From an uncultured Clostridia bacterium (GTDB lineage: Bacteria > Bacillota > Clostridia > Oscillospirales > Ruminococcaceae): a stretch of 64,000 nucleotides of DNA. Each line of letters begins with the position of its first letter. The first letter of the stretch is position 1. The notes under the pieces are model-generated. The model saw only the letters and a program-made list of their open reading frames with translations, was not told where the DNA came from and searched no databases. Shown here in pieces: positions 1 to 64,000 of the stretch. The stretch is from contig CANRDI010000002.1 in the NCBI GenBank assembly GCA_947629335.1, positions 62,001 to 126,000 on the forward strand, read 5' to 3'. The position numbers and the translations under genes are program-made.

Positions 1-1
1 A

Positions 2-2410
2 AAGACTGCGCGCCACGGAACGTATTTTGAGATGCTCGGAAACTTTTCGTTCGGCGATTATTTCAAACACGAGGCGACGGCATGGGCATGGGAATTTCTC
101 ACGAAAACGCTTGAAATTCCTGCGGACAGGCTGTACATCACCATTTATGAACAGGACGACGAAGCGGGCGACATATGGGCAAATGAAGTGGGAATACCGC
201 GCGAGCGCATTATAAAGCTCGGAAAAGCCGATAATTTCTGGGAGCATGGAAGCGGACCGTGCGGTCCATGTTCGGAAATTCACTTTGACAGAGGCGAAAA
301 GTACGGAAAGTTTGACCATATCGGACAGGACAATTTTGAAGAAGTCGGCGACTGCGACAGAGTTATTGAAATATGGAACCTTGTTTTCACACAGTTTGAC
401 AACGACGGCAAGGGCAATTATACCCAGCTCGCTACGAAAAATATCGACACGGGAATGGGCTTAGAGCGACTTGCGTGCGTAATGCAGGACGTTGACAACC
501 TTTTTGAAGTTGATACTGTAAAGAATATAATGGGCAGGATCTGCTCTATAATCGGCGTGAATTATCACGACGACGACAAAAAGGACATCTCTATCCGCGT
601 AATTACCGACCATATCCGCTCGACAACGTTTATGGCAGGCGACGGGATATTGCCGTCAAACGAGGGCAGAGGCTATGTAATGCGCAGACTTTTGCGCAGA
701 GCCGCGCGCCATGGGCGCTTGCTCGGCTATAACAAGCCGTTTTTATACGAGGTTTGCGACACGGTTATCGATGAAAATTTGTCGGCTTATCCGGAGCTTG
801 CCGAAAAGCGCTCTTATATCAAGAAAGTAATTCAGACCGAAGAGGAAAGCTTTGCGAAAACAGTTGACAACGGCTCGGCAATTCTCGACGAGATGATCCA
901 GGAATTACTCAAAAGCGGAAAGACCGTGCTTTCGGGCGAAAATGTTTTTAAGCTCCACGATACCTATGGCTTCCCGCTTGATCTGACGAAAGAGATACTC
1001 TCGGAAAAAGGTCTTTCGGCGGACGAAGAGGGCTTTCATGAGTGCATGAAAGTGCAAAAGGAAACCGCCCGTGCAAATAAAGCTCTCGGCGGCGGCTGGG
1101 ATAATGCGAAAAACTCAGAGCTTGACGCGCTGAAAACCGAATTTGTGGGATATGACACGCTTGAATGTCAGGCAAATATACTTGCGATAACAAAGAACGG
1201 CGAAAATGCCGAAACCTGCACAGCGGGCGAAGAAGCGGGAGTTGTTATCGACAAAACGCCGTTTTATGCGGAAATGGGCGGACAGGTCGGCGATAAGGGC
1301 GTTATTTTAAACGACAGCGGCGAGCTTGAAGTTCTCGATACTAAAAAGCTCGGCGGAGGTCAGTTTATATGCAAATGCAAAGTGAAAAGCGGAACATTTG
1401 AGGTCGGACAGACGGTCAGGGCGAAAGTTGACGAACAGCTCAGAATGGCTACACAGCGCAACCACACCTGCTGTCATATACTTCAGGCGGCGCTTCGTGA
1501 AGTCCTCGGCGACCATGTTCACCAGTGCGGCTCTTATGTAGACCCGTATCAGTGCCGTTTCGACTTTTCTCATTTCAGCGCAATGACTGCCGAAGAAATT
1601 CAGAAGGTCGAAAACTATGTCAACAATGTCATAATGGCGGCTGTTCCTGTTGTAACAGAAGTGCTTCCTATCGAAGAAGCGCGCAAAAAGGGCGCAATGG
1701 CGCTGTTCGGCGAAAAGTACGGAAGCGTCGTAAGAGTAGTTTCGGTGGGGGATTATTCAACGGAATTCTGCGGAGGAACTCACCTTAAAAACTCATCTCA
1801 GGCGGGCTTGTTTAAAATTTGCTTTGAAACTTCTGTCGCAAGCGGCGTGAGAAGAATACAAGCCGTAACGGGTATGGCGGTTATGAGTATGCTGTACGAC
1901 TATAAAAACACGCTCGAAAAGACCTGCGCGGCGCTTAAAGCGCAGAACGCGGATGACCTTGTGCGCAGAGCCGAGAGCGTTATGAGTGAAATGCGCGAAA
2001 AAGACAGAAAGATAGAGAGTATGGAGCAGGCGGCGGCAAATGCAAAGCTCGGCGATATATTCTCGGACGTTCCGGAAATAAACGGCGTAAAGCTCGTTGC
2101 GGCGAGGCTCGACGGAATGGGCGCGGACGGGCTGCGCAAAACGGGCGATACCGTCGCGGACAAATACGATTGTTTTGTGGCAGTTCTCGCGGGAACTGCC
2201 GACGGGAAAACATCTATCCTCTGCAAATGCTCAAAGAGCGCAATTGAAAAGGGCGCGAACGCAGGAACGCTTGTGCGCGAGATTGCCGCAGCAGCAGGCG
2301 GAAAAGGCGGCGGAAAGCCCGACCAGGCAATGGCGGGAGTTCCCGACGCGTCTAAGCTCGACGAGGCGCTTAAAGCGGCGAATGAAATTGTCGCAAAGTA
2401 TGTGAAATAA
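2..2410 (+). CDS. alaS: Alanyl-tRNA synthetase, 5' end outside the window
   Basis: Charges tRNA-Ala with alanine in the cytoplasm and hydrolyses mischarged Ser/Gly-tRNA. The frame is open from the window's left edge (KTARHGTYFEMLGNFSFGDY), so roughly the first 80 of about 875 residues are missing. Visible parts, counted from the edge: the class II motif 3 region GRGYVMRRLLRRAARHG near residue 220, then an editing domain with the zinc-ligand pattern NHTCCH and, further on, CGGTHLKN. A C-terminal C-Ala domain rich in GGKGGGKPDQAMAG closes the protein. All key elements are intact. It is the first gene of a run of plus-strand genes; a 92-nt gap with a hairpin separates it from the HIT gene. Confidence 0.97.
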   Translation, partial: KTARHGTYFEMLGNFSFGDYFKHEATAWAWEFLTKTLEIPADRLYITIYEQDDEAGDIWANEVGIPRERIIKLGKADNFWEHGSGPCGPCSEIHFDRGEKYGKFDHIGQDNFEEVGDCDRVIEIWNLVFTQFDNDGKGNYTQLATKNIDTGMGLERLACVMQDVDNLFEVDTVKNIMGRICSIIGVNYHDDDKKDISIRVITDHIRSTTFMAGDGILPSNEGRGYVMRRLLRRAARHGRLLGYNKPFLYEVCDTVIDENLSAYPELAEKRSYIKKVIQTEEESFAKTVDNGSAILDEMIQELLKSGKTVLSGENVFKLHDTYGFPLDLTKEILSEKGLSADEEGFHECMKVQKETARANKALGGGWDNAKNSELDALKTEFVGYDTLECQANILAITKNGENAETCTAGEEAGVVIDKTPFYAEMGGQVGDKGVILNDSGELEVLDTKKLGGGQFICKCKVKSGTFEVGQTVRAKVDEQLRMATQRNHTCCHILQAALREVLGDHVHQCGSYVDPYQCRFDFSHFSAMTAEEIQKVENYVNNVIMAAVPVVTEVLPIEEARKKGAMALFGEKYGSVVRVVSVGDYSTEFCGGTHLKNSSQAGLFKICFETSVASGVRRIQAVTGMAVMSMLYDYKNTLEKTCAALKAQNADDLVRRAESVMSEMREKDRKIESMEQAAANAKLGDIFSDVPEINGVKLVAARLDGMGADGLRKTGDTVADKYDCFVAVLAGTADGKTSILCKCSKSAIEKGANAGTLVREIAAAAGGKGGGKPDQAMAGVPDASKLDEALKAANEIVAKYVK

Positions 2411-2430
2411 ATCTTTCGGCATTTATGTGA

Positions 2431-2844
<414 letters not shown>

Positions 2845-2847
2845 AAT

Positions 2848-3912
2848 ATGGGCAGACTGACCGAAACACAGCTTAAAAACGAGCTAAAGTCGGGCGCGCT
2901 TTCGAGGATATATTTTCTGTACGGCGAGGAAGATTTTCTTGTGAAAACCTATGCCGGCAGGATAGTTGACGCCGCTGTTCGGGAAGAAGTCCGCGATATG
3001 AACTTTATAAAGTTTACGGACGCGCCGCGCTCGGCGGAGCTTGCGGATTATCTTGACGGAGTACCCGTATTTTCGGAGTATAAATGCGCGCTTATAACGG
3101 ATCTTGACCTTGACAGGCTTGACGCGGCGGAGCAGAAAAATTATCTCGCTCTTTTGAAAAATATTCCCGAAAGCTCGGTTTTGATAATAGAACAGCTCCA
3201 TATAAACCCCGCCGTTTACAATGACAAGAAGATAAAGGAAAAGCCGAAAAAGCTTTTAGAGGCTGCCGAAAAAAACGGAGCGATATGCGAGTTTAAGTTT
3301 TTGTCAACTGACCGCGTATGCACGCAGATAAGGAAAAAAATTGAGCGCGCAGGCTGTACGATATCGGGAGAAAACGCGGCTTTTCTTGCTGAAGAATGCG
3401 GCATGAGCCTTACTGTTCTCGGAAACGAGATCGAAAAACTTTGCGCTTATCGGCAGAGCGGCGAAATAACAAAGGACGACATGAACGCGCTTGTTCCGAA
3501 GCGCGCCGACGCGGGTATCTACACCCTTTCCGACGCGCTTTTCGAGGGAAAAACTCAAAAAGCGTTTGAAATTTTAGACGAGCTTTTTATACAGCAGTTT
3601 GACGAGCATAAAATATTTTTTACGCTTTCTGGATATTTTGTAGATCTGTACCGCGCGAAGCTCGGAAAACTTGCCGAGAAAAACTATTCGGAAACGGCGC
3701 AGGCGTTCGGATATTACGGCGGCAGGAGCTATGCCGTGAAGTATGCATATCAGAAAGCGGCAAAGCTGCCTTTGCGGTATCTGGGCGACTGCCTTACTGT
3801 TTTGTACAGGACAAATAAACTTTTGAACTCCTCTAAGATGAACCGCCGAACGCTTGTGGAGAGCGCGATAGCGGAGATATCAATGCTCAAGAAAACAGAT
3901 GATCAAAATTGA
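2848..3912 (+). CDS. holA: DNA polymerase III subunit delta
   Basis: Clamp-loader delta subunit (354 residues, normal length), which opens the beta sliding clamp during replication. The N-terminus LSRIYFLYGEEDFLVKTYAGR matches the degenerate AAA+ P-loop region of HolA (no true Walker A, as in the family). The C-terminal collar region has the usual FFTLSGYFVDLYRAKL-type helices and a final RTNKLLNSSKMNRRTLVE segment. The start lies 3 nt after the HIT stop with little Shine-Dalgarno sequence, suggesting translational coupling. Its 3' end overlaps the Toprim gene by 14 nt. Confidence 0.93.
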   Translation: MGRLTETQLKNELKSGALSRIYFLYGEEDFLVKTYAGRIVDAAVREEVRDMNFIKFTDAPRSAELADYLDGVPVFSEYKCALITDLDLDRLDAAEQKNYLALLKNIPESSVLIIEQLHINPAVYNDKKIKEKPKKLLEAAEKNGAICEFKFLSTDRVCTQIRKKIERAGCTISGENAAFLAEECGMSLTVLGNEIEKLCAYRQSGEITKDDMNALVPKRADAGIYTLSDALFEGKTQKAFEILDELFIQQFDEHKIFFTLSGYFVDLYRAKLGKLAEKNYSETAQAFGYYGGRSYAVKYAYQKAAKLPLRYLGDCLTVLYRTNKLLNSSKMNRRTLVESAIAEISMLKKTDDQN

Positions 3913-4495
3913 CAAAGCGATAATAGTCGAGGGAAAATACGACAAGATCACGCTTTCAAACCTCGTAGAAGCGGTCATTATCCCCACAAACGGATTTTCC
4001 GTCTATAAGGACAGGGAGACCGCCGAGCTTATAAAGCTGTTCGCAAAGAAAACGGGGATAATTATCCTCACCGACAGCGACAGCGCGGGTCTTCAGATAC
4101 GTTCAAGGCTCAGAAGCATAATAAACGAGGGAGAGGTAATAAATGTTTTTATACCTGAGATACGCGGAAAGGAAAAGCGAAAGCGCGCTTTTTCAAAACA
4201 GGGGCTTTTGGGCGTAGAAGGAATGACGAAAGAAATTCTGCTCGAAGCATTTGAAAGAGCGGGAGTTTTTGCAGAAGAACGCGTCGGGAAAACAGACCCC
4301 GTGACAAAAGCCGATCTGCTCGACCTCGGACTGTGCGGAGGAGAAAACTCTGCGGTAAAGCGCAGAATGCTGCAAAAAAAGCTCGGATTTCCGTCTGGGC
4401 TTTCGGCAAATATGTTTTTAGAAGCGGTAAACGCAATGTATTCGCGTGAGGAATTTCTGCATAAATCACAAAATATTTTGGGAGAGTTAAAGTAA
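3899..4495 (+). CDS. Toprim-domain protein, ribonuclease M5-like (DUF4093)
   Basis: A 198-residue protein with an N-terminal Toprim fold: the acidic residue in IIVEGKYDK (residues 8-16) and the DxD pair in IILTDSDSAG (about 55-64) are the metal-binding positions. The C-terminal half fits DUF4093, which accompanies Toprim in ribonuclease M5 and its clostridial relatives. RNase M5 (RnmV) matures 5S rRNA, but that gene normally neighbours ksgA, which is absent here, so I call it M5-like rather than rnmV. It overlaps holA by 14 nt and its TAA stop overlaps the MBOAT start (TAATG), so it sits tightly in the operon. Confidence 0.75.
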   Translation: MIKIDKAIIVEGKYDKITLSNLVEAVIIPTNGFSVYKDRETAELIKLFAKKTGIIILTDSDSAGLQIRSRLRSIINEGEVINVFIPEIRGKEKRKRAFSKQGLLGVEGMTKEILLEAFERAGVFAEERVGKTDPVTKADLLDLGLCGGENSAVKRRMLQKKLGFPSGLSANMFLEAVNAMYSREEFLHKSQNILGELK

Positions 4496-5928
4496 TGGTA
4501 TTTTCAAGCCTTACATTTTTGTTTTTCGGCTTTCTGCCAATTACGCTGATAGCCTATTATCTTGTGCCGAAAAGGCTGAAAAACGTTGTTATACTGGTAA
4601 GCGGGCTGGTTTTTTACGCATGGGGAGAACCTATATATGTTTTAGCTATGATATTGTCAACATTTATCGACTATACGGCGGGCAGGATCATAGCAAAGTA
4701 TGACGACAGACCAAAAATAAGGCTTGCGTGCCTTATCGTGTCGATAACGATGAATTTAGGACTTTTGGCAACATTCAAATACCTCGGTTTTATTATCAAC
4801 TCCGTAAACGCATGGTTCGGACTTGAGATACCAAACCCGAATTTGCCGCTTCCTATAGGAATAAGCTTTTTCACGTTCCAGTCAATGAGCTATACAATCG
4901 ACCTTTACCGCAGGAACATAAAAGTCCAGAAAAACGCGGCAAGTTTTATGGCTTTTGTAACGCTCTTTCCGCAGATAGTAGCGGGACCTATCGTAAGGTA
5001 TGAAGATATCCAGAACGAGATAGACGAGCGCACCATAAGCGAAAAAATGGTAGGAAACGGGATCTCCCGCTTTATCACGGGTCTTGGGAAAAAAGTTCTT
5101 ATTGCGAACAATATCGGCGCTCTTTGGACGCAGGTAAAAGCTCTCGATTATTCAACTCTTTCGGCAGGAACGGCGTGGCTCGGAATATTGGCGTTTACAT
5201 TTCAGATATATTTTGATTTTTCGGGATATTCGGATATGGCGATAGGGCTTGGGAAAATGATGGGCTTTAACTTCCCCGAAAACTTCGATTATCCGTATAT
5301 GTCAAAAAGTATTTCGGAATTTTGGCGGCGCTGGCATATGACGCTTGGCGCTTGGTTCAGGAGTTATGTTTATATCCCCCTCGGCGGAAACAGAAAGGGA
5401 TATGTCCGTACACTCATAAACATTCTTATAACGTGGCTTGCGACAGGTATTTGGCACGGAGCGGCGTGGAATTATATGATATGGGGATTGTATTTCGGCG
5501 TGCTGATAGTTATTGAGCGAATATTTCTCGGAAAGGTTCTCGAAAAGATTCCGTCGTTTTTCAGTTGGCTTTACACCTTTGTTTTAGTGGTTTTCGGCTT
5601 TGTTATTTTCGACGGAGTAGCACCGGGAACAACCGATTTCGGCGAAATGTTCTCTCAGGTATTCACTTATATAGGAGCAATGTTCGGCGCAAACGGAGTT
5701 TTGATGGACGATCTTGCAAAACGCTCTTTTGTAAACTACGGCATAATGTTCGCCGTTTGCATTATCGGCTCAACAGATATGCTGAAGAATTTTGCTAAAA
5801 CAATTAAGGAAAAAGCTCCGAAATGGGTCATGTACGGTTATCCCGTTATACAGACGGCGGTTATGCTCGTAAGCGTCGCGTTTATAACGACTTCGACCTA
5901 TAATCCTTTCCTTTACTTCAACTTTTAA
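4495..5928 (+). CDS. MBOAT family membrane O-acyltransferase (AlgI/PatA/DltB type)
   Basis: A 477-residue polytopic membrane protein with about 10 hydrophobic segments. MBOAT hallmarks are visible: VSGLVFYAWGEP near the N-terminus, FPQIVAGPIVRY (about 160-172), FWRRWHMTLGAWFRSYVYIP (about 277-297) and the catalytic-His segment ATGIWHGAAWNY (about 317-328). Family members pass acetyl or acyl groups across the membrane to exported polysaccharides. The downstream DHHW protein is the usual extracytoplasmic partner (compare AlgI with AlgJ/AlgX), which supports a role in O-acetylating a cell-surface glycan. The glycan cannot be named. The start overlaps the previous stop codon by one base. Confidence 0.92.
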   Translation: MVFSSLTFLFFGFLPITLIAYYLVPKRLKNVVILVSGLVFYAWGEPIYVLAMILSTFIDYTAGRIIAKYDDRPKIRLACLIVSITMNLGLLATFKYLGFIINSVNAWFGLEIPNPNLPLPIGISFFTFQSMSYTIDLYRRNIKVQKNAASFMAFVTLFPQIVAGPIVRYEDIQNEIDERTISEKMVGNGISRFITGLGKKVLIANNIGALWTQVKALDYSTLSAGTAWLGILAFTFQIYFDFSGYSDMAIGLGKMMGFNFPENFDYPYMSKSISEFWRRWHMTLGAWFRSYVYIPLGGNRKGYVRTLINILITWLATGIWHGAAWNYMIWGLYFGVLIVIERIFLGKVLEKIPSFFSWLYTFVLVVFGFVIFDGVAPGTTDFGEMFSQVFTYIGAMFGANGVLMDDLAKRSFVNYGIMFAVCIIGSTDMLKNFAKTIKEKAPKWVMYGYPVIQTAVMLVSVAFITTSTYNPFLYFNF

Positions 5929-5939
5929 GGAGGCAGGGC

Positions 5940-7151
5940 ATGAAATTCAAAATGACGCCGGATAAGCTGATGATAGCTCTTTTTGCTATAGTTATGCTTG
6001 TTATACCGATCACGACCATTATACTCCCGAAAAAAGATATGAGCGAAAACGAAAACAGACGGCTCGCAAAATTTCCGAGCATTGTAAACGAAACCAAGCT
6101 CAAAAATGCCGAAGATCTCAAAGACGTTATTGACGCGGTAAAATGGGATTATATAGTCGAACGCGAGGACGCAAGTTTTATGGACGATTATGAGACCTAT
6201 TTCGCCGATCATCTTGCGGGAAGAGAACTCTGGGTAAAGGTTTCAAACAGAATGTCCGCTCTTATGGGAAAAGAAGAGATAAACGGCGTTTATACCACTG
6301 ACGGCAGAATGATCGAGATATTCCGCGGCTATGACGAAAAAGAAGTTCAGAATATGATAGATTCTGTAAATGATTTTGCGGAAAGATATTCGGATATCCC
6401 GATGTACTTTATGCTTGCTCCGACCGCTCAGGAGATATATAAATCAAAGCTCCCGACATATTCGGAAGTGACAAACGAAAAGGTATTCATAGACGAATGT
6501 TCACGAAAGCTCGTAAATTTAAATGTTATAGACGCTTTGAGCTATCTTTCGGGAAGAAGCGGAGAGTATATATATTACCGCACAGACCACCACTGGACAA
6601 GTCTCGGAGCATATTACGCCTATTGTGCGGCGGCAAAACAGCTCGGATTTAACGCGATAGGTCTCGACAAGTTCAATGTAGAGACCGCGAGCAGTTCTTT
6701 TTACGGAACTCTCTATTCAAGAACGCTCGACGACAGCATATCTCCCGACAGTATCGACTATTATTTTCTTGCAAGCGGCGAGCCGAATGTAAAAATGACG
6801 AGAATAAACGGAGATCAGGTCGAAACTTTCGATACGCTTTATGTAAGAGATCATCTTGATGTAAAGGATAAGTATTCTTCTTTTACGGGCAGCAACGTTC
6901 CTATAGTTACCATAGAGACTGATGTTGACAATGACAAAGAGCTTCTTATCATTAAAGACAGCTATGCTCATTCGCTCGTACCGTTTTTGTCCAAACATTA
7001 CAGCAAGATCACAATGGTCGATCTTCGCTATATAAATACCGATATTAACCGCTTTGTAAATATCCGCGATTATGATCAGGTATTGTTTGTTTATAATGTT
7101 GTCACATTCTGCGACGAGAGCAATCTCAAAAAGTTAGCTCTGACAAAGTAA
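5940..7151 (+). CDS. DHHW/AlgX-like extracytoplasmic acetyl-transfer protein
   Basis: A 403-residue protein with one N-terminal membrane anchor (residues about 11-29), its body outside the cell. It has the DHHW-family motif TDHHWTSLGAYYA (about 215-227) and a late SGNH-type block LLIIKDSYAHSLVPF (about 337-351), giving a Ser/Asp/His hydrolase-transferase site as in AlgJ/AlgX. It starts 11 nt after the MBOAT gene (AAGGAGG before the ATG), so the two form a two-component O-acetylation unit in which the MBOAT exports the acyl group and this protein likely transfers it to a wall or capsular polymer. The substrate is unknown. Confidence 0.88.
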   Translation: MKFKMTPDKLMIALFAIVMLVIPITTIILPKKDMSENENRRLAKFPSIVNETKLKNAEDLKDVIDAVKWDYIVEREDASFMDDYETYFADHLAGRELWVKVSNRMSALMGKEEINGVYTTDGRMIEIFRGYDEKEVQNMIDSVNDFAERYSDIPMYFMLAPTAQEIYKSKLPTYSEVTNEKVFIDECSRKLVNLNVIDALSYLSGRSGEYIYYRTDHHWTSLGAYYAYCAAAKQLGFNAIGLDKFNVETASSSFYGTLYSRTLDDSISPDSIDYYFLASGEPNVKMTRINGDQVETFDTLYVRDHLDVKDKYSSFTGSNVPIVTIETDVDNDKELLIIKDSYAHSLVPFLSKHYSKITMVDLRYINTDINRFVNIRDYDQVLFVYNVVTFCDESNLKKLALTK

Positions 7152-7154
7152 AAT

Positions 7155-8009
7155 ATGAGAGAGTTAAGTTTTGATGTAGAACAAAGCGAAAACGGACTTT
7201 TAGCAAAAACGTTTCTTAAAAGGCACGGTATCTCCGAAAGATCCGTTATGCTCTTAAAGCGTAGCGGAGGAATTACGCGCGGCGGAAACATACTTCGTAC
7301 AGGCGACAAGGTATATGCGGGAGAAAGGGTAGAGGTGCGTTCGCCTAAGGAAAAATGCGGGTTCGAGCCGAATTATGACTTGTTTGCGCCGATAGTCTAC
7401 GACGACGAGGACGCTGTTGTTTTCGACAAGCCCGCGGGTCTCGCTGTTCATCCTTCCGCAGGACATTATTCCGACACGCTCGGAAATTATTTTGCGGTAA
7501 AATATCCCGATTCGGTTTTCAGGGCTGTAAACCGCCTCGATAAAGATACGACGGGACTTTGCCTGTGCGCGAAAAATCCGCTTTCCGCGCCGATACTCCC
7601 GAAAAATTTTGATAAGACTTATTATGCCGTTGTCTGCGGAAATATTGACGAGCCGGGAACAATAGACCTCCCTATCGGGAGAGTTTCCGACAGTATAATA
7701 AAGCGTGAGGTAAGAGCGGACGGAGAACTCGCGGTAACACACTATAAGCCCGTAATGCATAAAAACGGACTTACGCTCCTTGAAATAAAGCTCGAAACAG
7801 GAAGAACTCACCAGATCCGCGTACATTTTTCACATATCGGTTATCCGTTGATAGGCGACGAAATGTACGGCGGCGCTCTCGACAAAATAAAACGGCAGGC
7901 TCTTCATTGCGGGAAAATAAGTTTTATAAAGCCGTTTTCGGGAGAAAAGATCTCTCTTGAAAGCCCGTTTCCCGATGATATGAGAGAATTATTCAACTTT
8001 TTAGTTTGA
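7155..8009 (+). CDS. RluA family pseudouridine synthase
   Basis: A 284-residue enzyme that converts uridine to pseudouridine in rRNA or tRNA. It has an N-terminal S4-like RNA-binding stretch (FLKRHGISERSVMLLKRSGG) and the catalytic motif NRLDKDTTGL (about 124-133) with the invariant Asp. A later RTHQIRVHFSHIGYPLIGD block is typical of RluA/RluC/RluD. Which position it modifies cannot be read from the sequence. It begins 3 nt after the DHHW gene and is probably the last gene of this operon; a new promoter follows. Confidence 0.92.
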   Translation: MRELSFDVEQSENGLLAKTFLKRHGISERSVMLLKRSGGITRGGNILRTGDKVYAGERVEVRSPKEKCGFEPNYDLFAPIVYDDEDAVVFDKPAGLAVHPSAGHYSDTLGNYFAVKYPDSVFRAVNRLDKDTTGLCLCAKNPLSAPILPKNFDKTYYAVVCGNIDEPGTIDLPIGRVSDSIIKREVRADGELAVTHYKPVMHKNGLTLLEIKLETGRTHQIRVHFSHIGYPLIGDEMYGGALDKIKRQALHCGKISFIKPFSGEKISLESPFPDDMRELFNFLV

Positions 8010-8068
8010 AAAATCACCAAAAATCATTTGATAAAACTGTATAATGTATATAAAATTTGCAATAGCTC

Positions 8069-8097
8069 TTGATTTATTTTGATGAATATTGTATAAT
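8069..8097 (+). promoter_or_regulatory. Sigma-A type promoter for the PilZ gene
   Basis: TTGATT (8069-8074), a 17-nt spacer and TATAAT (8092-8097). The leader contains a 7-bp hairpin (ATGTAAG / CTTACAT, about 8129-8156) ahead of the ribosome binding site. Confidence 0.75.
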
Positions 8098-8181
8098 ATT
8101 AAAAGGGTCGTTTTGTGTTTATTTAGGTATGTAAGAAAAGGGTAAAAATCCTTACATCTGACTTCACAAATAAGGAGTTTG

Positions 8182-8862
8182 GTGCGATTGATTCTCGGTG
8201 GAAAAGTAATTAAGATAGAAGTAACCGATGAAAAAAATGTTCGTATTCTCGAAGCCGATAAAAATTTTGTGCTTCCAAAAAGCATGAGCGACAGCGAGGA
8301 TAATATCGTTATGATAAAGGGCAGAAATCTGCCGGAGCTTGAGTATAATTCGATTGTCTTTGTCGTCACTACGACAAAAGGAAACGACCGAATTAAGTAT
8401 ACGGGCGCCGTTACAATGTCTATCGATACACAGCTTAATATAAGGATACTCAGAAATAATAATTCTCAGGTGCTTCAAGAGCGCCGAAGGTATTTTAAAA
8501 TAAAGGTCGACGAGCCGGGGCGTATCCTCCGCTTTATAAGGGAAGATAAGATAAGTAATCTTGACGTTCCCGCGAGGATAAAGGTTTTGGATATAAATGT
8601 CGGGGGAGTTTTTATAACCTGTGAAAAAATGGAGTTTGCCGTAGACGATCTTATTTGCCTTGAGGTCGATCTGTCGAGCGGAAAACTTATTTCCGACGCA
8701 AAGATCCTCAGAGTACAGCGCTGTGAGGACGGCTCGATAAAAGGCTATGGCTGTGAGTTTCAGGGGCTTACGGCGGCTCAGGAGGATCTTATAAGCAGAT
8801 TTATCCTGAAGGTCCAGTCGGAAAACCGCCAGAAAGAGTCTGATAAAAACGATTTTTCTTAG
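8182..8862 (+). CDS. PilZ domain protein, YcgR-like c-di-GMP effector
   Basis: About 226 residues. An N-terminal beta-rich region resembles the YcgR-N/flagellar-brake domain, followed by a C-terminal PilZ domain. The PilZ c-di-GMP-binding signature is recognisable: QERRRYFKI (about 98-106) for RxxxR and LDINVGGVF (about 136-144) for D/NxSxxG. The Ser position is Asn here and the Arg spacing is not perfectly canonical. It is the first gene after a clear promoter and is followed by a diguanylate cyclase, fitting a sensor/effector pair. The start is uncertain: AAGGAG (8172-8177) is followed by TTG 8179 (too close), GTG 8182 and TTG 8188. I give the GTG; the TTG at 8188 is equally possible. Confidence 0.8.
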   Translation: MRLILGGKVIKIEVTDEKNVRILEADKNFVLPKSMSDSEDNIVMIKGRNLPELEYNSIVFVVTTTKGNDRIKYTGAVTMSIDTQLNIRILRNNNSQVLQERRRYFKIKVDEPGRILRFIREDKISNLDVPARIKVLDINVGGVFITCEKMEFAVDDLICLEVDLSSGKLISDAKILRVQRCEDGSIKGYGCEFQGLTAAQEDLISRFILKVQSENRQKESDKNDFS

Positions 8863-8931
8863 ATAATGATGCGGCAGGATACATATACTTGCACGATTTC
8901 ATTATTTTAATCATCATTAGGGGGAATAACG

Positions 8932-10929
8932 ATGAAAAGAACTACAATGAAGTATTCTCTTATAGCTGTACTTGTCATATTTGCGATCGTTCCCGCCCTT
9001 ATTGTAGGAGCGGTCGGGACGCTTTCGTCCATAAGCTATAACAACAGCGTAAGAGAAAGCGAATTTCAGGACGGTTCGCTTGTAAGAGCAAATTCTATCG
9101 GTACCTTGTTCGCAAAGTATACTTCAGACGCGGCTACGCTTGCAAAGCTTGATGTTGTGTCAAGCGCCGTTCAGAGCGGCGGCAGCGACGCGAATACGAC
9201 CATAGCGAGTTTTGCGCAGGGCGATCCCGGCATACTCGACGTGCTTATTCTTGACGCGGCGGGAGTGGTGATCGATTCTTCGCTGAATAAGGTGGAAAAA
9301 GGCTCAAATTTTGAGCATTTTGAAGAAACAATGCCCGCGGTCTCTGCTTTGATGCAGTGGAATAACTATGAAACAGATGCGTTTTTTGTTTCTCATGATA
9401 TTCTGGTAGACGAAAAGAAAGTGGGATATGTGTGCGTCGTTGTTTCTCCCTCTGAGGGCGGACTTATTGCAAAGACGCTTTCCGGAAAATATACTACGGA
9501 CGGTTCTGCCCGTATCGCTCTTATAGATCAGTCGGGAAATACAATAAACTTTATGGGGAACGGCTCGGTCATGTGGGAATCACAGCTTGACAGCGGCATC
9601 AAAAACAAGCTTCCTGTATTTTTCGACGCGTCGGTAAATGTTACGGCGCCTGTTAAGGATAATATAAATAACGGCACTGCGGGACGCTATACATATTCCT
9701 GCGGTATTATCCCGAATGTTACAAGCTGGCGCTGGATCGGTATAATGGAAGGTTCGAGCGGCATTCCGCTCTCAAGCCTCATATCGCTTGCAGTTTTGCT
9801 GGTCTTGGCAGTAGTTTGCTGTCTGGCAGGGTTCTTTATCATAAGCAAGATTATCGGAAACATGCACGATATGATAAAGACAATGAACAGCATCGACGCA
9901 GAAGAAGGCTTCTCAGCCATGCGCTTTGATGTAAAGAACAATAAGAGCGAGCTTGGAAGTATCCAGAGTTCGTTTAATGACTTCCTTGATGAAGTTGCGA
10001 TCAACAGCGACCGTTATAAAACTATCGCAAAGCTCTCCGACAATATGCTTTTCGAGTGGGATTTCCACAAGGAAAGAATGTATATTTCGGATAACGCGCT
10101 TCAGAAATTCGACCTTAAACCTGAGGGCGCAACACTTTCAAACGGACGTTTTCTTGACGGACTTATGACGCCTGAGGACGCCGACAAGTACAAGCGCGAC
10201 ATAAGCGCGATGCTGAAAGGGCAGAAGGGCTATAGCGCACAGTATCAGATAAAGTCAAAAACGGGCGCAATGGTATGGGTATCGTTCAGAGCAAACTGCG
10301 TAACGGACCGTACCGGCGAGCTTTTGAGAGTTATCGGCGTTATGACCGATATTGATAACGAAAAGAAACTTGAGCTTCAGCTTTCCGAGCGCGCATCATT
10401 TGACTTCCTTTCACAGCTCTACAACAGAAGCACATTTACTTCAATGCTCAATACCGAGCTTGACCGCAGAGGACCTAAGAAGATAGGGGTCATGTTCCTC
10501 GACGTCGATGACTTTAAGTTTATAAACGACCGTTACGGACACTCTGTCGGAGATGAAGTAATAAAGTTTGTGGCTGATACTATCCGCAAGAGAGTTGATA
10601 ACAGAGGCGGATTTGCGGGACGCTTCGGCGGAGATGAGTTTGTAATGTGCATTACAAACCAGGATGATATCGAAAACGCCGAGCAAATGGCAATGGATAT
10701 GATAGACGACCTGTTTATGGGATATACTTCGAGCGAAGGAATTATGATAAACGTAAAGGCGTCTATAGGAATAACATATTGTCCGGATCATTCTACAGAT
10801 GTAAATGAGCTTATCTCGTTCTCCGATACAGCAATGTATTTCGTTAAGAAAAACGGTAAAAACAACTATCACGTTTATGTTCCGGAGGACAGCGAAAACG
10901 ACGAGTATAAAGATCCGGAAGGATATTGA
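8932..10929 (+). CDS. Membrane diguanylate cyclase with sensor, PAS and GGDEF domains
   Basis: A 665-residue protein that should make c-di-GMP from two GTP. Order: TM helix (about 8-30), a roughly 250-residue extracytoplasmic sensor region that looks Cache-like, a second TM (about 281-307), a HAMP/linker, a PAS domain (about 370-480, with FEWDFHKERMYIS and a PAC-like end VIGVMTDIDNEKK), then GGDEF. The active site is intact: FLDVDDFKFINDRYGH and RFGGDEFV (GGDEF about 566-570). No EAL or HD-GYP domain is attached. A strong ribosome site (AGGGGGA) precedes the ATG. The external ligand is unknown. Confidence 0.93.
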   Translation: MKRTTMKYSLIAVLVIFAIVPALIVGAVGTLSSISYNNSVRESEFQDGSLVRANSIGTLFAKYTSDAATLAKLDVVSSAVQSGGSDANTTIASFAQGDPGILDVLILDAAGVVIDSSLNKVEKGSNFEHFEETMPAVSALMQWNNYETDAFFVSHDILVDEKKVGYVCVVVSPSEGGLIAKTLSGKYTTDGSARIALIDQSGNTINFMGNGSVMWESQLDSGIKNKLPVFFDASVNVTAPVKDNINNGTAGRYTYSCGIIPNVTSWRWIGIMEGSSGIPLSSLISLAVLLVLAVVCCLAGFFIISKIIGNMHDMIKTMNSIDAEEGFSAMRFDVKNNKSELGSIQSSFNDFLDEVAINSDRYKTIAKLSDNMLFEWDFHKERMYISDNALQKFDLKPEGATLSNGRFLDGLMTPEDADKYKRDISAMLKGQKGYSAQYQIKSKTGAMVWVSFRANCVTDRTGELLRVIGVMTDIDNEKKLELQLSERASFDFLSQLYNRSTFTSMLNTELDRRGPKKIGVMFLDVDDFKFINDRYGHSVGDEVIKFVADTIRKRVDNRGGFAGRFGGDEFVMCITNQDDIENAEQMAMDMIDDLFMGYTSSEGIMINVKASIGITYCPDHSTDVNELISFSDTAMYFVKKNGKNNYHVYVPEDSENDEYKDPEGY

Positions 10930-10940
10930 TAAACATTCAC

Positions 10941-10968
10941 AATTCGGAGCGCCGCTCCGCGGCGAATT
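10941..10968. repeat. Imperfect palindrome downstream of the cyclase
   Basis: Outer arms AATTCG / CGAATT enclose two alternative GC hairpins (GGAGC/GCTCC or GCCGC/GCGGC). There is no T-tract, so it is not a standard terminator. The 268-nt gap between the cyclase and the ParA gene otherwise holds only the partial repeat at 11028-11053. Confidence 0.5.
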
Positions 10969-11027
10969 AAGTTTGGCACGCGGAGCGGATTTATCTGTTT
11001 AAGGAAACAGTATCGGCTTTAAAAAAT

Positions 11028-11053
11028 AAAATTTCAGACTGTGAGAAAGTTTG
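11028..11053 (-). repeat. Partial copy of dispersed repeat family A
   Basis: AAATTTCAGACTGTGAGAAA matches the end of the long copy at 13642-13770 read on the minus strand (AAATTTCAGGCTGTTGAGAAAG) with one substitution and one missing base. Confidence 0.5.
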
Positions 11054-11197
11054 GCATAAAAAGGCGCTGTGCTTTCGGAAAACGGCGGCGGTTGAGATAT
11101 TTGGATTTCGGCAAAAGGCTAAAATGCCCCGCCTGTGCGGTTATACGGAAGATATAGATTTAATGACGGTCTGATATAATTTGGAGGGCAAAAAACT

Positions 11198-11992
11198 TTG
11201 GCTAAAATAATTGCTGTTACAAATCAGAAAGGCGGCGTCGGAAAAACAACGACCTGTGCGGCTATCTGCGGAAGCCTCTCCAAGAGAGGATATAAGGTTT
11301 TGGCGGTCGATCTCGACCCTCAGGGAAATTTGAGTTTCAGTCTCGGAGCGGAGGCTGATGAAAAATTTACGATATATGATGTGCTGAAAGATAACTGTGA
11401 GATAGAAGACGCTATAATCCACGGGGATACCTGCGACGTCGTTCCGTCAAATATACTGCTTTCGGGTCTGGAACTTGAGATGACGGGTGTGGGGAGAGAA
11501 TATGTCCTTCGAGAACAGCTTAACTATGTGAAGAAAAATTACGACTACATAATCCTCGATACTCCGCCCGCACTGTCGGTGCTTACTATAAATGCATATA
11601 CTGCCTCGGACGAGCTGATAATCCCGATGCTTTGCGAAATATTGTCGCTTCAGGGAATTGCACAGCTCAAACAGACCATTTTCGCGGTAAAGAAGTACTA
11701 TAACAAATCGCTTTGCGTTCGGGGAATACTGCTTAACAAATACAACGGGCGTTTTTTGCTCACAAAGGAAGTAGAAGAACTTACACAGGTCATAGCTTCT
11801 CAGCTTCAGACAACTATCTTCAAGACGAAAATTAGCGCGAGCATCGCTATTTCCGAAGCTCCTGCACACGGGGAGAGCATAATCACATTTTCTCCGAAGT
11901 CAAAGGGTGCAGTTGAATTCAACAAATTTGTAGACGAGCTTATAGAACCGCATATACACAGCAAATCCAAGAAGGTCGATGAGAATGGGTAA
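11198..11992 (+). CDS. ParA/Soj/MinD-type ATPase
   Basis: A 264-residue cytoplasmic ATPase of the deviant-Walker family. The P-loop NQKGGVGKTT is at residues 9-18 with the signature lysine. AVDLDPQGNLSFSLG (Walker A'/switch region) and YIILDTPPALSVLT (Walker B) follow. These proteins use ATP-dependent dimers to position cargo such as plasmids, chromosomes or protein clusters. No ParB gene is adjacent; the next gene encodes a ComFB-like protein overlapping this one, so the cargo may not be DNA. The start is a TTG (11198) placed by GGAGGG about 9 nt upstream. Confidence 0.9.
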   Translation: MAKIIAVTNQKGGVGKTTTCAAICGSLSKRGYKVLAVDLDPQGNLSFSLGAEADEKFTIYDVLKDNCEIEDAIIHGDTCDVVPSNILLSGLELEMTGVGREYVLREQLNYVKKNYDYIILDTPPALSVLTINAYTASDELIIPMLCEILSLQGIAQLKQTIFAVKKYYNKSLCVRGILLNKYNGRFLLTKEVEELTQVIASQLQTTIFKTKISASIAISEAPAHGESIITFSPKSKGAVEFNKFVDELIEPHIHSKSKKVDENG

Positions 11993-12512
11993 AACTCAGA
12001 AAACTCAGGGTTCAAAACCCAAAAAAACCGCAAAAAAGCGTAAGACAGCCGAAAGATCTGTTTCAAGCAAAACGCCGCAGGTGATGAGGCTTGTCGAAAA
12101 AATACCTGAGGTCAGTCCCGCGGCATTGGGCGGGAAATGCTCCGTACCGTATCAGCTTCGCGGAAAAGAGCCGCTTTCAAAGATGATGAAGCACGATGGT
12201 ACATTTATGCGCGCCGAGAACGAAGATGTAGAGATAGTAAATATTTCGGAGCTTGCGATAAAACTTGAGGCGCCGGAAATTTTAGACAGGTTCAATGCGT
12301 GCAGTTGTTCAAAATGCGTCGCAATTTTCTCGGAAAGAGTTTCGCAAAGAGTTCCGCCGAGATTTGCGAGGGTAGCTAAGGGAAGTATCGGAAACAACAG
12401 CGCCCGTATGAACGAGCTTTACGGCAGGATAGAACAAATGCGCAAAGCAGTTATGCCTGAAATGGTAAGAGAGATAATGGGAAAGAAAAAGCGCTGGTTT
12501 CATGACGAGTGA
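11985..12512 (+). CDS. ComFB-like protein with a Lys-rich N-terminal tail
   Basis: About 175 residues. The first 30 are strongly basic (KPKKTAKKRK) and probably disordered. The second half has the ComFB signature: NACSCSKCVAIFSERVSQ followed by VPPRFARV (Cys at about 106, 108 and 111), matching the family's CxCxxC...LxPxY/F pattern. ComFB was named from the Bacillus comF operon; as I recall, recent work describes the family as cyclic dinucleotide receptors, which would fit the PilZ and GGDEF genes just upstream. ATG 11985 is preferred over ATG 11979 because GAAGG (11971-11975) then has 9-nt spacing. It overlaps the ParA gene by 8 nt, suggesting joint function. Family assignment is by motif only. 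Confidence 0.65.
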   Translation: MGKTQKTQGSKPKKTAKKRKTAERSVSSKTPQVMRLVEKIPEVSPAALGGKCSVPYQLRGKEPLSKMMKHDGTFMRAENEDVEIVNISELAIKLEAPEILDRFNACSCSKCVAIFSERVSQRVPPRFARVAKGSIGNNSARMNELYGRIEQMRKAVMPEMVREIMGKKKRWFHDE

Positions 12513-12543
12513 ATAATTTTTGAAAAAAAGCAGGAAAATATTG

Positions 12544-12588
12544 CAGACTGTATAAAAAGTTAAAACTCAGGCTGTTGAGAAAGCCTGA
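12544..12588 (-). repeat. Dispersed repeat family A, short form
   Basis: CAGACTGTATAAAAAGTTAA leads into a hairpin CAGGCT-gttgagaa-AGCCTG (12568-12587). The same layout is at 22160-22203 in the other orientation. It lies in the 108-nt gap before mreB and could act as a weak terminator for the ParA/ComFB unit. Confidence 0.65.
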
Positions 12589-12620
12589 ATATTGATGAAC
12601 AATAGTTGGGAGAGTAAAAA

Positions 12621-13637
12621 ATGGCATTGGATATAGGAATTGATTTGGGAACAGCAAATATAATAATCACAATTGCAGGAAAAGGAATTGTACTGAATGA
12701 GCCGTCGGTCGTGGCATATGACCGAAAGAAAAAAGCAGTCGTAGCTGTCGGAAAAGAAGCATATAAAATGATAGGCAGAACGCCCGAATATATCGTCGCG
12801 GTAAGGCCGCTTAAAGACGGCGTTATCTCCGACAACGATATGACGCAGGCTATGATAAAAGAGTTTATAAATATGGTAAACGGCGGCTTTATGGTGAAGC
12901 CGAGGATAGTGCTTTGCGTTCCGAGTTCGGTGACGGACGTAGAGCGCAGGGCGGTTGTTGAGGCGGCGCTGTCTGCGGGCGCAAGAAAGGTGTACCTTAT
13001 AGAAGAGCCGATCGCGGCGCTTATCGGCGCGGGAATAGACATCTCAAAGCCGAGCGGGACAATGGTTGTGGATATCGGCGGCGGAACGTCGGATGTTGCG
13101 ATAGTTTCTTTTAACGGCATTGTTCAGTCGCGCTCGGTAAAAATGGCGGGAAATAAGTTTGACGCGGCGATTGTTCGGCATATTACGCAGAAATACAAAA
13201 TACTCATCGGCGAGAAAACCGCCGAAAAGGCTAAATTCGAGCTTGCGAATGTGTATAATCCGACAGGCGAAAAGAAGATGATAATTCGCGGACGTCATCT
13301 GCTGAAAGGACTTCCCGAAAGCGTTGAGATTAGCGATAAGGACATCTATGACGCTCTGCGCGAAAATGCAATGGAAGTTGTAGAACAGGTAAAGCTCGTT
13401 TTGGAATCAACTCCGCCGGAGCTTGTCGGCGATATACTTTCAAACGGCATACTTCTTACGGGCGGCGGCGCGCTTTTAGGAGGACTTCCCGAACTTATTT
13501 CCGAAAAGGTCGGCGCGCCGTGTTTTGTGGCGGAAAATCCTATCGAATGTGTTGCGCGCGGTGTTGACGCGGCATTTACGATGTCAAACGAGCTTCTTGA
13601 CGGATTTGAACAGGTCCAGCTCTACAGCTTCAGATAA
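12621..13637 (+). CDS. mreB: Rod-shape actin homologue MreB/Mbl
   Basis: A 338-residue bacterial actin that forms membrane-associated filaments guiding peptidoglycan synthesis. The actin-fold signatures are present: phosphate-1 loop GIDLGTANIII (6-16), VPSSVTDVERRAVVEAA (about 95-111), phosphate-2 VVDIGGGTSDVAIVS (about 149-163) and the adenosine loop ILLTGGGALLGGLPEL (about 275-290). The length is normal. No mreC/mreD follows, so it may be an Mbl-like extra copy rather than the mreBCD-operon gene. The start has GGGAGAG upstream. Repeat elements flank it on both sides. Confidence 0.93.
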   Translation: MALDIGIDLGTANIIITIAGKGIVLNEPSVVAYDRKKKAVVAVGKEAYKMIGRTPEYIVAVRPLKDGVISDNDMTQAMIKEFINMVNGGFMVKPRIVLCVPSSVTDVERRAVVEAALSAGARKVYLIEEPIAALIGAGIDISKPSGTMVVDIGGGTSDVAIVSFNGIVQSRSVKMAGNKFDAAIVRHITQKYKILIGEKTAEKAKFELANVYNPTGEKKMIIRGRHLLKGLPESVEISDKDIYDALRENAMEVVEQVKLVLESTPPELVGDILSNGILLTGGGALLGGLPELISEKVGAPCFVAENPIECVARGVDAAFTMSNELLDGFEQVQLYSFR

Positions 13638-13641
13638 TTAT

Positions 13642-13770
13642 CAGGTTGTCGATAAAGCCCCATCTGCATTGTCAGCGTTGCTGCAACAGCCACAAAGGAT
13701 AGTTGCAGCAACGCTTCCTAACATCCGGGGCTTTCTCAACAGCCTGAAATTTGACTTTTTCTTCAGTCTG
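13642..13770 (-). repeat. Dispersed repeat family A, long form (nested inverted repeats)
   Basis: A 129-bp element starting 4 nt after the mreB stop. Outer arms 13642-13661 and 13727-13746 pair at 17 of 20 positions (CAGG..GATAAAGCCCC against GGGGCTTTCTCAACAGCCTG). Inside is a perfect 13-bp inverted repeat, GCGTTGCTGCAAC (13675-13687) / GTTGCAGCAACGC (13702-13714). A tail ending in CAGTCTG completes it. It carries no ORF. Its RNA would fold into a long hairpin, so it may also serve as the mreB terminator. Confidence 0.75.
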
Positions 13771-13789
13771 TAATTATAGAGGAGAGTAA

Positions 13790-14776
13790 ATGACGATACT
13801 GAAAAAACCGCCTTTTATGCAAGAAGCAGGCGGCACAGGACGAAACATTTTCGCGGAGCTTGGAATAGCGATAGTCGTTTTTGTAGCAGCTCAATCCTTA
13901 ATGGGAATAGTCCAGAGCGTGGGTATAGGTCTCGGTTTTTTCTTCGACCCTGAGCTTAGAAAACTCATTGATGAAACCCCGTCAGACCCGTTTGCAATGT
14001 TCAACGAGATGATGACCGCCATAACGTCGTCGCTGTGGGTCATTATTCCTATGCTGTATTCAAATGCGTTTCTGATAGTCAGCTCGATATTCTACTGTAA
14101 GCAGTTTGAAAAGCGCAAAGCAAGATCCATGGGATTTGTGAAGAAAGGCGCTGTGCCGCAGTATCTTATAGGAATATTATGCGGGTTCGCCGTTTTTTCG
14201 GCAATATTCTTCATCTGCCTTCTTATGGGTGGCGTTGAGCTTTCGGGATTTTCCGAATTTACTCCCGAAAAAATCGGCATTTTGGTTCTGTTTTTCTTTG
14301 GCTATCTCATTCAGGGAATGGGAGAAGAGGTTTTCTGCCGTGGGTATCTGATGTCGAGCATAAGCAGAAGATATTCGGCGGTTACGGCAGTTTTAGTGAG
14401 CTCGCTTGTGTTCGCTCTTTTGCATATAGCAAATCCGGGAATTTCGGTGCTGGCGTTTGTAAATTTGTTTTTGTACGGGGTGTTTGCGGCGCTTCTGATG
14501 ATAAGGTTCAACAACATCTGGATAGCGGGTGCGTTCCATTCGCTCTGGAATTTTACTCAGGGCAATTTTTACGGCGTTTCCGTAAGCGGTATGGGAAGTA
14601 TGCCGTCTGTACTTGTATCGGCGCAGACAGATGCGGCTTCGTTCATTAACGGCGGCGCGTTCGGGCTTGAGGGCGGCGTCTGTACTTCGATAGTTACTTT
14701 TACGGGCATTGTTGTGCTTTACATCATGATAAAGCTAAAGGAGAAGAAACATGCTTCCGAAAAACCGCAGAGCTGA
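13790..14776 (+). CDS. CPBP (CAAX/bacteriocin-processing) family intramembrane metalloprotease
   Basis: A 328-residue membrane protein with about 7-8 hydrophobic helices. The Abi/CPBP catalytic motifs are intact: GEEVFCRGYL (EExxxR, about 178-187), FALLHIA (about 204-210) and FHSLWNF (HxxxN, about 244-250). Bacterial members are glutamate-dependent membrane proteases, some involved in bacteriocin immunity; no bacteriocin gene is nearby, so the substrate is unknown. GAGGAG precedes the ATG. The gene stands alone between repeat elements. Confidence 0.9.
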   Translation: MTILKKPPFMQEAGGTGRNIFAELGIAIVVFVAAQSLMGIVQSVGIGLGFFFDPELRKLIDETPSDPFAMFNEMMTAITSSLWVIIPMLYSNAFLIVSSIFYCKQFEKRKARSMGFVKKGAVPQYLIGILCGFAVFSAIFFICLLMGGVELSGFSEFTPEKIGILVLFFFGYLIQGMGEEVFCRGYLMSSISRRYSAVTAVLVSSLVFALLHIANPGISVLAFVNLFLYGVFAALLMIRFNNIWIAGAFHSLWNFTQGNFYGVSVSGMGSMPSVLVSAQTDAASFINGGAFGLEGGVCTSIVTFTGIVVLYIMIKLKEKKHASEKPQS

Positions 14777-15046
14777 AATAATGAGATAACAAAGGCGTTC
14801 CGAAAGGTACACCTTTTATTGTATTTCGTTCAATTAACAAAAGTCCGAATGAACGGAGGTGTCCGCCGAAATCGGAGCGCATTAGAGTTTTTGAAAAAAT
14901 GATTGTAAGACGGAAAACAATTTTGCCCGCTATAGCCGAATAAAAATTTGTGCCAATCATCTGCAATTTTGCAAGTTTGGACATAAAATTATGCAAAATT
15001 TATAAAAATTTCTATAAAAAATCATAAAATATTCGTAAAAATGATA

Positions 15047-15075
15047 TTGACAAATTGCATAAATTCATTTATAAT
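15047..15075 (+). promoter_or_regulatory. Perfect-consensus sigma-A promoter
   Basis: TTGACA (15047-15052), 17-nt spacer, TATAAT (15070-15075). The predicted start near 15082 lies only about 6 nt before a strong terminator hairpin. The rest of the 517-nt gap after the CPBP gene (14777-15046) is AT-rich and shows nothing I recognise. Confidence 0.85.
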
Positions 15076-15087
15076 ATATTCATAAGC

Positions 15088-15117
15088 AAAGGCGCTCAGT
15101 TTTTTGAGCGCCTTTTT
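15088..15117 (+). terminator. Intrinsic terminator immediately after the promoter
   Basis: An 11-bp perfect stem AAAGGCGCTCA / TGAGCGCCTTT with a 6-nt loop, running into TTTTT. Being so close to the promoter, it looks like an attenuator for the ATP-grasp operon 180 nt downstream, or the end of a transcript of only about 35 nt. Confidence 0.8.
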
Positions 15118-15154
15118 CCGATTTGCAGATAAATTTTTCTGTCGAATTAAAATA

Positions 15155-15276
15155 CAGACGGCGAAAAAGCCTCGATATGCCCGCAAATACCGCATTATCT
15201 GCCCATGGCACAAATACTGTTTTGCGAAAAATGCGCCGGCACGCCTTTGACGCAGACGGGGCTTTATCGACAGTCC
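15155..15276 (+). repeat. Dispersed repeat family A, probable long form
   Basis: The right end GACGCAGACGGGGCTTTATC, continuing to GACAGTCCG, matches 13642-13661 and 45448-45470 read on the minus strand, and 60901-60925. The left end CAGACGGCGAAAAAG resembles the CAGACTG tail of the family. The length (about 122 bp) agrees with the 129-bp copy. Confidence 0.6.
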
Positions 15277-15293
15277 GAATTAGGAGTGATATT

Positions 15294-16616
15294 ATGGAAA
15301 ACATAAGTTTTCCTTCCGCAAACGTGAAGGAAATAAACGAGCTTTTGCGAAGATACGGCGTTAAGTTCGGAATTTACAAAAACGGCGAGTTTAAAGAACA
15401 GCTTTTCCCGTTTGACACGATCCCGCGCGTTATATCGGCAGACAGCTTTTCGTATCTCGAAAAAGGACTTATCCAGCGCGTAGATGCGCTTAATATGTTC
15501 CTTTACGATATTTACCACGAAAAGAAAATAATTGCGGATAAAATAATCCCGGAGGAGTTTGTGTATATTTCGAGCGGTTATCTCCCGCAGTGTGAGGGAA
15601 TAACCCCGCCGAAGAAGATCTACAGCCATATTTCGGGAATTGACCTTGTAGAGGGGAAAGACGGAGAATGGTATATTCTTGAAGACAATTTAAGGATACC
15701 GTCGGGCGCGTCTTATCCGCTTATAGCAAGAGAACTTACAAGAACTGCGTCTCCCGACTGTTTTTCACAGAGCGGGATAGTCGATAACCGAAATTATGCA
15801 GAACTGCTGAGATCTGCAATGGACAGCGTAAACTGCGGAGGAATAAACGCAATTCTCACTCCCGGACGATATAACGCCGCATATTTTGAACACAGCTATC
15901 TGGCAGAGCTTACTGGCGCGGCACTCGTTCAGAACAACGAGCTTTTTGTCGAGGACAATATGCTGTTTCAAAAGACATATACCGGCGGAAAAACAAGAAT
16001 AGGCGCGCTTTACCGCCGTATCTCCGACGAATATCTCGACCCGCTCACATTTAATCCTTGCTCGGTCATAGGCGTTCCAAATCTTACGGAGGCATACCGC
16101 GCGGGAAATGTTGCGGTAATAAATGCGCTCGGAAACGGTGTTGCAGACGACAAGGGCATATACTATTTCGTTCCGAAAATGATAAAATATTATCTGAACG
16201 AAGAACCTATACTTAAAAATGCCCCGACTTATCTCCCGTTTTACGAGGAGGACAGGAAATATGTTCTTGAAAATCTTGAAAAGCTCGTTATAAAGGACGT
16301 AGCCGAGGCGGGAGGATACGGCGTTGTATTCGGAAGCGATCTTACTGCCGAAAAACTTGCTGATTTCAGGCAGACAATAATAAACGAGCCGAGGCGCTTT
16401 ATCGCTCAGGAAGTCATCGACTTTAAAGACCTTCCTATCATCGAAAACGGAGAGCAGGTAATGCGAAAGGCGGACCTGAGGGCGTTTGTGCTTTCGGGAG
16501 AAAAAACAAGAGTATGGGCTTCGGGACTTACGCGCTTTTCACGAAATCCCGACAGCTTTGTGGTAAATTCATCTCAGGGCGGAGGTTTTAAAGACACATG
16601 GGTACTATCTCGATAA
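15294..16616 (+). CDS. Circularly permuted type 2 ATP-grasp enzyme (DUF404/DUF407)
   Basis: A 440-residue predicted carboxylate-amine/thiol ligase. Diagnostic segments: FDTIPRVISADSFSYLEKGL (about 40-59), ISGIDLVEGKDGEWYILEDN followed by LRIPSGASY (about 115-143), and the ATP-grasp KDVAEAGGYGVVFG region (about 333-346). Family members occur with alpha-E and transglutaminase-like proteins and, in proteobacteria, with the Anbu proteasome-like peptidase; they are thought to build or attach a small peptide-like product. ATG 15294 is chosen because TAGGAG lies 7 nt upstream; the frame is open further up but there consists of repeat A. The 3' end overlaps the alpha-E gene by 19 nt. Confidence 0.88.
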   Translation: MENISFPSANVKEINELLRRYGVKFGIYKNGEFKEQLFPFDTIPRVISADSFSYLEKGLIQRVDALNMFLYDIYHEKKIIADKIIPEEFVYISSGYLPQCEGITPPKKIYSHISGIDLVEGKDGEWYILEDNLRIPSGASYPLIARELTRTASPDCFSQSGIVDNRNYAELLRSAMDSVNCGGINAILTPGRYNAAYFEHSYLAELTGAALVQNNELFVEDNMLFQKTYTGGKTRIGALYRRISDEYLDPLTFNPCSVIGVPNLTEAYRAGNVAVINALGNGVADDKGIYYFVPKMIKYYLNEEPILKNAPTYLPFYEEDRKYVLENLEKLVIKDVAEAGGYGVVFGSDLTAEKLADFRQTIINEPRRFIAQEVIDFKDLPIIENGEQVMRKADLRAFVLSGEKTRVWASGLTRFSRNPDSFVVNSSQGGGFKDTWVLSR

Positions 16617-17311
16617 TTTCTGTAGAACACAGCGACCGTCTTTTCTGGCTCGGTCGCTATACGGAAAGATTTTTTACGACATTAAAGGCGCTCGAAAAGT
16701 TATACGACAGCGTTATTGACAAGGATCAATACGGCTATAGAGAATATCTTTCGGCGTTCGGACTTTCAGATGTTTATAATGACTATAAGGAATTTTTTAA
16801 GAGCTTTATTTTTGACAGGTCAAACGAAAGCTCCGCGGCATACAGCTTATCAAGAGCTTATGACAACGGCATAGTGCTGCGCGAGGAAATTTCGACAGAA
16901 GCGCTTTCTTTTATACAGTTGGCGCTTGACGATCTCGACAGAGCGCAAAACTCAAATCAGGGTTTAAGGCTTGCGCTGCATCCGATAGAAGATACGATCT
17001 TCGGCTTTTGGGGGTGCGTAGATGACCATGTATGCGACAACGAAACGCGCTATATAATCCACTGCGGAAAAATTATAGAGCGGCTCGATATTTATCTGCG
17101 CCTGAAATATCCGTTTGAAATAATTGACGCGGAGTTCGGAAGGCTTTGCAGATGCCTTTCGGGAATACCGAAAAATTCGCCTTATCACTATAATCAAAAA
17201 CAGCTTTCGTCGCTTGTGGAAATAATGGGACTTAAAGACGGATATACCGAGCAGAAGGACTTGGCTGTGTCGAGCCTTGAAGCGCTTTTTGAACCTACAG
17301 GGAGGTCTTAA
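16598..17311 (+). CDS. Alpha-E domain protein (DUF403)
   Basis: A 237-residue mostly helical protein. The N-terminus SVEHSDRLFWLGRYTERFFT matches the alpha-E motif family (usual form: R-A-x-N-L-F-W-x-G-R-Y-x-E-R). It is shorter than the typical 300-residue members. The biochemical role is not known; it is found almost only beside permuted ATP-grasp genes and may be a partner or scaffold. It overlaps the ATP-grasp gene by 19 nt and is followed after 3 nt by the transglutaminase gene, so the three are surely coexpressed. Confidence 0.85.
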   Translation: MGTISIISVEHSDRLFWLGRYTERFFTTLKALEKLYDSVIDKDQYGYREYLSAFGLSDVYNDYKEFFKSFIFDRSNESSAAYSLSRAYDNGIVLREEISTEALSFIQLALDDLDRAQNSNQGLRLALHPIEDTIFGFWGCVDDHVCDNETRYIIHCGKIIERLDIYLRLKYPFEIIDAEFGRLCRCLSGIPKNSPYHYNQKQLSSLVEIMGLKDGYTEQKDLAVSSLEALFEPTGRS

Positions 17312-17314
17312 AAA

Positions 17315-18088
17315 ATGAAAAAGATAAATTTTGTTTTTTCGACAAAACTTACTTTTGACGATTATGTCGAAGAACATTCAATCGCGCTTCGCTGTATTCC
17401 TCCGGAGACCGAAACACAGCACATTGTGTCCTGTCAGCTTGAAATAACTCCGCTTATAAGTACAAATCGAACGGTCGATGCTTTCGGAAACAACGTTACG
17501 AGCGGCTATATCGCAAAGCCTCACCGTTTTCTTGATTTTGAGGTGAGGTGTACGGCGGAGCTTGACAAAACAAAACGCCGAACGGATTTTATGCCGTGTT
17601 ATAGCCGCTTTTCCGAGTATACAAAGCCCGACGGAGCGTTATATGATTTTCATAGGCAGATAAAAAACGACAGCCTTTCGCCTCTTGAAAGAGCAAAATA
17701 TTATTCGGAGCGGCTGCACGAGATAATGAGCTACGAAACCAATTCGACGACCATTAAAACTACCGCCGCGCAAGCCTTTGCGCAGAAAAAAGGCGTTTGT
17801 CAGGATTTTTCGCATATCATATTGAGCCTTTTGAGAATTGACGGAATACCGTGCCGCTATATTGCGGGACTTACGGAAAGCGGCGGGGAAACGCATAGCT
17901 GGATAGAGGTATGGACGGGAGAATGTTGGAGAGGATTTGACCCGACAAGCGTTATTTTTGTTGAAGACGAGTATATAACGCTTTCACAGGGCTGTGATTT
18001 CGGCGACTGCGCAATCGACAGGGGAGTAATGAAGGGCGCGTTTACTCGTCAGATGCAGCTTGTTTCCTCGCGCATTACGGTAGAATAG
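17315..18088 (+). CDS. Transglutaminase-like cysteine peptidase
   Basis: A 257-residue protein with an N-terminal beta domain (bacterial transglutaminase N-type, about 1-100) and a papain-like transglutaminase core. The catalytic triad can be seen: Cys in KKGVCQDFSHI (about 168), His in GETHSWIEVW (about 202) and Asp in WRGFDPTS (about 217). No signal peptide is evident, so it is cytoplasmic. In this conserved trio it is proposed to cleave or transfer an isopeptide or amide bond made by the ATP-grasp enzyme. The start has GGGAGG upstream and follows the alpha-E stop by 3 nt. Confidence 0.9.
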   Translation: MKKINFVFSTKLTFDDYVEEHSIALRCIPPETETQHIVSCQLEITPLISTNRTVDAFGNNVTSGYIAKPHRFLDFEVRCTAELDKTKRRTDFMPCYSRFSEYTKPDGALYDFHRQIKNDSLSPLERAKYYSERLHEIMSYETNSTTIKTTAAQAFAQKKGVCQDFSHIILSLLRIDGIPCRYIAGLTESGGETHSWIEVWTGECWRGFDPTSVIFVEDEYITLSQGCDFGDCAIDRGVMKGAFTRQMQLVSSRITVE

Positions 18089-18098
18089 AGGTCGGAAG

Positions 18099-19028
18099 AT
18101 GATAAAAAATGTTGTGGGAGCATCGCTTGCGGTAAATGAAAGACTTGTTATCCGCAAAAACAGACTGAAAAACGGAGACGGAAAAAAGCGGCTTTGTATT
18201 GTTACGGGTATTCACGGCGACGAGCTTGAGGGTCAGTATTTGGCATATCTTATCGGAAGCAAAATAAAAGAAAACATCTCGCTTTTAAACGGAACGGTAG
18301 ATATATATCCCGCGCTCAATCCTACGGGAATTGACTCAATAACGCGCGGAATACCGCTTTTTGACCTCGATATGAACAGGATTTTTCCCGGAACAAGCGA
18401 GGGGACAATGCCTGAAACGATATGCGCGGGAATAATCGAAGACATTTCGGGTGCGGATATATGCATTGACGTACATTCGAGCAATATTTTTCTAAAAGAA
18501 CTTCCTCAGATAAGGATAAACGTAAATTCCGCAGATGTTCTTATACCGTATGCGAAAATGCTGAACGTCGATCTTATCTGGGTGCATGAATCGGCTACGG
18601 TCTTAGAATCGACGCTCGCGTTTTCGCTTAATTCAACAGGCACGAAAACGCTTGTAGTAGAAATGGGCGTGGGGATGAGGATAACAAAGGAATATTGTTT
18701 TCAGCTCTGCGAGGGAGTTTTTAACCTTATGAAGCAGCTCGGAATGTGGAGCGGCGATGTAACGGCAGTAAGAGAGCCTATCGTATCGCTAAACGGCGCA
18801 GTAGGTTTTGTTAATTCTGACGCTGCGGGCATTTTCGTTCCGTGCGTCGATTTCGGCGAGACCGTAAGCGCGGGAAATCATATCGGCGACGTACTCGACC
18901 CGCTTTCGGGCGAAGTTGCGGAGAAAGTAAACGCAGTGTGCGACGGAATGATATTTACGCTCCGCGAATATCCTATAGTGTTCGGCGGTTCGCTTTTAGC
19001 GCGTATATTGCAGACAAAAGGAGCGTAA
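18099..19028 (+). CDS. M14/AstE-AspA type zinc carboxypeptidase or deacylase (active form)
   Basis: A 309-residue succinylglutamate desuccinylase/aspartoacylase-family protein. All catalytic positions are present: zinc ligands His and Glu in TGIHGDELEG (about 46-55), third ligand His in CIDVHSSN (about 123-130), substrate Arg in DMNRIFPG (about 91-98), and the general-base Glu in LVVEMGVGM (about 186-194). A C-terminal lipoyl/barrel-sandwich-like domain (ICVP..AAG and GNHIGDVLDPLSG-type turns) follows. It should hydrolyse an amide next to a carboxylate. It lies 10 nt after the transglutaminase gene, so it probably acts on the product of the ATP-grasp trio. Confidence 0.87.
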   Translation: MIKNVVGASLAVNERLVIRKNRLKNGDGKKRLCIVTGIHGDELEGQYLAYLIGSKIKENISLLNGTVDIYPALNPTGIDSITRGIPLFDLDMNRIFPGTSEGTMPETICAGIIEDISGADICIDVHSSNIFLKELPQIRINVNSADVLIPYAKMLNVDLIWVHESATVLESTLAFSLNSTGTKTLVVEMGVGMRITKEYCFQLCEGVFNLMKQLGMWSGDVTAVREPIVSLNGAVGFVNSDAAGIFVPCVDFGETVSAGNHIGDVLDPLSGEVAEKVNAVCDGMIFTLREYPIVFGGSLLARILQTKGA

Positions 19029-19030
19029 AA

Positions 19031-19957
19031 ATGAGAAAAGAAATTCTTTATTCGCTTAGATCGCCTTATCGGGAGAGCCTTGATATAATCGGTTTCAAAT
19101 TCGGAGGAGAAGAAAAAACGCTCGCAGTTGTAGGGGCAATGCGCGGAAATGAAGTACAGCAGATGTATGTCTGCTCAAAGCTCATATCACAGCTTAAAAT
19201 CCTCGAAGCGGCGGGGGAAATTTCTCAAAGCCGAGGGATAATGGTCGTTCCGTGTGTCAACTATTATTCAATGAACATCGGAAAGCGCTTTTGGACAATG
19301 GACAACACCGATATAAACCGTATGTTTCCGGGCTATGAATTAGGAGAAACTACACAGAGGATAGCTGACGGACTTTTCAGAAAGATCCAAGGTTTTGAAT
19401 ACGGCATACAAATGGTAAGTTTTTACCAGCCGGGAAATTTTCTCCCTCATGTAAAGATAATGGAAACGGGATTTACGGACTCAAATTTGATGAAGCTTTT
19501 CGGAATGAGGTTCGGGATAGTCCGAACGCCGCGCCCGTACGACACGACTACGCTGAATTACAACTGGCAGATATGGGAAACAAAAGCGTTTTCGATGTAT
19601 ACAAATGAAACGTCAAGGATTGACGAAAACTCCGCGAATGAGGCTGTAGAGGGGATACTGCGCTTTATGGCGAATACGGGAATGATAACGAAAAAGATCC
19701 ATTCGGGCTATCAGACGGAAATAATTTCGGAAAACAGCATAAGCCAGATACATTCAAAAACGGGAGGATTATTTATAAGTATTGTTAAAATGGGAGCGCA
19801 GGTGGCGAAAAACGAGCTTTTAGGAAAGGTATGCGATCCGCTTGACGGAGAGCTATCGAGCGAGATACGCGCCGATTGCAGCGGGATAGTTTATTTTGAA
19901 TATTCCGATCCGCTTATAAATGAAAATACTGTTTGCTTTAAGATAATCAGAGATTAG
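19031..19957 (+). CDS. M14/AstE-AspA paralogue with a lost active site (pseudoenzyme)
   Basis: A 308-residue paralogue of the preceding gene that aligns with it almost without gaps but lacks the catalytic residues. HGDE has become RGNE (zinc-ligand His to Arg), DVHSSN has become QMVSFY (third ligand His to Val), and the general-base Glu in VVEMG is Tyr in SMYTN. The substrate-binding Arg (DINRMFPG) and the C-terminal barrel domain are kept. The intact, well-translated frame (start 2 nt after the previous stop) argues against a decaying pseudogene; it may be a regulatory or structural partner of the active enzyme, or bind the same ligand without cleaving it. An upstream extension of the frame overlaps the active paralogue and is not used. 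Confidence 0.83.
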   Translation: MRKEILYSLRSPYRESLDIIGFKFGGEEKTLAVVGAMRGNEVQQMYVCSKLISQLKILEAAGEISQSRGIMVVPCVNYYSMNIGKRFWTMDNTDINRMFPGYELGETTQRIADGLFRKIQGFEYGIQMVSFYQPGNFLPHVKIMETGFTDSNLMKLFGMRFGIVRTPRPYDTTTLNYNWQIWETKAFSMYTNETSRIDENSANEAVEGILRFMANTGMITKKIHSGYQTEIISENSISQIHSKTGGLFISIVKMGAQVAKNELLGKVCDPLDGELSSEIRADCSGIVYFEYSDPLINENTVCFKIIRD

Positions 19958-19966
19958 AGGTGCTTT

Positions 19967-20164
19967 ATGATAAAAAAGAACAACGGCAATCTTTCGGGAG
20001 GACTTGTGGATAAACATTCTGCGTGTGATTTTCCTTTTAAGACCGCGACTGATGAGGAATATACCGACGAACAGCTTGTGGAAACTGCAAACGAGGAGTT
20101 AAACGAGCGCGTTGAGAATAAAAAGATTGGCGATAATCCGAAAGCGTTCGGATTTAAAAAGTAG
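19967..20164 (+). CDS. Small unknown protein at the end of the ATP-grasp/M14 operon
   Basis: A 65-residue acidic peptide with a good ribosome site (AGAGGTG, 6 nt before the ATG), 9 nt after the M14 paralogue. I do not recognise a family. Visible features: NLSGGLVDKH near the N-terminus, one Cys (about residue 19), a Glu-rich middle (ATDEEYTDEQLVETANEEL) and a Lys-rich end. There is no TM segment or signal peptide. Its place makes it a candidate substrate or carrier for the ATP-grasp enzyme, but that is conjecture; it could equally be an unrelated small protein. Confidence 0.6.
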   Translation: MIKKNNGNLSGGLVDKHSACDFPFKTATDEEYTDEQLVETANEELNERVENKKIGDNPKAFGFKK

Positions 20165-20285
20165 TTGATGATAAAAACAATCGGGGAGCTTATGTTCCCT
20201 GATACAGTTTGTATAAAAATCTATTTGCGGTTCTTTTCAAACGATATTTTTCTAAATAACATACACTCGCCCCAACCCCTTGACT

Positions 20286-20390
20286 CCCTTCCCCGAAGGG
20301 GAAGGGGGAAAAATTGCGGGGGCTGCCGACCCCGCTGCCCCCGTTGAGGGAAAACTTTTGAAAAAGTTTTCCCTCAAACTCCTTTTCAAA
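20286..20390. repeat. Hairpin cluster with dispersed repeat family B
   Basis: Three hairpins in a row: CCCTTCCCC/GGGGAAGGG (20286-20306), CGGGGG/CCCCCG (20317-20343), and a perfect 16-bp inverted repeat TTGAGGGAAAACTTTT / AAAAGTTTTCCCTCAA (20344-20377) with a 2-nt centre. The last one and its flank (CTCCTTTTCAAAA) recur at 36684-36730. The cluster lies between convergent genes and may end transcription from both sides. The remaining part of this gap (20165-20285) shows nothing clear. Confidence 0.7.
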
Positions 20391-20449
20391 ACTTTTATGC
20401 AAAGTGCTGAAACGGAAATGCACTTAATTCTAAAAGAAGCTTTATTAAA

Positions 20450-21598
20450 TTACACTTCAACATCCGCCGAATAGTCAACTCCGTCAATGCCGAAACCGAA
20501 CATAGCGTAAAAATCTTTCCAGTAGCCGTCAATATCTGTAAATTCCTTGAAATTATTCTGGTCAAGTTTCTGCCATATTTCGGAAACTTCGGCTTGGATT
20601 TCGGGCTTCATTTCAAGGTCGTCCATTCTTATCCTGCCCTCGCTGTCAAGGTTCAGGTCGTTTTCGGAAATTCTCCTGAAAAGCCTCTGCATTTGCTCTA
20701 TACAGCCCTCGTGAGTTCCGTGCTGTTTCATAACCTTGTACAGAATTGAGATGTAAAGCGGAACTATCGGGATTGCCGCGCTTGACTGGGTTACGAGCGC
20801 CTTGTTTACGGAAATATATGCGCGTATGCCGCTGTTTGTAATTCTTCTTGAACTTTCGAGCAAATCGGCTTTTGCTCTGCCGATACTGCCCTCGTAGTAC
20901 ATCGGGTGTGTTATTTCGGGACCGATATAAGAATATGCAATCGTTATGGCATTGTCCTCGATTGCGTCCGCTTTTTTAAGCGCGTCAATCCACATTTCCC
21001 AGTCCTCTCCGCCCATAACTTTTACGGTGGCTTCGATTTCTTCTTCTGTCGCAGGCTCTATCGTAACTTCGGAAACAGTGTTGTTTCTAAGGTCAATGGT
21101 CTTGTTGGTATAGCTTTTGTCTGTTGTTTTGAGAACACTTTTGTAAACAACATCGCCTACCGTTCTTCTCGGAGCGGCGAGTGAATAAATAACCATATCG
21201 ACCTTTCCGAGATCGGCTTTTATAATGTCGATTATTTCCTTTTTACATTCTTCGGAATATGCGTCGCCGTTTACTGTTTTTGCATAAAGTCCGTCCTCGG
21301 CGGCAAATTTTTCAAAAGCCTTTGTGTTGTACCAGCCCGAAGTGCCTGTTTTATTTCCCGAACCTTCCTTGTCGAACATAACGCCGAGCGTAGCCGCGCC
21401 CATTCCGAATGCTGCGGAAATTCTCGACGCAAGCCCGTATCCCATTGACGAGCCTAAAACGAGAACTTTCTTCGCGCAGTATCCGCTCATTTTTCCTTTT
21501 GACTTAACATAGTCTATCTGCTTTTTGACAGCTTTTTCACAGCCTACGGGATGCGCCGTTGTGCAGATAAATCCCCTTACTTTTGGTTCAACTACCAT
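20450..21598 (-). CDS. fabV: Trans-2-enoyl-ACP/CoA reductase, FabV/Ter family
   Basis: A 382-residue NADH-dependent enoyl reductase. The N-terminus VRGFICTTAHPVGCEKAV and the nucleotide-binding VLVLGSSMGYGLASRI are typical of FabV. The catalytic Tyr-x8-Lys is visible in YYEGSIGRAKADL (about 236-248). The family reduces trans-2-enoyl-ACP in fatty acid synthesis (FabV) or crotonyl-CoA (Ter); sequence alone does not settle which. The fatty-acid operon in this window contains no FabI/FabK/FabL, so FabV may supply that step. GGAGGTAG precedes the ATG, and a near-perfect promoter lies 50 nt upstream. Confidence 0.92.
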   Translation of the reverse strand: MVVEPKVRGFICTTAHPVGCEKAVKKQIDYVKSKGKMSGYCAKKVLVLGSSMGYGLASRISAAFGMGAATLGVMFDKEGSGNKTGTSGWYNTKAFEKFAAEDGLYAKTVNGDAYSEECKKEIIDIIKADLGKVDMVIYSLAAPRRTVGDVVYKSVLKTTDKSYTNKTIDLRNNTVSEVTIEPATEEEIEATVKVMGGEDWEMWIDALKKADAIEDNAITIAYSYIGPEITHPMYYEGSIGRAKADLLESSRRITNSGIRAYISVNKALVTQSSAAIPIVPLYISILYKVMKQHGTHEGCIEQMQRLFRRISENDLNLDSEGRIRMDDLEMKPEIQAEVSEIWQKLDQNNFKEFTDIDGYWKDFYAMFGFGIDGVDYSADVEV

Positions 21599-21647
21599 AT
21601 TTCTACCTCCAAAAAATTCCCGTCCGAGGGAAAATATTTACATAAAA

Positions 21648-21677
21648 ATTATAACACAACATGCATAAAATTGTCAA
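21648..21677 (-). promoter_or_regulatory. Promoter of fabV
   Basis: On the minus strand TTGACA (21677-21672), 18-nt spacer, TATAAT (21653-21648), with an extended -10 (TGT before TATAAT). Confidence 0.82.
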
Positions 21678-21686
21678 GGGCAATTT

Positions 21687-22112
21687 TCACCGCGCGCTGA
21701 CATTCTTTCTGTAAGCAAGATAGCTTTCGAGAATTATTGCCGCGGCGGCTTGGTCGAGAGCTTCTTTTCGTTTTTGGCCGCGCTTGTTGTTTTCATTCAT
21801 TATCGAGATTGCGGAAACTGTCGTCGAGCGTTCGTCCCACATATTGACCTCAAGTCCCGTTAATTCCCTGAGCATTTGCGCGAACTGCCTGCATTTTTCG
21901 GAGCGCGGACCTCTCGTTCCGTTCATATTTATCGGGTCGCCGACAACTATCATTTCCGCGCCGTTTTTCCTTGCATTTTCCGCGACAGCCTGCGCGCACC
22001 TTTCAAAATCCTTTTCATAAATTGTCAGAAGCGGCGAAGCTAAAATTTCGCTCTTATCGCTTATAGCAAGCCCCGTTCTGCTGTCGCCGTAATCGACCGC
22101 TAAAATTCTCAT
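21687..22112 (-). CDS. ruvX: Holliday junction resolvase-like RNase H fold protein RuvX/YqgF
   Basis: A 141-residue protein. It starts MRILAVDYGDSRTGLA, the first catalytic Asp strand of the YqgF RNase H fold, followed by MIVVGDPINMNGTRG, the NMWDERSTTVSA strand-helix with the acidic residue, and the C-terminal DQAAAAIILESYL with the last Asp. In other bacteria it matures the 5' end of pre-16S rRNA and may resolve recombination intermediates. The ATG at 22112 is chosen because AGGTGG sits 5 nt upstream; the longer open frame runs into repeat A and the divergent promoter. It shares its upstream region with the site-2-protease-like gene. Confidence 0.92.
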   Translation of the reverse strand: MRILAVDYGDSRTGLAISDKSEILASPLLTIYEKDFERCAQAVAENARKNGAEMIVVGDPINMNGTRGPRSEKCRQFAQMLRELTGLEVNMWDERSTTVSAISIMNENNKRGQKRKEALDQAAAAIILESYLAYRKNVSAR

Positions 22113-22159
22113 AGTTTCCACCTGCCGATAAAAATATTTCAAAAAGTCCGTATTTCCTA

Positions 22160-22203
22160 CAGGCTGTCGATAAAGCCTGAGTTTTGACTTTTTATTTAGT
22201 CTG
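22160..22203 (+). repeat. Dispersed repeat family A, short form
   Basis: The hairpin CAGGCT-gtcgataa-AGCCTG (22160-22179) is followed by a tail GAGTTTTGACTTTTTATTTA and GTCTG. It is the reverse complement, with few changes, of the copy at 12544-12588, and lies in the divergent gap between ruvX and the next operon. Confidence 0.7.
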
Positions 22204-22248
22204 TTTCCTATTCTAACATAATTTTTTGCCTTTGTCAAGGAAAAGCTC

Positions 22249-22277
22249 TTGAATTTTCCGGAAAATAGTGTTATAAT
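22249..22277 (+). promoter_or_regulatory. Promoter with a palindromic spacer, for the scpAB operon
   Basis: TTGAAT (22249-22254), 17-nt spacer, extended -10 TGT-TATAAT (22272-22277). The spacer includes a perfect 14-bp palindrome ATTTTCCGGAAAAT (22253-22266). The whole block is nearly the same as the promoter at 36950-36978, so both may bind one regulator. Confidence 0.8.
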
Positions 22278-22314
22278 AAATTTGAGTATCAAGTTAGTAT
22301 GGAGGCATTTTACT

Positions 22315-23007
22315 TTGAGAGGTTCTCTTTTTGATGTAATATATTGGATAACGGGACAAGAAAGCATGCAAAACGCAATTATTGCCGTCTTTGCCGATTT
22401 AATAATACTTTTAGTGTGCTTTCCGGTAAGAGGATTTGCACAGGCGGCTGTTGCAAAGTTTTGCGGGGACGACACGGCTGAAAGAGCGGGAAGGCTCACT
22501 CTTAATCCGCTGGTTCATCTTGAACCGTTCGGCGCGCTCATGATGTTTATCTGCAATATCGGTTTTACAAAGCCTGTTCCTATTGATCTAAGACGCTGCA
22601 ATAGGTTTTCTGCGAGGACGTCAAATGCTTTTATATCGCTTTCGGGTCCTCTGGCAAACCTGCTTATGGCGTTTATACTGCTTATCCCGTATAGAATTCT
22701 TATGGTTCAGGCGGTCGCACAACTGTCTGACGTCATGTATCTTGCGGCAATGATGCTGCTTTACGCGGCAAATATACTGGTATTCCTTGCGGTTTTGCAT
22801 CTTCTGCCGGTGCCGCCGTATGACGGATATCGGTTCATATCTTCGTTCTTGCCCGCAAAAGCCATATATTTCATGGAACGCAATGCAAATATTTTCCAGA
22901 TATTGGTTCTTGTTCTTATCTTTTCGGGAGTACTTGCGGTGCCGCTTTCATATGCGGCAAACGGAATTTTGTGGGTGCTTATGCTTCCGCTTTCGTTTAT
23001 CGGTTAA
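22315..23007 (+). CDS. Site-2 protease (M50) homologue lacking the HExxH motif
   Basis: A 230-residue protein with about 5-6 membrane segments, in the M50B family of small rhomboid-sized S2P homologues. The flanking family signature is intact (AGRLTLNPLVHLEPFGALM, about 65-83, and LLPVPPYDGYR, about 161-171), but the zinc motif that should read HEFAH is RGFAQ (about 42-46). It should therefore not cleave substrates. The start is TTG 22315, 10 nt after TGGAGG; no nearby ATG fits. It is the first gene of the scpAB operon and ends 3 nt before scpA, the same neighbourhood where active S2P genes sit in other Clostridia. Confidence 0.83.
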   Translation: MRGSLFDVIYWITGQESMQNAIIAVFADLIILLVCFPVRGFAQAAVAKFCGDDTAERAGRLTLNPLVHLEPFGALMMFICNIGFTKPVPIDLRRCNRFSARTSNAFISLSGPLANLLMAFILLIPYRILMVQAVAQLSDVMYLAAMMLLYAANILVFLAVLHLLPVPPYDGYRFISSFLPAKAIYFMERNANIFQILVLVLIFSGVLAVPLSYAANGILWVLMLPLSFIG

Positions 23008-23010
23008 GTT

Positions 23011-23718
23011 ATGGTAGAGCTTAATTTTAAGGTAAACGAGGATTTTGAAGGCCCGCTTGATGTGCTGTTGTCGCTGATACAAAAGCATAAAATGAACATT
23101 CTCGATATCGACATCTCGGCGCTTTTAGACCAATTTCTCATTTATCTCGAAAGAATGACCGAAGCGGATATAGAGGTAACGTCCGATTTTCTCGAAATGG
23201 CTGCGCGGCTTATACTGATAAAATCTGCGGCGCTTTTGCCGAAGGACGAAGCCGAAAAGATGAAAAAAGAGCTTCAGGGCGCGCTTATTGAGCTTGCGCT
23301 CTGTAAGACAATGGCGGGGAAGCTGAAAAATATGTGGCGCGGAAGCGACGTTTTCGTAAGAAAGCCGACGGAGATAGAAGTCGACGCGTCTTATCGCCGC
23401 ACTCACCAGCCCGAAGAAATAACCTCCGCATACAGCGCGGTAGCAGAAAGAGCAAAAAGAAAAGCAGAAGCTCCGCGCTCGGTTGCTCCGATAGTTGCAA
23501 AGCCGTATGTTACGGTGTTCACGGGGATAATGACGGTATTGAAAGCGCTCAGAAAGAACGAAAAAGTAAAGCTGTCCGAAATTTATGAGGGACATACGCG
23601 CTCTCAGAGGGTTTCGATGTTTCTGGCGGTCTTAGAGCTTTCAAAGTCCGGAAGAGTATACATTTCCGAGGACGGAGAGAGTATGAGCCTGATTTTGGAC
23701 GACAAGGAGAAAGAATGA
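23011..23718 (+). CDS. scpA: Segregation and condensation protein A (kleisin)
   Basis: A 235-residue kleisin that bridges the SMC ATPase dimer with ScpB to organise and segregate the chromosome. The N-terminus FEGPLDVLLSLIQKHKMNI and LDQFLIYLERM are typical of ScpA, with the SMC-neck binding helices in the first 90 residues. A winged-helix C-terminus (VKLSEIYEGHTRSQRVSMFL) follows. The length is normal. The stop overlaps scpB by 4 nt. Confidence 0.95.
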   Translation: MVELNFKVNEDFEGPLDVLLSLIQKHKMNILDIDISALLDQFLIYLERMTEADIEVTSDFLEMAARLILIKSAALLPKDEAEKMKKELQGALIELALCKTMAGKLKNMWRGSDVFVRKPTEIEVDASYRRTHQPEEITSAYSAVAERAKRKAEAPRSVAPIVAKPYVTVFTGIMTVLKALRKNEKVKLSEIYEGHTRSQRVSMFLAVLELSKSGRVYISEDGESMSLILDDKEKE

Positions 23719-24272
23719 AATTTTCAGAGGGAATGGCGGCGGTAGAAGCAGTTTTGTTTGCCGTCGGAGAGCCGATAGAGCTTGATAAGCTGGCACAGGC
23801 GTGCGAGCTTGAAGAAGAGGTCGCGGTGCGCGTCATAGAGCGCCTGAACGACCGCTATCGTGAACAGAACAGCGCCTTTGAAATAGCAAAGCTCGGAAGT
23901 TGTTATCAGATGATGACAAAAGCGGAGTACGCGCGCTATATAAAGTCGGCGGTTGAAACGCGAAAACAAGCCCCGCTTTCACAGGCGGCGCTCGAAGTGT
24001 TGGCAATTGTCGCGTATAATCAACCTGTTACGAGAGGTTTTATTGACCAAGTGAGGGGCGTCGATAGTTCGGGCGTTGTAAAAAGCCTTACGGAGCGTGA
24101 CCTTCTTGAAGAACACGGGAGGATGAACGACATTCCGGGAAAGCCTATAGCATACAGAACGACCGAAAACTTTCTGCGGTGTTTCGGGCTGAACAGTCTG
24201 GACGGCTTGCCGCCTATTCCGGGAAGCACCGACCAGCTGAGCCTTGACGATTACGAAAATTCGGAATTTTGA
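23715..24272 (+). CDS. scpB: Segregation and condensation protein B
   Basis: A 185-residue partner of ScpA in the SMC complex, made of two winged-helix domains. Recognisable segments: VEAVLFAVGEPIELDKLA at the N-terminus, LSQAALEVLAIVAYNQPVTR (about 92-111), and RGVDSSGVVKSLTERDLLE, then YRTTENFLRCFGL. It overlaps scpA by 4 nt (translational coupling). Confidence 0.95.
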   Translation: MKFSEGMAAVEAVLFAVGEPIELDKLAQACELEEEVAVRVIERLNDRYREQNSAFEIAKLGSCYQMMTKAEYARYIKSAVETRKQAPLSQAALEVLAIVAYNQPVTRGFIDQVRGVDSSGVVKSLTERDLLEEHGRMNDIPGKPIAYRTTENFLRCFGLNSLDGLPPIPGSTDQLSLDDYENSEF

Positions 24273-24308
24273 TGAAAACTTAATTCTTTTTGGAGAGGGG
24301 GCGTTTTT

Positions 24309-24932
24309 TTGGGTTGGATCATAGCGGGAATTATTCTGATAATCATACTTATACTTGTTTTAGGAAAGGCTAAGGTCACTGTTGATTTCAGCGAGAGCCT
24401 TGTCATAAAGATAAAATATATGTTTTTCCCAATACTTACCATACCTTCAAAGAAAAAAGCGCCGAAAAAGCCGAAAAAGGAAAAGAAAGCCAAAGATGAA
24501 AAAGCCGAAAAAAAGCCGAAGAAGAAGATTTCGCTTTCGCTCGACAATATACTCGATCTCGCAAGATTTGCTTTCTCAAGTATCGGAAAACCTCTCAGAA
24601 AGATATTAAAGCGCATTGAAATATCTCATCTGGCGCTTAATGTCGTATGCGGAGGAGAGGACGCGGCTAAAGCCGCGATAACTTTCGGAGCGGTAAATAT
24701 GGCGGTCGGAAATCTTTTGGGGTGGTTCGATACGATATTTACGCTGAAGCCCGTAGACGAGCTTTCAGTAAATGTTGACTTTGAGAGCGAGGAAACAACG
24801 GCGGACGCTTATGTCGAGGTAAAGCTCACGATAGCGGCGGTTTTTGCGTTTGCTTTCACACTTATCGGAAGATTGATAAGGCATTATCTGACGCATAAGG
24901 GCGCGCGAGAGGCAATCAAAAAACTGGTTTGA
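24309..24932 (+). CDS. DUF2953 membrane protein
   Basis: A 207-residue protein common beside scpB and gerW in Clostridia. An N-terminal TM helix (WIIAGIILIIILILVLG, 3-19) is followed by a Lys/Glu-rich charged stretch (about 50-75) and a DUF2953 region ending in another hydrophobic segment (about 172-190). Function unknown; the constant company of gerW suggests a sporulation or spore-membrane role. The start is TTG 24309, after the strong GGAGAGGGG. Confidence 0.75.
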   Translation: MGWIIAGIILIIILILVLGKAKVTVDFSESLVIKIKYMFFPILTIPSKKKAPKKPKKEKKAKDEKAEKKPKKKISLSLDNILDLARFAFSSIGKPLRKILKRIEISHLALNVVCGGEDAAKAAITFGAVNMAVGNLLGWFDTIFTLKPVDELSVNVDFESEETTADAYVEVKLTIAAVFAFAFTLIGRLIRHYLTHKGAREAIKKLV

Positions 24933-24982
24933 ACGGGTGATCCGTTTTGATACAACGAAAATTTTTGAGAGGAGTTTTTATT

Positions 24983-25414
24983 ATGGCAAATCCTATTGAG
25001 GGAATTCTTGACGTTTCAATGAAGAAAATACGCGAAATGGTAGATGTAAACACAATTATCGGCGAGCCGATAAGCGCGGAGGGCGCGACTATCATTCCCG
25101 TATCAAAGGTTGCGTTTGGCTTTGCTTCGGGAGGCAGCGATCTGCCTGTACAAGCCGCAGAAAAATTTGCGGGTGGATCCGGCGCAGGCGTTACGGTAAA
25201 GCCCGTTGCATTTATCGTTATAAAGTCTGACGGCGACGTTCAGCTTATGGAACTCGGCGCAAAGGGAAGTCCGCTCGACGGAGTAATGGACGCGCTTCCG
25301 GGAGTTGTTGAGAAGATAAAAGCGTTTCTTGCAGATAAGAAAGCGGCAAAGGCTGAAAAGAAAGCCGCCGCGGAAAAGGAAAAAGCCGAGAAAGCGGAAA
25401 AAGCTGCGGAGTAA
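24983..25414 (+). CDS. gerW: Spore protein GerW/YtfJ family
   Basis: A 143-residue protein. The family core is clear: MKKIREMVDVNTIIGEPI, then GATIIPVSKVAFGFASGG (about 36-53), and PVAFIVIKSDGDVQLM (about 75-90). In Bacillus, YtfJ/GerW is an inner-spore protein needed for normal germination, so its presence hints at a spore-forming lineage, though some non-sporulating Clostridia keep it. The last 30 residues are an Ala/Lys/Glu-rich helix. ATG 24983 is chosen with AGGAG 8 nt upstream; an earlier in-frame ATG has no ribosome site. Confidence 0.9.
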   Translation: MANPIEGILDVSMKKIREMVDVNTIIGEPISAEGATIIPVSKVAFGFASGGSDLPVQAAEKFAGGSGAGVTVKPVAFIVIKSDGDVQLMELGAKGSPLDGVMDALPGVVEKIKAFLADKKAAKAEKKAAAEKEKAEKAEKAAE

Positions 25415-25526
25415 TTACGACAAACTGTCTGAGCAGAACAGTTAAACGCCGTTTGTTTTCTTAGGAATAATTTTCCGAAACTATCACATACTATCCGTGA
25501 AAATATTTTTGCGGAGTGTGATTATT

Positions 25527-26651
25527 ATGAAAAAAATTACATCACTAATGCTTGCGGCTGTGCTGTTTGTCGGCTGTTTTTCGGGCTTATCGGGGTCTGT
25601 GGTCTATGCGCAGAGCGCGTCGTCTGCCGTCAGTGCAATTCTTATCGAAGCTGAAACGGGAGCCGTTATAAGCGAGAAGAATGCCGACGAACGGCGGGCA
25701 ATGGCTTCTACAACGAAAATAATGACTGCAATACTGACCATTGAAGCGGGAGATCTGGACAAAGAATTTACCGTGGACAGCTATGCAATAATGGTCGAGG
25801 GAACATCTATGGGCTTACAGCAGGGCGACCGTGTGTCACGAAGGGACTTGCTGTATGGCATTTTGCTCCCTTCGGGAAATGACGCGGCAAATGCGGCGGC
25901 GGTTTCCGTGGGCGGAAGCATTTCGGCGTTTGTAAAGATGATGAACGAAAAAGCTGAAAAGCTCGGACTGAAAAACACGCGGTTCGTCACGCCGTCGGGA
26001 CTTGACGCGGACGGGCATTATACGACCGCAAGGGATTTAGCAGAACTTGCGGCATATGCAATGAAAAACGAAACGTTCCGCGAGATAGTAAGCTCGAAGT
26101 CAAAAACGCTTGAATTCGGAAATCCTCCCTATTCGCGCACACTGTACAATTCAAACAAAATGCTCTCAAAATATGACGGAGCAATAGGCATTAAAACAGG
26201 ATTTACCGACAACGCTCGTCGCTGTCTTGTATCCGCGGCGGAAAGAAACGGAGTTACGCTTATTGCCGTTACGTTGAGCGATGCGGACGACTGGAACGAC
26301 CACATTAAAATGCTCGACTACGGTTTTTCGAAAGTGAAGTCTTATCCGCTTGAAACAGGCTGTAATGCGCAGACAGCAGTAGTGGGTTCGGGAAAAACTG
26401 TCGGAGTTTTCGCCGAAAGCGCTCAGATCGCTCTTACTCCCGAAGATCGGGAGCGGCTTGAACGCAGAGTGATACTTCCGAGAATGGTTTACGGCGGCGT
26501 CGTTCAAGGGCAGGAACTCGGCGAGCTTCAGTTCGTGCTTGACGGAAAAACGGTAAAGACAGTTCCGCTTTTTGCAAGGGAAACGATCGAGGTAAAAAGC
26601 GAACTTAGTCTTTGGCAGAAAATACTGTCGTTTTTCGGGATATATGCGTGA
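25527..26651 (+). CDS. dacF: D-alanyl-D-alanine carboxypeptidase (S11, DacF-like)
   Basis: A 374-residue low-molecular-weight penicillin-binding protein that trims the terminal D-Ala of peptidoglycan stems outside the membrane. The signal peptide (MKKITSLMLAAVLFVGCFSG..VVYAQ) is cleaved near residue 28. Catalytic motifs: ASTTKIM (SxxK, about 57-63), PSGNDAANAA (SxN, about 114-123) and IKTGFT (KTG, about 220-225). A C-terminal beta domain and an amphipathic anchor (WQKILSFFGIYA) finish it. ATG 25527 fits the signal peptide best. In Clostridia, DacF-type enzymes next to gerW and scpAB are often sporulation linked. Confidence 0.93.
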   Translation: MKKITSLMLAAVLFVGCFSGLSGSVVYAQSASSAVSAILIEAETGAVISEKNADERRAMASTTKIMTAILTIEAGDLDKEFTVDSYAIMVEGTSMGLQQGDRVSRRDLLYGILLPSGNDAANAAAVSVGGSISAFVKMMNEKAEKLGLKNTRFVTPSGLDADGHYTTARDLAELAAYAMKNETFREIVSSKSKTLEFGNPPYSRTLYNSNKMLSKYDGAIGIKTGFTDNARRCLVSAAERNGVTLIAVTLSDADDWNDHIKMLDYGFSKVKSYPLETGCNAQTAVVGSGKTVGVFAESAQIALTPEDRERLERRVILPRMVYGGVVQGQELGELQFVLDGKTVKTVPLFARETIEVKSELSLWQKILSFFGIYA

Positions 26652-26672
26652 TTTTCGGAAATAAGGAGAATT

Positions 26673-27416
26673 ATGGAAGCTATCAGGATACAGAAAATAA
26701 TTGCCGAAAGCGGCTATTGTTCAAGAAGAAAAGCCGAAGAGCTTATATCCTCCGGACAAGTCACCGTAAACGGCAGGAAATGCTCGCTCGGCGATAAGGC
26801 TGACCCGCAGAATGACATTATAGCCGTATGCGGAGAAAAATTGTCCGCCGCTCTTCCTGAGCGGCGCTACATAATGCTTAACAAGCCCCGCGGATATGTG
26901 GTAACAATGAATGACGAGCAGGGCAGAAAGACCGCCGCCGAGCTTCTCGAAGGCGTAGAAGAGCGCTTTTTTTCCGTGGGAAGGCTCGACAGAAACTCCG
27001 AGGGGCTTTTGCTGTTTACAAACGACGGGCAGTTCGCAAATGAAATAACCCACCCCTCTCACCACGTCAGCAAGGTCTATCGCGTGACAATTGACGGAAA
27101 CGTCACCGACGAACAGCTTGTAAAGCTGTCGGGCGGAGTGGAGCTTGACGGCGGTGAAATGACAATGCCGTGTAAAGTTGAGGTCATTTCGGAAGAACAA
27201 GAGCGAACGGTATTGCGGTTTGTGATAAAGCAGGGACTTAACAGGCAGATACGAAGAATGTGCGAAGCGGTAGGTCTTCAAGTCGGCAGACTTCGCAGAA
27301 CAGCCATAGGCGGCGTAAAACTCGGAATGTTAAAGCCGGGCGAATGGCGCGATCTTACAAAAGAAGAACTTCGCATACTGCGCTCGTCAATAGGCAAAGG
27401 GAGAAACAAAAGATAA
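26673..27416 (+). CDS. rluB: 23S rRNA pseudouridine synthase, RluB/RsuA family
   Basis: A 247-residue enzyme. An N-terminal S4 RNA-binding domain (RIQKIIAESGYCSRRKAEEL, about 5-24) is followed by the catalytic core: LNKPRGYVVT, VGRLDRNSEGLLLFTNDG (catalytic Asp about 110) and LNRQIRRMCEAVG. The gene order scpB-DUF2953-gerW-dacF-rluB is conserved in Clostridia and favours RluB. TAAGGAG precedes the ATG, 21 nt after the dacF stop. Confidence 0.93.
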   Translation: MEAIRIQKIIAESGYCSRRKAEELISSGQVTVNGRKCSLGDKADPQNDIIAVCGEKLSAALPERRYIMLNKPRGYVVTMNDEQGRKTAAELLEGVEERFFSVGRLDRNSEGLLLFTNDGQFANEITHPSHHVSKVYRVTIDGNVTDEQLVKLSGGVELDGGEMTMPCKVEVISEEQERTVLRFVIKQGLNRQIRRMCEAVGLQVGRLRRTAIGGVKLGMLKPGEWRDLTKEELRILRSSIGKGRNKR

Positions 27417-27430
27417 CGGTTCAAAAGTTT

Positions 27431-27751
27431 ATGATAGAAATTATTCAGAATAAGGAAAATCTCGATAAGATAGAGTTTATTGCAAGGGATAAAGACGAAG
27501 AACTCGGACGAATTGCGGGAAGGCTCGACGGGCTTGATACTTTCGTCATTGACGAGCTTTCGTGCGGCGAGTTTATGGCGGACGGACTTATCCGCGCGAT
27601 ACTGAATATGATGAGCCTTCACGGTATAGACAGGGCAAGGTTCGAGCTGCCCGAAAAAACCGAACTGTTAAGGCGGCTGCGCTTTATCGGCGATAAGCCC
27701 GAAATCGAGAGCATTGAAGCGTTTTTCGCGGGCGGCTGCGGAGAGCATTGA
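27431..27751 (+). CDS. Small unknown protein, possibly a GNAT-fold remnant
   Basis: A 106-residue protein starting MIEIIQNKENLDKIEFIARD, 14 nt after rluB. It has no motif I can assign firmly. The middle (FMADGLIRAILNMMSLHGID) and end (ELLRRLRFIGDKPEIESIEAFFAG) recall the last two helices and strands of GNAT acetyltransferases, where a short acceptor-side domain is common, but the acetyl-CoA P-loop (Q/RxxGxG/A) is not visible. Ribosome site weak; probably coupled to rluB. Confidence 0.55.
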   Translation: MIEIIQNKENLDKIEFIARDKDEELGRIAGRLDGLDTFVIDELSCGEFMADGLIRAILNMMSLHGIDRARFELPEKTELLRRLRFIGDKPEIESIEAFFAGGCGEH

Positions 27752-27781
27752 ACGCGCAAACCGCGCCGAGTAGGAGAAAAT

Positions 27782-27817
27782 ATGGCTTTTGTAAACGAGC
27801 GGCTGTCCTCTGCGTAA
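27782..27817 (+). other. Eleven-codon leader in frame with the next gene
   Basis: ATG 27782 has a good ribosome site (TAGGAG) and encodes MAFVNERLSSA, then TAA (27815-27817). The next codon is the ATG of the downstream gene in the same frame. It is either the true N-terminus of that protein cut by a nonsense mutation, or a small upstream peptide that sets up reinitiation. Confidence 0.6.
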
Positions 27818-28186
27818 ATGGAAGAATTTACAAATTACGGCATTAAGCACCCGATCTCCGGAGAAATTCTGAAGCCTTATTTTTGGACGGCGGATAAAGA
27901 GCGAAACGCTTATCTTATAGATGTTGGCGCTTATCACGACCTTTCTGAAGAACAATTGTTCGTTTTTATTTATAATTCGGGAATTTTCTTGTTTAAGCTT
28001 AAAATGAGCGAAATCAGTGCAACCTCGAAAGCGTGGCGGTTTGTAAATTTTAAACCGCTGAACAATTCGGACTTGATCTGTGAAAAACAGCTTATGGCGG
28101 TCTTTAAGGAGGCTCTGACAGAATATAAATACAACGGGCTTCCTTCCGAGTATAAACAGCAGTATATAATGAAAATAGAATTTTGA
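27818..28186 (+). CDS. Hypothetical protein (122 residues), probably N-terminally interrupted
   Basis: I do not recognise a family. The protein is soluble, with aromatic-rich stretches (KPYFWTADKERNAYLIDVG, QLFVFIYNSGIFLFKLK, KAWRFVNFKPL) suggesting a compact alpha/beta fold. No ribosome site directly precedes ATG 27818; translation would depend on the upstream 11-codon frame, separated only by a TAA. Restoring that codon would give a 134-residue protein beginning MAFVNER. A terminator follows 2 nt after the stop, so this ends the long scpAB-rluB run. Confidence 0.6.
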   Translation: MEEFTNYGIKHPISGEILKPYFWTADKERNAYLIDVGAYHDLSEEQLFVFIYNSGIFLFKLKMSEISATSKAWRFVNFKPLNNSDLICEKQLMAVFKEALTEYKYNGLPSEYKQQYIMKIEF

Positions 28187-28188
28187 CG

Positions 28189-28216
28189 AGCCGAGATGTC
28201 GGCTCTTGTTTTTATG
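28189..28216 (+). terminator. Intrinsic terminator
   Basis: Stem GAGCCGA / TCGGCTC with a 4-nt loop, followed by TTGTTTTTA. Confidence 0.85.
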
Positions 28217-28285
28217 CGGATTGCACAAAAATTTGAATATAAATTCCAACAAAACGTAAAAAAATAGTTTAATGAAAAAAATGCC

Positions 28286-28314
28286 TTGTTATTTGGCGAA
28301 AGATGTTGTATAAT
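28286..28314 (+). promoter_or_regulatory. Promoter of the transcarboxylase-like operon
   Basis: TTGTTA (28286-28291), 17-nt spacer, TATAAT (28309-28314). The leader carries a small inverted repeat GAAATT / AATTTC (28342-28359) before AGGAGG. Confidence 0.78.
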
Positions 28315-28391
28315 TAACGTGGATATTTTTGTGAGCCAATGGAAATTTATTACAATTTCATAGGGTTCATATTTAAAATAGGAGGAAGATT

Positions 28392-29717
28392 ATGGCATTG
28401 AAAAAGACGTTGGCTGAAATGGAACAAAGCGTTCCCGAAAGCGAAACGAGAAAAATGCTCGGCAGTTTTTTCGACGAGGGAACTTTCGTTGAAACTGACA
28501 AGTTTTTGTCTGCTGACGGCGAGCAAAGCTCCGTTGTGACGGGGCGCGGCGAGGTCTGCGGCGATAGCGTGTTTGTTTTCGCGCAGGACGTTAGCGTGAA
28601 AGGCGGCGCAGTCAATAAGGCGGCGGCTCTGAAGATAAAGCGCGTGTACGAGCTTGCGGCGAAGGCGGGTTGCCCCGTTGTGGGATTTTACGACTCCAAG
28701 GGCGGCGATATTGCCGAGGGCGCGGGCGTTCTGGCGGATTACAGGGATATTCTCACCGCGTCGGCAAGGCTTTCGGGAGTTGTCCCGCAGATTGCCGTTA
28801 TAACGGGCGTTTGCGCGGGCTGCGCGGCAATGCTGGCGGCGACCGCGGATATAGTTATAGCGACCGAGAAAAGCGAGCTGTTTTTGACCGCTCCGTTCAA
28901 CAATGCGGACGGCAAGCTTGCGGGCGCTGGTACTGCCGAAAATGCGGCGAAAGCGGGCGTTTGCCAAATTTTAGCAAAGGACAACGCCGACGCTGTTAAT
29001 AAAGCGAAACTTCTTGCGGCAATGCTTCCGCAGAACAATCTTACCGAGGCGAACTACTTTATAGACGCGGAGAAGTCCGACGGGAATATAACCGCCTCTT
29101 TAAAAGGCATTGACCTTGTTTCGGCGTTTGCGGACAAGGGCACTGTGTGTGAGCTTGGTGAAAAATTCGGTTCGGCGGCTGTAACGGCTATTGCCGCGGT
29201 AAATTCCTCCACGATCGCATTTGTCACTACCGACAGGGCTGAAAAGCTGACCGCTGCGGACTGCGCGAAGATTGCGCGGTTTGTAGAGTTTGCGGACGCA
29301 TTTTCAATTCCCGTTGTGACAATGGTCAATACCGAGGGATTTGCGGGCAGCAGCGCGGCAGAGCTTGCGGGAAGCGTCCGCGACTGCGCAAGACTGGCTC
29401 AGGTGTACGCAAATGCCACCACCGCGAAAATAAATCTTATTACCGGCAAGGCTTACGGCGCGGCGGCAGTGGCGTTCGCGGGTGCGGACACGGCGATAGC
29501 TCTTGAAAACGCCGAAATCTCGCCTATGAATCCTGAGGCTCTCGCGGTATTTGCAGGGGAAACCGATATTTCCGCATTTGCGGCGGCGGCAGCAGGCATG
29601 GTGGATCAAGTTGTCGAGGCTGAAAACGCTTATGAGGCGGTATATAGCGCATTGCAGGTATATATAGGCAAGCGCGAGGACGCTCCCCATAGAAAACACG
29701 CGAATTTGTCGCTTTGA
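28392..29717 (+). CDS. Carboxyl transferase of the acyl-CoA carboxylase beta family (divergent, short)
   Basis: A 441-residue biotin-dependent carboxyltransferase with two crotonase-fold halves. N-half signatures: GGAVNKAAALKIKRVYELA, YDSKGGDIAEGAGVLADY and VITGVCAGCAAMLAATAD. C-half: FADAFSIPVVTMVNTEGFAG and INLITGKAYGAAAVAFAG. It is about 70 residues shorter than PccB or MmdA proteins and rich in Ala/Cys. With the following biotin carrier and OadA-like gene it forms the set of a transcarboxylase (12S, 1.3S, 5S subunits) moving CO2 between a CoA ester such as methylmalonyl-CoA and pyruvate. The actual CoA substrate cannot be read off. Confidence 0.8.
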   Translation: MALKKTLAEMEQSVPESETRKMLGSFFDEGTFVETDKFLSADGEQSSVVTGRGEVCGDSVFVFAQDVSVKGGAVNKAAALKIKRVYELAAKAGCPVVGFYDSKGGDIAEGAGVLADYRDILTASARLSGVVPQIAVITGVCAGCAAMLAATADIVIATEKSELFLTAPFNNADGKLAGAGTAENAAKAGVCQILAKDNADAVNKAKLLAAMLPQNNLTEANYFIDAEKSDGNITASLKGIDLVSAFADKGTVCELGEKFGSAAVTAIAAVNSSTIAFVTTDRAEKLTAADCAKIARFVEFADAFSIPVVTMVNTEGFAGSSAAELAGSVRDCARLAQVYANATTAKINLITGKAYGAAAVAFAGADTAIALENAEISPMNPEALAVFAGETDISAFAAAAAGMVDQVVEAENAYEAVYSALQVYIGKREDAPHRKHANLSL

Positions 29718-29742
29718 TTAAAATACAGAAAGGTAAATAACT

Positions 29743-30099
29743 ATGAAAAATTATGTAATAACAGTAAACGGCACAGCTTATGACGTAACCGTTGAGGAAA
29801 ACGGCGAGGGCGCAGCGCCCGCTGCCGCTCCCAAAGCAGCTCCCAAGGCTGCCGCTCCCAAAAAGGCGGCTGCTCCCGCAGCAGGCGGAACTCCCATAAA
29901 CGCTCCTATGAGAGGAACTATCGTTGACATAAAGGTAAAGGTCGGCGATAAGGTAACAAACGGAACGGTCGTAGCTGTACTTGAAGCTATGAAAATGGAA
30001 AATGACATTGTTTGCGATAAGGACGGCACAGTTGCGGCTGTTCTCGTAAACAAGGGCGACGCTATTGAAACAGGCGCGGCTGTTATCACTATCAATTAA
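29743..30099 (+). CDS. Biotin carboxyl carrier protein of the transcarboxylase-like operon
   Basis: A 118-residue carrier. An N-terminal strand region (KNYVITVNGTAYDVTVEE) is followed by a flexible Ala/Pro/Lys linker (about 30-50) and a C-terminal biotinyl domain with VLEAMKMENDI (about 83-93); the Lys between the two Met is biotinylated. This carrier resembles the gamma/1.3S type of decarboxylases and transcarboxylases, distinct from the AccB at 49.6-50.1 kb. It has its own ribosome site (AAAGG) and sits 25 nt after the carboxyltransferase. Confidence 0.93.
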   Translation: MKNYVITVNGTAYDVTVEENGEGAAPAAAPKAAPKAAAPKKAAAPAAGGTPINAPMRGTIVDIKVKVGDKVTNGTVVAVLEAMKMENDIVCDKDGTVAAVLVNKGDAIETGAAVITIN

Positions 30100-30119
30100 G
30101 GACAATTAAGGAGAAACTT

Positions 30120-31523
30120 ATGGCTAAATTGAAAATTACGGAAACTGTTCTCCGCGACGCTCATCAGAGCCTTCTCGCTACGAGAATGTCCATTGATGAT
30201 ATGCGCCCTATTCTTCCCGCTCTCGATAAGGTCGGATTTTATTCGGCGGAGTGCTGGGGCGGCGCGACGTTCGATTCGTGCATACGCTTCTTAAATGAAG
30301 ACCCGTGGGAAAGACTTCGTATCATCAGAAAAGAAATGCCGAACACAAAGCTCCAGATGCTGTTCAGAGGACAGAATATGCTCGGCTATCGCCACTATGC
30401 GGACGACTTGGTAGAATATTTCGTTCAGAAGTCTATAGCAAACGGCATTGACATAATCAGAATTTTCGATGCATTAAACGATATCAGAAACCTTGAAACC
30501 GCTATCAAAGCGGCGAAAAAAGAAAACGGACACGCTCAGGTCGCTATTTCGTACACAACGGGCGAAGTTTTCACTCACGAGTATTATATGAATTATGCTA
30601 AACAGGTCGAGAGCGCGGGTGCTGATTCGATCTGCATAAAGGATATGGCGGCATTGCTCACGCCTTACGAGGCTGAAACGCTCGTTAAGGATCTTAAAAG
30701 TGCAGTTAAAATTCCTATCCAGCTTCACACTCACTATACGTCCGGTCTTGCTTCGATGTGCATATTAAAGGCAGTTGAGGCAGGCGTCGATATGGTCGAT
30801 ACTGCGATGTCGCCGCTGGCGCTCGGAACATCTCACGCGCCTACCGAGTCGATAGTAGCTACGTTTATGGGAACGGAATACGATACGGGAATTGACCTTG
30901 TGGCTCTCGGAGAGATAAGAGAGTACTTTATGGGACTTCGCAAGAAGTATATCGACAGCGGTCTGCTTGACCCGTCGATGCTTGCGACCAACACAAAGGC
31001 ACTTATTTATCAGGTTCCCGGAGGAATGCTCTCAAACCTGCTCTCACAGTTAAAGCAGGCAGGAAAGGCAGATCAGCTTGAAGAAGTTCTCAAAGAAGTT
31101 CCGCGCGTCCGTAAGGATTCGGGCTTCCCGCCTCTCGTTACGCCCACTTCGCAGATTGTCGGAACTCAGGCTGTATTCAACGTTATTACCGGTGAGCGCT
31201 ATAAGACCGTAACCAAGGAGTTTAAGGGCATGGTCAAGGGCGAATACGGAAAAACGCCTGTTGAAATCGACCCTGAGTTCAGAAAGAAGATACTCGGCGC
31301 AGAAGAGCCTATAACTTGCCGTCCCGCAGACCTGCTCGAACCTGAGTTTGAGACAATGAAAGAAGAGGCGAAGGAATGGTGCGACGGGTCGTCGGTTGAG
31401 GATATACTCACTTACGCGATGTTCCCGAAAGTTGCTCCGAAGTTCTTTGAGACCCGCCGCGACAAGAAGCTCGGCATTGACGCCGATCATGCGGATAAGA
31501 AGAATAAAGTTCATCCTGTTTGA
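30120..31523 (+). CDS. Pyruvate/oxaloacetate carboxyltransferase (OadA / PycB-type, 5S-like)
   Basis: A 467-residue TIM-barrel carboxyltransferase. Signatures: TVLRDAHQSLLATRM (10-24) with the metal-binding Asp, ECWGGATFD, FRGQNMLGYRHYADD, the catalytic Lys in ICIKDMAALLTP (about 171-182) and the metal His pair in IQLHTHYTSG (about 199-208). It ends without a fused biotin domain, which is supplied by the preceding gene. It transfers CO2 between biotin and pyruvate/oxaloacetate. No oadB-type sodium pump subunit and no biotin carboxylase accompany it, favouring a transcarboxylase over a pump or a pyruvate carboxylase. Confidence 0.9.
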   Translation: MAKLKITETVLRDAHQSLLATRMSIDDMRPILPALDKVGFYSAECWGGATFDSCIRFLNEDPWERLRIIRKEMPNTKLQMLFRGQNMLGYRHYADDLVEYFVQKSIANGIDIIRIFDALNDIRNLETAIKAAKKENGHAQVAISYTTGEVFTHEYYMNYAKQVESAGADSICIKDMAALLTPYEAETLVKDLKSAVKIPIQLHTHYTSGLASMCILKAVEAGVDMVDTAMSPLALGTSHAPTESIVATFMGTEYDTGIDLVALGEIREYFMGLRKKYIDSGLLDPSMLATNTKALIYQVPGGMLSNLLSQLKQAGKADQLEEVLKEVPRVRKDSGFPPLVTPTSQIVGTQAVFNVITGERYKTVTKEFKGMVKGEYGKTPVEIDPEFRKKILGAEEPITCRPADLLEPEFETMKEEAKEWCDGSSVEDILTYAMFPKVAPKFFETRRDKKLGIDADHADKKNKVHPV

Positions 31524-31535
31524 TGACAATAAATT

Positions 31536-31581
31536 GCGCGTTCCGTTTGCAGGCTCAAAGTCTGTAAACGGAGCGCTTTTT
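31536..31581 (+). terminator. Intrinsic terminator of the transcarboxylase-like operon
   Basis: A long imperfect stem: GCGCGTTCCGTTTGCAG pairs with CTGTAAACGGAGCGC (one G-T pair and a small bulge), then TTTTT. Confidence 0.88.
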
Positions 31582-31849
31582 CATTTGCCTGATAACAGCA
31601 TGCGTTCGTCATTTCCCAAGTTTCACAGAATATACAAATTTTGTTGTGGAAAATGTAAAATCGTCAGAATACACAAAAGAAAAGTTACAAATCAGTTACA
31701 TTTGACATCTGAAAGTGATAGTTTTTTAAGTAAAAAGTGAAAGTTTTATGAAAACGTGATGAAAATAAGCGTTTATGTACTATAAAATATTAAAGTAAAA
31801 TTTAAGTTATAAAGTAAAAAATGTGGCAAAATAAACAATTAGATATTCG

Positions 31850-31873
31850 TGAAAACGTTTACTAAAAGCGCTT
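31850..31873 (+). promoter_or_regulatory. Tandem LacI/CcpA-type operators
   Basis: TGAAAACGTTTACT (31850-31863) fits the catabolite-response consensus TGNAANCGNWNNCW, and a second palindromic core AAGCGCTT (31866-31873) follows. Both lie 24 nt or more upstream of the -35 box of the sugar importer operon. Either CcpA or a specific LacI-family regulator could bind. The rest of the 31582-32032 gap is AT-rich without other recognisable content apart from the promoter and leader hairpins. Confidence 0.6.
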
Positions 31874-31896
31874 GGAAAAAAATTATAAAAAAATAC

Positions 31897-31925
31897 TTGC
31901 AAAAGTTAAAAAAATATGTTAAACT
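31897..31925 (+). promoter_or_regulatory. Promoter of the sugar ABC importer operon
   Basis: TTGCAA (31897-31902), 17-nt spacer, extended -10 TGT-TAAACT (31920-31925). Confidence 0.65.
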
Positions 31926-31971
31926 AACTATGTAAACGAGCAGCGATTTGTATCGCAATCGGCTCGGTATT

Positions 31972-32007
31972 GCCTTTCGGACGTATTCATAAGGAATACG
32001 AAAAGGC
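31972..32007 (+). promoter_or_regulatory. Structured leader hairpin before the binding-protein gene
   Basis: A nested stem: GCCTTT .. AAAGGC outside, CGTATTC-ataag-GAATACG inside. It ends about 10 nt before TAGGAGG. A smaller stem GCGAT/ATCGC is at 31943-31956. Such 5' hairpins often stabilise abundant binding-protein mRNA. Confidence 0.55.
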
Positions 32008-32032
32008 TTATAACATTTAGGAGGAAAATCCA

Positions 32033-33328
32033 ATGAAGAAAAGAATATTGGCAGGAGTTTTAGCTTCTGCGGCTGCTTTGACAGCAGTATCATTTTCCGG
32101 CTGTGCCAAGACTTACAGCGATGAGGAAACACTGACTATCCTTGCATGGTCAGGAAATACCGACGTTCAGCCTATGATCGACTTCTTCTGCGAGCAGACA
32201 GGCGTTGATAAGGGAAGGATCAAGTGGGCGCATGTAGGTTCTAAGGGTGAAGAAGCTCGTGATCAGTATACGACTCACCTTGACGGCGATCAGGACGCAG
32301 ACATAATCTTCTGCGACGCTGAGTGGACGCCCGTATATACCAACAGCGACTATACTGCTCCGCTTTCTGAAATAGGCATTGATAAGAGCGCTTATGCGGA
32401 CGCTTTCGAGTATACTCTTAACCTCGGAACAAGTGACAGCGGCGAGTTCAAGGGCGTTTCATGGCAGGCTACTCCCGGCGGATTTGTTTACAGAGCAGAC
32501 TATGCTGAGCAGTATCTTGGAGTTAAAACTCCCGACGAGATGCAGGAACTTGTAAAAGACTGGCCTACCTTTGAGCAGACAGCAGCTAAGCTCTATGCTG
32601 AGCATCAGGTTGCTCTCTGTGCTTCCGAGGGCGGTCTCTGGCAGATAATGCAGTGCCAGATGCCTCAGCCTTGGGTAGTTAACGGAAAGCTCGAAGTAAA
32701 CGACTTTGCTAAGCAGTTTATCCAGACTGCTAAGGATTATGTTGACAAGGGCTATGTTTCAAAGGCTACTCAGTGGCAGGATGACGAATGGTATCCTACC
32801 GTTCAGCAGGGTAAGGCTTTGGGTGACTTCGCTCCTACATGGGGTCTTACAAACGGCGACGGTACTATAGCTAAGAACTTCTCCGGCGGTACTGACGGCG
32901 TTATGGGTCTTTGCGAAGGTCCCGCAAGATATTACTGGGGCGGCACATTCATGCAGGTAACCAAGAAGTGCAACACAAAAGACCTCGCTAAACAGTGGAT
33001 CGAGTTCTACACCGTAAACGCTGATACGATGAAGGCTTATTCAAAGGAAACCGGCGACTTCGTAAACAACAAGAAGGTTATGGATGAGCTTTCTAAGGAC
33101 ACAAGCCTTACTAACCCCATGTACAAAGACGGTATTCACCAGTTCGGCGTTCTCTGCAAGGCTGTTGAGGGCATCAACATTACAGCTTCCGAGTATGACT
33201 CTGTAATCAAGGGCGCATTCAACGAAGCAGTTCAGGGCTATGCTGTTAAGGGCACAACTTCTTCTGTTGACGCAGTTATCGAGGCGTTCAAGAACAAGGT
33301 AGCAGAAAAGTACAAGGATATTGTTTAA
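32033..33328 (+). CDS. Sugar ABC transporter substrate-binding lipoprotein
   Basis: A 431-residue extracellular solute-binding protein of the family 1 (MalE/UgpB) type. A lipoprotein signal peptide with lipobox (VSFSGC, Cys about 24) anchors it to the outer face of the membrane. Family features: LTILAWSGNTDVQPMIDFF, DADIIFCDAEWTP and KQWIEFYTVNADTMKAYSK. Codon use is richer in GCT, AAG and CTT than in neighbouring genes, as expected for a highly expressed protein. A preceding hairpin and a following attenuator fit high expression. The sugar is not identifiable. Confidence 0.93.
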   Translation: MKKRILAGVLASAAALTAVSFSGCAKTYSDEETLTILAWSGNTDVQPMIDFFCEQTGVDKGRIKWAHVGSKGEEARDQYTTHLDGDQDADIIFCDAEWTPVYTNSDYTAPLSEIGIDKSAYADAFEYTLNLGTSDSGEFKGVSWQATPGGFVYRADYAEQYLGVKTPDEMQELVKDWPTFEQTAAKLYAEHQVALCASEGGLWQIMQCQMPQPWVVNGKLEVNDFAKQFIQTAKDYVDKGYVSKATQWQDDEWYPTVQQGKALGDFAPTWGLTNGDGTIAKNFSGGTDGVMGLCEGPARYYWGGTFMQVTKKCNTKDLAKQWIEFYTVNADTMKAYSKETGDFVNNKKVMDELSKDTSLTNPMYKDGIHQFGVLCKAVEGINITASEYDSVIKGAFNEAVQGYAVKGTTSSVDAVIEAFKNKVAEKYKDIV

Positions 33329-33354
33329 TTACAATAAGGTATAATCGGTTTTTG

Positions 33355-33402
33355 CAATATACGCTTGCGGGATTTTCCCGCAAGCTGTATATTGATTTTT
33401 TT
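33355..33402 (+). terminator. Attenuating terminator between binding protein and permease genes
   Basis: A strong stem CAATATAC..CTTGCGGGA / TCCCGCAAG..TATATTG (33355-33394), followed by seven T (33396-33402). Its position inside the operon would lower permease expression relative to the binding protein. Confidence 0.85.
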
Positions 33403-33448
33403 GACGTGAAAAAATGTACAAAAAATTTTTAACAGAAGGGGTGTTTTT

Positions 33449-34420
33449 ATGGCAAATACGACGACAAAACAGAAGTCGATAAGCTATTCCAAATTCGGAT
33501 ATATGTTTATTGCCCCGTTTTTTCTCGTTTACGCATTCTTTATGTTTTATCCTCTTATAAACACCGTAAGGCTGAGCTTTTTTGGTAATCAGGGCGACAG
33601 TGTAAATGGTCTTGACAGCTTTGTCGGCCTTCAGAACTATCAGTTCATTTTGTTCGGCGGAGAAGGGTCTTTCGCTCAGGTAAGCCATGATAATTTTATC
33701 CAGGCGTTCGGAAACACGTTTCTGCTCTGGATAGGAAACTTCGTTGTGCAGATAGTTCTTTCGCTTCTGCTCGCGGTATGGTTCTCCGACGTCAGAATTA
33801 AAACTCCCGGAACAGGCTTCTTTAAAGTCGTAATGTATATGCCGAATATCATAACGGCGGCGTCTGTAGCGGGTATCTTCCTTATGATTTTCGGTAACAG
33901 CGAATTTGCTGCTGTAAACTCGATACTGTTAAAAATGGGAGTGCTCAGCGAACCGTTCAGGTTTGTGGATAATGTGTGGTCGTCGCGTATTATCGTAATG
34001 ATGATACAAACGTGGATGTGGTTCGGAAACACAATGCTCCTGCTTATGTCGGGCATCTTCGGAATTGACCCTTCGATTTACGAAGCTGCTGCGATCGATG
34101 GTTCGAGCGGACCGAGTACATTCTTCAGAATTACACTTCCTATACTTAAGCCCATTTTCTTCTATGTCGTTATAACTTCGCTCATAGGCGGACTTCAGAT
34201 GTTCGATATTCCGTATATGTTCCACGTTGGTTCTAATGTAAATGACAGCCTCAGAACTGTTGCTGTATTCGTTTACGAGAGATTTACGGGAGTAAAGAAC
34301 TACGGTATGTCGGCGGCGGCTTCGGTTATATTGTTCATCATCACGGTATTTCTCGGTATGCTTATCAACAAGTTCAATACCGACTCTACCGCGCCGAAGA
34401 AGAAGCGCAAGAAAGTTTGA
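33449..34420 (+). CDS. Sugar ABC transporter permease (MsmF/UgpA type)
   Basis: A 323-residue inner-membrane permease with six TM helices. The N-terminus YMFIAPFFLVYAFFMFYPLI is typical. The cytoplasmic EAA loop that docks the ATPase is YEAAAIDGSSGPSTFFRITL (about 211-230). It pairs with the next gene, 15 nt downstream; AGGGG precedes the ATG. No ATPase gene is present in the operon, so a shared MsmK/UgpC-like ATPase from elsewhere is needed. Confidence 0.93.
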   Translation: MANTTTKQKSISYSKFGYMFIAPFFLVYAFFMFYPLINTVRLSFFGNQGDSVNGLDSFVGLQNYQFILFGGEGSFAQVSHDNFIQAFGNTFLLWIGNFVVQIVLSLLLAVWFSDVRIKTPGTGFFKVVMYMPNIITAASVAGIFLMIFGNSEFAAVNSILLKMGVLSEPFRFVDNVWSSRIIVMMIQTWMWFGNTMLLLMSGIFGIDPSIYEAAAIDGSSGPSTFFRITLPILKPIFFYVVITSLIGGLQMFDIPYMFHVGSNVNDSLRTVAVFVYERFTGVKNYGMSAAASVILFIITVFLGMLINKFNTDSTAPKKKRKKV

Positions 34421-34435
34421 AAGGAGTGAATTGTT

Positions 34436-35344
34436 ATGGCAGATTCTTATAATCAGTCTAATAAGGCGTACAGAAGAAGCTTGATGACTCACTCTATCAT
34501 AAGATTGATAGTCTGCATTATACTTACGATTATCTGCTTGTTCCCGCTTTATGTTATCGTAAGTAACGCTACAAGAGATCATCAGGATATTCTTAAACAG
34601 GGTATCTCGTTCTTTGGCACAGATCTATTCAAGAATATTGAGACCATAAACAGTCCGACGAAGTTCGCGGGTCTGTTCAAAAACCAGTTCCTGCTCTGGG
34701 ACGGCTATAGAAACAGTTTGATAATCGCCGGCTTTTCGACGATATTCACGGTTTTCTTTTCTGGCATGACGGCATACGGACTTGTAGTCTATGACTTTAA
34801 AGGAAAAGGTTTTGCAACAAACTTTATCCTTGCGGTAATGATGGTTCCTATGCAAGTTGTATCTACAGGTTTCCTTCAGTTTATGTATCAGCTGCATCTG
34901 GTTGGCGGTGTTCAGGCGTATATCGCGCTTATTCTTCCGGCAATTGCCGCGCCTTCTGTTGTATTCTATATGCTTCAGTACATGAGGTCGTCGTTCCCGC
35001 TTGAGATAGTCGAGGCAGCGCGTATTGACGGCTGCGGAGAGTTCAGAACGTTTTTGCAGATAGCTCTCCCGATCTTTAAGCCTGCATTTGCCGTACAAGC
35101 GATATTCGCGTTTGTTACGAGCTGGAACAACTACTATACACCCGCTATGTTGCTCGGTCCTGCCGACAATAACCTGAAAACCATTCCTATGATGGTTCAA
35201 TCTATCATTTCAGCCGACAAGCTCAGTGATAACGGCGCGAAATATCTCGTTATCACACTGTCAGTTCTTCCGATCATCGTTATTTACCTTATACTTTCAA
35301 AGTTTATTGTAAAGGGCGTTGCTCTCGGAGCTGTTAAGGGATAA
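34436..35344 (+). CDS. Sugar ABC transporter permease (MsmG/UgpE type)
   Basis: A 302-residue permease with six TM helices. TM1 is RLIVCIILTIICLFPLYVIV. The EAA loop is VEAARIDGCGEFRTFLQIAL (about 189-208). It forms the heterodimeric channel with the preceding permease. AAGGAG precedes the ATG. The operon ends 20 nt later at a clear terminator. Confidence 0.93.
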   Translation: MADSYNQSNKAYRRSLMTHSIIRLIVCIILTIICLFPLYVIVSNATRDHQDILKQGISFFGTDLFKNIETINSPTKFAGLFKNQFLLWDGYRNSLIIAGFSTIFTVFFSGMTAYGLVVYDFKGKGFATNFILAVMMVPMQVVSTGFLQFMYQLHLVGGVQAYIALILPAIAAPSVVFYMLQYMRSSFPLEIVEAARIDGCGEFRTFLQIALPIFKPAFAVQAIFAFVTSWNNYYTPAMLLGPADNNLKTIPMMVQSIISADKLSDNGAKYLVITLSVLPIIVIYLILSKFIVKGVALGAVKG

Positions 35345-35364
35345 CCCCATAAGTTAAAAATTGA

Positions 35365-35394
35365 CCGACGTCATTTTATGGCGTCGGTTTTTTT
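35365..35394 (+). terminator. Intrinsic terminator of the sugar importer operon
   Basis: Stem CCGACGTC / GGCGTCGG (one T-G pair), 7-nt loop, then seven T. The following 35395-35629 is AT-rich and shows no gene or motif I can support. Confidence 0.9.
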
Positions 35395-35629
35395 ATGCAA
35401 AAATTATATTTTTAGTAATTTTCTACATCAATTATACTAACTGTAAAATACCTGTTATCCGAAAGCTCAAAATTGCATACAATCAATAAAAGCTCAATTT
35501 GCAACAGTAAACCGCTTATTTAAAACGATTGAACTCTTGAAATTGAGAAGATATTTGATTGCAGCAATAAAAATCAGTTAAATATTAAACAAATAGTAAT
35601 ATATATGCAAAATTATACAGAATAAAATA

Positions 35630-35655
35630 TTCGGGCTGCAATTAAACAGCCCGAA
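35630..35655 (-). terminator. Terminator for the rubredoxin gene
   Basis: A perfect 9-bp stem TTCGGGCTG / CAGCCCGAA with an 8-nt loop; on the minus strand it runs into TATTTTATT. Confidence 0.75.
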
Positions 35656-35676
35656 ATTTACCGTTAAGCTCGGTGA

Positions 35677-35832
35677 TTATTCAACCTCAAAAGCGTCCTT
35701 TCCAAGTCCGCAAACGGGGCATACCCAATCATCGGGAATGTCCTCCCATTTCGTTCCGGGAGCAATTCCTCCGTCAGGATCGCCGACCGCAGGGTCGTAA
35801 ACATATCCGCAAGGGCAAACGTGCTTTTCCAT
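35677..35832 (-). CDS. Rubredoxin with a shortened first cysteine knuckle
   Basis: A 51-residue one-iron electron carrier, very probably donating electrons to the rubrerythrin encoded 32 nt upstream. The body is standard ([39 protein letters not shown]). The second knuckle is canonical CPVCG (38-42). The first knuckle reads VCPCGY (5-10), that is CxCG instead of the usual CxxCG, one residue short. CAGGAGG precedes the ATG. Electron transfer to rubrerythrin for peroxide reduction is the known role of such pairs in anaerobes. Confidence 0.92.
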
Positions 35833-35864
35833 AATATAACCTCCTGTAAATTAAAGATCAAATA

Positions 35865-36410
35865 TTACTTAAAGTAGCGATTGAGCAGTCCTTCAAACGC
35901 CTTTCCGTGACGGGCTTCGTCCTTTGCCATTTCGTGAACGGTGTCATGGATAGCGTCAAGGTTCGCCGCCTTTGCCTTTTTCGCAAGCTCAAGTTTTCCT
36001 TCTGTCGCGCCGTGTTCAGCTTGAACGCGCTTTGTAAGATTTTCCTTAGTTGAAGCGGAAACGACCTCTCCAAGCATTTCGGCAAACTTTGCCGCATGCT
36101 CGGCTTCTTCATAAGCAGCCTTCTCATAGTACATTCCGACCTCGGCATAACCCTCTCTGAAAGCAGCTCTTGCCATAGCGAGATACATACCTACCTCAGT
36201 GCATTCGCCGGTAAAGTTAGCGCGGAGACCTTCTACTATTTCCTCAGGAACGCCGTCGATTATGCCTATTTCATGTTCACAGGCAAAAACGAGCTTATCG
36301 TCCTCAGCTACAACTTTAAACTTGCTTCCGGGAACGCCGCACTGCGGGCATTTTTCGGGCGCGGACTCGCCGACATAAACGTATCCGCATACAGGGCAAA
36401 CATATTTCAT
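35865..36410 (-). CDS. Reverse rubrerythrin (oxidative-stress peroxidase)
   Basis: A 181-residue cytoplasmic protein with the domain order reversed relative to classical rubrerythrin. The N-terminal rubredoxin domain comes first ([21 protein letters not shown], Cys at about 5, 8, 23 and 26). A ferritin-like four-helix diiron domain follows, with [22 protein letters not shown] and [12 protein letters not shown] carrying the Glu and ExxH ligands. Clostridial homologues reduce H2O2 and O2. ATG 36410 has AAGGAGG upstream. It has its own near-consensus promoter and is probably cotranscribed with the rubredoxin. Confidence 0.93.
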
Positions 36411-36442
36411 AATAAAATTCCTCCTTAAATTTTGATAATTTA

Positions 36443-36471
36443 ATTTTATCACATAAGCCATAATTTGTCAA
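36443..36471 (-). promoter_or_regulatory. Promoter of the reverse rubrerythrin gene
   Basis: On the minus strand TTGACA (36471-36466), 17-nt spacer, extended -10 TGA-TAAAAT (36448-36443). No obvious PerR box is seen. Confidence 0.78.
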
Positions 36472-36549
36472 GTATTTGTGAACATTTTTTATGAATTGTT
36501 CAATAACATTATGTGAAAACTTGCTGAAAATTTTTGGCGAGAAAAATTT

Positions 36550-36565
36550 CAGACTGAATAAAAAG
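36550..36565 (-). repeat. Partial tail of dispersed repeat family A
   Basis: CAGACTGAATAAAAAG matches the tails of the copies at 12544 and 22203, but no hairpin core follows. It abuts the family B element. Confidence 0.4.
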
Positions 36566-36591
36566 AATTTTTTAGGTTAGAAGCAAGCGCA

Positions 36592-36612
36592 TTATCCGCC
36601 TTCGGCGGATAA
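36592..36612. repeat. Hairpin next to the family B element
   Basis: A perfect 9-bp inverted repeat TTATCCGCC-ttc-GGCGGATAA, 42 nt to the left of the 28-bp terminal repeat. Confidence 0.65.
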
Positions 36613-36653
36613 CGCTGTAAGAAGAAGCAGACATCGTATCCGCTTTTCGACCG

Positions 36654-36871
36654 CGCCGCAAGGCGCGGCACATAAGTTTTTTGAAAAGGAGTTTGAGGGA
36701 AAACTTTTTTTCAAAAAAGTTTTCCCTCAATGAGGATGCGGGAGCGCAGCCCCGCAATTGCGCCGGTGAGCGCAAGTTTCGCGGCTTCGCCGCGACCAGA
36801 GAGGAAACTTTTTGAAAAAAGTTTCCTCTCTGAACTCTCCTTCAAAAACTTATGTGCCGCGCCTTGCGGCG
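36654..36871. repeat. MITE-like element of repeat family B with perfect 28-bp terminal inverted repeats
   Basis: A 218-bp non-coding element. The ends 36654-36681 and 36844-36871 are perfect inverted copies (they begin CGCCGCAAGGCGCGGCACAT). Inside are a perfect 18-bp inverted repeat starting TTGAGGGAAAAC (36693-36730), a perfect 16-bp one starting AGAGAGGAAAC (36798-36831) and GCGGC-ttc-GCCGC. The first internal hairpin and flank recur at 20344-20390. No transposase is encoded. It lies between the rubrerythrin promoter and the GGDEF promoter. Confidence 0.82.
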
Positions 36872-36949
36872 TAATATTTAATGAAGCCCTATTTCAATTT
36901 AAATCAGTAAAATTTTTTCGCGGACTTCGCATTATATAAGAAAAAGCTG

Positions 36950-36978
36950 TTGATTTTACCGGAGAATTGTGTTATAAT
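36950..36978 (+). promoter_or_regulatory. Promoter of the six-TM GGDEF gene
   Basis: TTGATT (36950-36955), 17-nt spacer, extended -10 TGT-TATAAT (36973-36978). It is identical at 25 of 29 positions to the promoter at 22249-22277, including the CCGGA centre and the preceding AAAAGCT. The leader is about 150 nt. Confidence 0.8.
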
Positions 36979-37132
36979 ACTATATATACATTATTTTATG
37001 TGCAAGGCATTTTGCTGATTTTACGGTCACGAATTATTCGGGCTGTAATGCAGAGTGAACCTGCGGACAATAAAATAAAGTCAGTATATTTAATTTTTGA
37101 AAAAAATAAAGACCGAAAGGAAGCGACACAGT

Positions 37133-38251
37133 TTGTCAGAATTTAAATTTGATCTTTCAAAGTTGTCGATCGATGATAAGTTTAAACTGATTTGCCTTTG
37201 CGGCGCGCTTATGCACTTTACTTTTCTTGTGGCATTTGTAATTTTCGGATTTTATTTTATGGCTGCATTCAACGTTTTAAGCGTGACGCTGTATATCTGC
37301 TGTGCAATAAGCTGTTTTAGAGGTACGGTCGGAAAGCACGCGAGTGGCTGGATAAACGCAGTTTTTACTGAAATTGTCATTCACGCCTTTTTATGCACGA
37401 TCATTCAGGGACTTGACACGGGGTTTTATGTTTATTACATAATGACTGTTCCGATAGCGTCTTACTGCCTTTTCTTCTATGAGGATAGAAAGCTCATTTA
37501 CAAACGTATTTTCGCCTATACCGCGGTAGTTATCGTCATGCTCGGAATAAGCGTAGCTTTCGATGTTATGTTCGGGTCTGTTTACAAAATTTTAGGCAGA
37601 GATAGTATAACTCAATTACATATAAACGTTTTCAGCTCGATAAATATTTTCTTTACATTTACCGCGTTATGTGCATTTACGCTCTTATTCTGCATGGAGA
37701 TATACGCTGCTATCACAAAACTTAATGAAAAGAATGACGAGCTTGAGTTTATCGCCGAACACGACGCTCTCACGGGGCTTTATAACCGTCATGCTCTGTG
37801 GGATTATTTTGACGGTCTTTCAAAAAACGGCAAAAGTTTCTGCGTCATTTTGGGTGATATAGATGACTTTAAGAAAGTAAACGATACATACGGTCACGAC
37901 TGTGGAGATTTAGTTCTTAAATGTGTAGCGGGGACAATTCTTGACGAGGTAGGAGAAGAAGATATTGCGGTTCGCTGGGGCGGAGAGGAAATGCTTATTA
38001 TCCTGCTCGGAAGCAAAAACGAGTGCATTTTGCGCACCGAAAAGATAAGAAAACACATAAACGAGCTTAAAATAGTTCATAATGGTATAAATGTCAAGGT
38101 CAGTATGACATTTGGGCTTGTTGATTTTTCCGAGCTTAACATAAGAACAGAAGCGGTCCATTCTTCTACATATATGGACTCGCTCATTTCAATTGCCGAC
38201 AAGCGGCTTTATGACGGAAAGAACAGCGGTAAGAATAAGGTCGTCGCTTGA
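37133..38251 (+). CDS. Membrane diguanylate cyclase (six TM + GGDEF)
   Basis: About 372 residues. Six hydrophobic helices fill the first 190 residues (for example LICLCGALMHFTFLVAFVIF and INIFFTFTALCAFTLLFCM), forming a membrane sensor. A linker and a GGDEF domain follow, with DALTGLYNRHALWDYF, GDIDDFKKVNDTYGHDCGD and the active-site loop RWGGEEMLI, which is GGEEM instead of GGDEF/GGEEF. The last aromatic is replaced, but the catalytic Gly-Gly-Glu-Glu is kept, so activity is likely. TTG 37133 is preferred because AAGGAAG lies 9 nt upstream; the frame is open back to TTG 37097. Confidence 0.87.
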   Translation: MSEFKFDLSKLSIDDKFKLICLCGALMHFTFLVAFVIFGFYFMAAFNVLSVTLYICCAISCFRGTVGKHASGWINAVFTEIVIHAFLCTIIQGLDTGFYVYYIMTVPIASYCLFFYEDRKLIYKRIFAYTAVVIVMLGISVAFDVMFGSVYKILGRDSITQLHINVFSSINIFFTFTALCAFTLLFCMEIYAAITKLNEKNDELEFIAEHDALTGLYNRHALWDYFDGLSKNGKSFCVILGDIDDFKKVNDTYGHDCGDLVLKCVAGTILDEVGEEDIAVRWGGEEMLIILLGSKNECILRTEKIRKHINELKIVHNGINVKVSMTFGLVDFSELNIRTEAVHSSTYMDSLISIADKRLYDGKNSGKNKVVA

Positions 38252-38295
38252 GAGCCTGTACAAAAAAATCATCAAAAAATTGTGTATTTTGCCAA

Positions 38296-38324
38296 TTGAC
38301 ATATACAAGATGTTGTGTTATACT
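38296..38324 (+). promoter_or_regulatory. Promoter of the NrdD-tail-like gene
   Basis: TTGACA (38296-38301), 17-nt spacer, TATACT (38319-38324), within TTGTGTTATACT. Confidence 0.8.
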
Positions 38325-38362
38325 TTAAATACACACCAAATATAGACAGGAGATTGATAAAT

Positions 38363-38632
38363 ATGATCGATATTAATGTTACAGGCGGAAGCCTTTCCGA
38401 AGCTGAAGTACAGTACTACATAAATGAGGCTATGGAAAAATATCCCGACAAAACTCTCCGCGCGATCGAGCTTGAGCTTGACGGGGGCTATGTAAATGCA
38501 AAGTACAGTTTTTCCGACATTCCTTTCCAGCGCATACGCAGAATTACGGGTTATCTTGTCGGAACTCTTGACCGCTTTAACAATGCCAAGCGCGCAGAGG
38601 AAAGATCGCGTGTTAAGCACGAGATCATGTAA
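38363..38632 (+). CDS. Small protein resembling the tail of anaerobic ribonucleotide reductase
   Basis: An 89-residue protein. The C-terminal half (RRITGYLVGTLDRFNNAKRA and RSRVKHEIM) resembles the C-terminal region of class III anaerobic ribonucleoside-triphosphate reductase (NrdD: GYL..W/FN.AK..E..DRVKH). Similar stand-alone small proteins occur in Firmicutes and are often annotated as NrdD-like. It lacks the glycyl-radical site and the CxxC zinc pairs, so it cannot be a reductase by itself. ATG 38363 has AGGAG 10 nt upstream. It has its own promoter and terminator; no nrdD or nrdG is nearby. Confidence 0.6.
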   Translation: MIDINVTGGSLSEAEVQYYINEAMEKYPDKTLRAIELELDGGYVNAKYSFSDIPFQRIRRITGYLVGTLDRFNNAKRAEERSRVKHEIM

Positions 38633-38654
38633 ACAGTTCTGAGTTATGAACAAC

Positions 38655-38686
38655 AAAACAGCGCTTTATATTAAAAGCGCTGTTTT
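38655..38686 (+). terminator. Intrinsic terminator
   Basis: A perfect 13-bp stem AAAACAGCGCTTT / AAAGCGCTGTTTT, followed by AGTTTAAT. It also lies downstream of the minus-strand NAD operon and could act in both directions. Confidence 0.85.
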
Positions 38687-38737
38687 AGTTTAATAAAGCT
38701 GTGAACAGGGGGGGAGGGGTTTGTCCTTCCCCTGTTG

Positions 38738-38998
38738 TTATCCGTGAAGTCCTTTAGACTGCCTTACCATATCCTCGACAACAATGTCGTAAATTTCGCC
38801 GAGCGTGCTGCAATATTCTAAAATTTTCCACGGTTCATTAGTGTGAAAATGAATTTTCGCCGTGTCCTCGTCCGCAATGACAAGCAGGCTGTCGCCGACA
38901 AAATGCCCGCGAATATAGCTGTCAAGCTCGTCCTCGTCGATATTTTCCCCGTCAATCAGAAGCTGGGTGTCGTATCTGAATTCAATTTCGTCCGCCAT
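38738..38998 (-). CDS. Stand-alone FakA/DAK-phosphatase-like subdomain protein
   Basis: An 86-residue protein starting MADEIEFRYDTQLLIDGEN. The second half (GDSLLVIADEDTAKIHFHTN, EPWKILEYCSTLGEIYDI, VEDMVRQ) matches the C-terminal DegV-like subdomain of fatty acid kinase FakA (GDSLVVV..D..VKVHVHTN.PG..LE...GE...I.IENM..Q). The kinase (DAK2) domain is missing. It could be a carrier-binding fragment or an adaptor to a FakA encoded elsewhere. AGGAGG precedes ATG 38998. It lies 11 nt after nadC on the same strand, so it is cotranscribed with NAD biosynthesis genes. Confidence 0.72.
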   Translation of the reverse strand: MADEIEFRYDTQLLIDGENIDEDELDSYIRGHFVGDSLLVIADEDTAKIHFHTNEPWKILEYCSTLGEIYDIVVEDMVRQSKGLHG

Positions 38999-39009
38999 AT
39001 TTTTCCTCC

Positions 39010-39849
39010 TTATTTTTTCCACTTCATTGAAATATCAAACGCCGAAACGCTATGAGTAAGCGCGCCAAGGCTTATTATATCAACGCCCGTTTCAGCGACA
39101 GCGCGAATGTTTTCAAGCGTCACATTTCCCGAAGCCTCGGTTTTTGCTCTGCCGTTTATCAGTTTTACGGCTTCGCTCATCTGTTCGGTCGTCATATTGT
39201 CGAGCATTATCACGTTTACATTACAGTCGAGCGCCTGCTGCACCTCGTCAAGATCGCGCGTTTCGACTTCAATTTGCAGCATATGTCCCGCCTTTTTCCT
39301 GAGAGCCTCAACTGCGGGTTTAATTCCGCCGTAAGCGTCTATGTGGTTGTCTTTGAGCATCGCGGCGTCCGTGAGGTTATAGCGGTGATTTCTTCCGCCG
39401 CCGACCGTTACGGCATATTTCTGCAAAGCGCGAAGCCCCGGAAGCGTTTTTCTTGTGTCGGTTATAGAAGCATTCGTTCCCTTGACAGCCTCTACACACT
39501 TGTTTGTATAAGTAGCAATGCCGCTCATATGCTGTAAGATGTTGAGCGAAGTTCTCTCCGCTTTAAGCATAAGGCGCGTATGACCGCTGAAATCGGCGAT
39601 AATATCGCCTTTTTTTACCTTGTCGCCGTCTTTTTTGTAAACTTCGATTTTCATTTCGGGGTCTAATATTGTAAACACTCTCAGCGCTATCTCAATTCCC
39701 GCAAGCACTCCGTCTGCTTTTGCCATAAAATATGCGCTCGAAACAGAGTTTTCGTCGATAAGCAAATCGGCAGTGCTGTCGATATAATTTATGTCCTCGG
39801 AAAGCGCAGTTTTTATCAGATCGTCAACATAAAAAGGAAGCAAAATCAT
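39010..39849 (-). CDS. nadC: Nicotinate-nucleotide pyrophosphorylase (carboxylating)
   Basis: A 279-residue quinolinate phosphoribosyltransferase making nicotinate mononucleotide, CO2 and pyrophosphate from quinolinate and PRPP. Signatures: ERTSLNILQHMSGIATYT, ITDTRKTLPGLRALQKYAV, GGGRNHRYNLTDAAMLKDNH and VIMLDNMT. ATG 39849 overlaps the nadB stop (ATGA) and has AAAGGAG upstream; an earlier in-frame ATG lies inside nadB. The quinolinate synthase gene nadA is not in the window. Confidence 0.95.
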   Translation of the reverse strand: MILLPFYVDDLIKTALSEDINYIDSTADLLIDENSVSSAYFMAKADGVLAGIEIALRVFTILDPEMKIEVYKKDGDKVKKGDIIADFSGHTRLMLKAERTSLNILQHMSGIATYTNKCVEAVKGTNASITDTRKTLPGLRALQKYAVTVGGGRNHRYNLTDAAMLKDNHIDAYGGIKPAVEALRKKAGHMLQIEVETRDLDEVQQALDCNVNVIMLDNMTTEQMSEAVKLINGRAKTEASGNVTLENIRAVAETGVDIISLGALTHSVSAFDISMKWKK

Positions 39850-41330
39850 TCTTCGTTTCTCCTTTCCCAAATCTCGCTTAAAATTATGTACGCGACAGTC
39901 GCCAGCGACTTTGTTTCGGTATAGTCCGCATTTATTTCATAACCGCCGTTTTCAAGCGCTTGTTTTATCTCTTTTATCCTTTTAAGCCCCTTTTCGGTTT
40001 CCTCATAATTGGGGTAAACAAAGTATGCTCTCTGCATGATCGAGCGTATCTCGTTCTGTATCTCAGACTTGTTTGAAAAGGATTTCCCGTCAGGCGCACT
40101 CATATTGTATTCAATTTCAGCGCGGCTGTCCGTAAGATCCTTTGCGTTTATATCCTCGGCAATAAGCCTTGAAAATACCAGCGCTTCGAGCAGCGAATTT
40201 GACGCAAGCCTGTTCTTTCCATGTACGCCCGTATGCGAACATTCTCCCGCCGAGTACAAGCCTTCGATATTCGTCGCGCCCTTTCCGTCTACGTTTATCC
40301 CGCCCATAAGATAGTGCTGACACGGGTAAATAGGAATAGGCTCTTTTGTCATATCATAGCCTTTTTCGAGAACATTTTCGTAGATCATCGGAAAATGCTG
40401 TTTGATAAAATCGGCAGGCTTATAGGAAATATCGAGCCAGAACTCGTCCGAGCCTGTTTTCTTCTGTTCTTCCATTATGCATTTTGACACAACGTCGCGC
40501 GGCGCAAGCTCTTTTCTTTCGGGTTCATAGTCGGGCATAAAACGCTCTTTATTGCAGTTCAGGAGATAAGCTCCCTCTCCGCGGACAGCTTCCGACACAA
40601 GAAAGCACTCGTTATTTTTCTTGTCGGCAAAAGCTGTCGGGTGAAACTGGACATAACTCAAGTTCTTTATCTTTGCGCCAAGCTCATACGCGAGCGCTAT
40701 GCCGTCGCCTGTTGCAATGGCGGAGTTTGTGGTGTATTTATATACTCTTCCGATACCGCCCGTAGCCATAACTACAAAGTTTGCACAATAATACTCATGC
40801 GTGCCGTTTTCGGTGTACACGTCCGCGAAAAACATTGTGTTTTCCCGTTCAAGCCTGCACAAAACGGAGTTATTTATCACGGTCACGTTTTCAAGCTTTC
40901 CCACTTGCTCGATAAGGCGGGTTTCGATCTCTTTTCCCGTTGTATCCTTGTGGTGGGCAATTCTTCTGCGCGAATGTCCGCCCTCTAAGGTTAAGGCAAG
41001 CGAGCCGTCCGCATTTCTGTCAAAATCTACGCCATATTTTTCAATAAGTCTTTCAACATCGCGCGGACCTTGTTCTACAAGTATCTCGACATTTTCGAGG
41101 TTGTTCTTATACTGTCCCGCAATAAGGGTATCCTTTACATGAAGGCTTTTCTCGTCATTTGCGGGGTCAAGCACCGCCGCAACTCCCCCTTGTGCAAGCG
41201 CGGAGTTGCACAGTGAAAGCTCCTTTTTCGACAGCATCAGCACATTAAGTCGCTTATCAAGATTAAGCGCCGCATAGATGCCCGAAATTCCCGTTCCGAC
41301 AATAAGAACGTCAAATCTTTTGAATATCAT
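39846..41330 (-). CDS. nadB: L-aspartate oxidase
   Basis: A 494-residue FAD enzyme that oxidises L-aspartate to iminoaspartate, the first step to quinolinate; in anaerobes fumarate is the likely electron acceptor. The FAD-binding GTGISGIYAALNL (12-24) is at the N-terminus. SALAQGGVAAVLD (43-55), the active-site SRRRIAHHKDTTG (about 120-132), YVQFHPTAF and CSHTGVHGKNRLASNSLLEA are also present. The length is slightly below the usual 530. It overlaps nadC by 4 nt, and AAAGGA precedes the ATG. Confidence 0.94.
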   Translation of the reverse strand: MIFKRFDVLIVGTGISGIYAALNLDKRLNVLMLSKKELSLCNSALAQGGVAAVLDPANDEKSLHVKDTLIAGQYKNNLENVEILVEQGPRDVERLIEKYGVDFDRNADGSLALTLEGGHSRRRIAHHKDTTGKEIETRLIEQVGKLENVTVINNSVLCRLERENTMFFADVYTENGTHEYYCANFVVMATGGIGRVYKYTTNSAIATGDGIALAYELGAKIKNLSYVQFHPTAFADKKNNECFLVSEAVRGEGAYLLNCNKERFMPDYEPERKELAPRDVVSKCIMEEQKKTGSDEFWLDISYKPADFIKQHFPMIYENVLEKGYDMTKEPIPIYPCQHYLMGGINVDGKGATNIEGLYSAGECSHTGVHGKNRLASNSLLEALVFSRLIAEDINAKDLTDSRAEIEYNMSAPDGKSFSNKSEIQNEIRSIMQRAYFVYPNYEETEKGLKRIKEIKQALENGGYEINADYTETKSLATVAYIILSEIWERRNEE

Positions 41331-41375
41331 ATCTTGTCCTTTCCAAAGCGCTTAGCTTTAAGATACGGCAGGCTA

Positions 41376-41404
41376 TTGACAATGCCCGCAAAATTTGTTA
41401 TAAT
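41376..41404 (+). promoter_or_regulatory. Promoter of hflX
   Basis: TTGACA (41376-41381), 17-nt spacer, extended -10 TGT-TATAAT (41399-41404). Confidence 0.85.
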
Positions 41405-41462
41405 TCATTTATAATTAAAGGACTGAAAGCCCCTGAATAAACTTTGTCAAAGGAGAACCAAA

Positions 41463-42683
41463 ATGCCCGAAAAAGCGATCTTAATTTCCGTAGACACGGG
41501 AGAATACGACTGTGATGTGTCTTTGGACGAGCTTTCGGAGCTTGCGAAAACCGCGGGCGCAGAAGAAACCGCGCGCGTTATTCAAAAGCGTGAGGCTTAT
41601 GAAGCCGCGAGTGTCGTTGGAGAAGGAAAGCTCGCTGAAATTGCCGAGCTTTGCGAGAAATTCGGCGCAACGCTGTTGATCTTCGATTGTGAGCTTACCG
41701 CTTCGCAGATACGCAATATCGAGGACGCAACAAATGTCCGAGTTATCGACCGAACTATGCTTATTCTCGATATTTTCGCGGGGAGAGCCGTTTCCGCCGA
41801 GGGTAAATTACAGGTCGAACTTGCTCAGCTCAGATATCGTCTTCCGCGCCTTATGGGAATAGGCGCAAGCCTTTCGCGCCTCGGCGGAGGCATCGGCACG
41901 CGCGGTCCGGGTGAAACTCAGCTCGAAACCGACCGCCGTCATATCCGCAGGCGCATCGACAAGCTGTCTGAGGAGCTTCGAGATCTTGAAAAACGGCGCA
42001 GTTATGCGCGTACCCGCCGTAAAAAGGACAGCGTTCAAGTCGGAGCTATAGTCGGCTATACAAATGCGGGAAAATCCACGCTTTTAAATCAGCTTACGGG
42101 CGCGGGAGTTCTTGCTGAGGACAAGCTGTTTGCGACCCTTGACCCGACTGCGCGCTCGATAGAGCTTCCCGACGGGCGCAGTCTGCTTATAATTGACACG
42201 GTAGGGCTTATCCGCAGGCTTCCGCACCATTTGATAGAAGCGTTTAAATCCACTCTTGAAGAAGCCGCGAGCGCCGACATAATTCTTCACGTTTGCGACG
42301 CTTCCGACTCGGAGGCTGCCGAAAAAGCGGAAGTTACTCTGAAAACGCTTTCTGAGCTTGGCGCGGCGGAGATACCTGTTGTAACCGTCTTAAACAAATG
42401 CGATAAGATAAGCGAAAATCTGCCTGTTGACGATAAGACTGTAAAAATTTCCGCTCTTAAAAACGAGGGTATTCCCGAACTTTTACAGGCAATTTCCCAA
42501 AACCTTCCTCAGACCTCCCGCAGAATGAAGCTTCTTTTGCCGTATGATAAAGCGGGCTTGTCCGCACAAATAAGGCAGAACGGAAAGATCTTTTCCGAAG
42601 AGTATACCGAAAGCGGAATAGTTATTGACGCGCTGGTCGAGCCTGCTTTGATAAAGCGAATGAGCGAGTTTTCGGCTGACTGA
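41463..42683 (+). CDS. hflX: Ribosome-associated GTPase HflX
   Basis: A 406-residue GTPase that splits or rescues stalled ribosomes under stress. It has an N-terminal HflX domain (EGKLAEIAELCEKFGATLLI), a glycine-rich GIGTRGPGETQLETDRRHIR segment and a coiled linker. The G domain follows: G1 GYTNAGKSTLLN (about 199-210), G3 DTVGLIRRLP (about 245-254) and G4 LNKCDK (about 310-315). AAAGGAG precedes the ATG. Monocistronic; the convergent galactokinase gene lies downstream, and the 110-nt gap between them holds only weak hairpins. Confidence 0.95.
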   Translation: MPEKAILISVDTGEYDCDVSLDELSELAKTAGAEETARVIQKREAYEAASVVGEGKLAEIAELCEKFGATLLIFDCELTASQIRNIEDATNVRVIDRTMLILDIFAGRAVSAEGKLQVELAQLRYRLPRLMGIGASLSRLGGGIGTRGPGETQLETDRRHIRRRIDKLSEELRDLEKRRSYARTRRKKDSVQVGAIVGYTNAGKSTLLNQLTGAGVLAEDKLFATLDPTARSIELPDGRSLLIIDTVGLIRRLPHHLIEAFKSTLEEAASADIILHVCDASDSEAAEKAEVTLKTLSELGAAEIPVVTVLNKCDKISENLPVDDKTVKISALKNEGIPELLQAISQNLPQTSRRMKLLLPYDKAGLSAQIRQNGKIFSEEYTESGIVIDALVEPALIKRMSEFSAD

Positions 42684-42793
42684 AATTTTTTCAGCACGAC
42701 CGCGCGCGGAAAATTCCCCGTTTTATCTCGTAAAATACCCCAACATTTCCGAAAAATTCCGGCTAATTTCAAAAAACAGGCACGAACGGGCTG

Positions 42794-44056
42794 TCAAACA
42801 AGTTTGACGTCCTCAACCTCACATGTCCCGACCGACCGCACCGTCATAACATGACAAGCCCCTATGCCGAATATCTTTTCCATGTACATCTTAAACTGCG
42901 TAAGCTCGTCGAGCGGTACTATTGCCTGAATAGTTCCCTCAAAACCTCCGCCGTGAACTCTACAGGCTCCGCGCCTGTGAAGCGCTATTTCCGCCGTATG
43001 CAGCGCCACAGAGAGCGACTGATGAAAAATATCGTCAGGCGAATAGACGTTCTGAAGATATTTAAACGAGGAGTTCCCGCTCTCGCGGACAGATGACAGA
43101 AAATCCTCAAATCTGTTGTTTAAAAGTGCGTGAGCTACTTTTTCCACTCTGTCGTTCTCGCGGAAAAAATGTATAGCTCTTAAAACTGCTCTGTCGCCGA
43201 AATTTTTGCGCAGATCGCCGATGTTCAGCATTATATCGTCAAGCGACAGCGACCGCAAATTTTCGCAGTCGAAATATGACGCTATAGCGCGCATTTCGCC
43301 GCTGACTTGTCTATATAGCTTTTCAAGGTCAAGTTTCGGCGTTTTATCCACTTCTATAATGCACAGCGCGTGTTCAAATTTGTCAAAATCGCAGCGTATT
43401 TCCTCAACGATAGGCGTGTCGCCGTCTTTGAAGTCAATCGACGTAAATCCGCCCGAAGCGCATGAAACCGCTCTTGTAAGCCCGCATGGTCTTTGAAAAT
43501 AATTTTCCTCGGCAAACTTTGACGCTGCCGCAAGCGTCACGGGTCTTAACTGTCCGTCGTTATACAGGTTTGAGAGGATAATTCCCGTAAGCACTCCGAA
43601 CGCTGCCGCGCTTCCGAGTCCCGAACCTCTGAAAAGGGTAGAAGCCGTATATGCGCGAAAACCGCCTATGTTGTGACCGTTGTTTTTAAATTCTTTCAGT
43701 ACGCCCCGTATTATCCCCGAAGAATTGTTTTTATCACTTTCTCGGACATCAAGGTCGTTTATGTCGATCTTATCCTCAGGCAGACCCTCTGATTTTATCG
43801 TAACAAAACCGTCGTCAGTCTGTTCGGCTGCGGCGATTATATCTAAATCAACGCCCGCCGCAAAAACCTTTCCGCAGTTCTGCTCGGTATGATTTCCACA
43901 GATCTCTGTTGTTCCGGGAGTAGAAAAAAACCTAAGTTTTTTATGTTCTCCGAAATATCCCGAAAATCCCTCTTCAAGCGCCTCATAGCGCTTTTTCTGC
44001 TTTTCGAGGCTGTGGGCGGAATATATCTCCTCTGTTTTCTTTATGATAGGACGCAT
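42794..44056 (-). CDS. galK: Galactokinase family GHMP kinase
   Basis: A 420-residue GHMP kinase. Motif 1 is the clostridial variant FSTPGTTEICGNHTEQNCGK (about 43-62) instead of PGRVNLIGEHTDY. Motif 2 is FRGSGLGSAAAFG (about 143-155) and motif 3 is CRVHGGGFEGTIQA (about 373-386). Known homologues phosphorylate galactose at C1 (Leloir pathway), but the altered motif 1 leaves another sugar possible. It has its own promoter, and AAAGGAG precedes the ATG. No galT, galE or galactose transporter is adjacent. Confidence 0.85.
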   Translation of the reverse strand: MRPIIKKTEEIYSAHSLEKQKKRYEALEEGFSGYFGEHKKLRFFSTPGTTEICGNHTEQNCGKVFAAGVDLDIIAAAEQTDDGFVTIKSEGLPEDKIDINDLDVRESDKNNSSGIIRGVLKEFKNNGHNIGGFRAYTASTLFRGSGLGSAAAFGVLTGIILSNLYNDGQLRPVTLAAASKFAEENYFQRPCGLTRAVSCASGGFTSIDFKDGDTPIVEEIRCDFDKFEHALCIIEVDKTPKLDLEKLYRQVSGEMRAIASYFDCENLRSLSLDDIMLNIGDLRKNFGDRAVLRAIHFFRENDRVEKVAHALLNNRFEDFLSSVRESGNSSFKYLQNVYSPDDIFHQSLSVALHTAEIALHRRGACRVHGGGFEGTIQAIVPLDELTQFKMYMEKIFGIGACHVMTVRSVGTCEVEDVKLV

Positions 44057-44091
44057 AGCTGTAAACTCCTTTTGTCTGCTGTTTTAATTAT

Positions 44092-44121
44092 ATTATATCA
44101 TTCCGTGCTGTCGGATAACAA
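44092..44121 (-). promoter_or_regulatory. Promoter of the galactokinase gene
   Basis: On the minus strand TTGTTA (44121-44116), 18-nt spacer, extended -10 TGA-TATAAT (44097-44092). Confidence 0.75.
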
Positions 44122-44160
44122 TTTATAGAGGAGATAGTCGGTTGTATTATCCGCTTTTGT

Positions 44161-45315
44161 TCAGTAAAACATATGCTTTTCTTTTTCCCTGTGCGCCGAA
44201 ACGCTCATTACAAGCCCCATACACGCATTTACCATAATAACAGACGTACCGCCTCTGCTGATAAACGGCAGGGGAATACCGATAACCGGGATAACACATA
44301 ATACCACGCCGATATTTACCACACAGTGGAAAAATATCATTGCAAAAATGCCTATGCACATAAGTTTTCCGAGATTTGTCTGCGCTCCCGAAGCATTTGA
44401 AAGAAGTTTCAAGCACAAAAGCGCCAGCATTATCACTAACGCCATACATCCTATAAATCCGAGCGTCATTCCGATATAAGCAAAAATAAAATCGTTTGAA
44501 AGCTCAGAAGTATAGTGATAATATTCCTGATCGAAACCAAGACCCGAAAGCTGTCCCGAACCTAAAACTATCGTGCCGTTGTATTGCTGATAGAACTTGT
44601 CGAGTTTTTCCGCTTCCTGCATATCCTTGTCGAAAAGTATAAGAAAGCGCGTTTTGTGGTGGTCCTCCATAAGAAAATTCCATGCGAACACGACCACAAG
44701 CGGTATGCTTACTACCCCCGCGGCAAGATACTTCCACGAAATGCCCGACATAAACAGCATACAAATAAATATAAACAAAAATACAAGCGCCGAACCCGCG
44801 TCTTTCTGCAAAAGTATAAGCGCTGTAGGCGCAAGTCCGTGTATGCAGACCAAAATCAGGTGTTTTGGTGAATTTATATTTTCGCCGACCTTTGAAATAT
44901 GCGTCGCCAAGGTGATTATAAACACAAATTTCAGTATCTCCGACGGCTGTATTGTGATAAACCCGAAATCAAGCCATGCAACATCATCATCGCGCTGTAT
45001 CCCAAGCGGCGTGAACAGCAGGAGCTGTAAAATAAGGCTTATCGGCGCGAGTATAAACCAAATTTTTGAAAAAAACCTATAGTCAATAAGGCTTATAACA
45101 AAACCCGCCACAATCCCGATAACAGCCGCCGCGACCTGCGTCGTGAAATAGCTTTCCTTGATAAACGGCTTAAAAACGCCGTCGCTTATATACCCCGTCT
45201 GCGTCATTGAATACATTATAAACAAATCGAACGCAGTAAGCGCAAGGCATATAATCGGCAGAATTTTGTCAACGTGTTTGAGATAGTCAAGTATATAATT
45301 TAAAACAGTTTTCAT
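44161..45315 (-). CDS. SEDS family peptidoglycan polymerase (RodA/FtsW)
   Basis: A 384-residue membrane protein with about 10 TM helices. SEDS signatures: WLDFGFITIQPSEILKF (about 112-128), LLQKDAGSALVF, SGQLSGLGF and IPLPFISRGGTS (about 346-357). SEDS proteins polymerise lipid II together with a class B penicillin-binding protein. It is RodA-like in general pattern, but no PBP gene is adjacent, so I do not give a symbol. No good ribosome site precedes the ATG at 45315, and the upstream gap is AT-rich with long A/T runs. Confidence 0.88.
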   Translation of the reverse strand: MKTVLNYILDYLKHVDKILPIICLALTAFDLFIMYSMTQTGYISDGVFKPFIKESYFTTQVAAAVIGIVAGFVISLIDYRFFSKIWFILAPISLILQLLLFTPLGIQRDDDVAWLDFGFITIQPSEILKFVFIITLATHISKVGENINSPKHLILVCIHGLAPTALILLQKDAGSALVFLFIFICMLFMSGISWKYLAAGVVSIPLVVVFAWNFLMEDHHKTRFLILFDKDMQEAEKLDKFYQQYNGTIVLGSGQLSGLGFDQEYYHYTSELSNDFIFAYIGMTLGFIGCMALVIMLALLCLKLLSNASGAQTNLGKLMCIGIFAMIFFHCVVNIGVVLCVIPVIGIPLPFISRGGTSVIMVNACMGLVMSVSAHREKEKHMFY

Positions 45316-45447
45316 TTTGCTCCAAAAAATACAAAAAAATTCCTATACACCATATATTATATACTTTTTTTCACCTGTTTTCAATAGCAATATTAAATAA
45401 ATTTATTATTTTATAAAACAAAAAAAATAGGATAAATAACAGGGTCT

Positions 45448-45513
45448 CAAGCTGTCGATAAAGCCACATCTGCGTCGTCAGCGTAATTGCGGCAGAAAAC
45501 AGAGTTCAGACTG
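45448..45513 (+). repeat. Dispersed repeat family A
   Basis: CAAGCTGTCGATAAAGCCAC and the following ATCTGCGTCGTCAGCG match the left half of the copy at 13642-13770 nearly base for base, and the element ends in CAGACTG like the others. It lies between the acpP terminator and the RodA/FtsW gene. Upstream of it, 45316-45447 is AT-rich with long A/T runs and nothing else I can identify. Confidence 0.65.
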
Positions 45514-45535
45514 CAATTTATAAACTTAAAAAGAC

Positions 45536-45563
45536 AAAGCGCCCCGCCTTTGCGGAACGCTTT
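45536..45563 (-). terminator. Terminator of acpP
   Basis: On the minus strand AAAGCG-tt-CCGC-aaag-GCGG-gg-CGCTTT, then GTCTTTTTAAG. Confidence 0.78.
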
Positions 45564-45590
45564 AATCAGCTTGTTTCAGTTAAGCCGAAA

Positions 45591-45824
45591 TTACTGCTTA
45601 TCCTCAACATACTTTACAATATCGCCGACAGTCTTGATGTTTTCAACCTCGTCTTCGGGAATTTCAACCGAAAATTCGTCCTCGATCGCCATTACAAGGT
45701 CAACTACGTCGAGCGAATCAGCTCCGAGGTCGTCGGTAATTACCGATCTTTCAGTAATGCTGTCCTTATCGGCAATATCGAGCTGATCTGCAATAATGTC
45801 TTTAATTTTCTCAAAAGTTTCCAT
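45591..45824 (-). CDS. acpP: Acyl carrier protein
   Basis: A 77-residue acidic four-helix carrier of growing fatty acyl chains. The phosphopantetheine Ser is in LGADSLDVVDLVM (Ser about 37). GGAGG precedes the ATG. It lies just downstream of the minus-strand fatty acid operon but has its own promoter and terminator, so its abundant expression is independent. Confidence 0.96.
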   Translation of the reverse strand: METFEKIKDIIADQLDIADKDSITERSVITDDLGADSLDVVDLVMAIEDEFSVEIPEDEVENIKTVGDIVKYVEDKQ

Positions 45825-45877
45825 TGATTAAACCTCCAAAATATTTTACCAAAAAATTCTTGGCATTATCAAGTTAT

Positions 45878-45906
45878 ATTATAAATCATCTTTGCAAAAT
45901 AATCAA
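45878..45906 (-). promoter_or_regulatory. Promoter of acpP
   Basis: On the minus strand TTGATT (45906-45901), 17-nt spacer, TATAAT (45883-45878), in the gap after accA. Confidence 0.8.
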
Positions 45907-45945
45907 GAGCAAATCGCTAATTTTTGTTAGTAATTTTTACTGAAA

Positions 45946-46749
45946 TTATTCGGTAAACATACCAATTTTTCTAAATTTATTATAACGATTTTCCATGAGC
46001 TGTTCCATTGGTACGGTTTTAAGCCTTGAAACTGCGTCAACCAGATACTCGTAGATACTGTCGGCGGCTTGTTCGGGATTAGTTTGTGCTCCGCCGTCCG
46101 GCTCGTTTATTATTTTGTCACATACTCCGAAGCGCATAAGATCTTCTGCGGTTATTTTAAGCAGCTCGGCTGCTTCTTTTTCCTTTGTGCCGTCCTTCCA
46201 GAGAATGGACGCCGCGCCGCGCGGGGAAATCACCGAATACGTCGCGTTTGAGAGCATCGCCAGTTCGTCGCATACTGCGAGCGCGAGCGCTCCGCCGCTG
46301 CCTCCCTCGCCAAGCACCACCGAAACGACAGGTGTTTTAAGCGTCATAAATTCGGCAAGATTTTTTGCGATAGCTTCTCCCTGACCGCGCTTTTCAGCCT
46401 CTATCCCGCAGTATGCTCCGGGCGTATCCACAAGGCATATAACGGGTCTGTGGAACTTTTCAGCCTGTTTTGCGAGCCTTAGCGCTTTACGATAGCCTTC
46501 GGGGTGGGGCATAGAGAAATTTGTGCGGCGGTTTTCGTCGAGCGTTTTTCCCTTTACCTGCGCTATAACGGTAACGGGAACATCGCTGAGAAATCCTATT
46601 CCTCCTATAATTGCCGCGTCGTCGCCGAAGAGCCTGTCGCCGTGAAATTCCATAAACCGCGTAAAAATAGCGGGAATATAGTCGTTTACGGTGGGACGGT
46701 TCTTATTATGAACTATCTCCATTCTCTCCCAAGCGGATAAATTATTCAT
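45946..46749 (-). CDS. accA: Acetyl-CoA carboxylase carboxyltransferase subunit alpha
   Basis: A 267-residue alpha subunit; with AccD it moves CO2 from biotin to acetyl-CoA to give malonyl-CoA. Signatures: MEFHGDRLFGDDAAIIGGIG, MPHPEGYRKALRLAKQAEKF, VDTPGAYCGIEAEKRGQGEA and LGEGGSGGALALAVCDELAM. It is shorter at the N-terminus than E. coli AccA, as in many Firmicutes. ATG 46749 has AAGGAG upstream; a 14-codon in-frame extension to 46791 has only a poor ribosome site. Last gene of the fatty acid operon. Confidence 0.95.
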   Translation of the reverse strand: MNNLSAWERMEIVHNKNRPTVNDYIPAIFTRFMEFHGDRLFGDDAAIIGGIGFLSDVPVTVIAQVKGKTLDENRRTNFSMPHPEGYRKALRLAKQAEKFHRPVICLVDTPGAYCGIEAEKRGQGEAIAKNLAEFMTLKTPVVSVVLGEGGSGGALALAVCDELAMLSNATYSVISPRGAASILWKDGTKEKEAAELLKITAEDLMRFGVCDKIINEPDGGAQTNPEQAADSIYEYLVDAVSRLKTVPMEQLMENRYNKFRKIGMFTE

Positions 46750-46809
46750 AATTTTCTCCTTTTTGAGCCGTTTATTCGTTTTGCCGGACATAAAGCTCTT
46801 TGAATGTTG

Positions 46810-46893
46810 TCAGGACTTTTTGTTTTCTTTAAACATTTTGTACAACAGCTCGGTTATATGTTTCTGACTGTCGGAAAGATCCGTAAAGTTCAT
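46810..46893 (-). CDS. 27-residue peptide between accD and accA
   Basis: A very short frame starting MNFTDLSDSQKHITELLYK. Its ATG overlaps the accD stop (ATGA), and AGGAGG plus AAAAGG lie just upstream, so ribosomes finishing accD could translate it. It reads as one amphipathic helix ending in KENKKS. It could be a real small subunit or helper of acetyl-CoA carboxylase, or a coupling peptide that carries ribosomes towards accA 60 nt further on. I know no named family. Confidence 0.5.
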   Translation of the reverse strand: MNFTDLSDSQKHITELLYKMFKENKKS

Positions 46894-47780
46894 TTTCCTT
46901 TTTCCTCCTTTGGAAAGCCATGGAGTTTAAGAATGTTTGAAAGTCTTTTTCTCATCATTCCGCGCTCTACTATCATATCCACAAATCCGCATTCCTGCTG
47001 AAATTCGGCAGACTGAAAATCGTCGGGGAGACGCTGCCTTATGGTGTCTTGTATAACGCGCCTGCCAGCAAAGCCGATAAGAACTTTCGGCTCGGCTATC
47101 GTAATGTCGCCGAGGCTTGCGAAAGAAGCGGTAACGCCGCCCGTCGTCGGGTCGGTCATTACGGCGATATACAAGCCTCCCGCGTCGCTGTGGAGTTTTA
47201 CCGCGCCGCTTGTTTTCGCCATTTGCATAAGCGACACGATCCCTTCCTGCATACGCGCTCCGCCAGACGCTGTAAACATAATAACAGGCAGTTTCTTTTT
47301 AGTTGCATATTCAAATGCCCTTGTAATCTTTTCGCCGACGACGCTTCCCATACTTGCCATCATAAAATGGCTGTCCATTATGCCTATGACGCAGCGATAT
47401 CCGCGTATCGTACATTCTCCCGTGACAATAGCCTCATTTGTTTCACATTCGTCTATGCACTTGCGAACTTTTTCTTCATATCTCGGAAAACAAATAGGGT
47501 TTAACGAACGCAAATTCTCGTCAAGCGGGATAAAACTTCCCTCGTCTGCGGTCATTTCGAGCCTCTCCTGCCATGTCAGTCTTGCGTGATAGTTACACTT
47601 CGGGCAGACTTTTTTGTTGTTGACAAACTCGTCGTTGTAGAAAACTCCCGAACAGCGCGGGCATTTGAAAAGCAAATCCTGCGGTATTTCAACGTCTGTC
47701 TTTTCCTTTTTTTCGGAAGAGCCGTGACTGTCGTCCGTAAAACGTGCTTTTACTACCTTGAACAGTTCTTCGATGTCCAT
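46890..47780 (-). CDS. accD: Acetyl-CoA carboxylase carboxyltransferase subunit beta
   Basis: A 296-residue zinc-ribbon subunit. The ribbon is CPRCSGVFYNDEF .. CPKCNYHAR (Cys at about 40, 43, 59 and 62). MTADEGSFIPLDENL, MDSHFMMASMGSVVGEKITR, FTASGGARMQEGIVSLMQMA and DPTTGGVTASFASLGD follow. ATG 47780 is chosen because AAGGAG lies 8 nt upstream; the GTG at 47789 falls inside that ribosome site. It starts 5 nt after the accC stop. Confidence 0.95.
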   Translation of the reverse strand: MDIEELFKVVKARFTDDSHGSSEKKEKTDVEIPQDLLFKCPRCSGVFYNDEFVNNKKVCPKCNYHARLTWQERLEMTADEGSFIPLDENLRSLNPICFPRYEEKVRKCIDECETNEAIVTGECTIRGYRCVIGIMDSHFMMASMGSVVGEKITRAFEYATKKKLPVIMFTASGGARMQEGIVSLMQMAKTSGAVKLHSDAGGLYIAVMTDPTTGGVTASFASLGDITIAEPKVLIGFAGRRVIQDTIRQRLPDDFQSAEFQQECGFVDMIVERGMMRKRLSNILKLHGFPKEEKGK

Positions 47781-47785
47781 TCGGC

Positions 47786-49135
47786 TCACTCCTTCATAAT
47801 GTCAACGCGGTTCAAAAATCCGTTGTCAAAATCCCCGCGCACGAAATTTTCGTTTTTCAGCAGTGCAAGCTGAAAATCAATATTTGTTTCTATACCGTCA
47901 ATAACAAATTCCGCGAGCGCAACTCTTGCTTTCATTATAGCTTCTTCGCGGTCTGTTCCCTTGACGATAAGTTTTGCAATCATACTGTCATAAAACGGCG
48001 GTATTTCATACCCCGCATAAACCGCGCTGTCAATTCTCACGTTAAAGCCGCCCGGAGCGTGTATTGACTTTACAAGTCCGGGGCAGGGCTGGAAGTTTCT
48101 GCGCGGATTTTCCGCGTTTACGCGGCACTCTATCGCGTGTCCGCTTAATTTAACATCATCTTGTGAAAACCACAGCTTTTCGCCCGCCGCAATGCGTATC
48201 TGCGCTTTTACAAGGTCAATTCCCGTTACAAATTCGGTCACGGGATGTTCTACCTGTATACGCGTGTTCATTTCCATAAAGTAGAAGTTTTTGTCCTTGT
48301 CAACAAGAAACTCTATTGTTCCCGCGTTTCTGTAACCGCTGACTTTTGCCGCGCTTACTGCCGCTTCTCCCATTCTGCGGCGCAGGTCGTCGGTCATAAT
48401 CGGACTGGGGCTTTCTTCGAGGACTTTCTGGTTGCGCCGTTGAAGTGAACAGTCTCGCTCGCCCAAATGAACGACGTTTCCGAAATTGTCCGCAAGAAGC
48501 TGTATCTCGATATGTCTCGGATTTACGACAAATTTCTCGATGTATAGTCCCCCGTTTCCGAAACATGCCTCCGCCTCGGCGCTTGCGGAAAGAAAGTTGC
48601 TTTCGAGAGCTTTTTTGTTTTCGACCAAACGGATGCCTCTGCCGCCGCCGCCCGCCGTGGCTTTTACCATTACGGGATAGCCGATTTTATCGCAGACTTC
48701 GTATGCCTCTTCGAGCGATTTTACTATGCCGTCCGAGCCGGGAATTACGGGAACGCCCGCCTTTATCATCGTCTGCCGCGCGTTTGCCTTATCGCCCATT
48801 TCGTCCATGACCTGCGGAGGAGGACCGATAAACGTTATCCCGCATTTCTCACAAAGCCGCGCAAAATCGGCGTTTTCGGACAAAAATCCGAATCCGGGGT
48901 GGATAGCGTTTGCGCCTGTCGCCTCACAGGCGGCGATAATTGCCTTTGTGTTGAGGTAGCTGTCCTTTGACGGCGCAGGACCTATACACACGGCTTCGTC
49001 CGCAATTTGTGCATGGAGCGCGAATTTATCTGCGGTCGAATAGACCGCCACGGTTTTTATTCCAAGCTCACGGCAGGCGCGCATAATTCTTATGGCGATC
49101 TCTCCGCGGTTGGCGATAAGTATCTTGTTAAACAT
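47786..49135 (-). CDS. accC: Acetyl-CoA carboxylase biotin carboxylase subunit
   Basis: A 449-residue ATP-grasp enzyme that carboxylates biotin on AccB using ATP and bicarbonate. Signatures: [20 protein letters not shown] at the N-terminus, [15 protein letters not shown] (about 81-95), [13 protein letters not shown] (ATP loop, about 160-172), [36 protein letters not shown] (about 283-298). The frame is open further upstream but that part lies in fabZ; ATG 49135 matches the family start. Its ribosome site is weak (GGAG, 13 nt away). Confidence 0.96.
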
Positions 49136-49160
49136 CAAAACTTTACAACTCCGCTTGTAA

Positions 49161-49601
49161 TTACTTTGTTTCGGGATCTGAAACAGCGAAAGAAATTTCC
49201 GCCGTAACGACCTTTTTGCCGTTGACTTTTGCCACGGCTTTTCCAAACCCTATCGGACCTTTCTTTTCGGTCATTTCCACCGACAGCTCAAGCGTATCTC
49301 CCGGAAGCACCTGTCCGCGGAAACGCGCCTTATCTATGCCCGCGAAAAACGCAATTTTTCCCTTGTTTTCGGGCAGCGCCAGCGCGCAAACTGCTCCCGC
49401 CTGTGCAAGCATTTCTATCATCAATATTCCCGGAGTTACGGGCTGTCCGGGGAAATGTCCCTTAAACCAGTATTCGTCGGGCTTTAAATATTTTTTTGCC
49501 GTTACCCTCACGCCGGGTTCAAGCTCCGTTACTTCGTCAATAAGCAAAAACGGGTCGCGGTGGGGGATAATTTCTTTTATCTGCTCTAAATTCAGCGTCA
49601 T
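49161..49601 (-). CDS. fabZ: 3-hydroxyacyl-ACP dehydratase
   Basis: A 146-residue hot-dog-fold enzyme removing water from 3-hydroxyacyl-ACP. Signatures: [20 protein letters not shown] (5-24) and the catalytic His/Glu region [20 protein letters not shown] (about 45-64). ATG 49601 has GAAGGTG upstream; the longer frame to 49628 overlaps accB. Position between accB and accC is the usual Firmicute order. Confidence 0.95.
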
Positions 49602-49620
49602 AACTTCACCTTCACAAAGT

Positions 49621-50106
49621 TTATTCAATTCTCATTATCTTCTGGTCGAACTCTACAGTATCGCCGTCGTTTACATAAATTTCCGCAACTCTTCCCGAAA
49701 ATTCGCTTGTGACCTCGTTCATAAGTTTCATACTTTCAATTATGCAAACCACGTCGCCCTCTTTTATCGTATCGCCAACTCTTACAAACGGCGGTTTTTC
49801 GGGAGCGGGAGAGGTATAGAACGTTCCGATTATCTTAGATTTTATAAACTTTCCCGAAACATTCTCCTGTACATCAGCCGTCGGCGCGCTCTGGGCGGGC
49901 TGCGGCTGTGCGGCGGACGCAGCCTGAGCCATTATCGGCATAGCAGGAGGAAACGGCGGCTTTCCTTTTCCCTCGATAACTATATCTATATCCTCTGTGC
50001 TTATTTTTATCTTTGAAAGCTCATTTTCCTTTACTATCTTTGCGAGAGCCTCGATACATTCAACAGTATCCTGAATGGGGGTCTGTTCTTTATCCTTGAT
50101 ATTCAT
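49621..50106 (-). CDS. accB: Biotin carboxyl carrier protein of acetyl-CoA carboxylase
   Basis: A 161-residue carrier. An N-terminal helical part is followed by a Pro/Ala/Gln linker (about 50-80) and a C-terminal biotinyl domain with the signature IIESMKLMNEV (about 124-134, biotin on the Lys) and the thumb loop FYTSPAPEKPPFV. AAGGAGA precedes the ATG, 19 nt after fabF. Confidence 0.95.
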   Translation of the reverse strand: MNIKDKEQTPIQDTVECIEALAKIVKENELSKIKISTEDIDIVIEGKGKPPFPPAMPIMAQAASAAQPQPAQSAPTADVQENVSGKFIKSKIIGTFYTSPAPEKPPFVRVGDTIKEGDVVCIIESMKLMNEVTSEFSGRVAEIYVNDGDTVEFDQKIMRIE

Positions 50107-50125
50107 ATCTGTTCTCCTTTTTGTT

Positions 50126-51370
50126 TTATTCGACCGGTTTCAGACATATACAGCCGTTGTGTCCGCCAAAACCGAGGGAATTGCTCAGAGCCGCGGTTAT
50201 TTTAAGATCTCTCGCGCCCTCTGTCACATAGTCAAGGTCACATTCGGGATCGGCAATCTTATAGCCGAGCGTTTGATGGATTTTCCCGTATTTTACCGAA
50301 AGTGCAGTAACTATTGCTTCGACGCCGCCTGCCGCGCCAAGAAGATGTCCTGTCATCGACTTTGTAGAATTTATTGCGATGTTGTTTGCGTGTTTGCCGA
50401 ACGCAAGTTTTATCGCCTTTGTTTCGGTCATATCGTTCATATGAGTGGAAGTCCCGTGGGCATTGATATAATTTACTGTTTCGGGAGCTATGCCTGCTTC
50501 CTGTACCGCAAGCTCCATTGCTTTCGCGCCGCCCATGCCTTCGGGGTCGGGACTTGTTTCGTGATATGCGTCGCAGGTCGAGCCATAGCCGCAGATTTCC
50601 GCATAAATGTCCGCGCCTCTTGCTTTTGCATGCTCATATTCTTCAAGAACGAGAATACCGCAGCCGTCCCCAAGCACAAACCCGCTTCTTTCCGCGTCAA
50701 ACGGTATAGAAGCTCTGTTTACGTCGGTAGAGCGCGTTATAGCCTTCATATTGTTAAATGCAGCATAACAGAAGCCTATGTCGGAATGTTCCGTACCTCC
50801 CGTAACTGCCGCGTCAAGATAGCCGTGTTTTATTGCGCGGAAAGCCTCGCCTATCGACTGAGTTCCCGAAGCGCAGGCAGTCGTAACGCAGAAATTCGAG
50901 CCTTTAAAGCCGTTTTTTATTGCAACTGTTCCTGCCGCCATATTTCCTATCATCTTTGTTATGGTAAAAACCGAAACTCTGCCGCTGCCCTTTGAACGAT
51001 AGGAGATCATTTCGTCTTCTGTCGTGCATATGCCGCCAATGCCGCTTCCGATTATACAGCCCACGCGGAACGGGTCAAGGTCTTTGAGATCCGTTTTCGC
51101 GTCTTTCAGAGCCATATCCGCACAGTAAACGGCGTATTGTGTTATTATGTCGCTTCTGCGGAGTTCTTTTTTATCGAAAACCGCCGACGGGTCGAAATTT
51201 TTTACCCTTGCGACAACATTTTTCTCTTCGGGATTTTCCTCCGGAAACCACGGTTCAAGCGTAAAGCCGTGCTTTCCCATAAGAAGGCTTTCCCAAAGCT
51301 CTTTCGGAGAGTTTCCGCAGGGGGTCACACACCCCAGACCCGTTATTACTACTCTTCTTTCAATACTCAT
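50126..51370 (-). CDS. fabF: 3-oxoacyl-ACP synthase II
   Basis: A 414-residue elongating condensing enzyme. The Cys-His-His triad is in TTACASGTQSIGEA (Cys about 165), NAHGTSTHMNDMTE (about 303-316) and STKSMTGHLLGAAGG (about 335-349). VVITGLGCVTPCG at the N-terminus and NSLGFGGHNGCI at the C-terminus are typical. A 91-nt gap separates it from fabG without any obvious signal. Confidence 0.96.
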   Translation of the reverse strand: MSIERRVVITGLGCVTPCGNSPKELWESLLMGKHGFTLEPWFPEENPEEKNVVARVKNFDPSAVFDKKELRRSDIITQYAVYCADMALKDAKTDLKDLDPFRVGCIIGSGIGGICTTEDEMISYRSKGSGRVSVFTITKMIGNMAAGTVAIKNGFKGSNFCVTTACASGTQSIGEAFRAIKHGYLDAAVTGGTEHSDIGFCYAAFNNMKAITRSTDVNRASIPFDAERSGFVLGDGCGILVLEEYEHAKARGADIYAEICGYGSTCDAYHETSPDPEGMGGAKAMELAVQEAGIAPETVNYINAHGTSTHMNDMTETKAIKLAFGKHANNIAINSTKSMTGHLLGAAGGVEAIVTALSVKYGKIHQTLGYKIADPECDLDYVTEGARDLKITAALSNSLGFGGHNGCICLKPVE

Positions 51371-51461
51371 AATTCCTCCGTTCGGTCATAAAGCAAAAAC
51401 AAAATTTGCCGCCCGTGAAGCTGTCCTTTTCATATACTCGTCTATATACTCGGCGGCGCAG

Positions 51462-52193
51462 TTACATACTGAGCCCGCCGCTTATTTCTATTATCTGTCC
51501 CGTTACATAAGAAGAATCGTCGGAGCAGAGAAAAGCTACAACATTTGCAATTTCTTCTGGCTGACCATAGCGTTTCATTGCAATTTGTCCGAGAATTGCG
51601 CTTTTCTGTTCTTCCGTGAGCTTATCTGTCATGGGAGTTTGTATAAATCCGGGAGCGACGGCGTTTACGCGAATTCCGCGGGAACCGAGTTCCTTCGCAG
51701 CCGTTTTTGTCATTGCTATTACCGCGCCCTTTGATGCGGAATAATTCATCTGTCCGGGATTTCCGTACAGACCTGCGACAGACGCGAGATTTACTATGCT
51801 TCCGCTTTTCTGACGGAGCATAGCTGCTCCTGCGAGCTTTGTCATATTAAACACGGACTTTTGGTTTATGCGTATTACCGTATCATAGGTTTCCTCGCTC
51901 ATTCTCAAAAGAAGTCCGTCGCGTGTTATTCCTGCGTTGTTTACGAGAACGTCGATCGTTTTGAACTCGTCTTTTACTTTCTTTATCATTTCTTCGCACT
52001 GTGCATAGTCCGAAACATCCGCCGCGAAAACGCCCGCTTTAACGCCAAGCGCTCTGCATTCTTCTGCGGTCTGCTGACCCGCTTCTTCGGAAAGCTCGTT
52101 TATAGCGATGTCAAAGCCGTCCTTTGCAAGTCTTTTTGCGATAGCCGCGCCTATTCCGCGCCCCGAACCCGTGATAATAGCTGTTTTACTCAT
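51462..52193 (-). CDS. fabG: 3-oxoacyl-ACP reductase
   Basis: A 243-residue NADPH-dependent short-chain dehydrogenase. Cofactor loop TGSGRGIGAAIAK (8-20), NNAG (about 85-88), and catalytic Ser in NLASVAG with Tyr-x3-Lys in MNYSASKGAV (about 148-157). The end SYVTGQIIEISGGLSM is typical of FabG. ATG 52193 has GAAAGGA upstream. Confidence 0.95.
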   Translation of the reverse strand: MSKTAIITGSGRGIGAAIAKRLAKDGFDIAINELSEEAGQQTAEECRALGVKAGVFAADVSDYAQCEEMIKKVKDEFKTIDVLVNNAGITRDGLLLRMSEETYDTVIRINQKSVFNMTKLAGAAMLRQKSGSIVNLASVAGLYGNPGQMNYSASKGAVIAMTKTAAKELGSRGIRVNAVAPGFIQTPMTDKLTEEQKSAILGQIAMKRYGQPEEIANVVAFLCSDDSSYVTGQIIEISGGLSM

Positions 52194-52230
52194 ATAATAT
52201 CCTTTCGTCAACTGAAATCTATGCTTTCCA

Positions 52231-53229
52231 TTAAGTTTCCATTATGATAGAGCCGTATGTAAGTCCCGCTCCAAATCCCACCAGACACAGTTTCATTCCG
52301 CGTCTGAGTCTGCCGCTCTTATAAAGCTCGTCTATTCCGACGGGAATACAAGCGCTCGAAACGTTTCCCATATATTCTATATTTGTATATACTTTTTCTT
52401 CGGGGATACCTAAAAGCTCTGTCGCTTTTGCGATAATGCGGAGATTTGCCTGATGCGGGATAACGAGGTCAAGCTCCGACGGCGCTATCCCTATCTGTTC
52501 TGAAACGTGATTTACCGCGTCAGCCATAGCGTTTACGGCAAATTTATAGACCGCTTTTCCGTCCTGATAGAGATAATTTTTCTTTGCAAAGGTATCGAAG
52601 CGGTTTTCGTAAAACTCGTCCTCGTCCTTGAACCACGGGCAGTTGCTCTGATAGTTGACCTTGCAGTAAAGCGCGTCAAATTCGTCGCCCTCCGCGCCCA
52701 AAAACGAGCTGAACTGTCCGTCGCTTTTCGTAACTACAACGGCTCCTGCCGCGTCGCCGAACAGTATACAGTTCGCGCGGTCGGTATAGTCCTGCTGCGA
52801 GGAAAGTTTTTCGCTTGATACTATAAGTATTGTCTTATATTTATCTGTTTCGAGAAATTTGTGAGCAATATCCATAGAGGTTATAAATCCCGTACAGGCG
52901 CTGTTTACATCGAAACACGACGCATTTACCGCGCCTATGCGCTTTTGTATAAGGCACGACATCGCGGGATAAAAGAAATCCGGAGTACAAGTTGACACTA
53001 TAATAAGGTCTATTTTGTCTGCGGAGATACCCGCTGACCTGAGCGCGTCTTTCGCTGCTTCCGTGCCCATATAGTAATTCGGCTTGTCCACGGCGAGCTG
53101 TCGTTTTTTTATGCCCGTGCGCGGGAAGATCCACTCGTCCGAGGTGTCAAGAATTTCCGAAAACTTGTCATTATCGGCGACAAAATCGGGGACATAGCTT
53201 CCTGTTCCCAAAAACATCATTCCGCTCAT
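52231..53229 (-). CDS. fabH: 3-oxoacyl-ACP synthase III
   Basis: A 332-residue initiating condensing enzyme joining acetyl-CoA and malonyl-ACP. The triad is in DVNSACTGFITSM (Cys about 111), VIPHQANLRI (His about 253) and YMGNVSSACIP (Asn about 283). TSDEWIFPRTGIKKRQ is the typical N-terminal loop. First gene of the minus-strand fatty acid operon; AAGGAG precedes the ATG. Confidence 0.95.
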   Translation of the reverse strand: MSGMMFLGTGSYVPDFVADNDKFSEILDTSDEWIFPRTGIKKRQLAVDKPNYYMGTEAAKDALRSAGISADKIDLIIVSTCTPDFFYPAMSCLIQKRIGAVNASCFDVNSACTGFITSMDIAHKFLETDKYKTILIVSSEKLSSQQDYTDRANCILFGDAAGAVVVTKSDGQFSSFLGAEGDEFDALYCKVNYQSNCPWFKDEDEFYENRFDTFAKKNYLYQDGKAVYKFAVNAMADAVNHVSEQIGIAPSELDLVIPHQANLRIIAKATELLGIPEEKVYTNIEYMGNVSSACIPVGIDELYKSGRLRRGMKLCLVGFGAGLTYGSIIMET

Positions 53230-53256
53230 AAAAAACTCCTTGATTTTATTTTGAAA

Positions 53257-53276
53257 ATAATGTATAATAACATTAT
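53257..53276 (-). promoter_or_regulatory. Inverted repeat in the fabH leader, possible operator
   Basis: ATAATGT-ataata-ACATTAT, a perfect 7-bp inverted repeat about 50 nt downstream of the predicted transcription start of the fatty acid operon. It does not match the FapR or FabT consensus as I know them. Confidence 0.4.
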
Positions 53277-53333
53277 GGTTTGCGCTTTATGATTTTAAAA
53301 GCTGTGCGCATAAATTTTCAATATACAAATAAT

Positions 53334-53362
53334 ATTATATCTTATTTTGGCAGATTTGTCAA
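53334..53362 (-). promoter_or_regulatory. Promoter of the fatty acid synthesis operon
   Basis: On the minus strand TTGACA (53362-53357), 17-nt spacer, TATAAT (53339-53334): a full consensus, giving a leader of about 98 nt. The 354 nt from here to fabD (53363-53716) hold no gene; a short hairpin TCGGCT-c-AGCCGA is at about 53563-53576. Confidence 0.85.
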
Positions 53363-53716
53363 GTAGATGTTGGAAATTAAGAGGCACAGAATGTTGAATT
53401 TTTTTTGCAGCAGTATAGTTTTTCACATTTAGCGCTGTTTATGGTTAATAACTTATTTTAGTTTTTTACAATGTACAGCTTTCGGCGGCGGTTTAATTTT
53501 TTGCTCGGCAATAAAACGCAGTTCAATTGGTCGACTTCGTTTCGTACAGTTTATAGAATTTCGGCTCAGCCGACCCATAATGCTTTATGCTGCACACTGT
53601 CAACAGAATATATCAGCGCAAGCTGAAATAATAACAAAGATCATTATATGCCGCAGCGCCTGTTGTGTTATTTGCGATATGGAGGCGGCAAAGAAAAATT
53701 TTTTGGAGGTTCAGTT

Positions 53717-54640
53717 ATGAAAACAGCATTTTTATTCTCCGGACAGGGTTCTCAGTACCCGCAAATGGGGCGTGAGCTTTGGGAAAAATATTCCGGCTCG
53801 GCAAAGATCTTGGAATGCGGTTCGGATATTATGGGGTTTGATCTTAAAGACAAGCTCCTGAATGCGTCCGCCGAAGAGCTTTCTCAGACGCGCCTTTCAC
53901 AGCCTGCCATTTTCACAGTCTCGCTGCTTGCGCTTAACGCCGCGCGCGAAAACGGAATTGAAAACTGTGCTGTCGCGGGACATTCTCTCGGAGAATATGC
54001 GGCTATGTATGCTTCGGGCATTCTCCCTATGGAGGACGCTTTTAAGGCAATAAAGCTCAGAAGCGAGGCAATGGCAAAAGCTGCCGAAAATTCTAAGGGC
54101 GCAATGGCTGCCGTTTTGAGATGTACGCGCGAGGAAATTGAAAGCGTTATTTCGGAAATTGACGGCTTTGTTGCCTGCGCAAACTATAACTCTCCGGAGC
54201 AGACGGTCATCGCGGGCGAAGAGGCGGCTGTTGAGGCGGCAATGGCAAAGTTTTCCGAAATGGGAAAGCGCACGGTAAGGCTTGCAGTCTCGGCTGCGTT
54301 CCATACAAAGCTCATGCAGCCCGCCGCAGACGAGTTTAAAGAAAAGATCGCGGGATTTACGTTTTCCGAGCCTACTTGTGCATTTTATTCAAACTTGTAC
54401 GGACAAAAGCTCGAAAATCTCCCCGATATGCCCGATTATCTCGCAAAGCATATCTGCTCGCCCGTTAAATTCGCAGACGAGCTTAATGCAATGCAGAAAG
54501 ACGGAATTGAAGCGTTTGTCGAGCTTGGACCGAACAAGGTTCTTTCGGGGCTTGTCAGAAAGACGTTAAAGGACGTCGTAAACGTGAATATTGAAAACAA
54601 TGAAACTATGGAAAAGGCTCTTGCGGCTTTGAAAGGATGA
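53717..54640 (+). CDS. fabD: Malonyl-CoA:ACP transacylase
   Basis: A 307-residue enzyme loading malonate onto ACP. FLFSGQGSQYPQMGREL at the N-terminus and the nucleophile elbow VAGHSLGEYAAMYASG (Ser about 91) are intact, with AAFHTKLMQPA carrying the His (about 199). TTGGAGG precedes ATG 53717; the frame is open upstream but without a ribosome site. It is separated from the other fatty acid genes by divergence and leads an operon with shikimate genes. Confidence 0.95.
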   Translation: MKTAFLFSGQGSQYPQMGRELWEKYSGSAKILECGSDIMGFDLKDKLLNASAEELSQTRLSQPAIFTVSLLALNAARENGIENCAVAGHSLGEYAAMYASGILPMEDAFKAIKLRSEAMAKAAENSKGAMAAVLRCTREEIESVISEIDGFVACANYNSPEQTVIAGEEAAVEAAMAKFSEMGKRTVRLAVSAAFHTKLMQPAADEFKEKIAGFTFSEPTCAFYSNLYGQKLENLPDMPDYLAKHICSPVKFADELNAMQKDGIEAFVELGPNKVLSGLVRKTLKDVVNVNIENNETMEKALAALKG

Positions 54641-54648
54641 GGAAAATT

Positions 54649-55479
54649 ATGAAAAAATACTGTTTGATAGGACACCCTCTCGGTCATTCGCTCTCTCCGA
54701 AGATACATCCGAAGCTGTTTGCGCTTTCGAGTATCGAAGCGGAGTATACTTTAAACGACATTGCTCCCGAAGAGCTTTCGGAAAAATATGATCTTTTAGA
54801 CAGTTTTGACGGATTTAATATCACTATTCCGCATAAAATTGCGATAATAGATTATTGCAGATCGCTTTCCGAGGGCGCGGAGCGCTATCATTCGGTAAAC
54901 TGTGTAAAGGTGAGTGACAAAACGGGCTATAACACCGACGCTGTGGGATTTGTAAAGTCGATAGAGATGCTTGGCGCGAGTTTAAATTCCCGCGTTACGG
55001 TCATAGGCTGCGGCGGAGTAGGAAGAATGATCTGTATCGAAGCGGCAGCTCAAGGAGCAGTTCTTACTATCGCAGCGCTCGAAAAAGACGTGCCTCTTGC
55101 ACAGAAAGTCGTCGAGGAAATAAAAGCGCAGAATGCCTCGGCTGACGTGAAGATTTCGGTTATTTCAGGAGGAGCGCTTGAAGACACCGAGGGCGGCGAT
55201 CTGCTTATAAACGCTACGCCCGTCGGAATGTTTCCGAATGTGCAGAATATGCCGTGTACGGAAGATGTCGTCGGAAAATTTTCGGCAGTATTCGACGTTA
55301 TCTATAACCCTAAGGAAACAAGGCTTTTAAATACGGCGCGAAAGCTCGGCAAAAAAGCTATGGGCGGAATGGCAATGCTTGTATTGCAGGCAGTCGCGGC
55401 GCACGAAATATGGTACGGCGCAAAATTTAACAAGAGCGACATCGACGCTCTTATTTCCGAAATGGAGAACGCAATATGA
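54649..55479 (+). CDS. aroE: Shikimate dehydrogenase
   Basis: A 276-residue NADP-dependent enzyme reducing 3-dehydroshikimate. Substrate site GHPLGHSLSPKIH (6-18), catalytic Lys in FNITIPHKIAI (about 57-67), Asp in YNTDAVGFVKS (about 97-107) and nucleotide loop VIGCGGVGRM. ATG 54649 is favoured by GAGGA 5 nt upstream; an ATG at 54637 overlaps the fabD stop but has no spacing to a ribosome site. It overlaps aroK by 4 nt. Confidence 0.94.
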   Translation: MKKYCLIGHPLGHSLSPKIHPKLFALSSIEAEYTLNDIAPEELSEKYDLLDSFDGFNITIPHKIAIIDYCRSLSEGAERYHSVNCVKVSDKTGYNTDAVGFVKSIEMLGASLNSRVTVIGCGGVGRMICIEAAAQGAVLTIAALEKDVPLAQKVVEEIKAQNASADVKISVISGGALEDTEGGDLLINATPVGMFPNVQNMPCTEDVVGKFSAVFDVIYNPKETRLLNTARKLGKKAMGGMAMLVLQAVAAHEIWYGAKFNKSDIDALISEMENAI

Positions 55480-55973
55480 GCATTTATCTGTGCGGATTTA
55501 TGGGCTGCGGAAAGAGCCACGTCGGGAGAATACTCGCTTCAAAGCTCGGAATAAAGCTTGTAGATCTTGACAAGTATATAGTTGACGCGGAAAAAATGAC
55601 TATTCCCGAAATTTTCGATAAATTCGGCGAACCGCATTTCCGCGTTCTTGAAGCGCAGTACATAAAGGAGCTTTCAAACGGCTATGTCGTTGCGACGGGC
55701 GGCGGGGCGCTTTTGAATGACGAAACGGCGAAATTTGCAAAACAAAGCGGCATTTCGGTATATATAAACACCTCGTTTGAGACCTGTTATGCGCGCATAA
55801 AGGGCGACAAAAACCGCCCGCTCGTTATGAAAAATACCCCCGAACAGCTCGAAGAGCTTTATAACAAGCGCGCTCCCATATATCGCAAAAACAGCACGTT
55901 TATGGTAAACGGAAACACCCGCGACACAATAATCGCCGAGGAAATAGCAAAATTGTCGCATATATCAGAGTAA
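55476..55973 (+). CDS. aroK: Shikimate kinase
   Basis: A 165-residue P-loop kinase making shikimate 3-phosphate. Walker A is FMGCGKSHVGRIL (8-20), the substrate Asp is in KLVDLDKYI, and the conserved VVATGGGALLND (about 72-83) is present. The Arg-containing lid (KNRPLVMKN) follows. It starts within the aroE stop (4-nt overlap). Confidence 0.94.
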   Translation: MSIYLCGFMGCGKSHVGRILASKLGIKLVDLDKYIVDAEKMTIPEIFDKFGEPHFRVLEAQYIKELSNGYVVATGGGALLNDETAKFAKQSGISVYINTSFETCYARIKGDKNRPLVMKNTPEQLEELYNKRAPIYRKNSTFMVNGNTRDTIIAEEIAKLSHISE

Positions 55974-55985
55974 TAAGGAATTGAA

Positions 55986-57170
55986 ATGGTAGTAAAAAAC
56001 GTAAAAATAATAACAATGTCGGGCGAGAATATCGAAAACGGATTTGTCCGCTTTAACGAGGTATTTACCGAAACAGGAAGTATGAGCGGATATGTAAAAA
56101 CGGACGAAATCGAGCTTGACGGCGCGGGAATGACGCTGTATCCCGGATTTATAGACGCTCATTGCCACCTCGGAATGTGGAGCGACGCGCTGTGCTTTGA
56201 GGGCGACGACGGAAACGAGGACACAGATCCCTCTATGCCTCATCTCCGTGCGATAGACAGTATAAACGCAATGGACAGATGTTTTGAGGATGCGGCGAGC
56301 GCGGGCGTTACGGCGGTCTGCACGGGCGTCGGAAGCGCAAATCCTATCGGCGGCAGCCTCGCAGTAATAAAAACATTCGGCTCAAAGCGCGTGGACAAGC
56401 TCATTATAAAAAGTCCTGCGGCAATAAAATTCGCGCTCGGTGAAAATCCCAAAAACACATATAACGACCGCGACGAAACTCCCGTTACAAGAATGGCTAC
56501 CGCGGCAATAATCCGCGAGCAGCTTGCAAAGGCGCTGCGCTATAAAGAGGACTTAGATGAATATTATCGCACAAAAGGAACGGACGACGAGGTGTCAAAA
56601 CCCGACTTCGACGCGAAATGCGAGGCTCTCATGCCGCTTTTTGACACGAAAAAGCCGCTTCAGGCACATTTTCATTGTCACAGAGCCGACGATATTTTTA
56701 CGGCTGTGCGTATTGCGAAAGAGTTTAAACTCGATTATGTGCTTATCCACTGCACTGACGGCGGGGTAATTGCCGAAGAACTCGCGGAGGATAGTCCAAA
56801 GGTCGTTTTAGGTCCCGTTTTCGGCGACAGGGGAAAGCCCGAACTCAAAAATCACAGCATAACTACTCCTGCCGTAATGAACGGATACGGGATAGAATTT
56901 GCCATATGCACCGACCACCCCGAAACCCCCATACAGTATCTTCCTCTTACAGCGGCGCTTGCGGTAAGGGGCGGGCTTGACAGAGAGACCGCGCTCAGAG
57001 CGATAACCGTAAATGCGGCGAAAATTCTCGGAGTTTATGACAGGATAGGCTCGGTCGAAGCAGGAAAGGACGCGGACTTTTCGCTGTTTTCGGGAGACCC
57101 TCTGAGCGTTTATGAAACGCCGGAGCTTGTGTGCGTAAACGGAAAAATCGTTGTAAATAAGTTGAAATAA
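55986..57170 (+). CDS. Amidohydrolase family metal hydrolase
   Basis: A 394-residue TIM-barrel amidohydrolase. Metal ligands: HxH in DAHCHLGMW (about 57-65), the region IKSPAAIKFALGENPKN (about 140-156, possible bridging Lys), His in QAHFHCHRADD (about 225-235) and ICTDHPETP (about 311-319) with the final Asp. It looks like the imidazolonepropionase/metal-dependent hydrolase group, but the substrate is unknown. It follows aroK by 12 nt and precedes the fumarase subunit by 10 nt, although neither is an obvious pathway partner. A variant, acidic loop (EGDDGNEDTDPS) follows the HxH motif. Confidence 0.87.
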   Translation: MVVKNVKIITMSGENIENGFVRFNEVFTETGSMSGYVKTDEIELDGAGMTLYPGFIDAHCHLGMWSDALCFEGDDGNEDTDPSMPHLRAIDSINAMDRCFEDAASAGVTAVCTGVGSANPIGGSLAVIKTFGSKRVDKLIIKSPAAIKFALGENPKNTYNDRDETPVTRMATAAIIREQLAKALRYKEDLDEYYRTKGTDDEVSKPDFDAKCEALMPLFDTKKPLQAHFHCHRADDIFTAVRIAKEFKLDYVLIHCTDGGVIAEELAEDSPKVVLGPVFGDRGKPELKNHSITTPAVMNGYGIEFAICTDHPETPIQYLPLTAALAVRGGLDRETALRAITVNAAKILGVYDRIGSVEAGKDADFSLFSGDPLSVYETPELVCVNGKIVVNKLK

Positions 57171-57180
57171 GGAGAATAAT

Positions 57181-58023
57181 ATGCGGGAAATTGACGCTGA
57201 ACTTATAACTGAGAAGATTGCAGAGCTTTGCGTAAAAGCAAATCTACAGCTTCCGTGCGGTATGCGCGAGTGTATAGAAAACGCCGCTGAAAAAGAGGAA
57301 AGCGAGCTTTGCAAAAGCGTTTTAGGTGATATTATCGACAACATAGACTGCGCGAAAGAGCTTTCCGTGCCTATTTGTCAGGATACGGGAATGGCAGTCA
57401 TTTTCGCGGAAATCGGACAAGATGTTCATATCATAAACGGCGGATTTGAGGACGCAATAAATAAAGGCGTCGCAAAGGGTTATGTTGAGGGAAAGCTAAG
57501 GCTTTCGATAGTCAGAGATCCTCTTATCAGAGAAAACACAAATAACAACACCCCTGCGCTTATACATACAAGGATAGTAGAAGGCGACAAGATAAAGCTC
57601 ACCGTCGCGCCAAAGGGTTTTGGAAGCGAGAATATGAGCAGACTGAAGATGTTTACTCCGTCAGCTTCTAAAGAGGACATTATAAACTTTGTTGTCGAGA
57701 CCGCTTCTATAGCGGGGAGCAACCCTTGCCCGCCGATTGTTGTCGGAGTGGGCATAGGAAGCGATTTCGAGGGGTGCGCGCTGCTTGCAAAAAAGGCGCT
57801 TTGCAGAGATCTTTCGCAAAGAAACCCCGATGCGCTTTACGCGCAAATGGAACAAAAAATGCTCGAAGAAATAAACAAGCTCGGAATAGGCGCACAGGGC
57901 TTTGGCGGCAGAATGACCGCGCTTTATGTAAACATTGAAAAAGCGCCGACGCATATCGCGGGACTTCCCGTGGCGGTGAATATGGGGTGTCATGTCACAA
58001 GGCATGCTGAAGCTGAGTTATAA
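57181..58023 (+). CDS. Fumarate hydratase / L-tartrate dehydratase alpha subunit (class I)
   Basis: A 280-residue Fe-S hydratase N-terminal subunit. Signatures: VPICQDTGMAVIF (about 63-75, cluster Cys), NTPALIHTRIVEGDK, VAPKGFGSENMSRLKMF, and SNPCPPIVVGVGIGSDFEG with the second cluster Cys; a later MGCHVTRHAE carries the third. The beta subunit gene that normally follows (ttdB/fumB) is missing; a terminator comes directly after. The partner must be encoded elsewhere, or the operon has been split. AAGGAG precedes the ATG. Confidence 0.9.
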   Translation: MREIDAELITEKIAELCVKANLQLPCGMRECIENAAEKEESELCKSVLGDIIDNIDCAKELSVPICQDTGMAVIFAEIGQDVHIINGGFEDAINKGVAKGYVEGKLRLSIVRDPLIRENTNNNTPALIHTRIVEGDKIKLTVAPKGFGSENMSRLKMFTPSASKEDIINFVVETASIAGSNPCPPIVVGVGIGSDFEGCALLAKKALCRDLSQRNPDALYAQMEQKMLEEINKLGIGAQGFGGRMTALYVNIEKAPTHIAGLPVAVNMGCHVTRHAEAEL

Positions 58024-58055
58024 CTTAGATATATAATAATATTTGGTTCATTGTA

Positions 58056-58094
58056 CAGCTTGATAATTTATTTTTATCAAGCTGCAACTTTTTC
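58056..58094 (+). terminator. Intrinsic terminator of the fabD operon
   Basis: A perfect 11-bp stem CAGCTTGATAA / TTATCAAGCTG (58056-58084), 7-nt loop, then CAACTTTTT. Confidence 0.85.
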
Positions 58095-58143
58095 AGCTTT
58101 TGCTTAGTATTATTTATGACAGAAGAAAATTCGGAGAATAATT

Positions 58144-58671
58144 ATGGGATCATCTTTAAAAACTACGGAAAGCTTTGATGAGATCATGAGGCTGTATATC
58201 CCCATGGTATACGCCATTGCGCTCGAAAGGCTCGGAAACGCGGCTGACGCCGAAGATGTGACCCAGGAGGTTTTCATAAGATATTATAACGCTGACAAGA
58301 CCTTTGAAAGTGAAGAACACAGAAGATTTTTTCTGATAAGAGTAGCCGTAAACTGTTCAAATTCATTTGCTAAAAGCTCATGGCACAGACACAGGGCGTT
58401 ATGCGACCCCGATGATATTCTCGGACTTTTGGGAGAGAAGACCGCAAATGATGAAACAGCAGAAGAAAACGAAAGAAAACGCGCGGTCATAGAGGCTGTT
58501 ATGAAACTTCCCGAAAAATACAGAACAGCCGTCCACCTGTTTTATTTTGAAGATCTGTCCATAGCGCAGATAGCCGAGATAACGGGCGAAAAGGAAAGCA
58601 CCGTAAAATCTCATCTGTCCAGAGCAAGAGAAAAACTGAAAAAACTTTTAAATATCGAAGAATTTGAATGA
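58144..58671 (+). CDS. ECF-type RNA polymerase sigma factor
   Basis: A 175-residue sigma factor with region 2 (MVYAIALERLGNAADAEDVTQEVFIRYY, about 21-48) and region 4 helix-turn-helix (LPEKYRTAVHLFYFEDLSIAQIAEITGEKESTVKSH, in two parts, about 122-158), linked by an acidic stretch. The next gene, starting 11 nt after the stop, encodes a single-pass membrane protein that is probably its anti-sigma factor. The signal and target promoters are unknown. Confidence 0.92.
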   Translation: MGSSLKTTESFDEIMRLYIPMVYAIALERLGNAADAEDVTQEVFIRYYNADKTFESEEHRRFFLIRVAVNCSNSFAKSSWHRHRALCDPDDILGLLGEKTANDETAEENERKRAVIEAVMKLPEKYRTAVHLFYFEDLSIAQIAEITGEKESTVKSHLSRAREKLKKLLNIEEFE

Positions 58672-58682
58672 GGAGGGAGAAT

Positions 58683-59237
58683 ATGAGCTTTAAAAACGAT
58701 TATAAGTCGGCATTTCTCTCGGTTCCTCCCGACGCGGAAAAGATAATTGCCGATGTGCATGAGCGGCTTGAAGAAAACGCCCCGTTAAAGCTGAAAACCG
58801 CGGAGAAGAAAAAACCGCTTTGGCGCGTTTTGATTCCCGCAGCGGGAGCTGCGGCATGTATTGCGTTGTGCATAATCTTCATTCCCAGGTTTTTCGGTTT
58901 GCCTTTAAACAATGCGGGCGAAATGAACATTGCAGACAACAACGAAGGCGCAGCTCCCGAAAATTTCGGCAGTATGCCTTCGGGAAACATCTCGTCGGAA
59001 AGCGAATTCAATCTTGTTTACGGAGAGAACGGAGATATAACAGAGGTCGTAAAAGACGGCAGGAGATATTTCAGAACGGGAACAATAAGAGCCGATGAAG
59101 CCGCAGGAAATGTTAATCTCGTGATACACGTTGACGGAGAGGACTTTGCAAATACTTATTTTGTGAAATATCGGGAAAATGATGATATTATATATGTTGC
59201 AGAGGAATATTCCGAATGGGCGTATGTTTTTGAATAA
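58683..59237 (+). CDS. Putative membrane anti-sigma factor
   Basis: A 184-residue protein. The cytoplasmic N-terminus of about 50 residues includes FLSVPPDAEKIIADVHERL, a helical stretch seen in clostridial anti-sigma proteins. One TM helix (about 50-70, VLIPAAGAAACIALCIIFIP) and an extracytoplasmic domain of about 110 residues, with a Gly/Asn/Ser-rich start, follow. No zinc-binding HxxxCxxC anti-sigma motif is present. Assignment rests on the position 11 nt after the sigma gene and on topology. GGAGGGA precedes ATG 58683; an upstream ATG at 58668 overlaps the sigma stop. Confidence 0.7.
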   Translation: MSFKNDYKSAFLSVPPDAEKIIADVHERLEENAPLKLKTAEKKKPLWRVLIPAAGAAACIALCIIFIPRFFGLPLNNAGEMNIADNNEGAAPENFGSMPSGNISSESEFNLVYGENGDITEVVKDGRRYFRTGTIRADEAAGNVNLVIHVDGEDFANTYFVKYRENDDIIYVAEEYSEWAYVFE

Positions 59238-59258
59238 AAAAACTAAAAATGAAAAAAA

Positions 59259-59289
59259 CCGCCGTACTTCCGTTGTGAAAGTACGGCGG
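59259..59289. terminator. Bidirectional terminator between convergent genes
   Basis: A perfect 11-bp stem CCGCCGTACTT / AAGTACGGCGG, flanked by an A-run on the left and GTTGTTTT on the right, so it can end both the anti-sigma and gpmI transcripts. Confidence 0.85.
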
Positions 59290-59301
59290 CGTTGTTTTAA
59301 A

Positions 59302-60873
59302 TTAGATCATGCTTTCCTGCCAGCATTCGGGCGCTTTAAGCCCGAACATCTTTACGACCGTAGGCGCGACATTTGAAAGACCGTAGTTTCCGTCCTTTAT
59401 CGTGTACTTGACGTCCTTGTCGTAAATTATAAACGGCACGGGATTGAGCGAGTGAGCGGTGCGGACCTGAACCTCGCCTTTCTTGTTCTTTTCAAGCATT
59501 TCGTCGGCATTTCCGTGGTCGGCGGTTACTATCATTGTAACGCCGTACTCATCGCAGACTTTCATCAGCCTTGCAAGTCCAATGTCCACGGCTTCAACTC
59601 CGATTATCGTTGCCTGCATTGAACCCGTGTGCCCGACCATATCGCCGTTGGGGAAGTTGCAGCGCAAAAAGTCGTACTTCTTCGACTTTATCGCTTCAAT
59701 AAGGTCGTCTACAATATCCGCAGATTTCATCCACGGGCGCTGGTCAAACGAAACGTTGTCTGAGGGAATTTCCTTGAATGTTTCAAGTTCCTCGGAGAAT
59801 TTTCCGCTTCTGTTTCCGTTCCAGAAATAGGTAACGTGACCGTATTTCTGCGTTTCGGAAACGGCGTACTGATTAAGTTTAGCATTAACCAGCACTTCCG
59901 ACAGCGTGTCGTGAATTTCGGGCGGATTTACCAGATAGCGCGCGGGAAGTTTCAGATCCCCGTCATATTGCAGCATTCCCGCATAGCATACGTCGGGTTT
60001 CTTTCCTCTGTTGAAGTAAGTGAAATCGTCCATATCGAACGCCATTGAAAGCTCGATTGCGCGGTCGCCGCGGAAGTTGTAGAGAATAACGCTGTCGCCG
60101 TCAACTATCTTTCCGACAGGCTCGCCGTTTTGTGCAATTACAAACGGCGGTAAATCCTGGTCGATTGCGCCCGTTTCGTTCCTGAGCGTTTCAACTGCTT
60201 CTGCTGCGCTTGAAAACTGCCGCCCCTCGCCCTTGACGTGGGTATTCCAGCCGCGCTCTACCATTGCCCAGTCGGCTTGGTATCTGTCCATTGTTATCTT
60301 CATTCTGCCGCCGCCCGACGCAATTTTTCCGTCGAAATCCGCGTCATTAAGCTCCGCTAAAGCCTTTTCGAGCTGCTCTATATAAATAGGAGCAGAAGTC
60401 GCGGGGACGTCGCGCCCGTCCAGCAGGCAGTGAACTCTTGCCTTTTTAACGCCCTCGGCTTTCGCTTTTTTCAGCATATTAAACAGGTGCGAGATATTCG
60501 AGTGAACATTTCCGTCCGACAGCAAGCCGATAAAGTGCATTGTCGAGTTTTTGGAAACACAGTTGTTTACAAGCTCTTTCCAGGCGGCGGAATTGTACAT
60601 TTTTCCGCTTTCAATGCTCTCGTTTACGAGTTTCGCACCCTGCGAGTAAATTTGCCCGCAGCCCAGTGCGTTATGTCCTACTTCCGAGTTTCCCATATCG
60701 TCGTCTGTCGGCAGTCCGACCGCCGAGCCGTGCGCTTTAAGGCGCGTGTTCGGGCAGTTTTTCAGCAGCCAATCGAGAGTAGGCGTGTTCGCCTCTGTAA
60801 CAGCGTCGCCAAGTCCCGTTTTCGAGAAGCCCACACCGTCCATTACTACAAGTAAAACAGGTTTAACAGCCAT
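59302..60873 (-). CDS. gpmI: 2,3-bisphosphoglycerate-independent phosphoglycerate mutase
   Basis: A 523-residue two-metal phosphoglycerate mutase of the alkaline phosphatase superfamily (normal length). The catalytic Ser is in DMGNSEVGHNALGCG (Ser about 62). LLSDGNVHSNISHLF, HCLLDGRDVPATSA, GGGRMKITMDRY, FPNGDMVGHTGS and VTADHGNADEML supply the metal and substrate sites. AAAGGA precedes the ATG. Last gene of the glycolytic operon pgk-tpiA-gpmI. Confidence 0.96.
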   Translation of the reverse strand: MAVKPVLLVVMDGVGFSKTGLGDAVTEANTPTLDWLLKNCPNTRLKAHGSAVGLPTDDDMGNSEVGHNALGCGQIYSQGAKLVNESIESGKMYNSAAWKELVNNCVSKNSTMHFIGLLSDGNVHSNISHLFNMLKKAKAEGVKKARVHCLLDGRDVPATSAPIYIEQLEKALAELNDADFDGKIASGGGRMKITMDRYQADWAMVERGWNTHVKGEGRQFSSAAEAVETLRNETGAIDQDLPPFVIAQNGEPVGKIVDGDSVILYNFRGDRAIELSMAFDMDDFTYFNRGKKPDVCYAGMLQYDGDLKLPARYLVNPPEIHDTLSEVLVNAKLNQYAVSETQKYGHVTYFWNGNRSGKFSEELETFKEIPSDNVSFDQRPWMKSADIVDDLIEAIKSKKYDFLRCNFPNGDMVGHTGSMQATIIGVEAVDIGLARLMKVCDEYGVTMIVTADHGNADEMLEKNKKGEVQVRTAHSLNPVPFIIYDKDVKYTIKDGNYGLSNVAPTVVKMFGLKAPECWQESMI

Positions 60874-60900
60874 ATATAAATTATCCTTTCCGTTTAGTTC

Positions 60901-60925
60901 GGACTGTAGATAAAGCCACGTCAGC
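60901..60925 (+). repeat. Dispersed repeat family A, degenerate copy
   Basis: GGACTGTAGATAAAGCCACG followed by TCAGC matches the complement of 15255-15276 and the starts of the other copies. It lies in the 208-nt gap between gpmI and tpiA, which holds nothing else I recognise. Confidence 0.5.
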
Positions 60926-61081
60926 TTTCAGAGATTAGAGATAAGAGGTTAGAATTGAAATCAAACCGTGTTTTCGCTATCTGACCTTGCCGAAAGCCAT
61001 TGAACTTTTGTTTCAAAAAGGCACAAATGCAACGCATTATAAATGCATACCGGAGCTTTCTCTACAGTTCGGATTTAGTTA

Positions 61082-61855
61082 TCAGTTCGCTTCCGCTGCC
61101 TTGATTATCGCCGTGAAATCGGGAGCTTTAAGGCTTGCGCCGCCGATAAGTCCGCCGTCAACGTTCGGCTTTCTGACAAGTTCTTCTGCATTCTTTGCGT
61201 TCATTGAACCGCCGTATTGAATGGTTATGCTGTCCGCGGTCGCCTTGTCGTATTTCTTTTCAAGCTGCGCCCTGATAAACGCGCAGACTTCCTCAGCCTG
61301 CTCTGCGGTCGCTGTCTTTCCCGTGCCAATCGCCCAGACGGGTTCGTAAGCGATCGTACATTTCTTCGCGTCCTCAGCAGAAATGCCGAACAAATCGAGC
61401 TTTATCTGGCGTGCGATAACTTCTTCGGTGATGTCGCACTCACGCTCCCAGAGCAGCTCTCCCACGCACACTATCGGTTTCAGCCCCGCCGCAAGCGCCG
61501 CTTTCGTGCGCTTGTTTACGGTTTCGTCGGTTTCGCCGAAATATTGTCTGCGCTCGCTGTGACCTAAAACAACATATTCAACGCCCATTTCCGCCAGCAT
61601 ATCCGCCGAAATTTCTCCCGTAAACGCGCCGCTTTTCTCAAAGTGGCAGTTTTCCGCGCCGACTTTTATGTTAGTACCCGCTGTTACAGCAAGCGCGGTT
61701 TCAAGGTTTGTAAACGGAACGCACGCCACTATCTCAACTCCCTTTACGTCAGCAACGAACGGCTTTAATTCTTCAAGCAGAGCCTTTGCTTCGGGACGGG
61801 TCTTGTTCATTTTCCAGTTTCCCGCAATAATCGCTTTTCTAACGGTTTTATTCAT
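61082..61855 (-). CDS. tpiA: Triosephosphate isomerase
   Basis: A 257-residue TIM-barrel enzyme interconverting dihydroxyacetone phosphate and glyceraldehyde 3-phosphate. Active-site Lys in AGNWKMNK (11-18), His in VVLGHSERRQYF (about 94-105), Glu in IAYEPVWAIGTGKTA (about 167-181), and phosphate loop IQYGGSMNAKN. AAAGGAG precedes the ATG, 52 nt after pgk. Confidence 0.97.
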   Translation of the reverse strand: MNKTVRKAIIAGNWKMNKTRPEAKALLEELKPFVADVKGVEIVACVPFTNLETALAVTAGTNIKVGAENCHFEKSGAFTGEISADMLAEMGVEYVVLGHSERRQYFGETDETVNKRTKAALAAGLKPIVCVGELLWERECDITEEVIARQIKLDLFGISAEDAKKCTIAYEPVWAIGTGKTATAEQAEEVCAFIRAQLEKKYDKATADSITIQYGGSMNAKNAEELVRKPNVDGGLIGGASLKAPDFTAIIKAAEAN

Positions 61856-61873
61856 AAAAAATCTCCTTTAAAT

Positions 61874-61898
61874 TTTTCCCCCGATTGACGGGGGAAAA
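61874..61898 (-). promoter_or_regulatory. Intercistronic hairpin between pgk and tpiA
   Basis: A perfect 10-bp stem TTTTCCCCCG / CGGGGGAAAA, 5-nt loop, without a following U-run in the direction of transcription. It is more likely an mRNA processing or stability element than a terminator. Confidence 0.6.
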
Positions 61899-61907
61899 TT
61901 GATAAAA

Positions 61908-63128
61908 TTACTTGTCCTGAATAGCGTCAATTCCGGGAAGCCCGTTGCCCTCAAGATATTCGAGAGAAGCGCCGCCGCCCGTTGAGATGTGGCTCATCTT
62001 ATCCGCATAGCCGAGGTTAATTGCAGCCGTTGCAGAATCGCCGCCGCCGATAATTGTCGTAGCATCAGCCTGCGCGAGAGCTTCGCAAACAGCAACCGTT
62101 CCCTTTTTGAGCGTGGGATTTTCAAATACTCCCATAGGACCGTTCCAAACGACAGTTTTCGCGTTCTTTGCTTCGTTTGCGAAAAGCTCCATTGTCTTAG
62201 GACCGATGTCAAGTCCCATCATATCTGCGGGTATCTTGTCGGCGTCAACGACCTGAACATCAATGTCGCCGTCAATTGGGTCGGGGAACGCCTTTGCAAT
62301 TGTCGCGTCAACAGGGAGCAGCAGTTTCTTGCCGTTTTTCTTTGCCTTTTCGATCATCTCTTTGCAGTAGTCTATCTTTTCGTTGTCAACAAGTGAAGTT
62401 CCGACTTCATAGCCCTGCGCTTTGAGGAATGTGTAAGCCATGCCGCCGCCGATTATAAGCGTGTCGCACTTTTCGAGAAGGTTTGAGATAACATTGAGCT
62501 TATCCGCTACCTTAGCGCCGCCGAGAATTGCCACAAACGGACGAACGGGGCTTTCAACGGCGTTTCCGAGAAACTCTATTTCCTTGTTCATAAGATAACC
62601 TACGGCGGTTTCCTTTACGAACTTTGTAACGCCGACCGTAGAAGCGTGCGCTCTGTGAGAAGAACCAAACGCGTCCATAACGAAAATCTCGTTGTCAACG
62701 AGGTCTGCAAGCTCCTTTGAAAGGTTCTCGCCGTTTTTGGTTTCGTCGTTGCCGCGAAAACGCGTGTTTTCGAGAACAACGATCTCTCCGTCGTTCATTT
62801 CCGCGACAGCTTTCTTCGCGTTATCTCCGACTACCGTATCATCGGGAGCAAATGTTACCTTGCACTTTACAAGCTCCGCAAGTCTGTCAGCCGCGGGTTT
62901 CAGTGAGAATTTAGCCTCAGGGCCGTTCTTCGGCTTTCCGAGGTGAGAGCATAAAACGACCTTCGCGCCGTTTTCAACAAGTTTGTTGATAGTCGGCAGA
63001 GCGGCGGTTATACGGTTGTCGTTTGTGATAACGCCGTCTTTCATCGGCACGTTGAAGTCAACGCGCACCAAAACTTTTTTGCCTTTTACATTAAGATCCT
63101 CTACGTTTTTTTTGTTCAGCTTCGCCAT
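61908..63128 (-). CDS. pgk: Phosphoglycerate kinase
   Basis: A 406-residue glycolytic kinase making ATP from 1,3-bisphosphoglycerate. Signatures: [20 protein letters not shown] (19-38), [54 protein letters not shown] and the nucleotide loop [10 protein letters not shown] and [15 protein letters not shown] precedes the ATG. First gene of the minus-strand glycolytic operon; gapA is not adjacent. Confidence 0.97.
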
Positions 63129-63160
63129 AATGTGAAATATCCTTTCTTTACGCTAAAATT

Positions 63161-63176
63161 TGACAGTACCCTGTCA
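63161..63176 (-). promoter_or_regulatory. Putative operator just downstream of the pgk promoter
   Basis: TGACAG-tacc-CTGTCA, a perfect 6-bp inverted repeat at about +6 to +21 of the predicted transcript, a typical position for a blocking repressor. Confidence 0.5.
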
Positions 63177-63188
63177 CTTACACTATAT

Positions 63189-63217
63189 ATTGTACAATAT
63201 TTCGGTGAATTTTTCAA
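63189..63217 (-). promoter_or_regulatory. Promoter of the pgk-tpiA-gpmI operon
   Basis: On the minus strand TTGAAA (63217-63212), 17-nt spacer, TACAAT (63194-63189). Confidence 0.78.
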
Positions 63218-63358
63218 GTAGATTTTGGAAATTCTCACGAATTTTTTCTCTCATTCCGTCAATTCCTCTTTTTCGAGCTTAGCGCGGACGAGTGATTGAT
63301 GAATGAGTATTTAATTCTTTAATATTTTATATTTTAATAAGCATACGTTGCGGGCTTT

Positions 63359-63418
63359 ACCGTTGACGGGAAATCCGTCAGCGGGAAATCCGTTTACGGT
63401 GAAAACGTCTGCGGTAAG
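63359..63418. repeat. Short tandem-like repeats in the pgk/LRR gap
   Basis: CGGGAAATCCGT occurs with a second copy GCGGGAAATCCGT 13 nt later, then CGGTGAAAACGTC; GACGG-gaaat-CCGTC forms a hairpin and ACCGT/ACGGT bracket the group. Only two to three degenerate units are present, so this is not a CRISPR. The rest of the 380-nt gap is AT-rich. Confidence 0.45.
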
Positions 63419-63472
63419 CCAAAATATCGGTTTTATATACAGTATGAGCATTTAATTTTTATACAAACTAAA

Positions 63473-63498
63473 GCGGGCAAGCAAAAAAACTTACCCGC
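63473..63498 (-). terminator. Terminator of the leucine-rich-repeat gene
   Basis: Stem GCGGGCAAG / CTTACCCGC with one mismatch and an 8-nt loop; on the minus strand TTTAGTTTG follows. Confidence 0.75.
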
Positions 63499-63507
63499 AG
63501 TGTCGTT

Positions 63508-64000
63508 TTAATGGATATTTTCCAGAATTTCACAGTTCGGAAGTTGTTCCTTTAGCCAGTTTAAATCTTCCTCGCTGATATTATTGTCTTTATAAGTCAG
63601 TGATTGTAAATTTTTAAGATTTGCAAGCGGCTTTATGTCGCTTATCTGATTAAATTCTATTCCGAGGTTTTTAAGATTTGTAAGATTTGCGAGAGGCGTT
63701 ATATCGGTTATTTGATTGCTCGATATATACAAAGTTTCCAGATTTGTAAGATTTGAAAGAGGGGTCAGGTCGCTTATCTTATTGTCGTGTAAAGCGAGAT
63801 AATTCAGCTTTGTCAAATCTTTAAGCGGAGTAATATCGCTTATTTCATTATAACCTAAATACAAGGACGTCAACTCGGTGAGATTTGAAAACATAGATAT
63901 ATCGGTGATTTTATTTGTATAAAATTGCACCTCTTGGAGATTTACCAGTTTTCCTAATTCTTTAATATCTTCGCTTGTAAGTTCGGCAGAATCTAAGCTA
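63508..64000 (-). CDS. Leucine-rich repeat protein, 5' end outside the window
   Basis: The frame is open to the right edge of the window, so only the last 163 residues are seen. They contain five internalin-type 22-residue repeats with the pattern LTNLxxLxxxxNxITDITPL (for example LTELTSLYLGYNEISDITPL), then a short cap LNWLKEQLPNCEILENIH. Such domains mediate protein binding, commonly on secreted or surface proteins; no signal peptide, anchor or catalytic domain can be seen in this part. The GTG at 63930 is not the likely start because repeat-like sequence (ELGKLVNLQEV) continues upstream of it. Confidence 0.88.
   Translation of the reverse strand, partial: SLDSAELTSEDIKELGKLVNLQEVQFYTNKITDISMFSNLTELTSLYLGYNEISDITPLKDLTKLNYLALHDNKISDLTPLSNLTNLETLYISSNQITDITPLANLTNLKNLGIEFNQISDIKPLANLKNLQSLTYKDNNISEEDLNWLKEQLPNCEILENIH

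Follow-up and report, generated by a model that had tools for sequence, protein, structure and literature searches.

The question raised by this locus is what a set of genes known from the operon of the proteasome-like peptidase Anbu does in a bacterium in which no Anbu was found. The locus lies in a window (the whole stretch of 64,000 nucleotides analysed here) from an uncultured Clostridia bacterium. In proteobacteria and cyanobacteria, the Anbu operon holds genes for an ATP-grasp protein, an alpha-E protein, a transglutaminase and Anbu. The same first three genes are found here, but in place of Anbu they are followed by two M14 hydrolases, one predicted to be active and one dead. No established job for the trio was found in the excerpts of the literature consulted. 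Excerpts of PMC6376114 describe phosphate release from ATP by the ATP-grasp protein of Yersinia, and a Yersinia Anbu that is inactive on the peptides tried.

The operon and its recurrence in Clostridia

Six open reading frames, A to F, lie on the + strand in the tight layout described by an earlier note on this DNA, with B overlapping A by 19 nt and the remaining gaps at 2-10 nt. The operon consists of five of these genes, A to E, not six. Gene A (15294..16616, 440 aa) encodes a circularly permuted (CP) type 2 ATP-grasp ligase-like protein (Pfam CP_ATPgrasp_2, 2e-137; profile against PDB 3n6x, 2.6e-133). It is the sole PF04174 match in the genome, and this search found no second CP-ATP-grasp copy elsewhere. 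Next are gene B (16598..17311, 237 aa), an alpha-E protein (Pfam Alpha-E, 8.2e-20), and gene C (17315..18088, 257 aa), a transglutaminase-like protein (Pfam Transglut_core, 1e-16; Bact_transglu_N, 3.4e-12). The three families are thus adjacent and in the order of the known trio. Gene C has the triad Cys162-His194-Asp209, kept in 98/98, 96/97 and 96/96 readable loci; these residue counts include repeated contigs and leave out L043, the duplicate of the window.

The last two genes are paralogues of the M14 AstE/AspA type, D (18099..19028, 309 aa; Pfam AstE_AspA_cat, 2e-21) and E (19031..19957, 308 aa; 1.6e-11). They had been called active and dead, and both labels hold because of the residues at the zinc and catalytic positions. 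D retains H39, E42, H126 and E188, that is, the HxxE...H ligands and the catalytic Glu of an active AstE/AspA enzyme, whereas E has R38, E41, V129 and Y190. In every readable relative, E has two of the three zinc ligands and the catalytic Glu replaced. By this comparison the zinc-amidohydrolase site of D is predicted to be intact, and E is a conserved putative pseudo-enzyme of the same family. Both proteins match the structures of DoeB and CphZ over their full length, and the likeness is to enzymes acting on small molecules (DoeB, CphZ, AspA). The genome also carries one unlinked paralogue of D and one of E.

As for Anbu, a search for PF00227 (Proteasome) gave no match in this genome (2.48 Mb, rated 100% complete) and was positive in 10 of 14 control genomes. 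There is no Anbu gene in the operon, nor elsewhere in the genome by this search, and the M14 pair stands beside the trio in relatives. Both results run counter to what the earlier note had named as refuting, and they support its proposal of a distinct pathway variant that lacks Anbu. The statement that the trio accompanies Anbu stood in part and was too narrow: trio genes without an annotated adjacent Anbu are also present on plasmids of Hymenobacter, Deinococcus and Rhizobium, as read from an incomplete gene table. Outside Clostridia, neither D nor E was found within 6 kb of the trio genes at seven plasmid loci (0/7).

Comparison shows that A to E are a recurrent unit in Clostridia. Full-length A is present in 12 of 391 Clostridia genomes, and D and E accompany it in all 12. 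Each of the two is found in the same 15 genomes, three of which have D-E and no A (hypergeometric 2e-20 for A with D/E over the 391 genomes, without correction for descent). Nine further genomes have a weak or partial A, namely one fragment of 57 positions with a stop and eight distant sequences, and neither D nor E was found in any of the nine at the thresholds applied. Among the named loci, which are the best-scoring 80 of 567 relatives, 68 have ABCDE, 11 are cut by a contig end and 1 is decayed, so that 68 of the 69 uncut loci carry all five genes. Ruminococcus albus (L099) is among the holders of ABCDE. More distant trio operons lie outside this sample because of that selection. The recurrence of A to E across many families is more than chance.

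Some variations of this arrangement were found. In two loci (L146 and L154) D-E is placed divergently upstream, and therefore the link to the trio outlives rearrangement. Two genus mates of the organism (L039 and L041) have D and E whole, with A and B disrupted or missing, and C is also partial in L041; in L036, D is a fragment. One of the three cases of D-E without A follows an amino-acid ABC transporter, a PucR regulator and a GabT-like aminotransferase, and has the same leader pattern as the operon (see below). Because of the trio decay, the D fragment and the three genomes with D-E and no A, D and E need not act on the product of A.

Two other genes were considered as members and rejected. 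ORF F (19967..20164, + strand) encodes a 65-residue peptide 9 nt after E, and has no family match above a cut-off in Pfam or NCBIfam. At tblastn E<=0.01, homologues were found in none of 33 other stretches and none of the 80 named loci (best 80 of 567), some of which end before reaching past E. The genes downstream of the operon vary among the 26 loci inspected. The expectation that both the M14 pair and a small gene would be found beside the trio in Clostridia was therefore borne out for the pair (D and E present in 12/12 genomes with full-length A) and failed for the small gene, which had been put forward as member or substrate and was found nowhere in these sets. In 15 of 90 loci a FUSC_2+HAD fusion protein is encoded next to the operon or close by, and in one genome (L212) its gene bears the leader pattern itself. 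It is present in 20 of 391 genomes and only 4 of these have A (hypergeometric 0.002), so we regard it as accessory and not as a sixth member. A RelA/SpoT-like gene occurs in 10 of the 90 loci.

A hairpin leader shared with nitrogen genes

A promoter, TTGACA-17-TATAAT, precedes gene A at 15047..15075 (+ strand), with 12 of 12 consensus positions. The scan found 10 promoter-like sites overall against a shuffle mean of 10.4, and this is the sole 12/12 site. Directly 3' of it is a leader at 15080..15120 (+ strand), composed of GCAA, a GC-rich hairpin (15088-15115) and a T-run. This promoter-leader arrangement before gene A recurs in relatives. The earlier note mentioned neither the promoter and leader (15047-15120) nor a nitrogen link.

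We described the leader with a covariance model, R1, trained on 44 of 57 gene-A leaders after excluding 13 that were near-duplicate, incomplete or doubtful. The hairpin is conserved and covaries. Over the 44 leaders, 97.5% of the hairpin cells are paired, which none of 500 shuffles equals; two of five covariation measures are weaker, being reached by 55/500 and 7/500 shuffles. The window scores 40 bits (E 8.5e-8), and is itself one of the 44 training rows. A fixed pattern is present before A in 61 of 107 loci, counts that include repeats because some contigs are represented twice (e.g. L025/L079, L028/L081, L031/L117, and the window with L043), and at least one of the 61 (L155) looks spurious. 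The pattern is missing from 46 loci; of 25 of these inspected under relaxed criteria, 5 have a likely element (L095, L100, L103, L108, L119).

In this genome only one R1 copy exceeds 25 bits, with 150 of 1688 first-look candidates scored, and on these scored candidates the idea of a leader copied at many sites here was rejected. Five weaker rows (18.9-24.3 bits) come from four places, of which one is matched on both strands, and look by eye like plain gene-end terminators. A looser pattern adds one more site, at C10, which no clear gene follows (L215).

Searches of Rfam and the literature returned no earlier description of the leader. A search of the window stretch 14000-21000 against Rfam 15 left the element without a match at E<=1. 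Over 16 loci, freshwater-2 (L184, minus strand, E 0.03) and STnc40 (L196, E 0.87) overlap the element below the gathering score, overlaps which we take to be chance. The dual-hexaloop substrate of ANTAR antiterminators is made of two hairpins with six-base loops. The folded leaders have mostly one hairpin, with a variable loop length.

The same leader is found before the nitrogen genes of other Clostridia. In 26 hand-chosen genomes, the promoter-plus-motif pattern has 50 sites against 7 for a reversed-pattern control. These 50 divide into 28 nitrogen-assimilation or glutamine-using genes, 8 copies of gene A, 1 stand-alone D-E (G224), 1 FUSC-HAD gene and 12 other or unknown. The genes that follow include those for glutamine synthetase (GS), AmtB, glutamate synthase, PII and glutamine amidotransferases. 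A stricter pattern gave 56 sites in 42 of 331 genomes, with 0 control sites among the matches listed; this second set partly repeats the first (G000, G049, G054, G059, G135, G199, G242, G302, G354 and both L250 sites). R1, with only gene-A leaders as training, recovers the element at E<=0.05 in 23 of 28 nitrogen-gene loci; among these matches, L216 and one from L193 coincide, and that of L209 is best on the opposite strand. It also matches 23 of 26 second-set sites at E<=0.01. No R1 match was obtained at the stand-alone D-E leader (L178), which fits the sequence pattern, or at three CarA, one AmtB and one GS type I leader, and the T-run was not seen at four nitrogen sites (L199, L203, L220, L224).

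The nitrogen-gene counts are our reading of translations, and the second-set genes were named by eye. Pfam assigned a fitting family to 9 of 10 representative nitrogen genes; the fragment without a match is presumably a GltB1-type amidotransferase. PurF and AsnB were recognised solely as glutamine-amidotransferase domains. The operon shares the features of this clostridial leader group, i.e. a consensus promoter and, within 25 nt, a CAARGRYGY hairpin with a T-run. Since one R1 copy was found here, the nitrogen regulon is read in relatives and not in this genome. A shared start signal carries no information on chemistry.

A nitrogen link has been reported for the trio in other groups. Excerpts of two papers describe nitrogen-limitation control of the Anbu operon in proteobacteria (PMC5491218, PMC8050072). 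In these excerpts, the Burkholderia cenocepacia trio depends on NtrC/sigma54 (PMC5491218), and in Pseudomonas putida nitrate gives higher levels of PP_2685 (proteasome-like) and PP_2688 (CP-ATP-grasp) than ammonium does (PMC8050072). Trio-type domains in marine metagenomes are clustered with urea metabolism, according to an excerpt of PMC3597751. Unlike the Burkholderia trio, the operon described here has a promoter-proximal hairpin leader common to GS and AmtB genes. The glnA motifs, as excerpted from PMC2864571, are leader RNAs that precede genes for PII, GS, glutamate synthase and ammonium transporters, and some of them occur in tandem. The leader differs from these cyanobacterial glnA and Downstream-peptide RNA motifs in its build, one hairpin with a T-run that comes straight after the promoter, and neither Rfam family matched in the stretches searched (window 14000-21000 and 16 loci).

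Possible role of the operon

We consider it somewhat probable that ABCDE is an operon for nitrogen limitation whose products build and break down an amide-linked nitrogen compound, with D and E in the place of Anbu. We think that the nitrogen link is the main clue. The hairpin may act as an attenuator that is read through under nitrogen shortage. Gene A would activate a carboxylate with ATP and join it to an amine, in the ATP-grasp style, giving an isopeptide or an N-acyl amino acid, either small or protein-borne. B and C may work on this conjugate. D, possibly paired with E as a subunit for binding or specificity, would hydrolyse the amide to free an amino acid, and by doing so the pair would occupy the place that Anbu has in proteobacteria. 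That the amide is made by A and cut by D is something we infer. D and E could also cleave amides from other sources without A to C.

The proposed action of D and E resembles that of CphZ on beta-Asp-Arg and of DoeB on N-acetyl-diaminobutyrate. DoeB/EutE is an N-acetyl-L-2,4-diaminobutyrate deacetylase of the M14 AstE/AspA type (19-20% identity), and the pairing with a dead paralogue sets the present system apart from it. The DoeB equivalog TIGR02994 (NCBIfam) has a cut-off of 402.7 bits, and D and E score 64.3 and 48 bits. CphZ hydrolyses the cyanophycin dipeptides beta-Asp-Arg and beta-Asp-Lys, acting after cyanophycin synthetase and cyanophycinase; its likeness, at 14-16% identity, is a fold match.

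For the trio, the role suggested in print is protein tagging (Iyer et al. 2009, by way of excerpts of PMC5666114 and PMC6376114). In this scheme, A and C would modify proteins with a peptide or amino acid, which D/E would take off again here, as Anbu would in proteobacteria. The intact triad of gene C suits this idea. We find it unlikely, given that D and E resemble small-molecule enzymes, that the leader places the operon among genes of amino-acid nitrogen metabolism, and that excerpts of the literature yielded no experiment showing a tagged protein. D and E might instead scavenge amides from food or turnover, as deacylase or isopeptidase, next to a trio with a separate task and with only the nitrogen signal in common. 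The genomes with D-E and no A, once with the same leader pattern, the persistence of D and E after trio decay and the unlinked paralogues in this genome are in favour of such co-regulated neighbours. This too has a low probability in our view, as D and E are kept in every full-length-A genome of the class sample and ABCDE in nearly all uncut named loci among the best 80 of 567 relatives.

The proximity of F to gene E in the window could suggest a peptide natural product, with F as the substrate of A, trimmed by D and E. Its absence from the 80 named loci (best 80 of 567) and the 33 other stretches brings this reading close to refuted, and the downstream genes differ as well. Lastly, the leader hairpin might be an ordinary terminator of the upstream gene, with no control over the operon. 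It does resemble an intrinsic terminator, and the four weaker R1 places in this genome (22-25 bits) look by eye like terminators too. We judge this very improbable: in the reading direction of the operon, the hairpin comes after a consensus promoter, its CAARGRYGY start is common to dozens of nitrogen-gene leaders, and the reversed-pattern controls gave far fewer sites in both searches.

The preferred reading of a nitrogen-limitation operon can be widened, although we hold the wider claim only tentatively. Clostridia may run many nitrogen genes through an undescribed promoter-proximal attenuator, a GCAARGRYGY hairpin and T-run just after the -10 box. Within that regulon, ABCDE would be an amide cycle for nitrogen storage or salvage, in which a zinc hydrolase and its obligate dead partner replace Anbu.

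The nitrogen-type start signal is a concrete lead on the job of a five-gene set found in many gut bacteria. Two unrelated signals, NtrC/sigma54 in Burkholderia and the leader hairpin in Clostridia, indicate nitrogen, and the link is therefore testable in culturable gut anaerobes. The D/E pair offers an enzyme of known zinc chemistry to assay in the stead of Anbu, together with a conserved dead partner. Furthermore, the leader would offer a readable nitrogen regulon for gut Clostridia.

Gene content and distribution of the unit

All six open reading frames described in the earlier note, A to F, are present in the window. In Pfam and NCBIfam scans A, B and C are the CP-ATP-grasp, alpha-E and transglutaminase-like trio, D and E are AstE/AspA-type M14 proteins, and for F, a 65-residue peptide, no family scored above its cut-off. 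The source genome, G000 (2.48 Mb in 50 contigs, completeness rated 100%), has a single CP-ATP-grasp match. It has no proteasome-fold match anywhere, which bears out the reported absence of Anbu, the peptidase of this fold in proteobacterial trio operons. D and E each have one further, unlinked relative in G000, at C4:68499 (47% identical to D) and C4:20678 (E-type, 46%).

A was matched in 18 of 61 genomes (G000 and 60 relatives), 17 from the same genus and one from another family of the order. By tblastn on the loci of these A-positive genomes, the order A-B-C-D-E is constant wherever the genes are intact and the contig does not end too early. Three of these loci are decayed: L039 and L041, both from genus mates, have a broken trio with D and E whole, and in L036 D is reduced to a fragment. 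Among the 391 genomes of a class-level sample, full-length A occurs in 12 and D (E-value ≤1e-60) in 15; E (E-value ≤1e-30) is in the same 15, which include all 12 with full-length A (hypergeometric 2e-20 for co-occurrence, uncorrected for descent). In nine further genomes of this sample the A match is partial or weak, and both D and E are absent at these thresholds; three genomes (L159-L161) have D-E without A.

A scan of named genomes gave 567 loci, the best 80 of which were analysed. Their titles are mostly Ruminococcus, Lachnospiraceae and other Clostridia, with Succiniclasticum (L148), Acidaminococcaceae (L155) and Treponema (L153) among the others. ABCDE is complete in 68 of these best 80, the contig ends before D or E is complete in 11, and the one decayed locus is that of Oscillibacter valericigenes An890 (L147). 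The D-E pair is divergent and upstream of A in L146 and L154. F, proposed earlier as an operon member, drops out, being found in 0 of the best 80 of 567. A to E are thus a five-gene unit, although D-E without A (L159-L161) and the decayed L036, L039 and L041 count against strict unity.

Some neighbours recur. A FUSC_2/ArAE membrane domain fused to a HAD (Cof-type) hydrolase lies beside or near the operon, upstream or downstream, in 15 of 90 loci (L079 4804-6084 and 14 others); the FUSC-HAD gene of L212 (genome G016) has its own nitrogen leader pattern. A protein with a partial RelA/SpoT domain is found near the operon, after E or before A, in 10 of 90 (L073 13111-14142, L099 12807-13793 and 8 others). 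The stand-alone D-E pair of genome G224 (L159 1480-9739) follows an amino-acid ABC transporter, a PucR regulator and a GabT-like aminotransferase, and looks like part of an N-acyl amino acid salvage cluster.

Outside Clostridia, A-like proteins occur in 117 PLSDB plasmid records (27-46% identity among the 20 matches listed). Neither D nor E lies within 6 kb in seven of these plasmid loci, so in the loci compared it is on the Clostridia side that the trio is partnered by the M14 pair. Anbu annotation covers the four of these seven that have a gene table (three have none): trio genes are present with no annotated Anbu, and one of the four has no annotated alpha-E gene. Association with Anbu is therefore not the only arrangement known for the trio.

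The leader and the genes it precedes

Upstream of A, a promoter matching 12 of 12 consensus positions in a promoter scan (15047-15075) is followed by GCAA, a GC-rich hairpin and a T-run (15080-15120). This arrangement also precedes A in relatives from several families, and a fixed leader pattern stands before A in 61 of 107 loci. Across 44 aligned leaders, the 10-pair stem has standard pairs in 97.5% of cells and both-side changes in 47 cells, each reached by 0 of 500 shuffles. Weaker covariation measures, the counts of pairs and of pair types, were reached by 55 and 7 of 500. Some Lachnospiraceae have a tandem pair of elements.

The element has no Rfam match at E≤1 in the window. Two weak matches among 16 loci, below gathering score, overlap element places and are taken for chance. 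Separately, in a stretch with inverted repeats 3' of F, positions 20320-20446 on the minus strand match NsiR9 (nitrogen stress-induced RNA 9) at E 7.9e-5, but the 35.9 bits fall short of the gathering score, 90; a dispersed repeat is more probable here than a true NsiR9.

In 26 Clostridia genomes chosen by us, the leader pattern (promoter, then CAARGRYGY) gave 50 sites against 7 for the reversed control. Downstream genes were assigned by reading, and a fitting Pfam family was found for 9 of ten representatives. Nitrogen-assimilation or glutamine-using genes follow 28 of the 50 sites: glutamine synthetase (GS) type III (7) and type I (3), GltB1-type amidotransferase (5), AmtB (4), CarA (3), PurF-like (2), and GltB, AsnB-like, PII and GlnQ-like ABC (one each). 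The other 22 precede gene A (8), the D-E pair of G224 (1), a FUSC-HAD gene (1) and others or unknown (12). A stricter pattern gave 56 sites in 42 of 331 genomes, with no control site among the matches listed. The 24 newly fetched loci of this search hold 26 sites, before genes named by eye as GS type III (9), AmtB (6), GltB1-type (3), AsnA-like, GatD-like, ATP synthase subunit a and ThrS (one each), and no clear gene (4).

R1, a covariance model trained on gene-A leaders only, recognised the element in 23 of the 28 first-set nitrogen-gene loci and at 23 of the 26 second-set sites; it missed all three CarA leaders and the D-E leader of L178. Since pattern sites and R1 matches precede both, ABCDE shares its start signal with Clostridia nitrogen genes. 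G000 has one strong R1 copy only, with 150 of 1688 first-look candidates scored; its nitrogen genes may have a variant leader, or their leader may have been missed.

Three further observations concern individual leaders. In two genomes (L248, 35 bits with R1; L211, no R1 match) the pattern precedes an apparent gene for ATP synthase subunit a, a placement that a nitrogen regulon does not account for. Four loci of genus g50 (L242, L244, L245, L246) have strong elements (30-39 bits) that no convincing protein gene follows closely; a small RNA or a short gene may lie there. In L249, L250 and L193, a GS type III gene and a GltB1-type amidotransferase gene diverge, each with its own leader copy.

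A proposed amide cycle

Published data give independent support for the nitrogen link. An ntrC mutant of Burkholderia cenocepacia is reported with the trio cluster I35_5080-83 at -6.0 to -9.4 (PMC5491218). In Pseudomonas putida, nitrate versus ammonium gives log2 4.4 for PP_2685 (proteasome beta-like) and 4.0 for PP_2688 (CP-ATP-grasp) (PMC8050072), and trio domains cluster with urea metabolism in marine metagenomes (PMC3597751). For Yersinia bercovieri, PMC6376114 describes phosphate release from ATP by the ATP-grasp protein, no cleavage of any test peptide by Anbu, and no specific interaction detected between the operon proteins.

The best account is an amide cycle under nitrogen limitation, in which A would join the amide and D, with E, would cut it. 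The comparisons show the five-gene unit, an M14 pair that by sequence is active in D and dead in E, the leader, and the genes that the leader precedes. Ligation by A, cutting of its product by D, a D-E complex, the roles of B and C, and read-through control at the leader are inferred. Two rival readings are the strongest: protein tagging, and one in which D and E salvage amides independently and share only the start signal with the trio.

Our literature search, which covered few subscription papers, found no paper that mentions 'ATP-grasp' together with 'succinylglutamate desuccinylase', nor any that describes the leader. The trio was already known; what is new is its Clostridia version, with the M14 pair and this leader.
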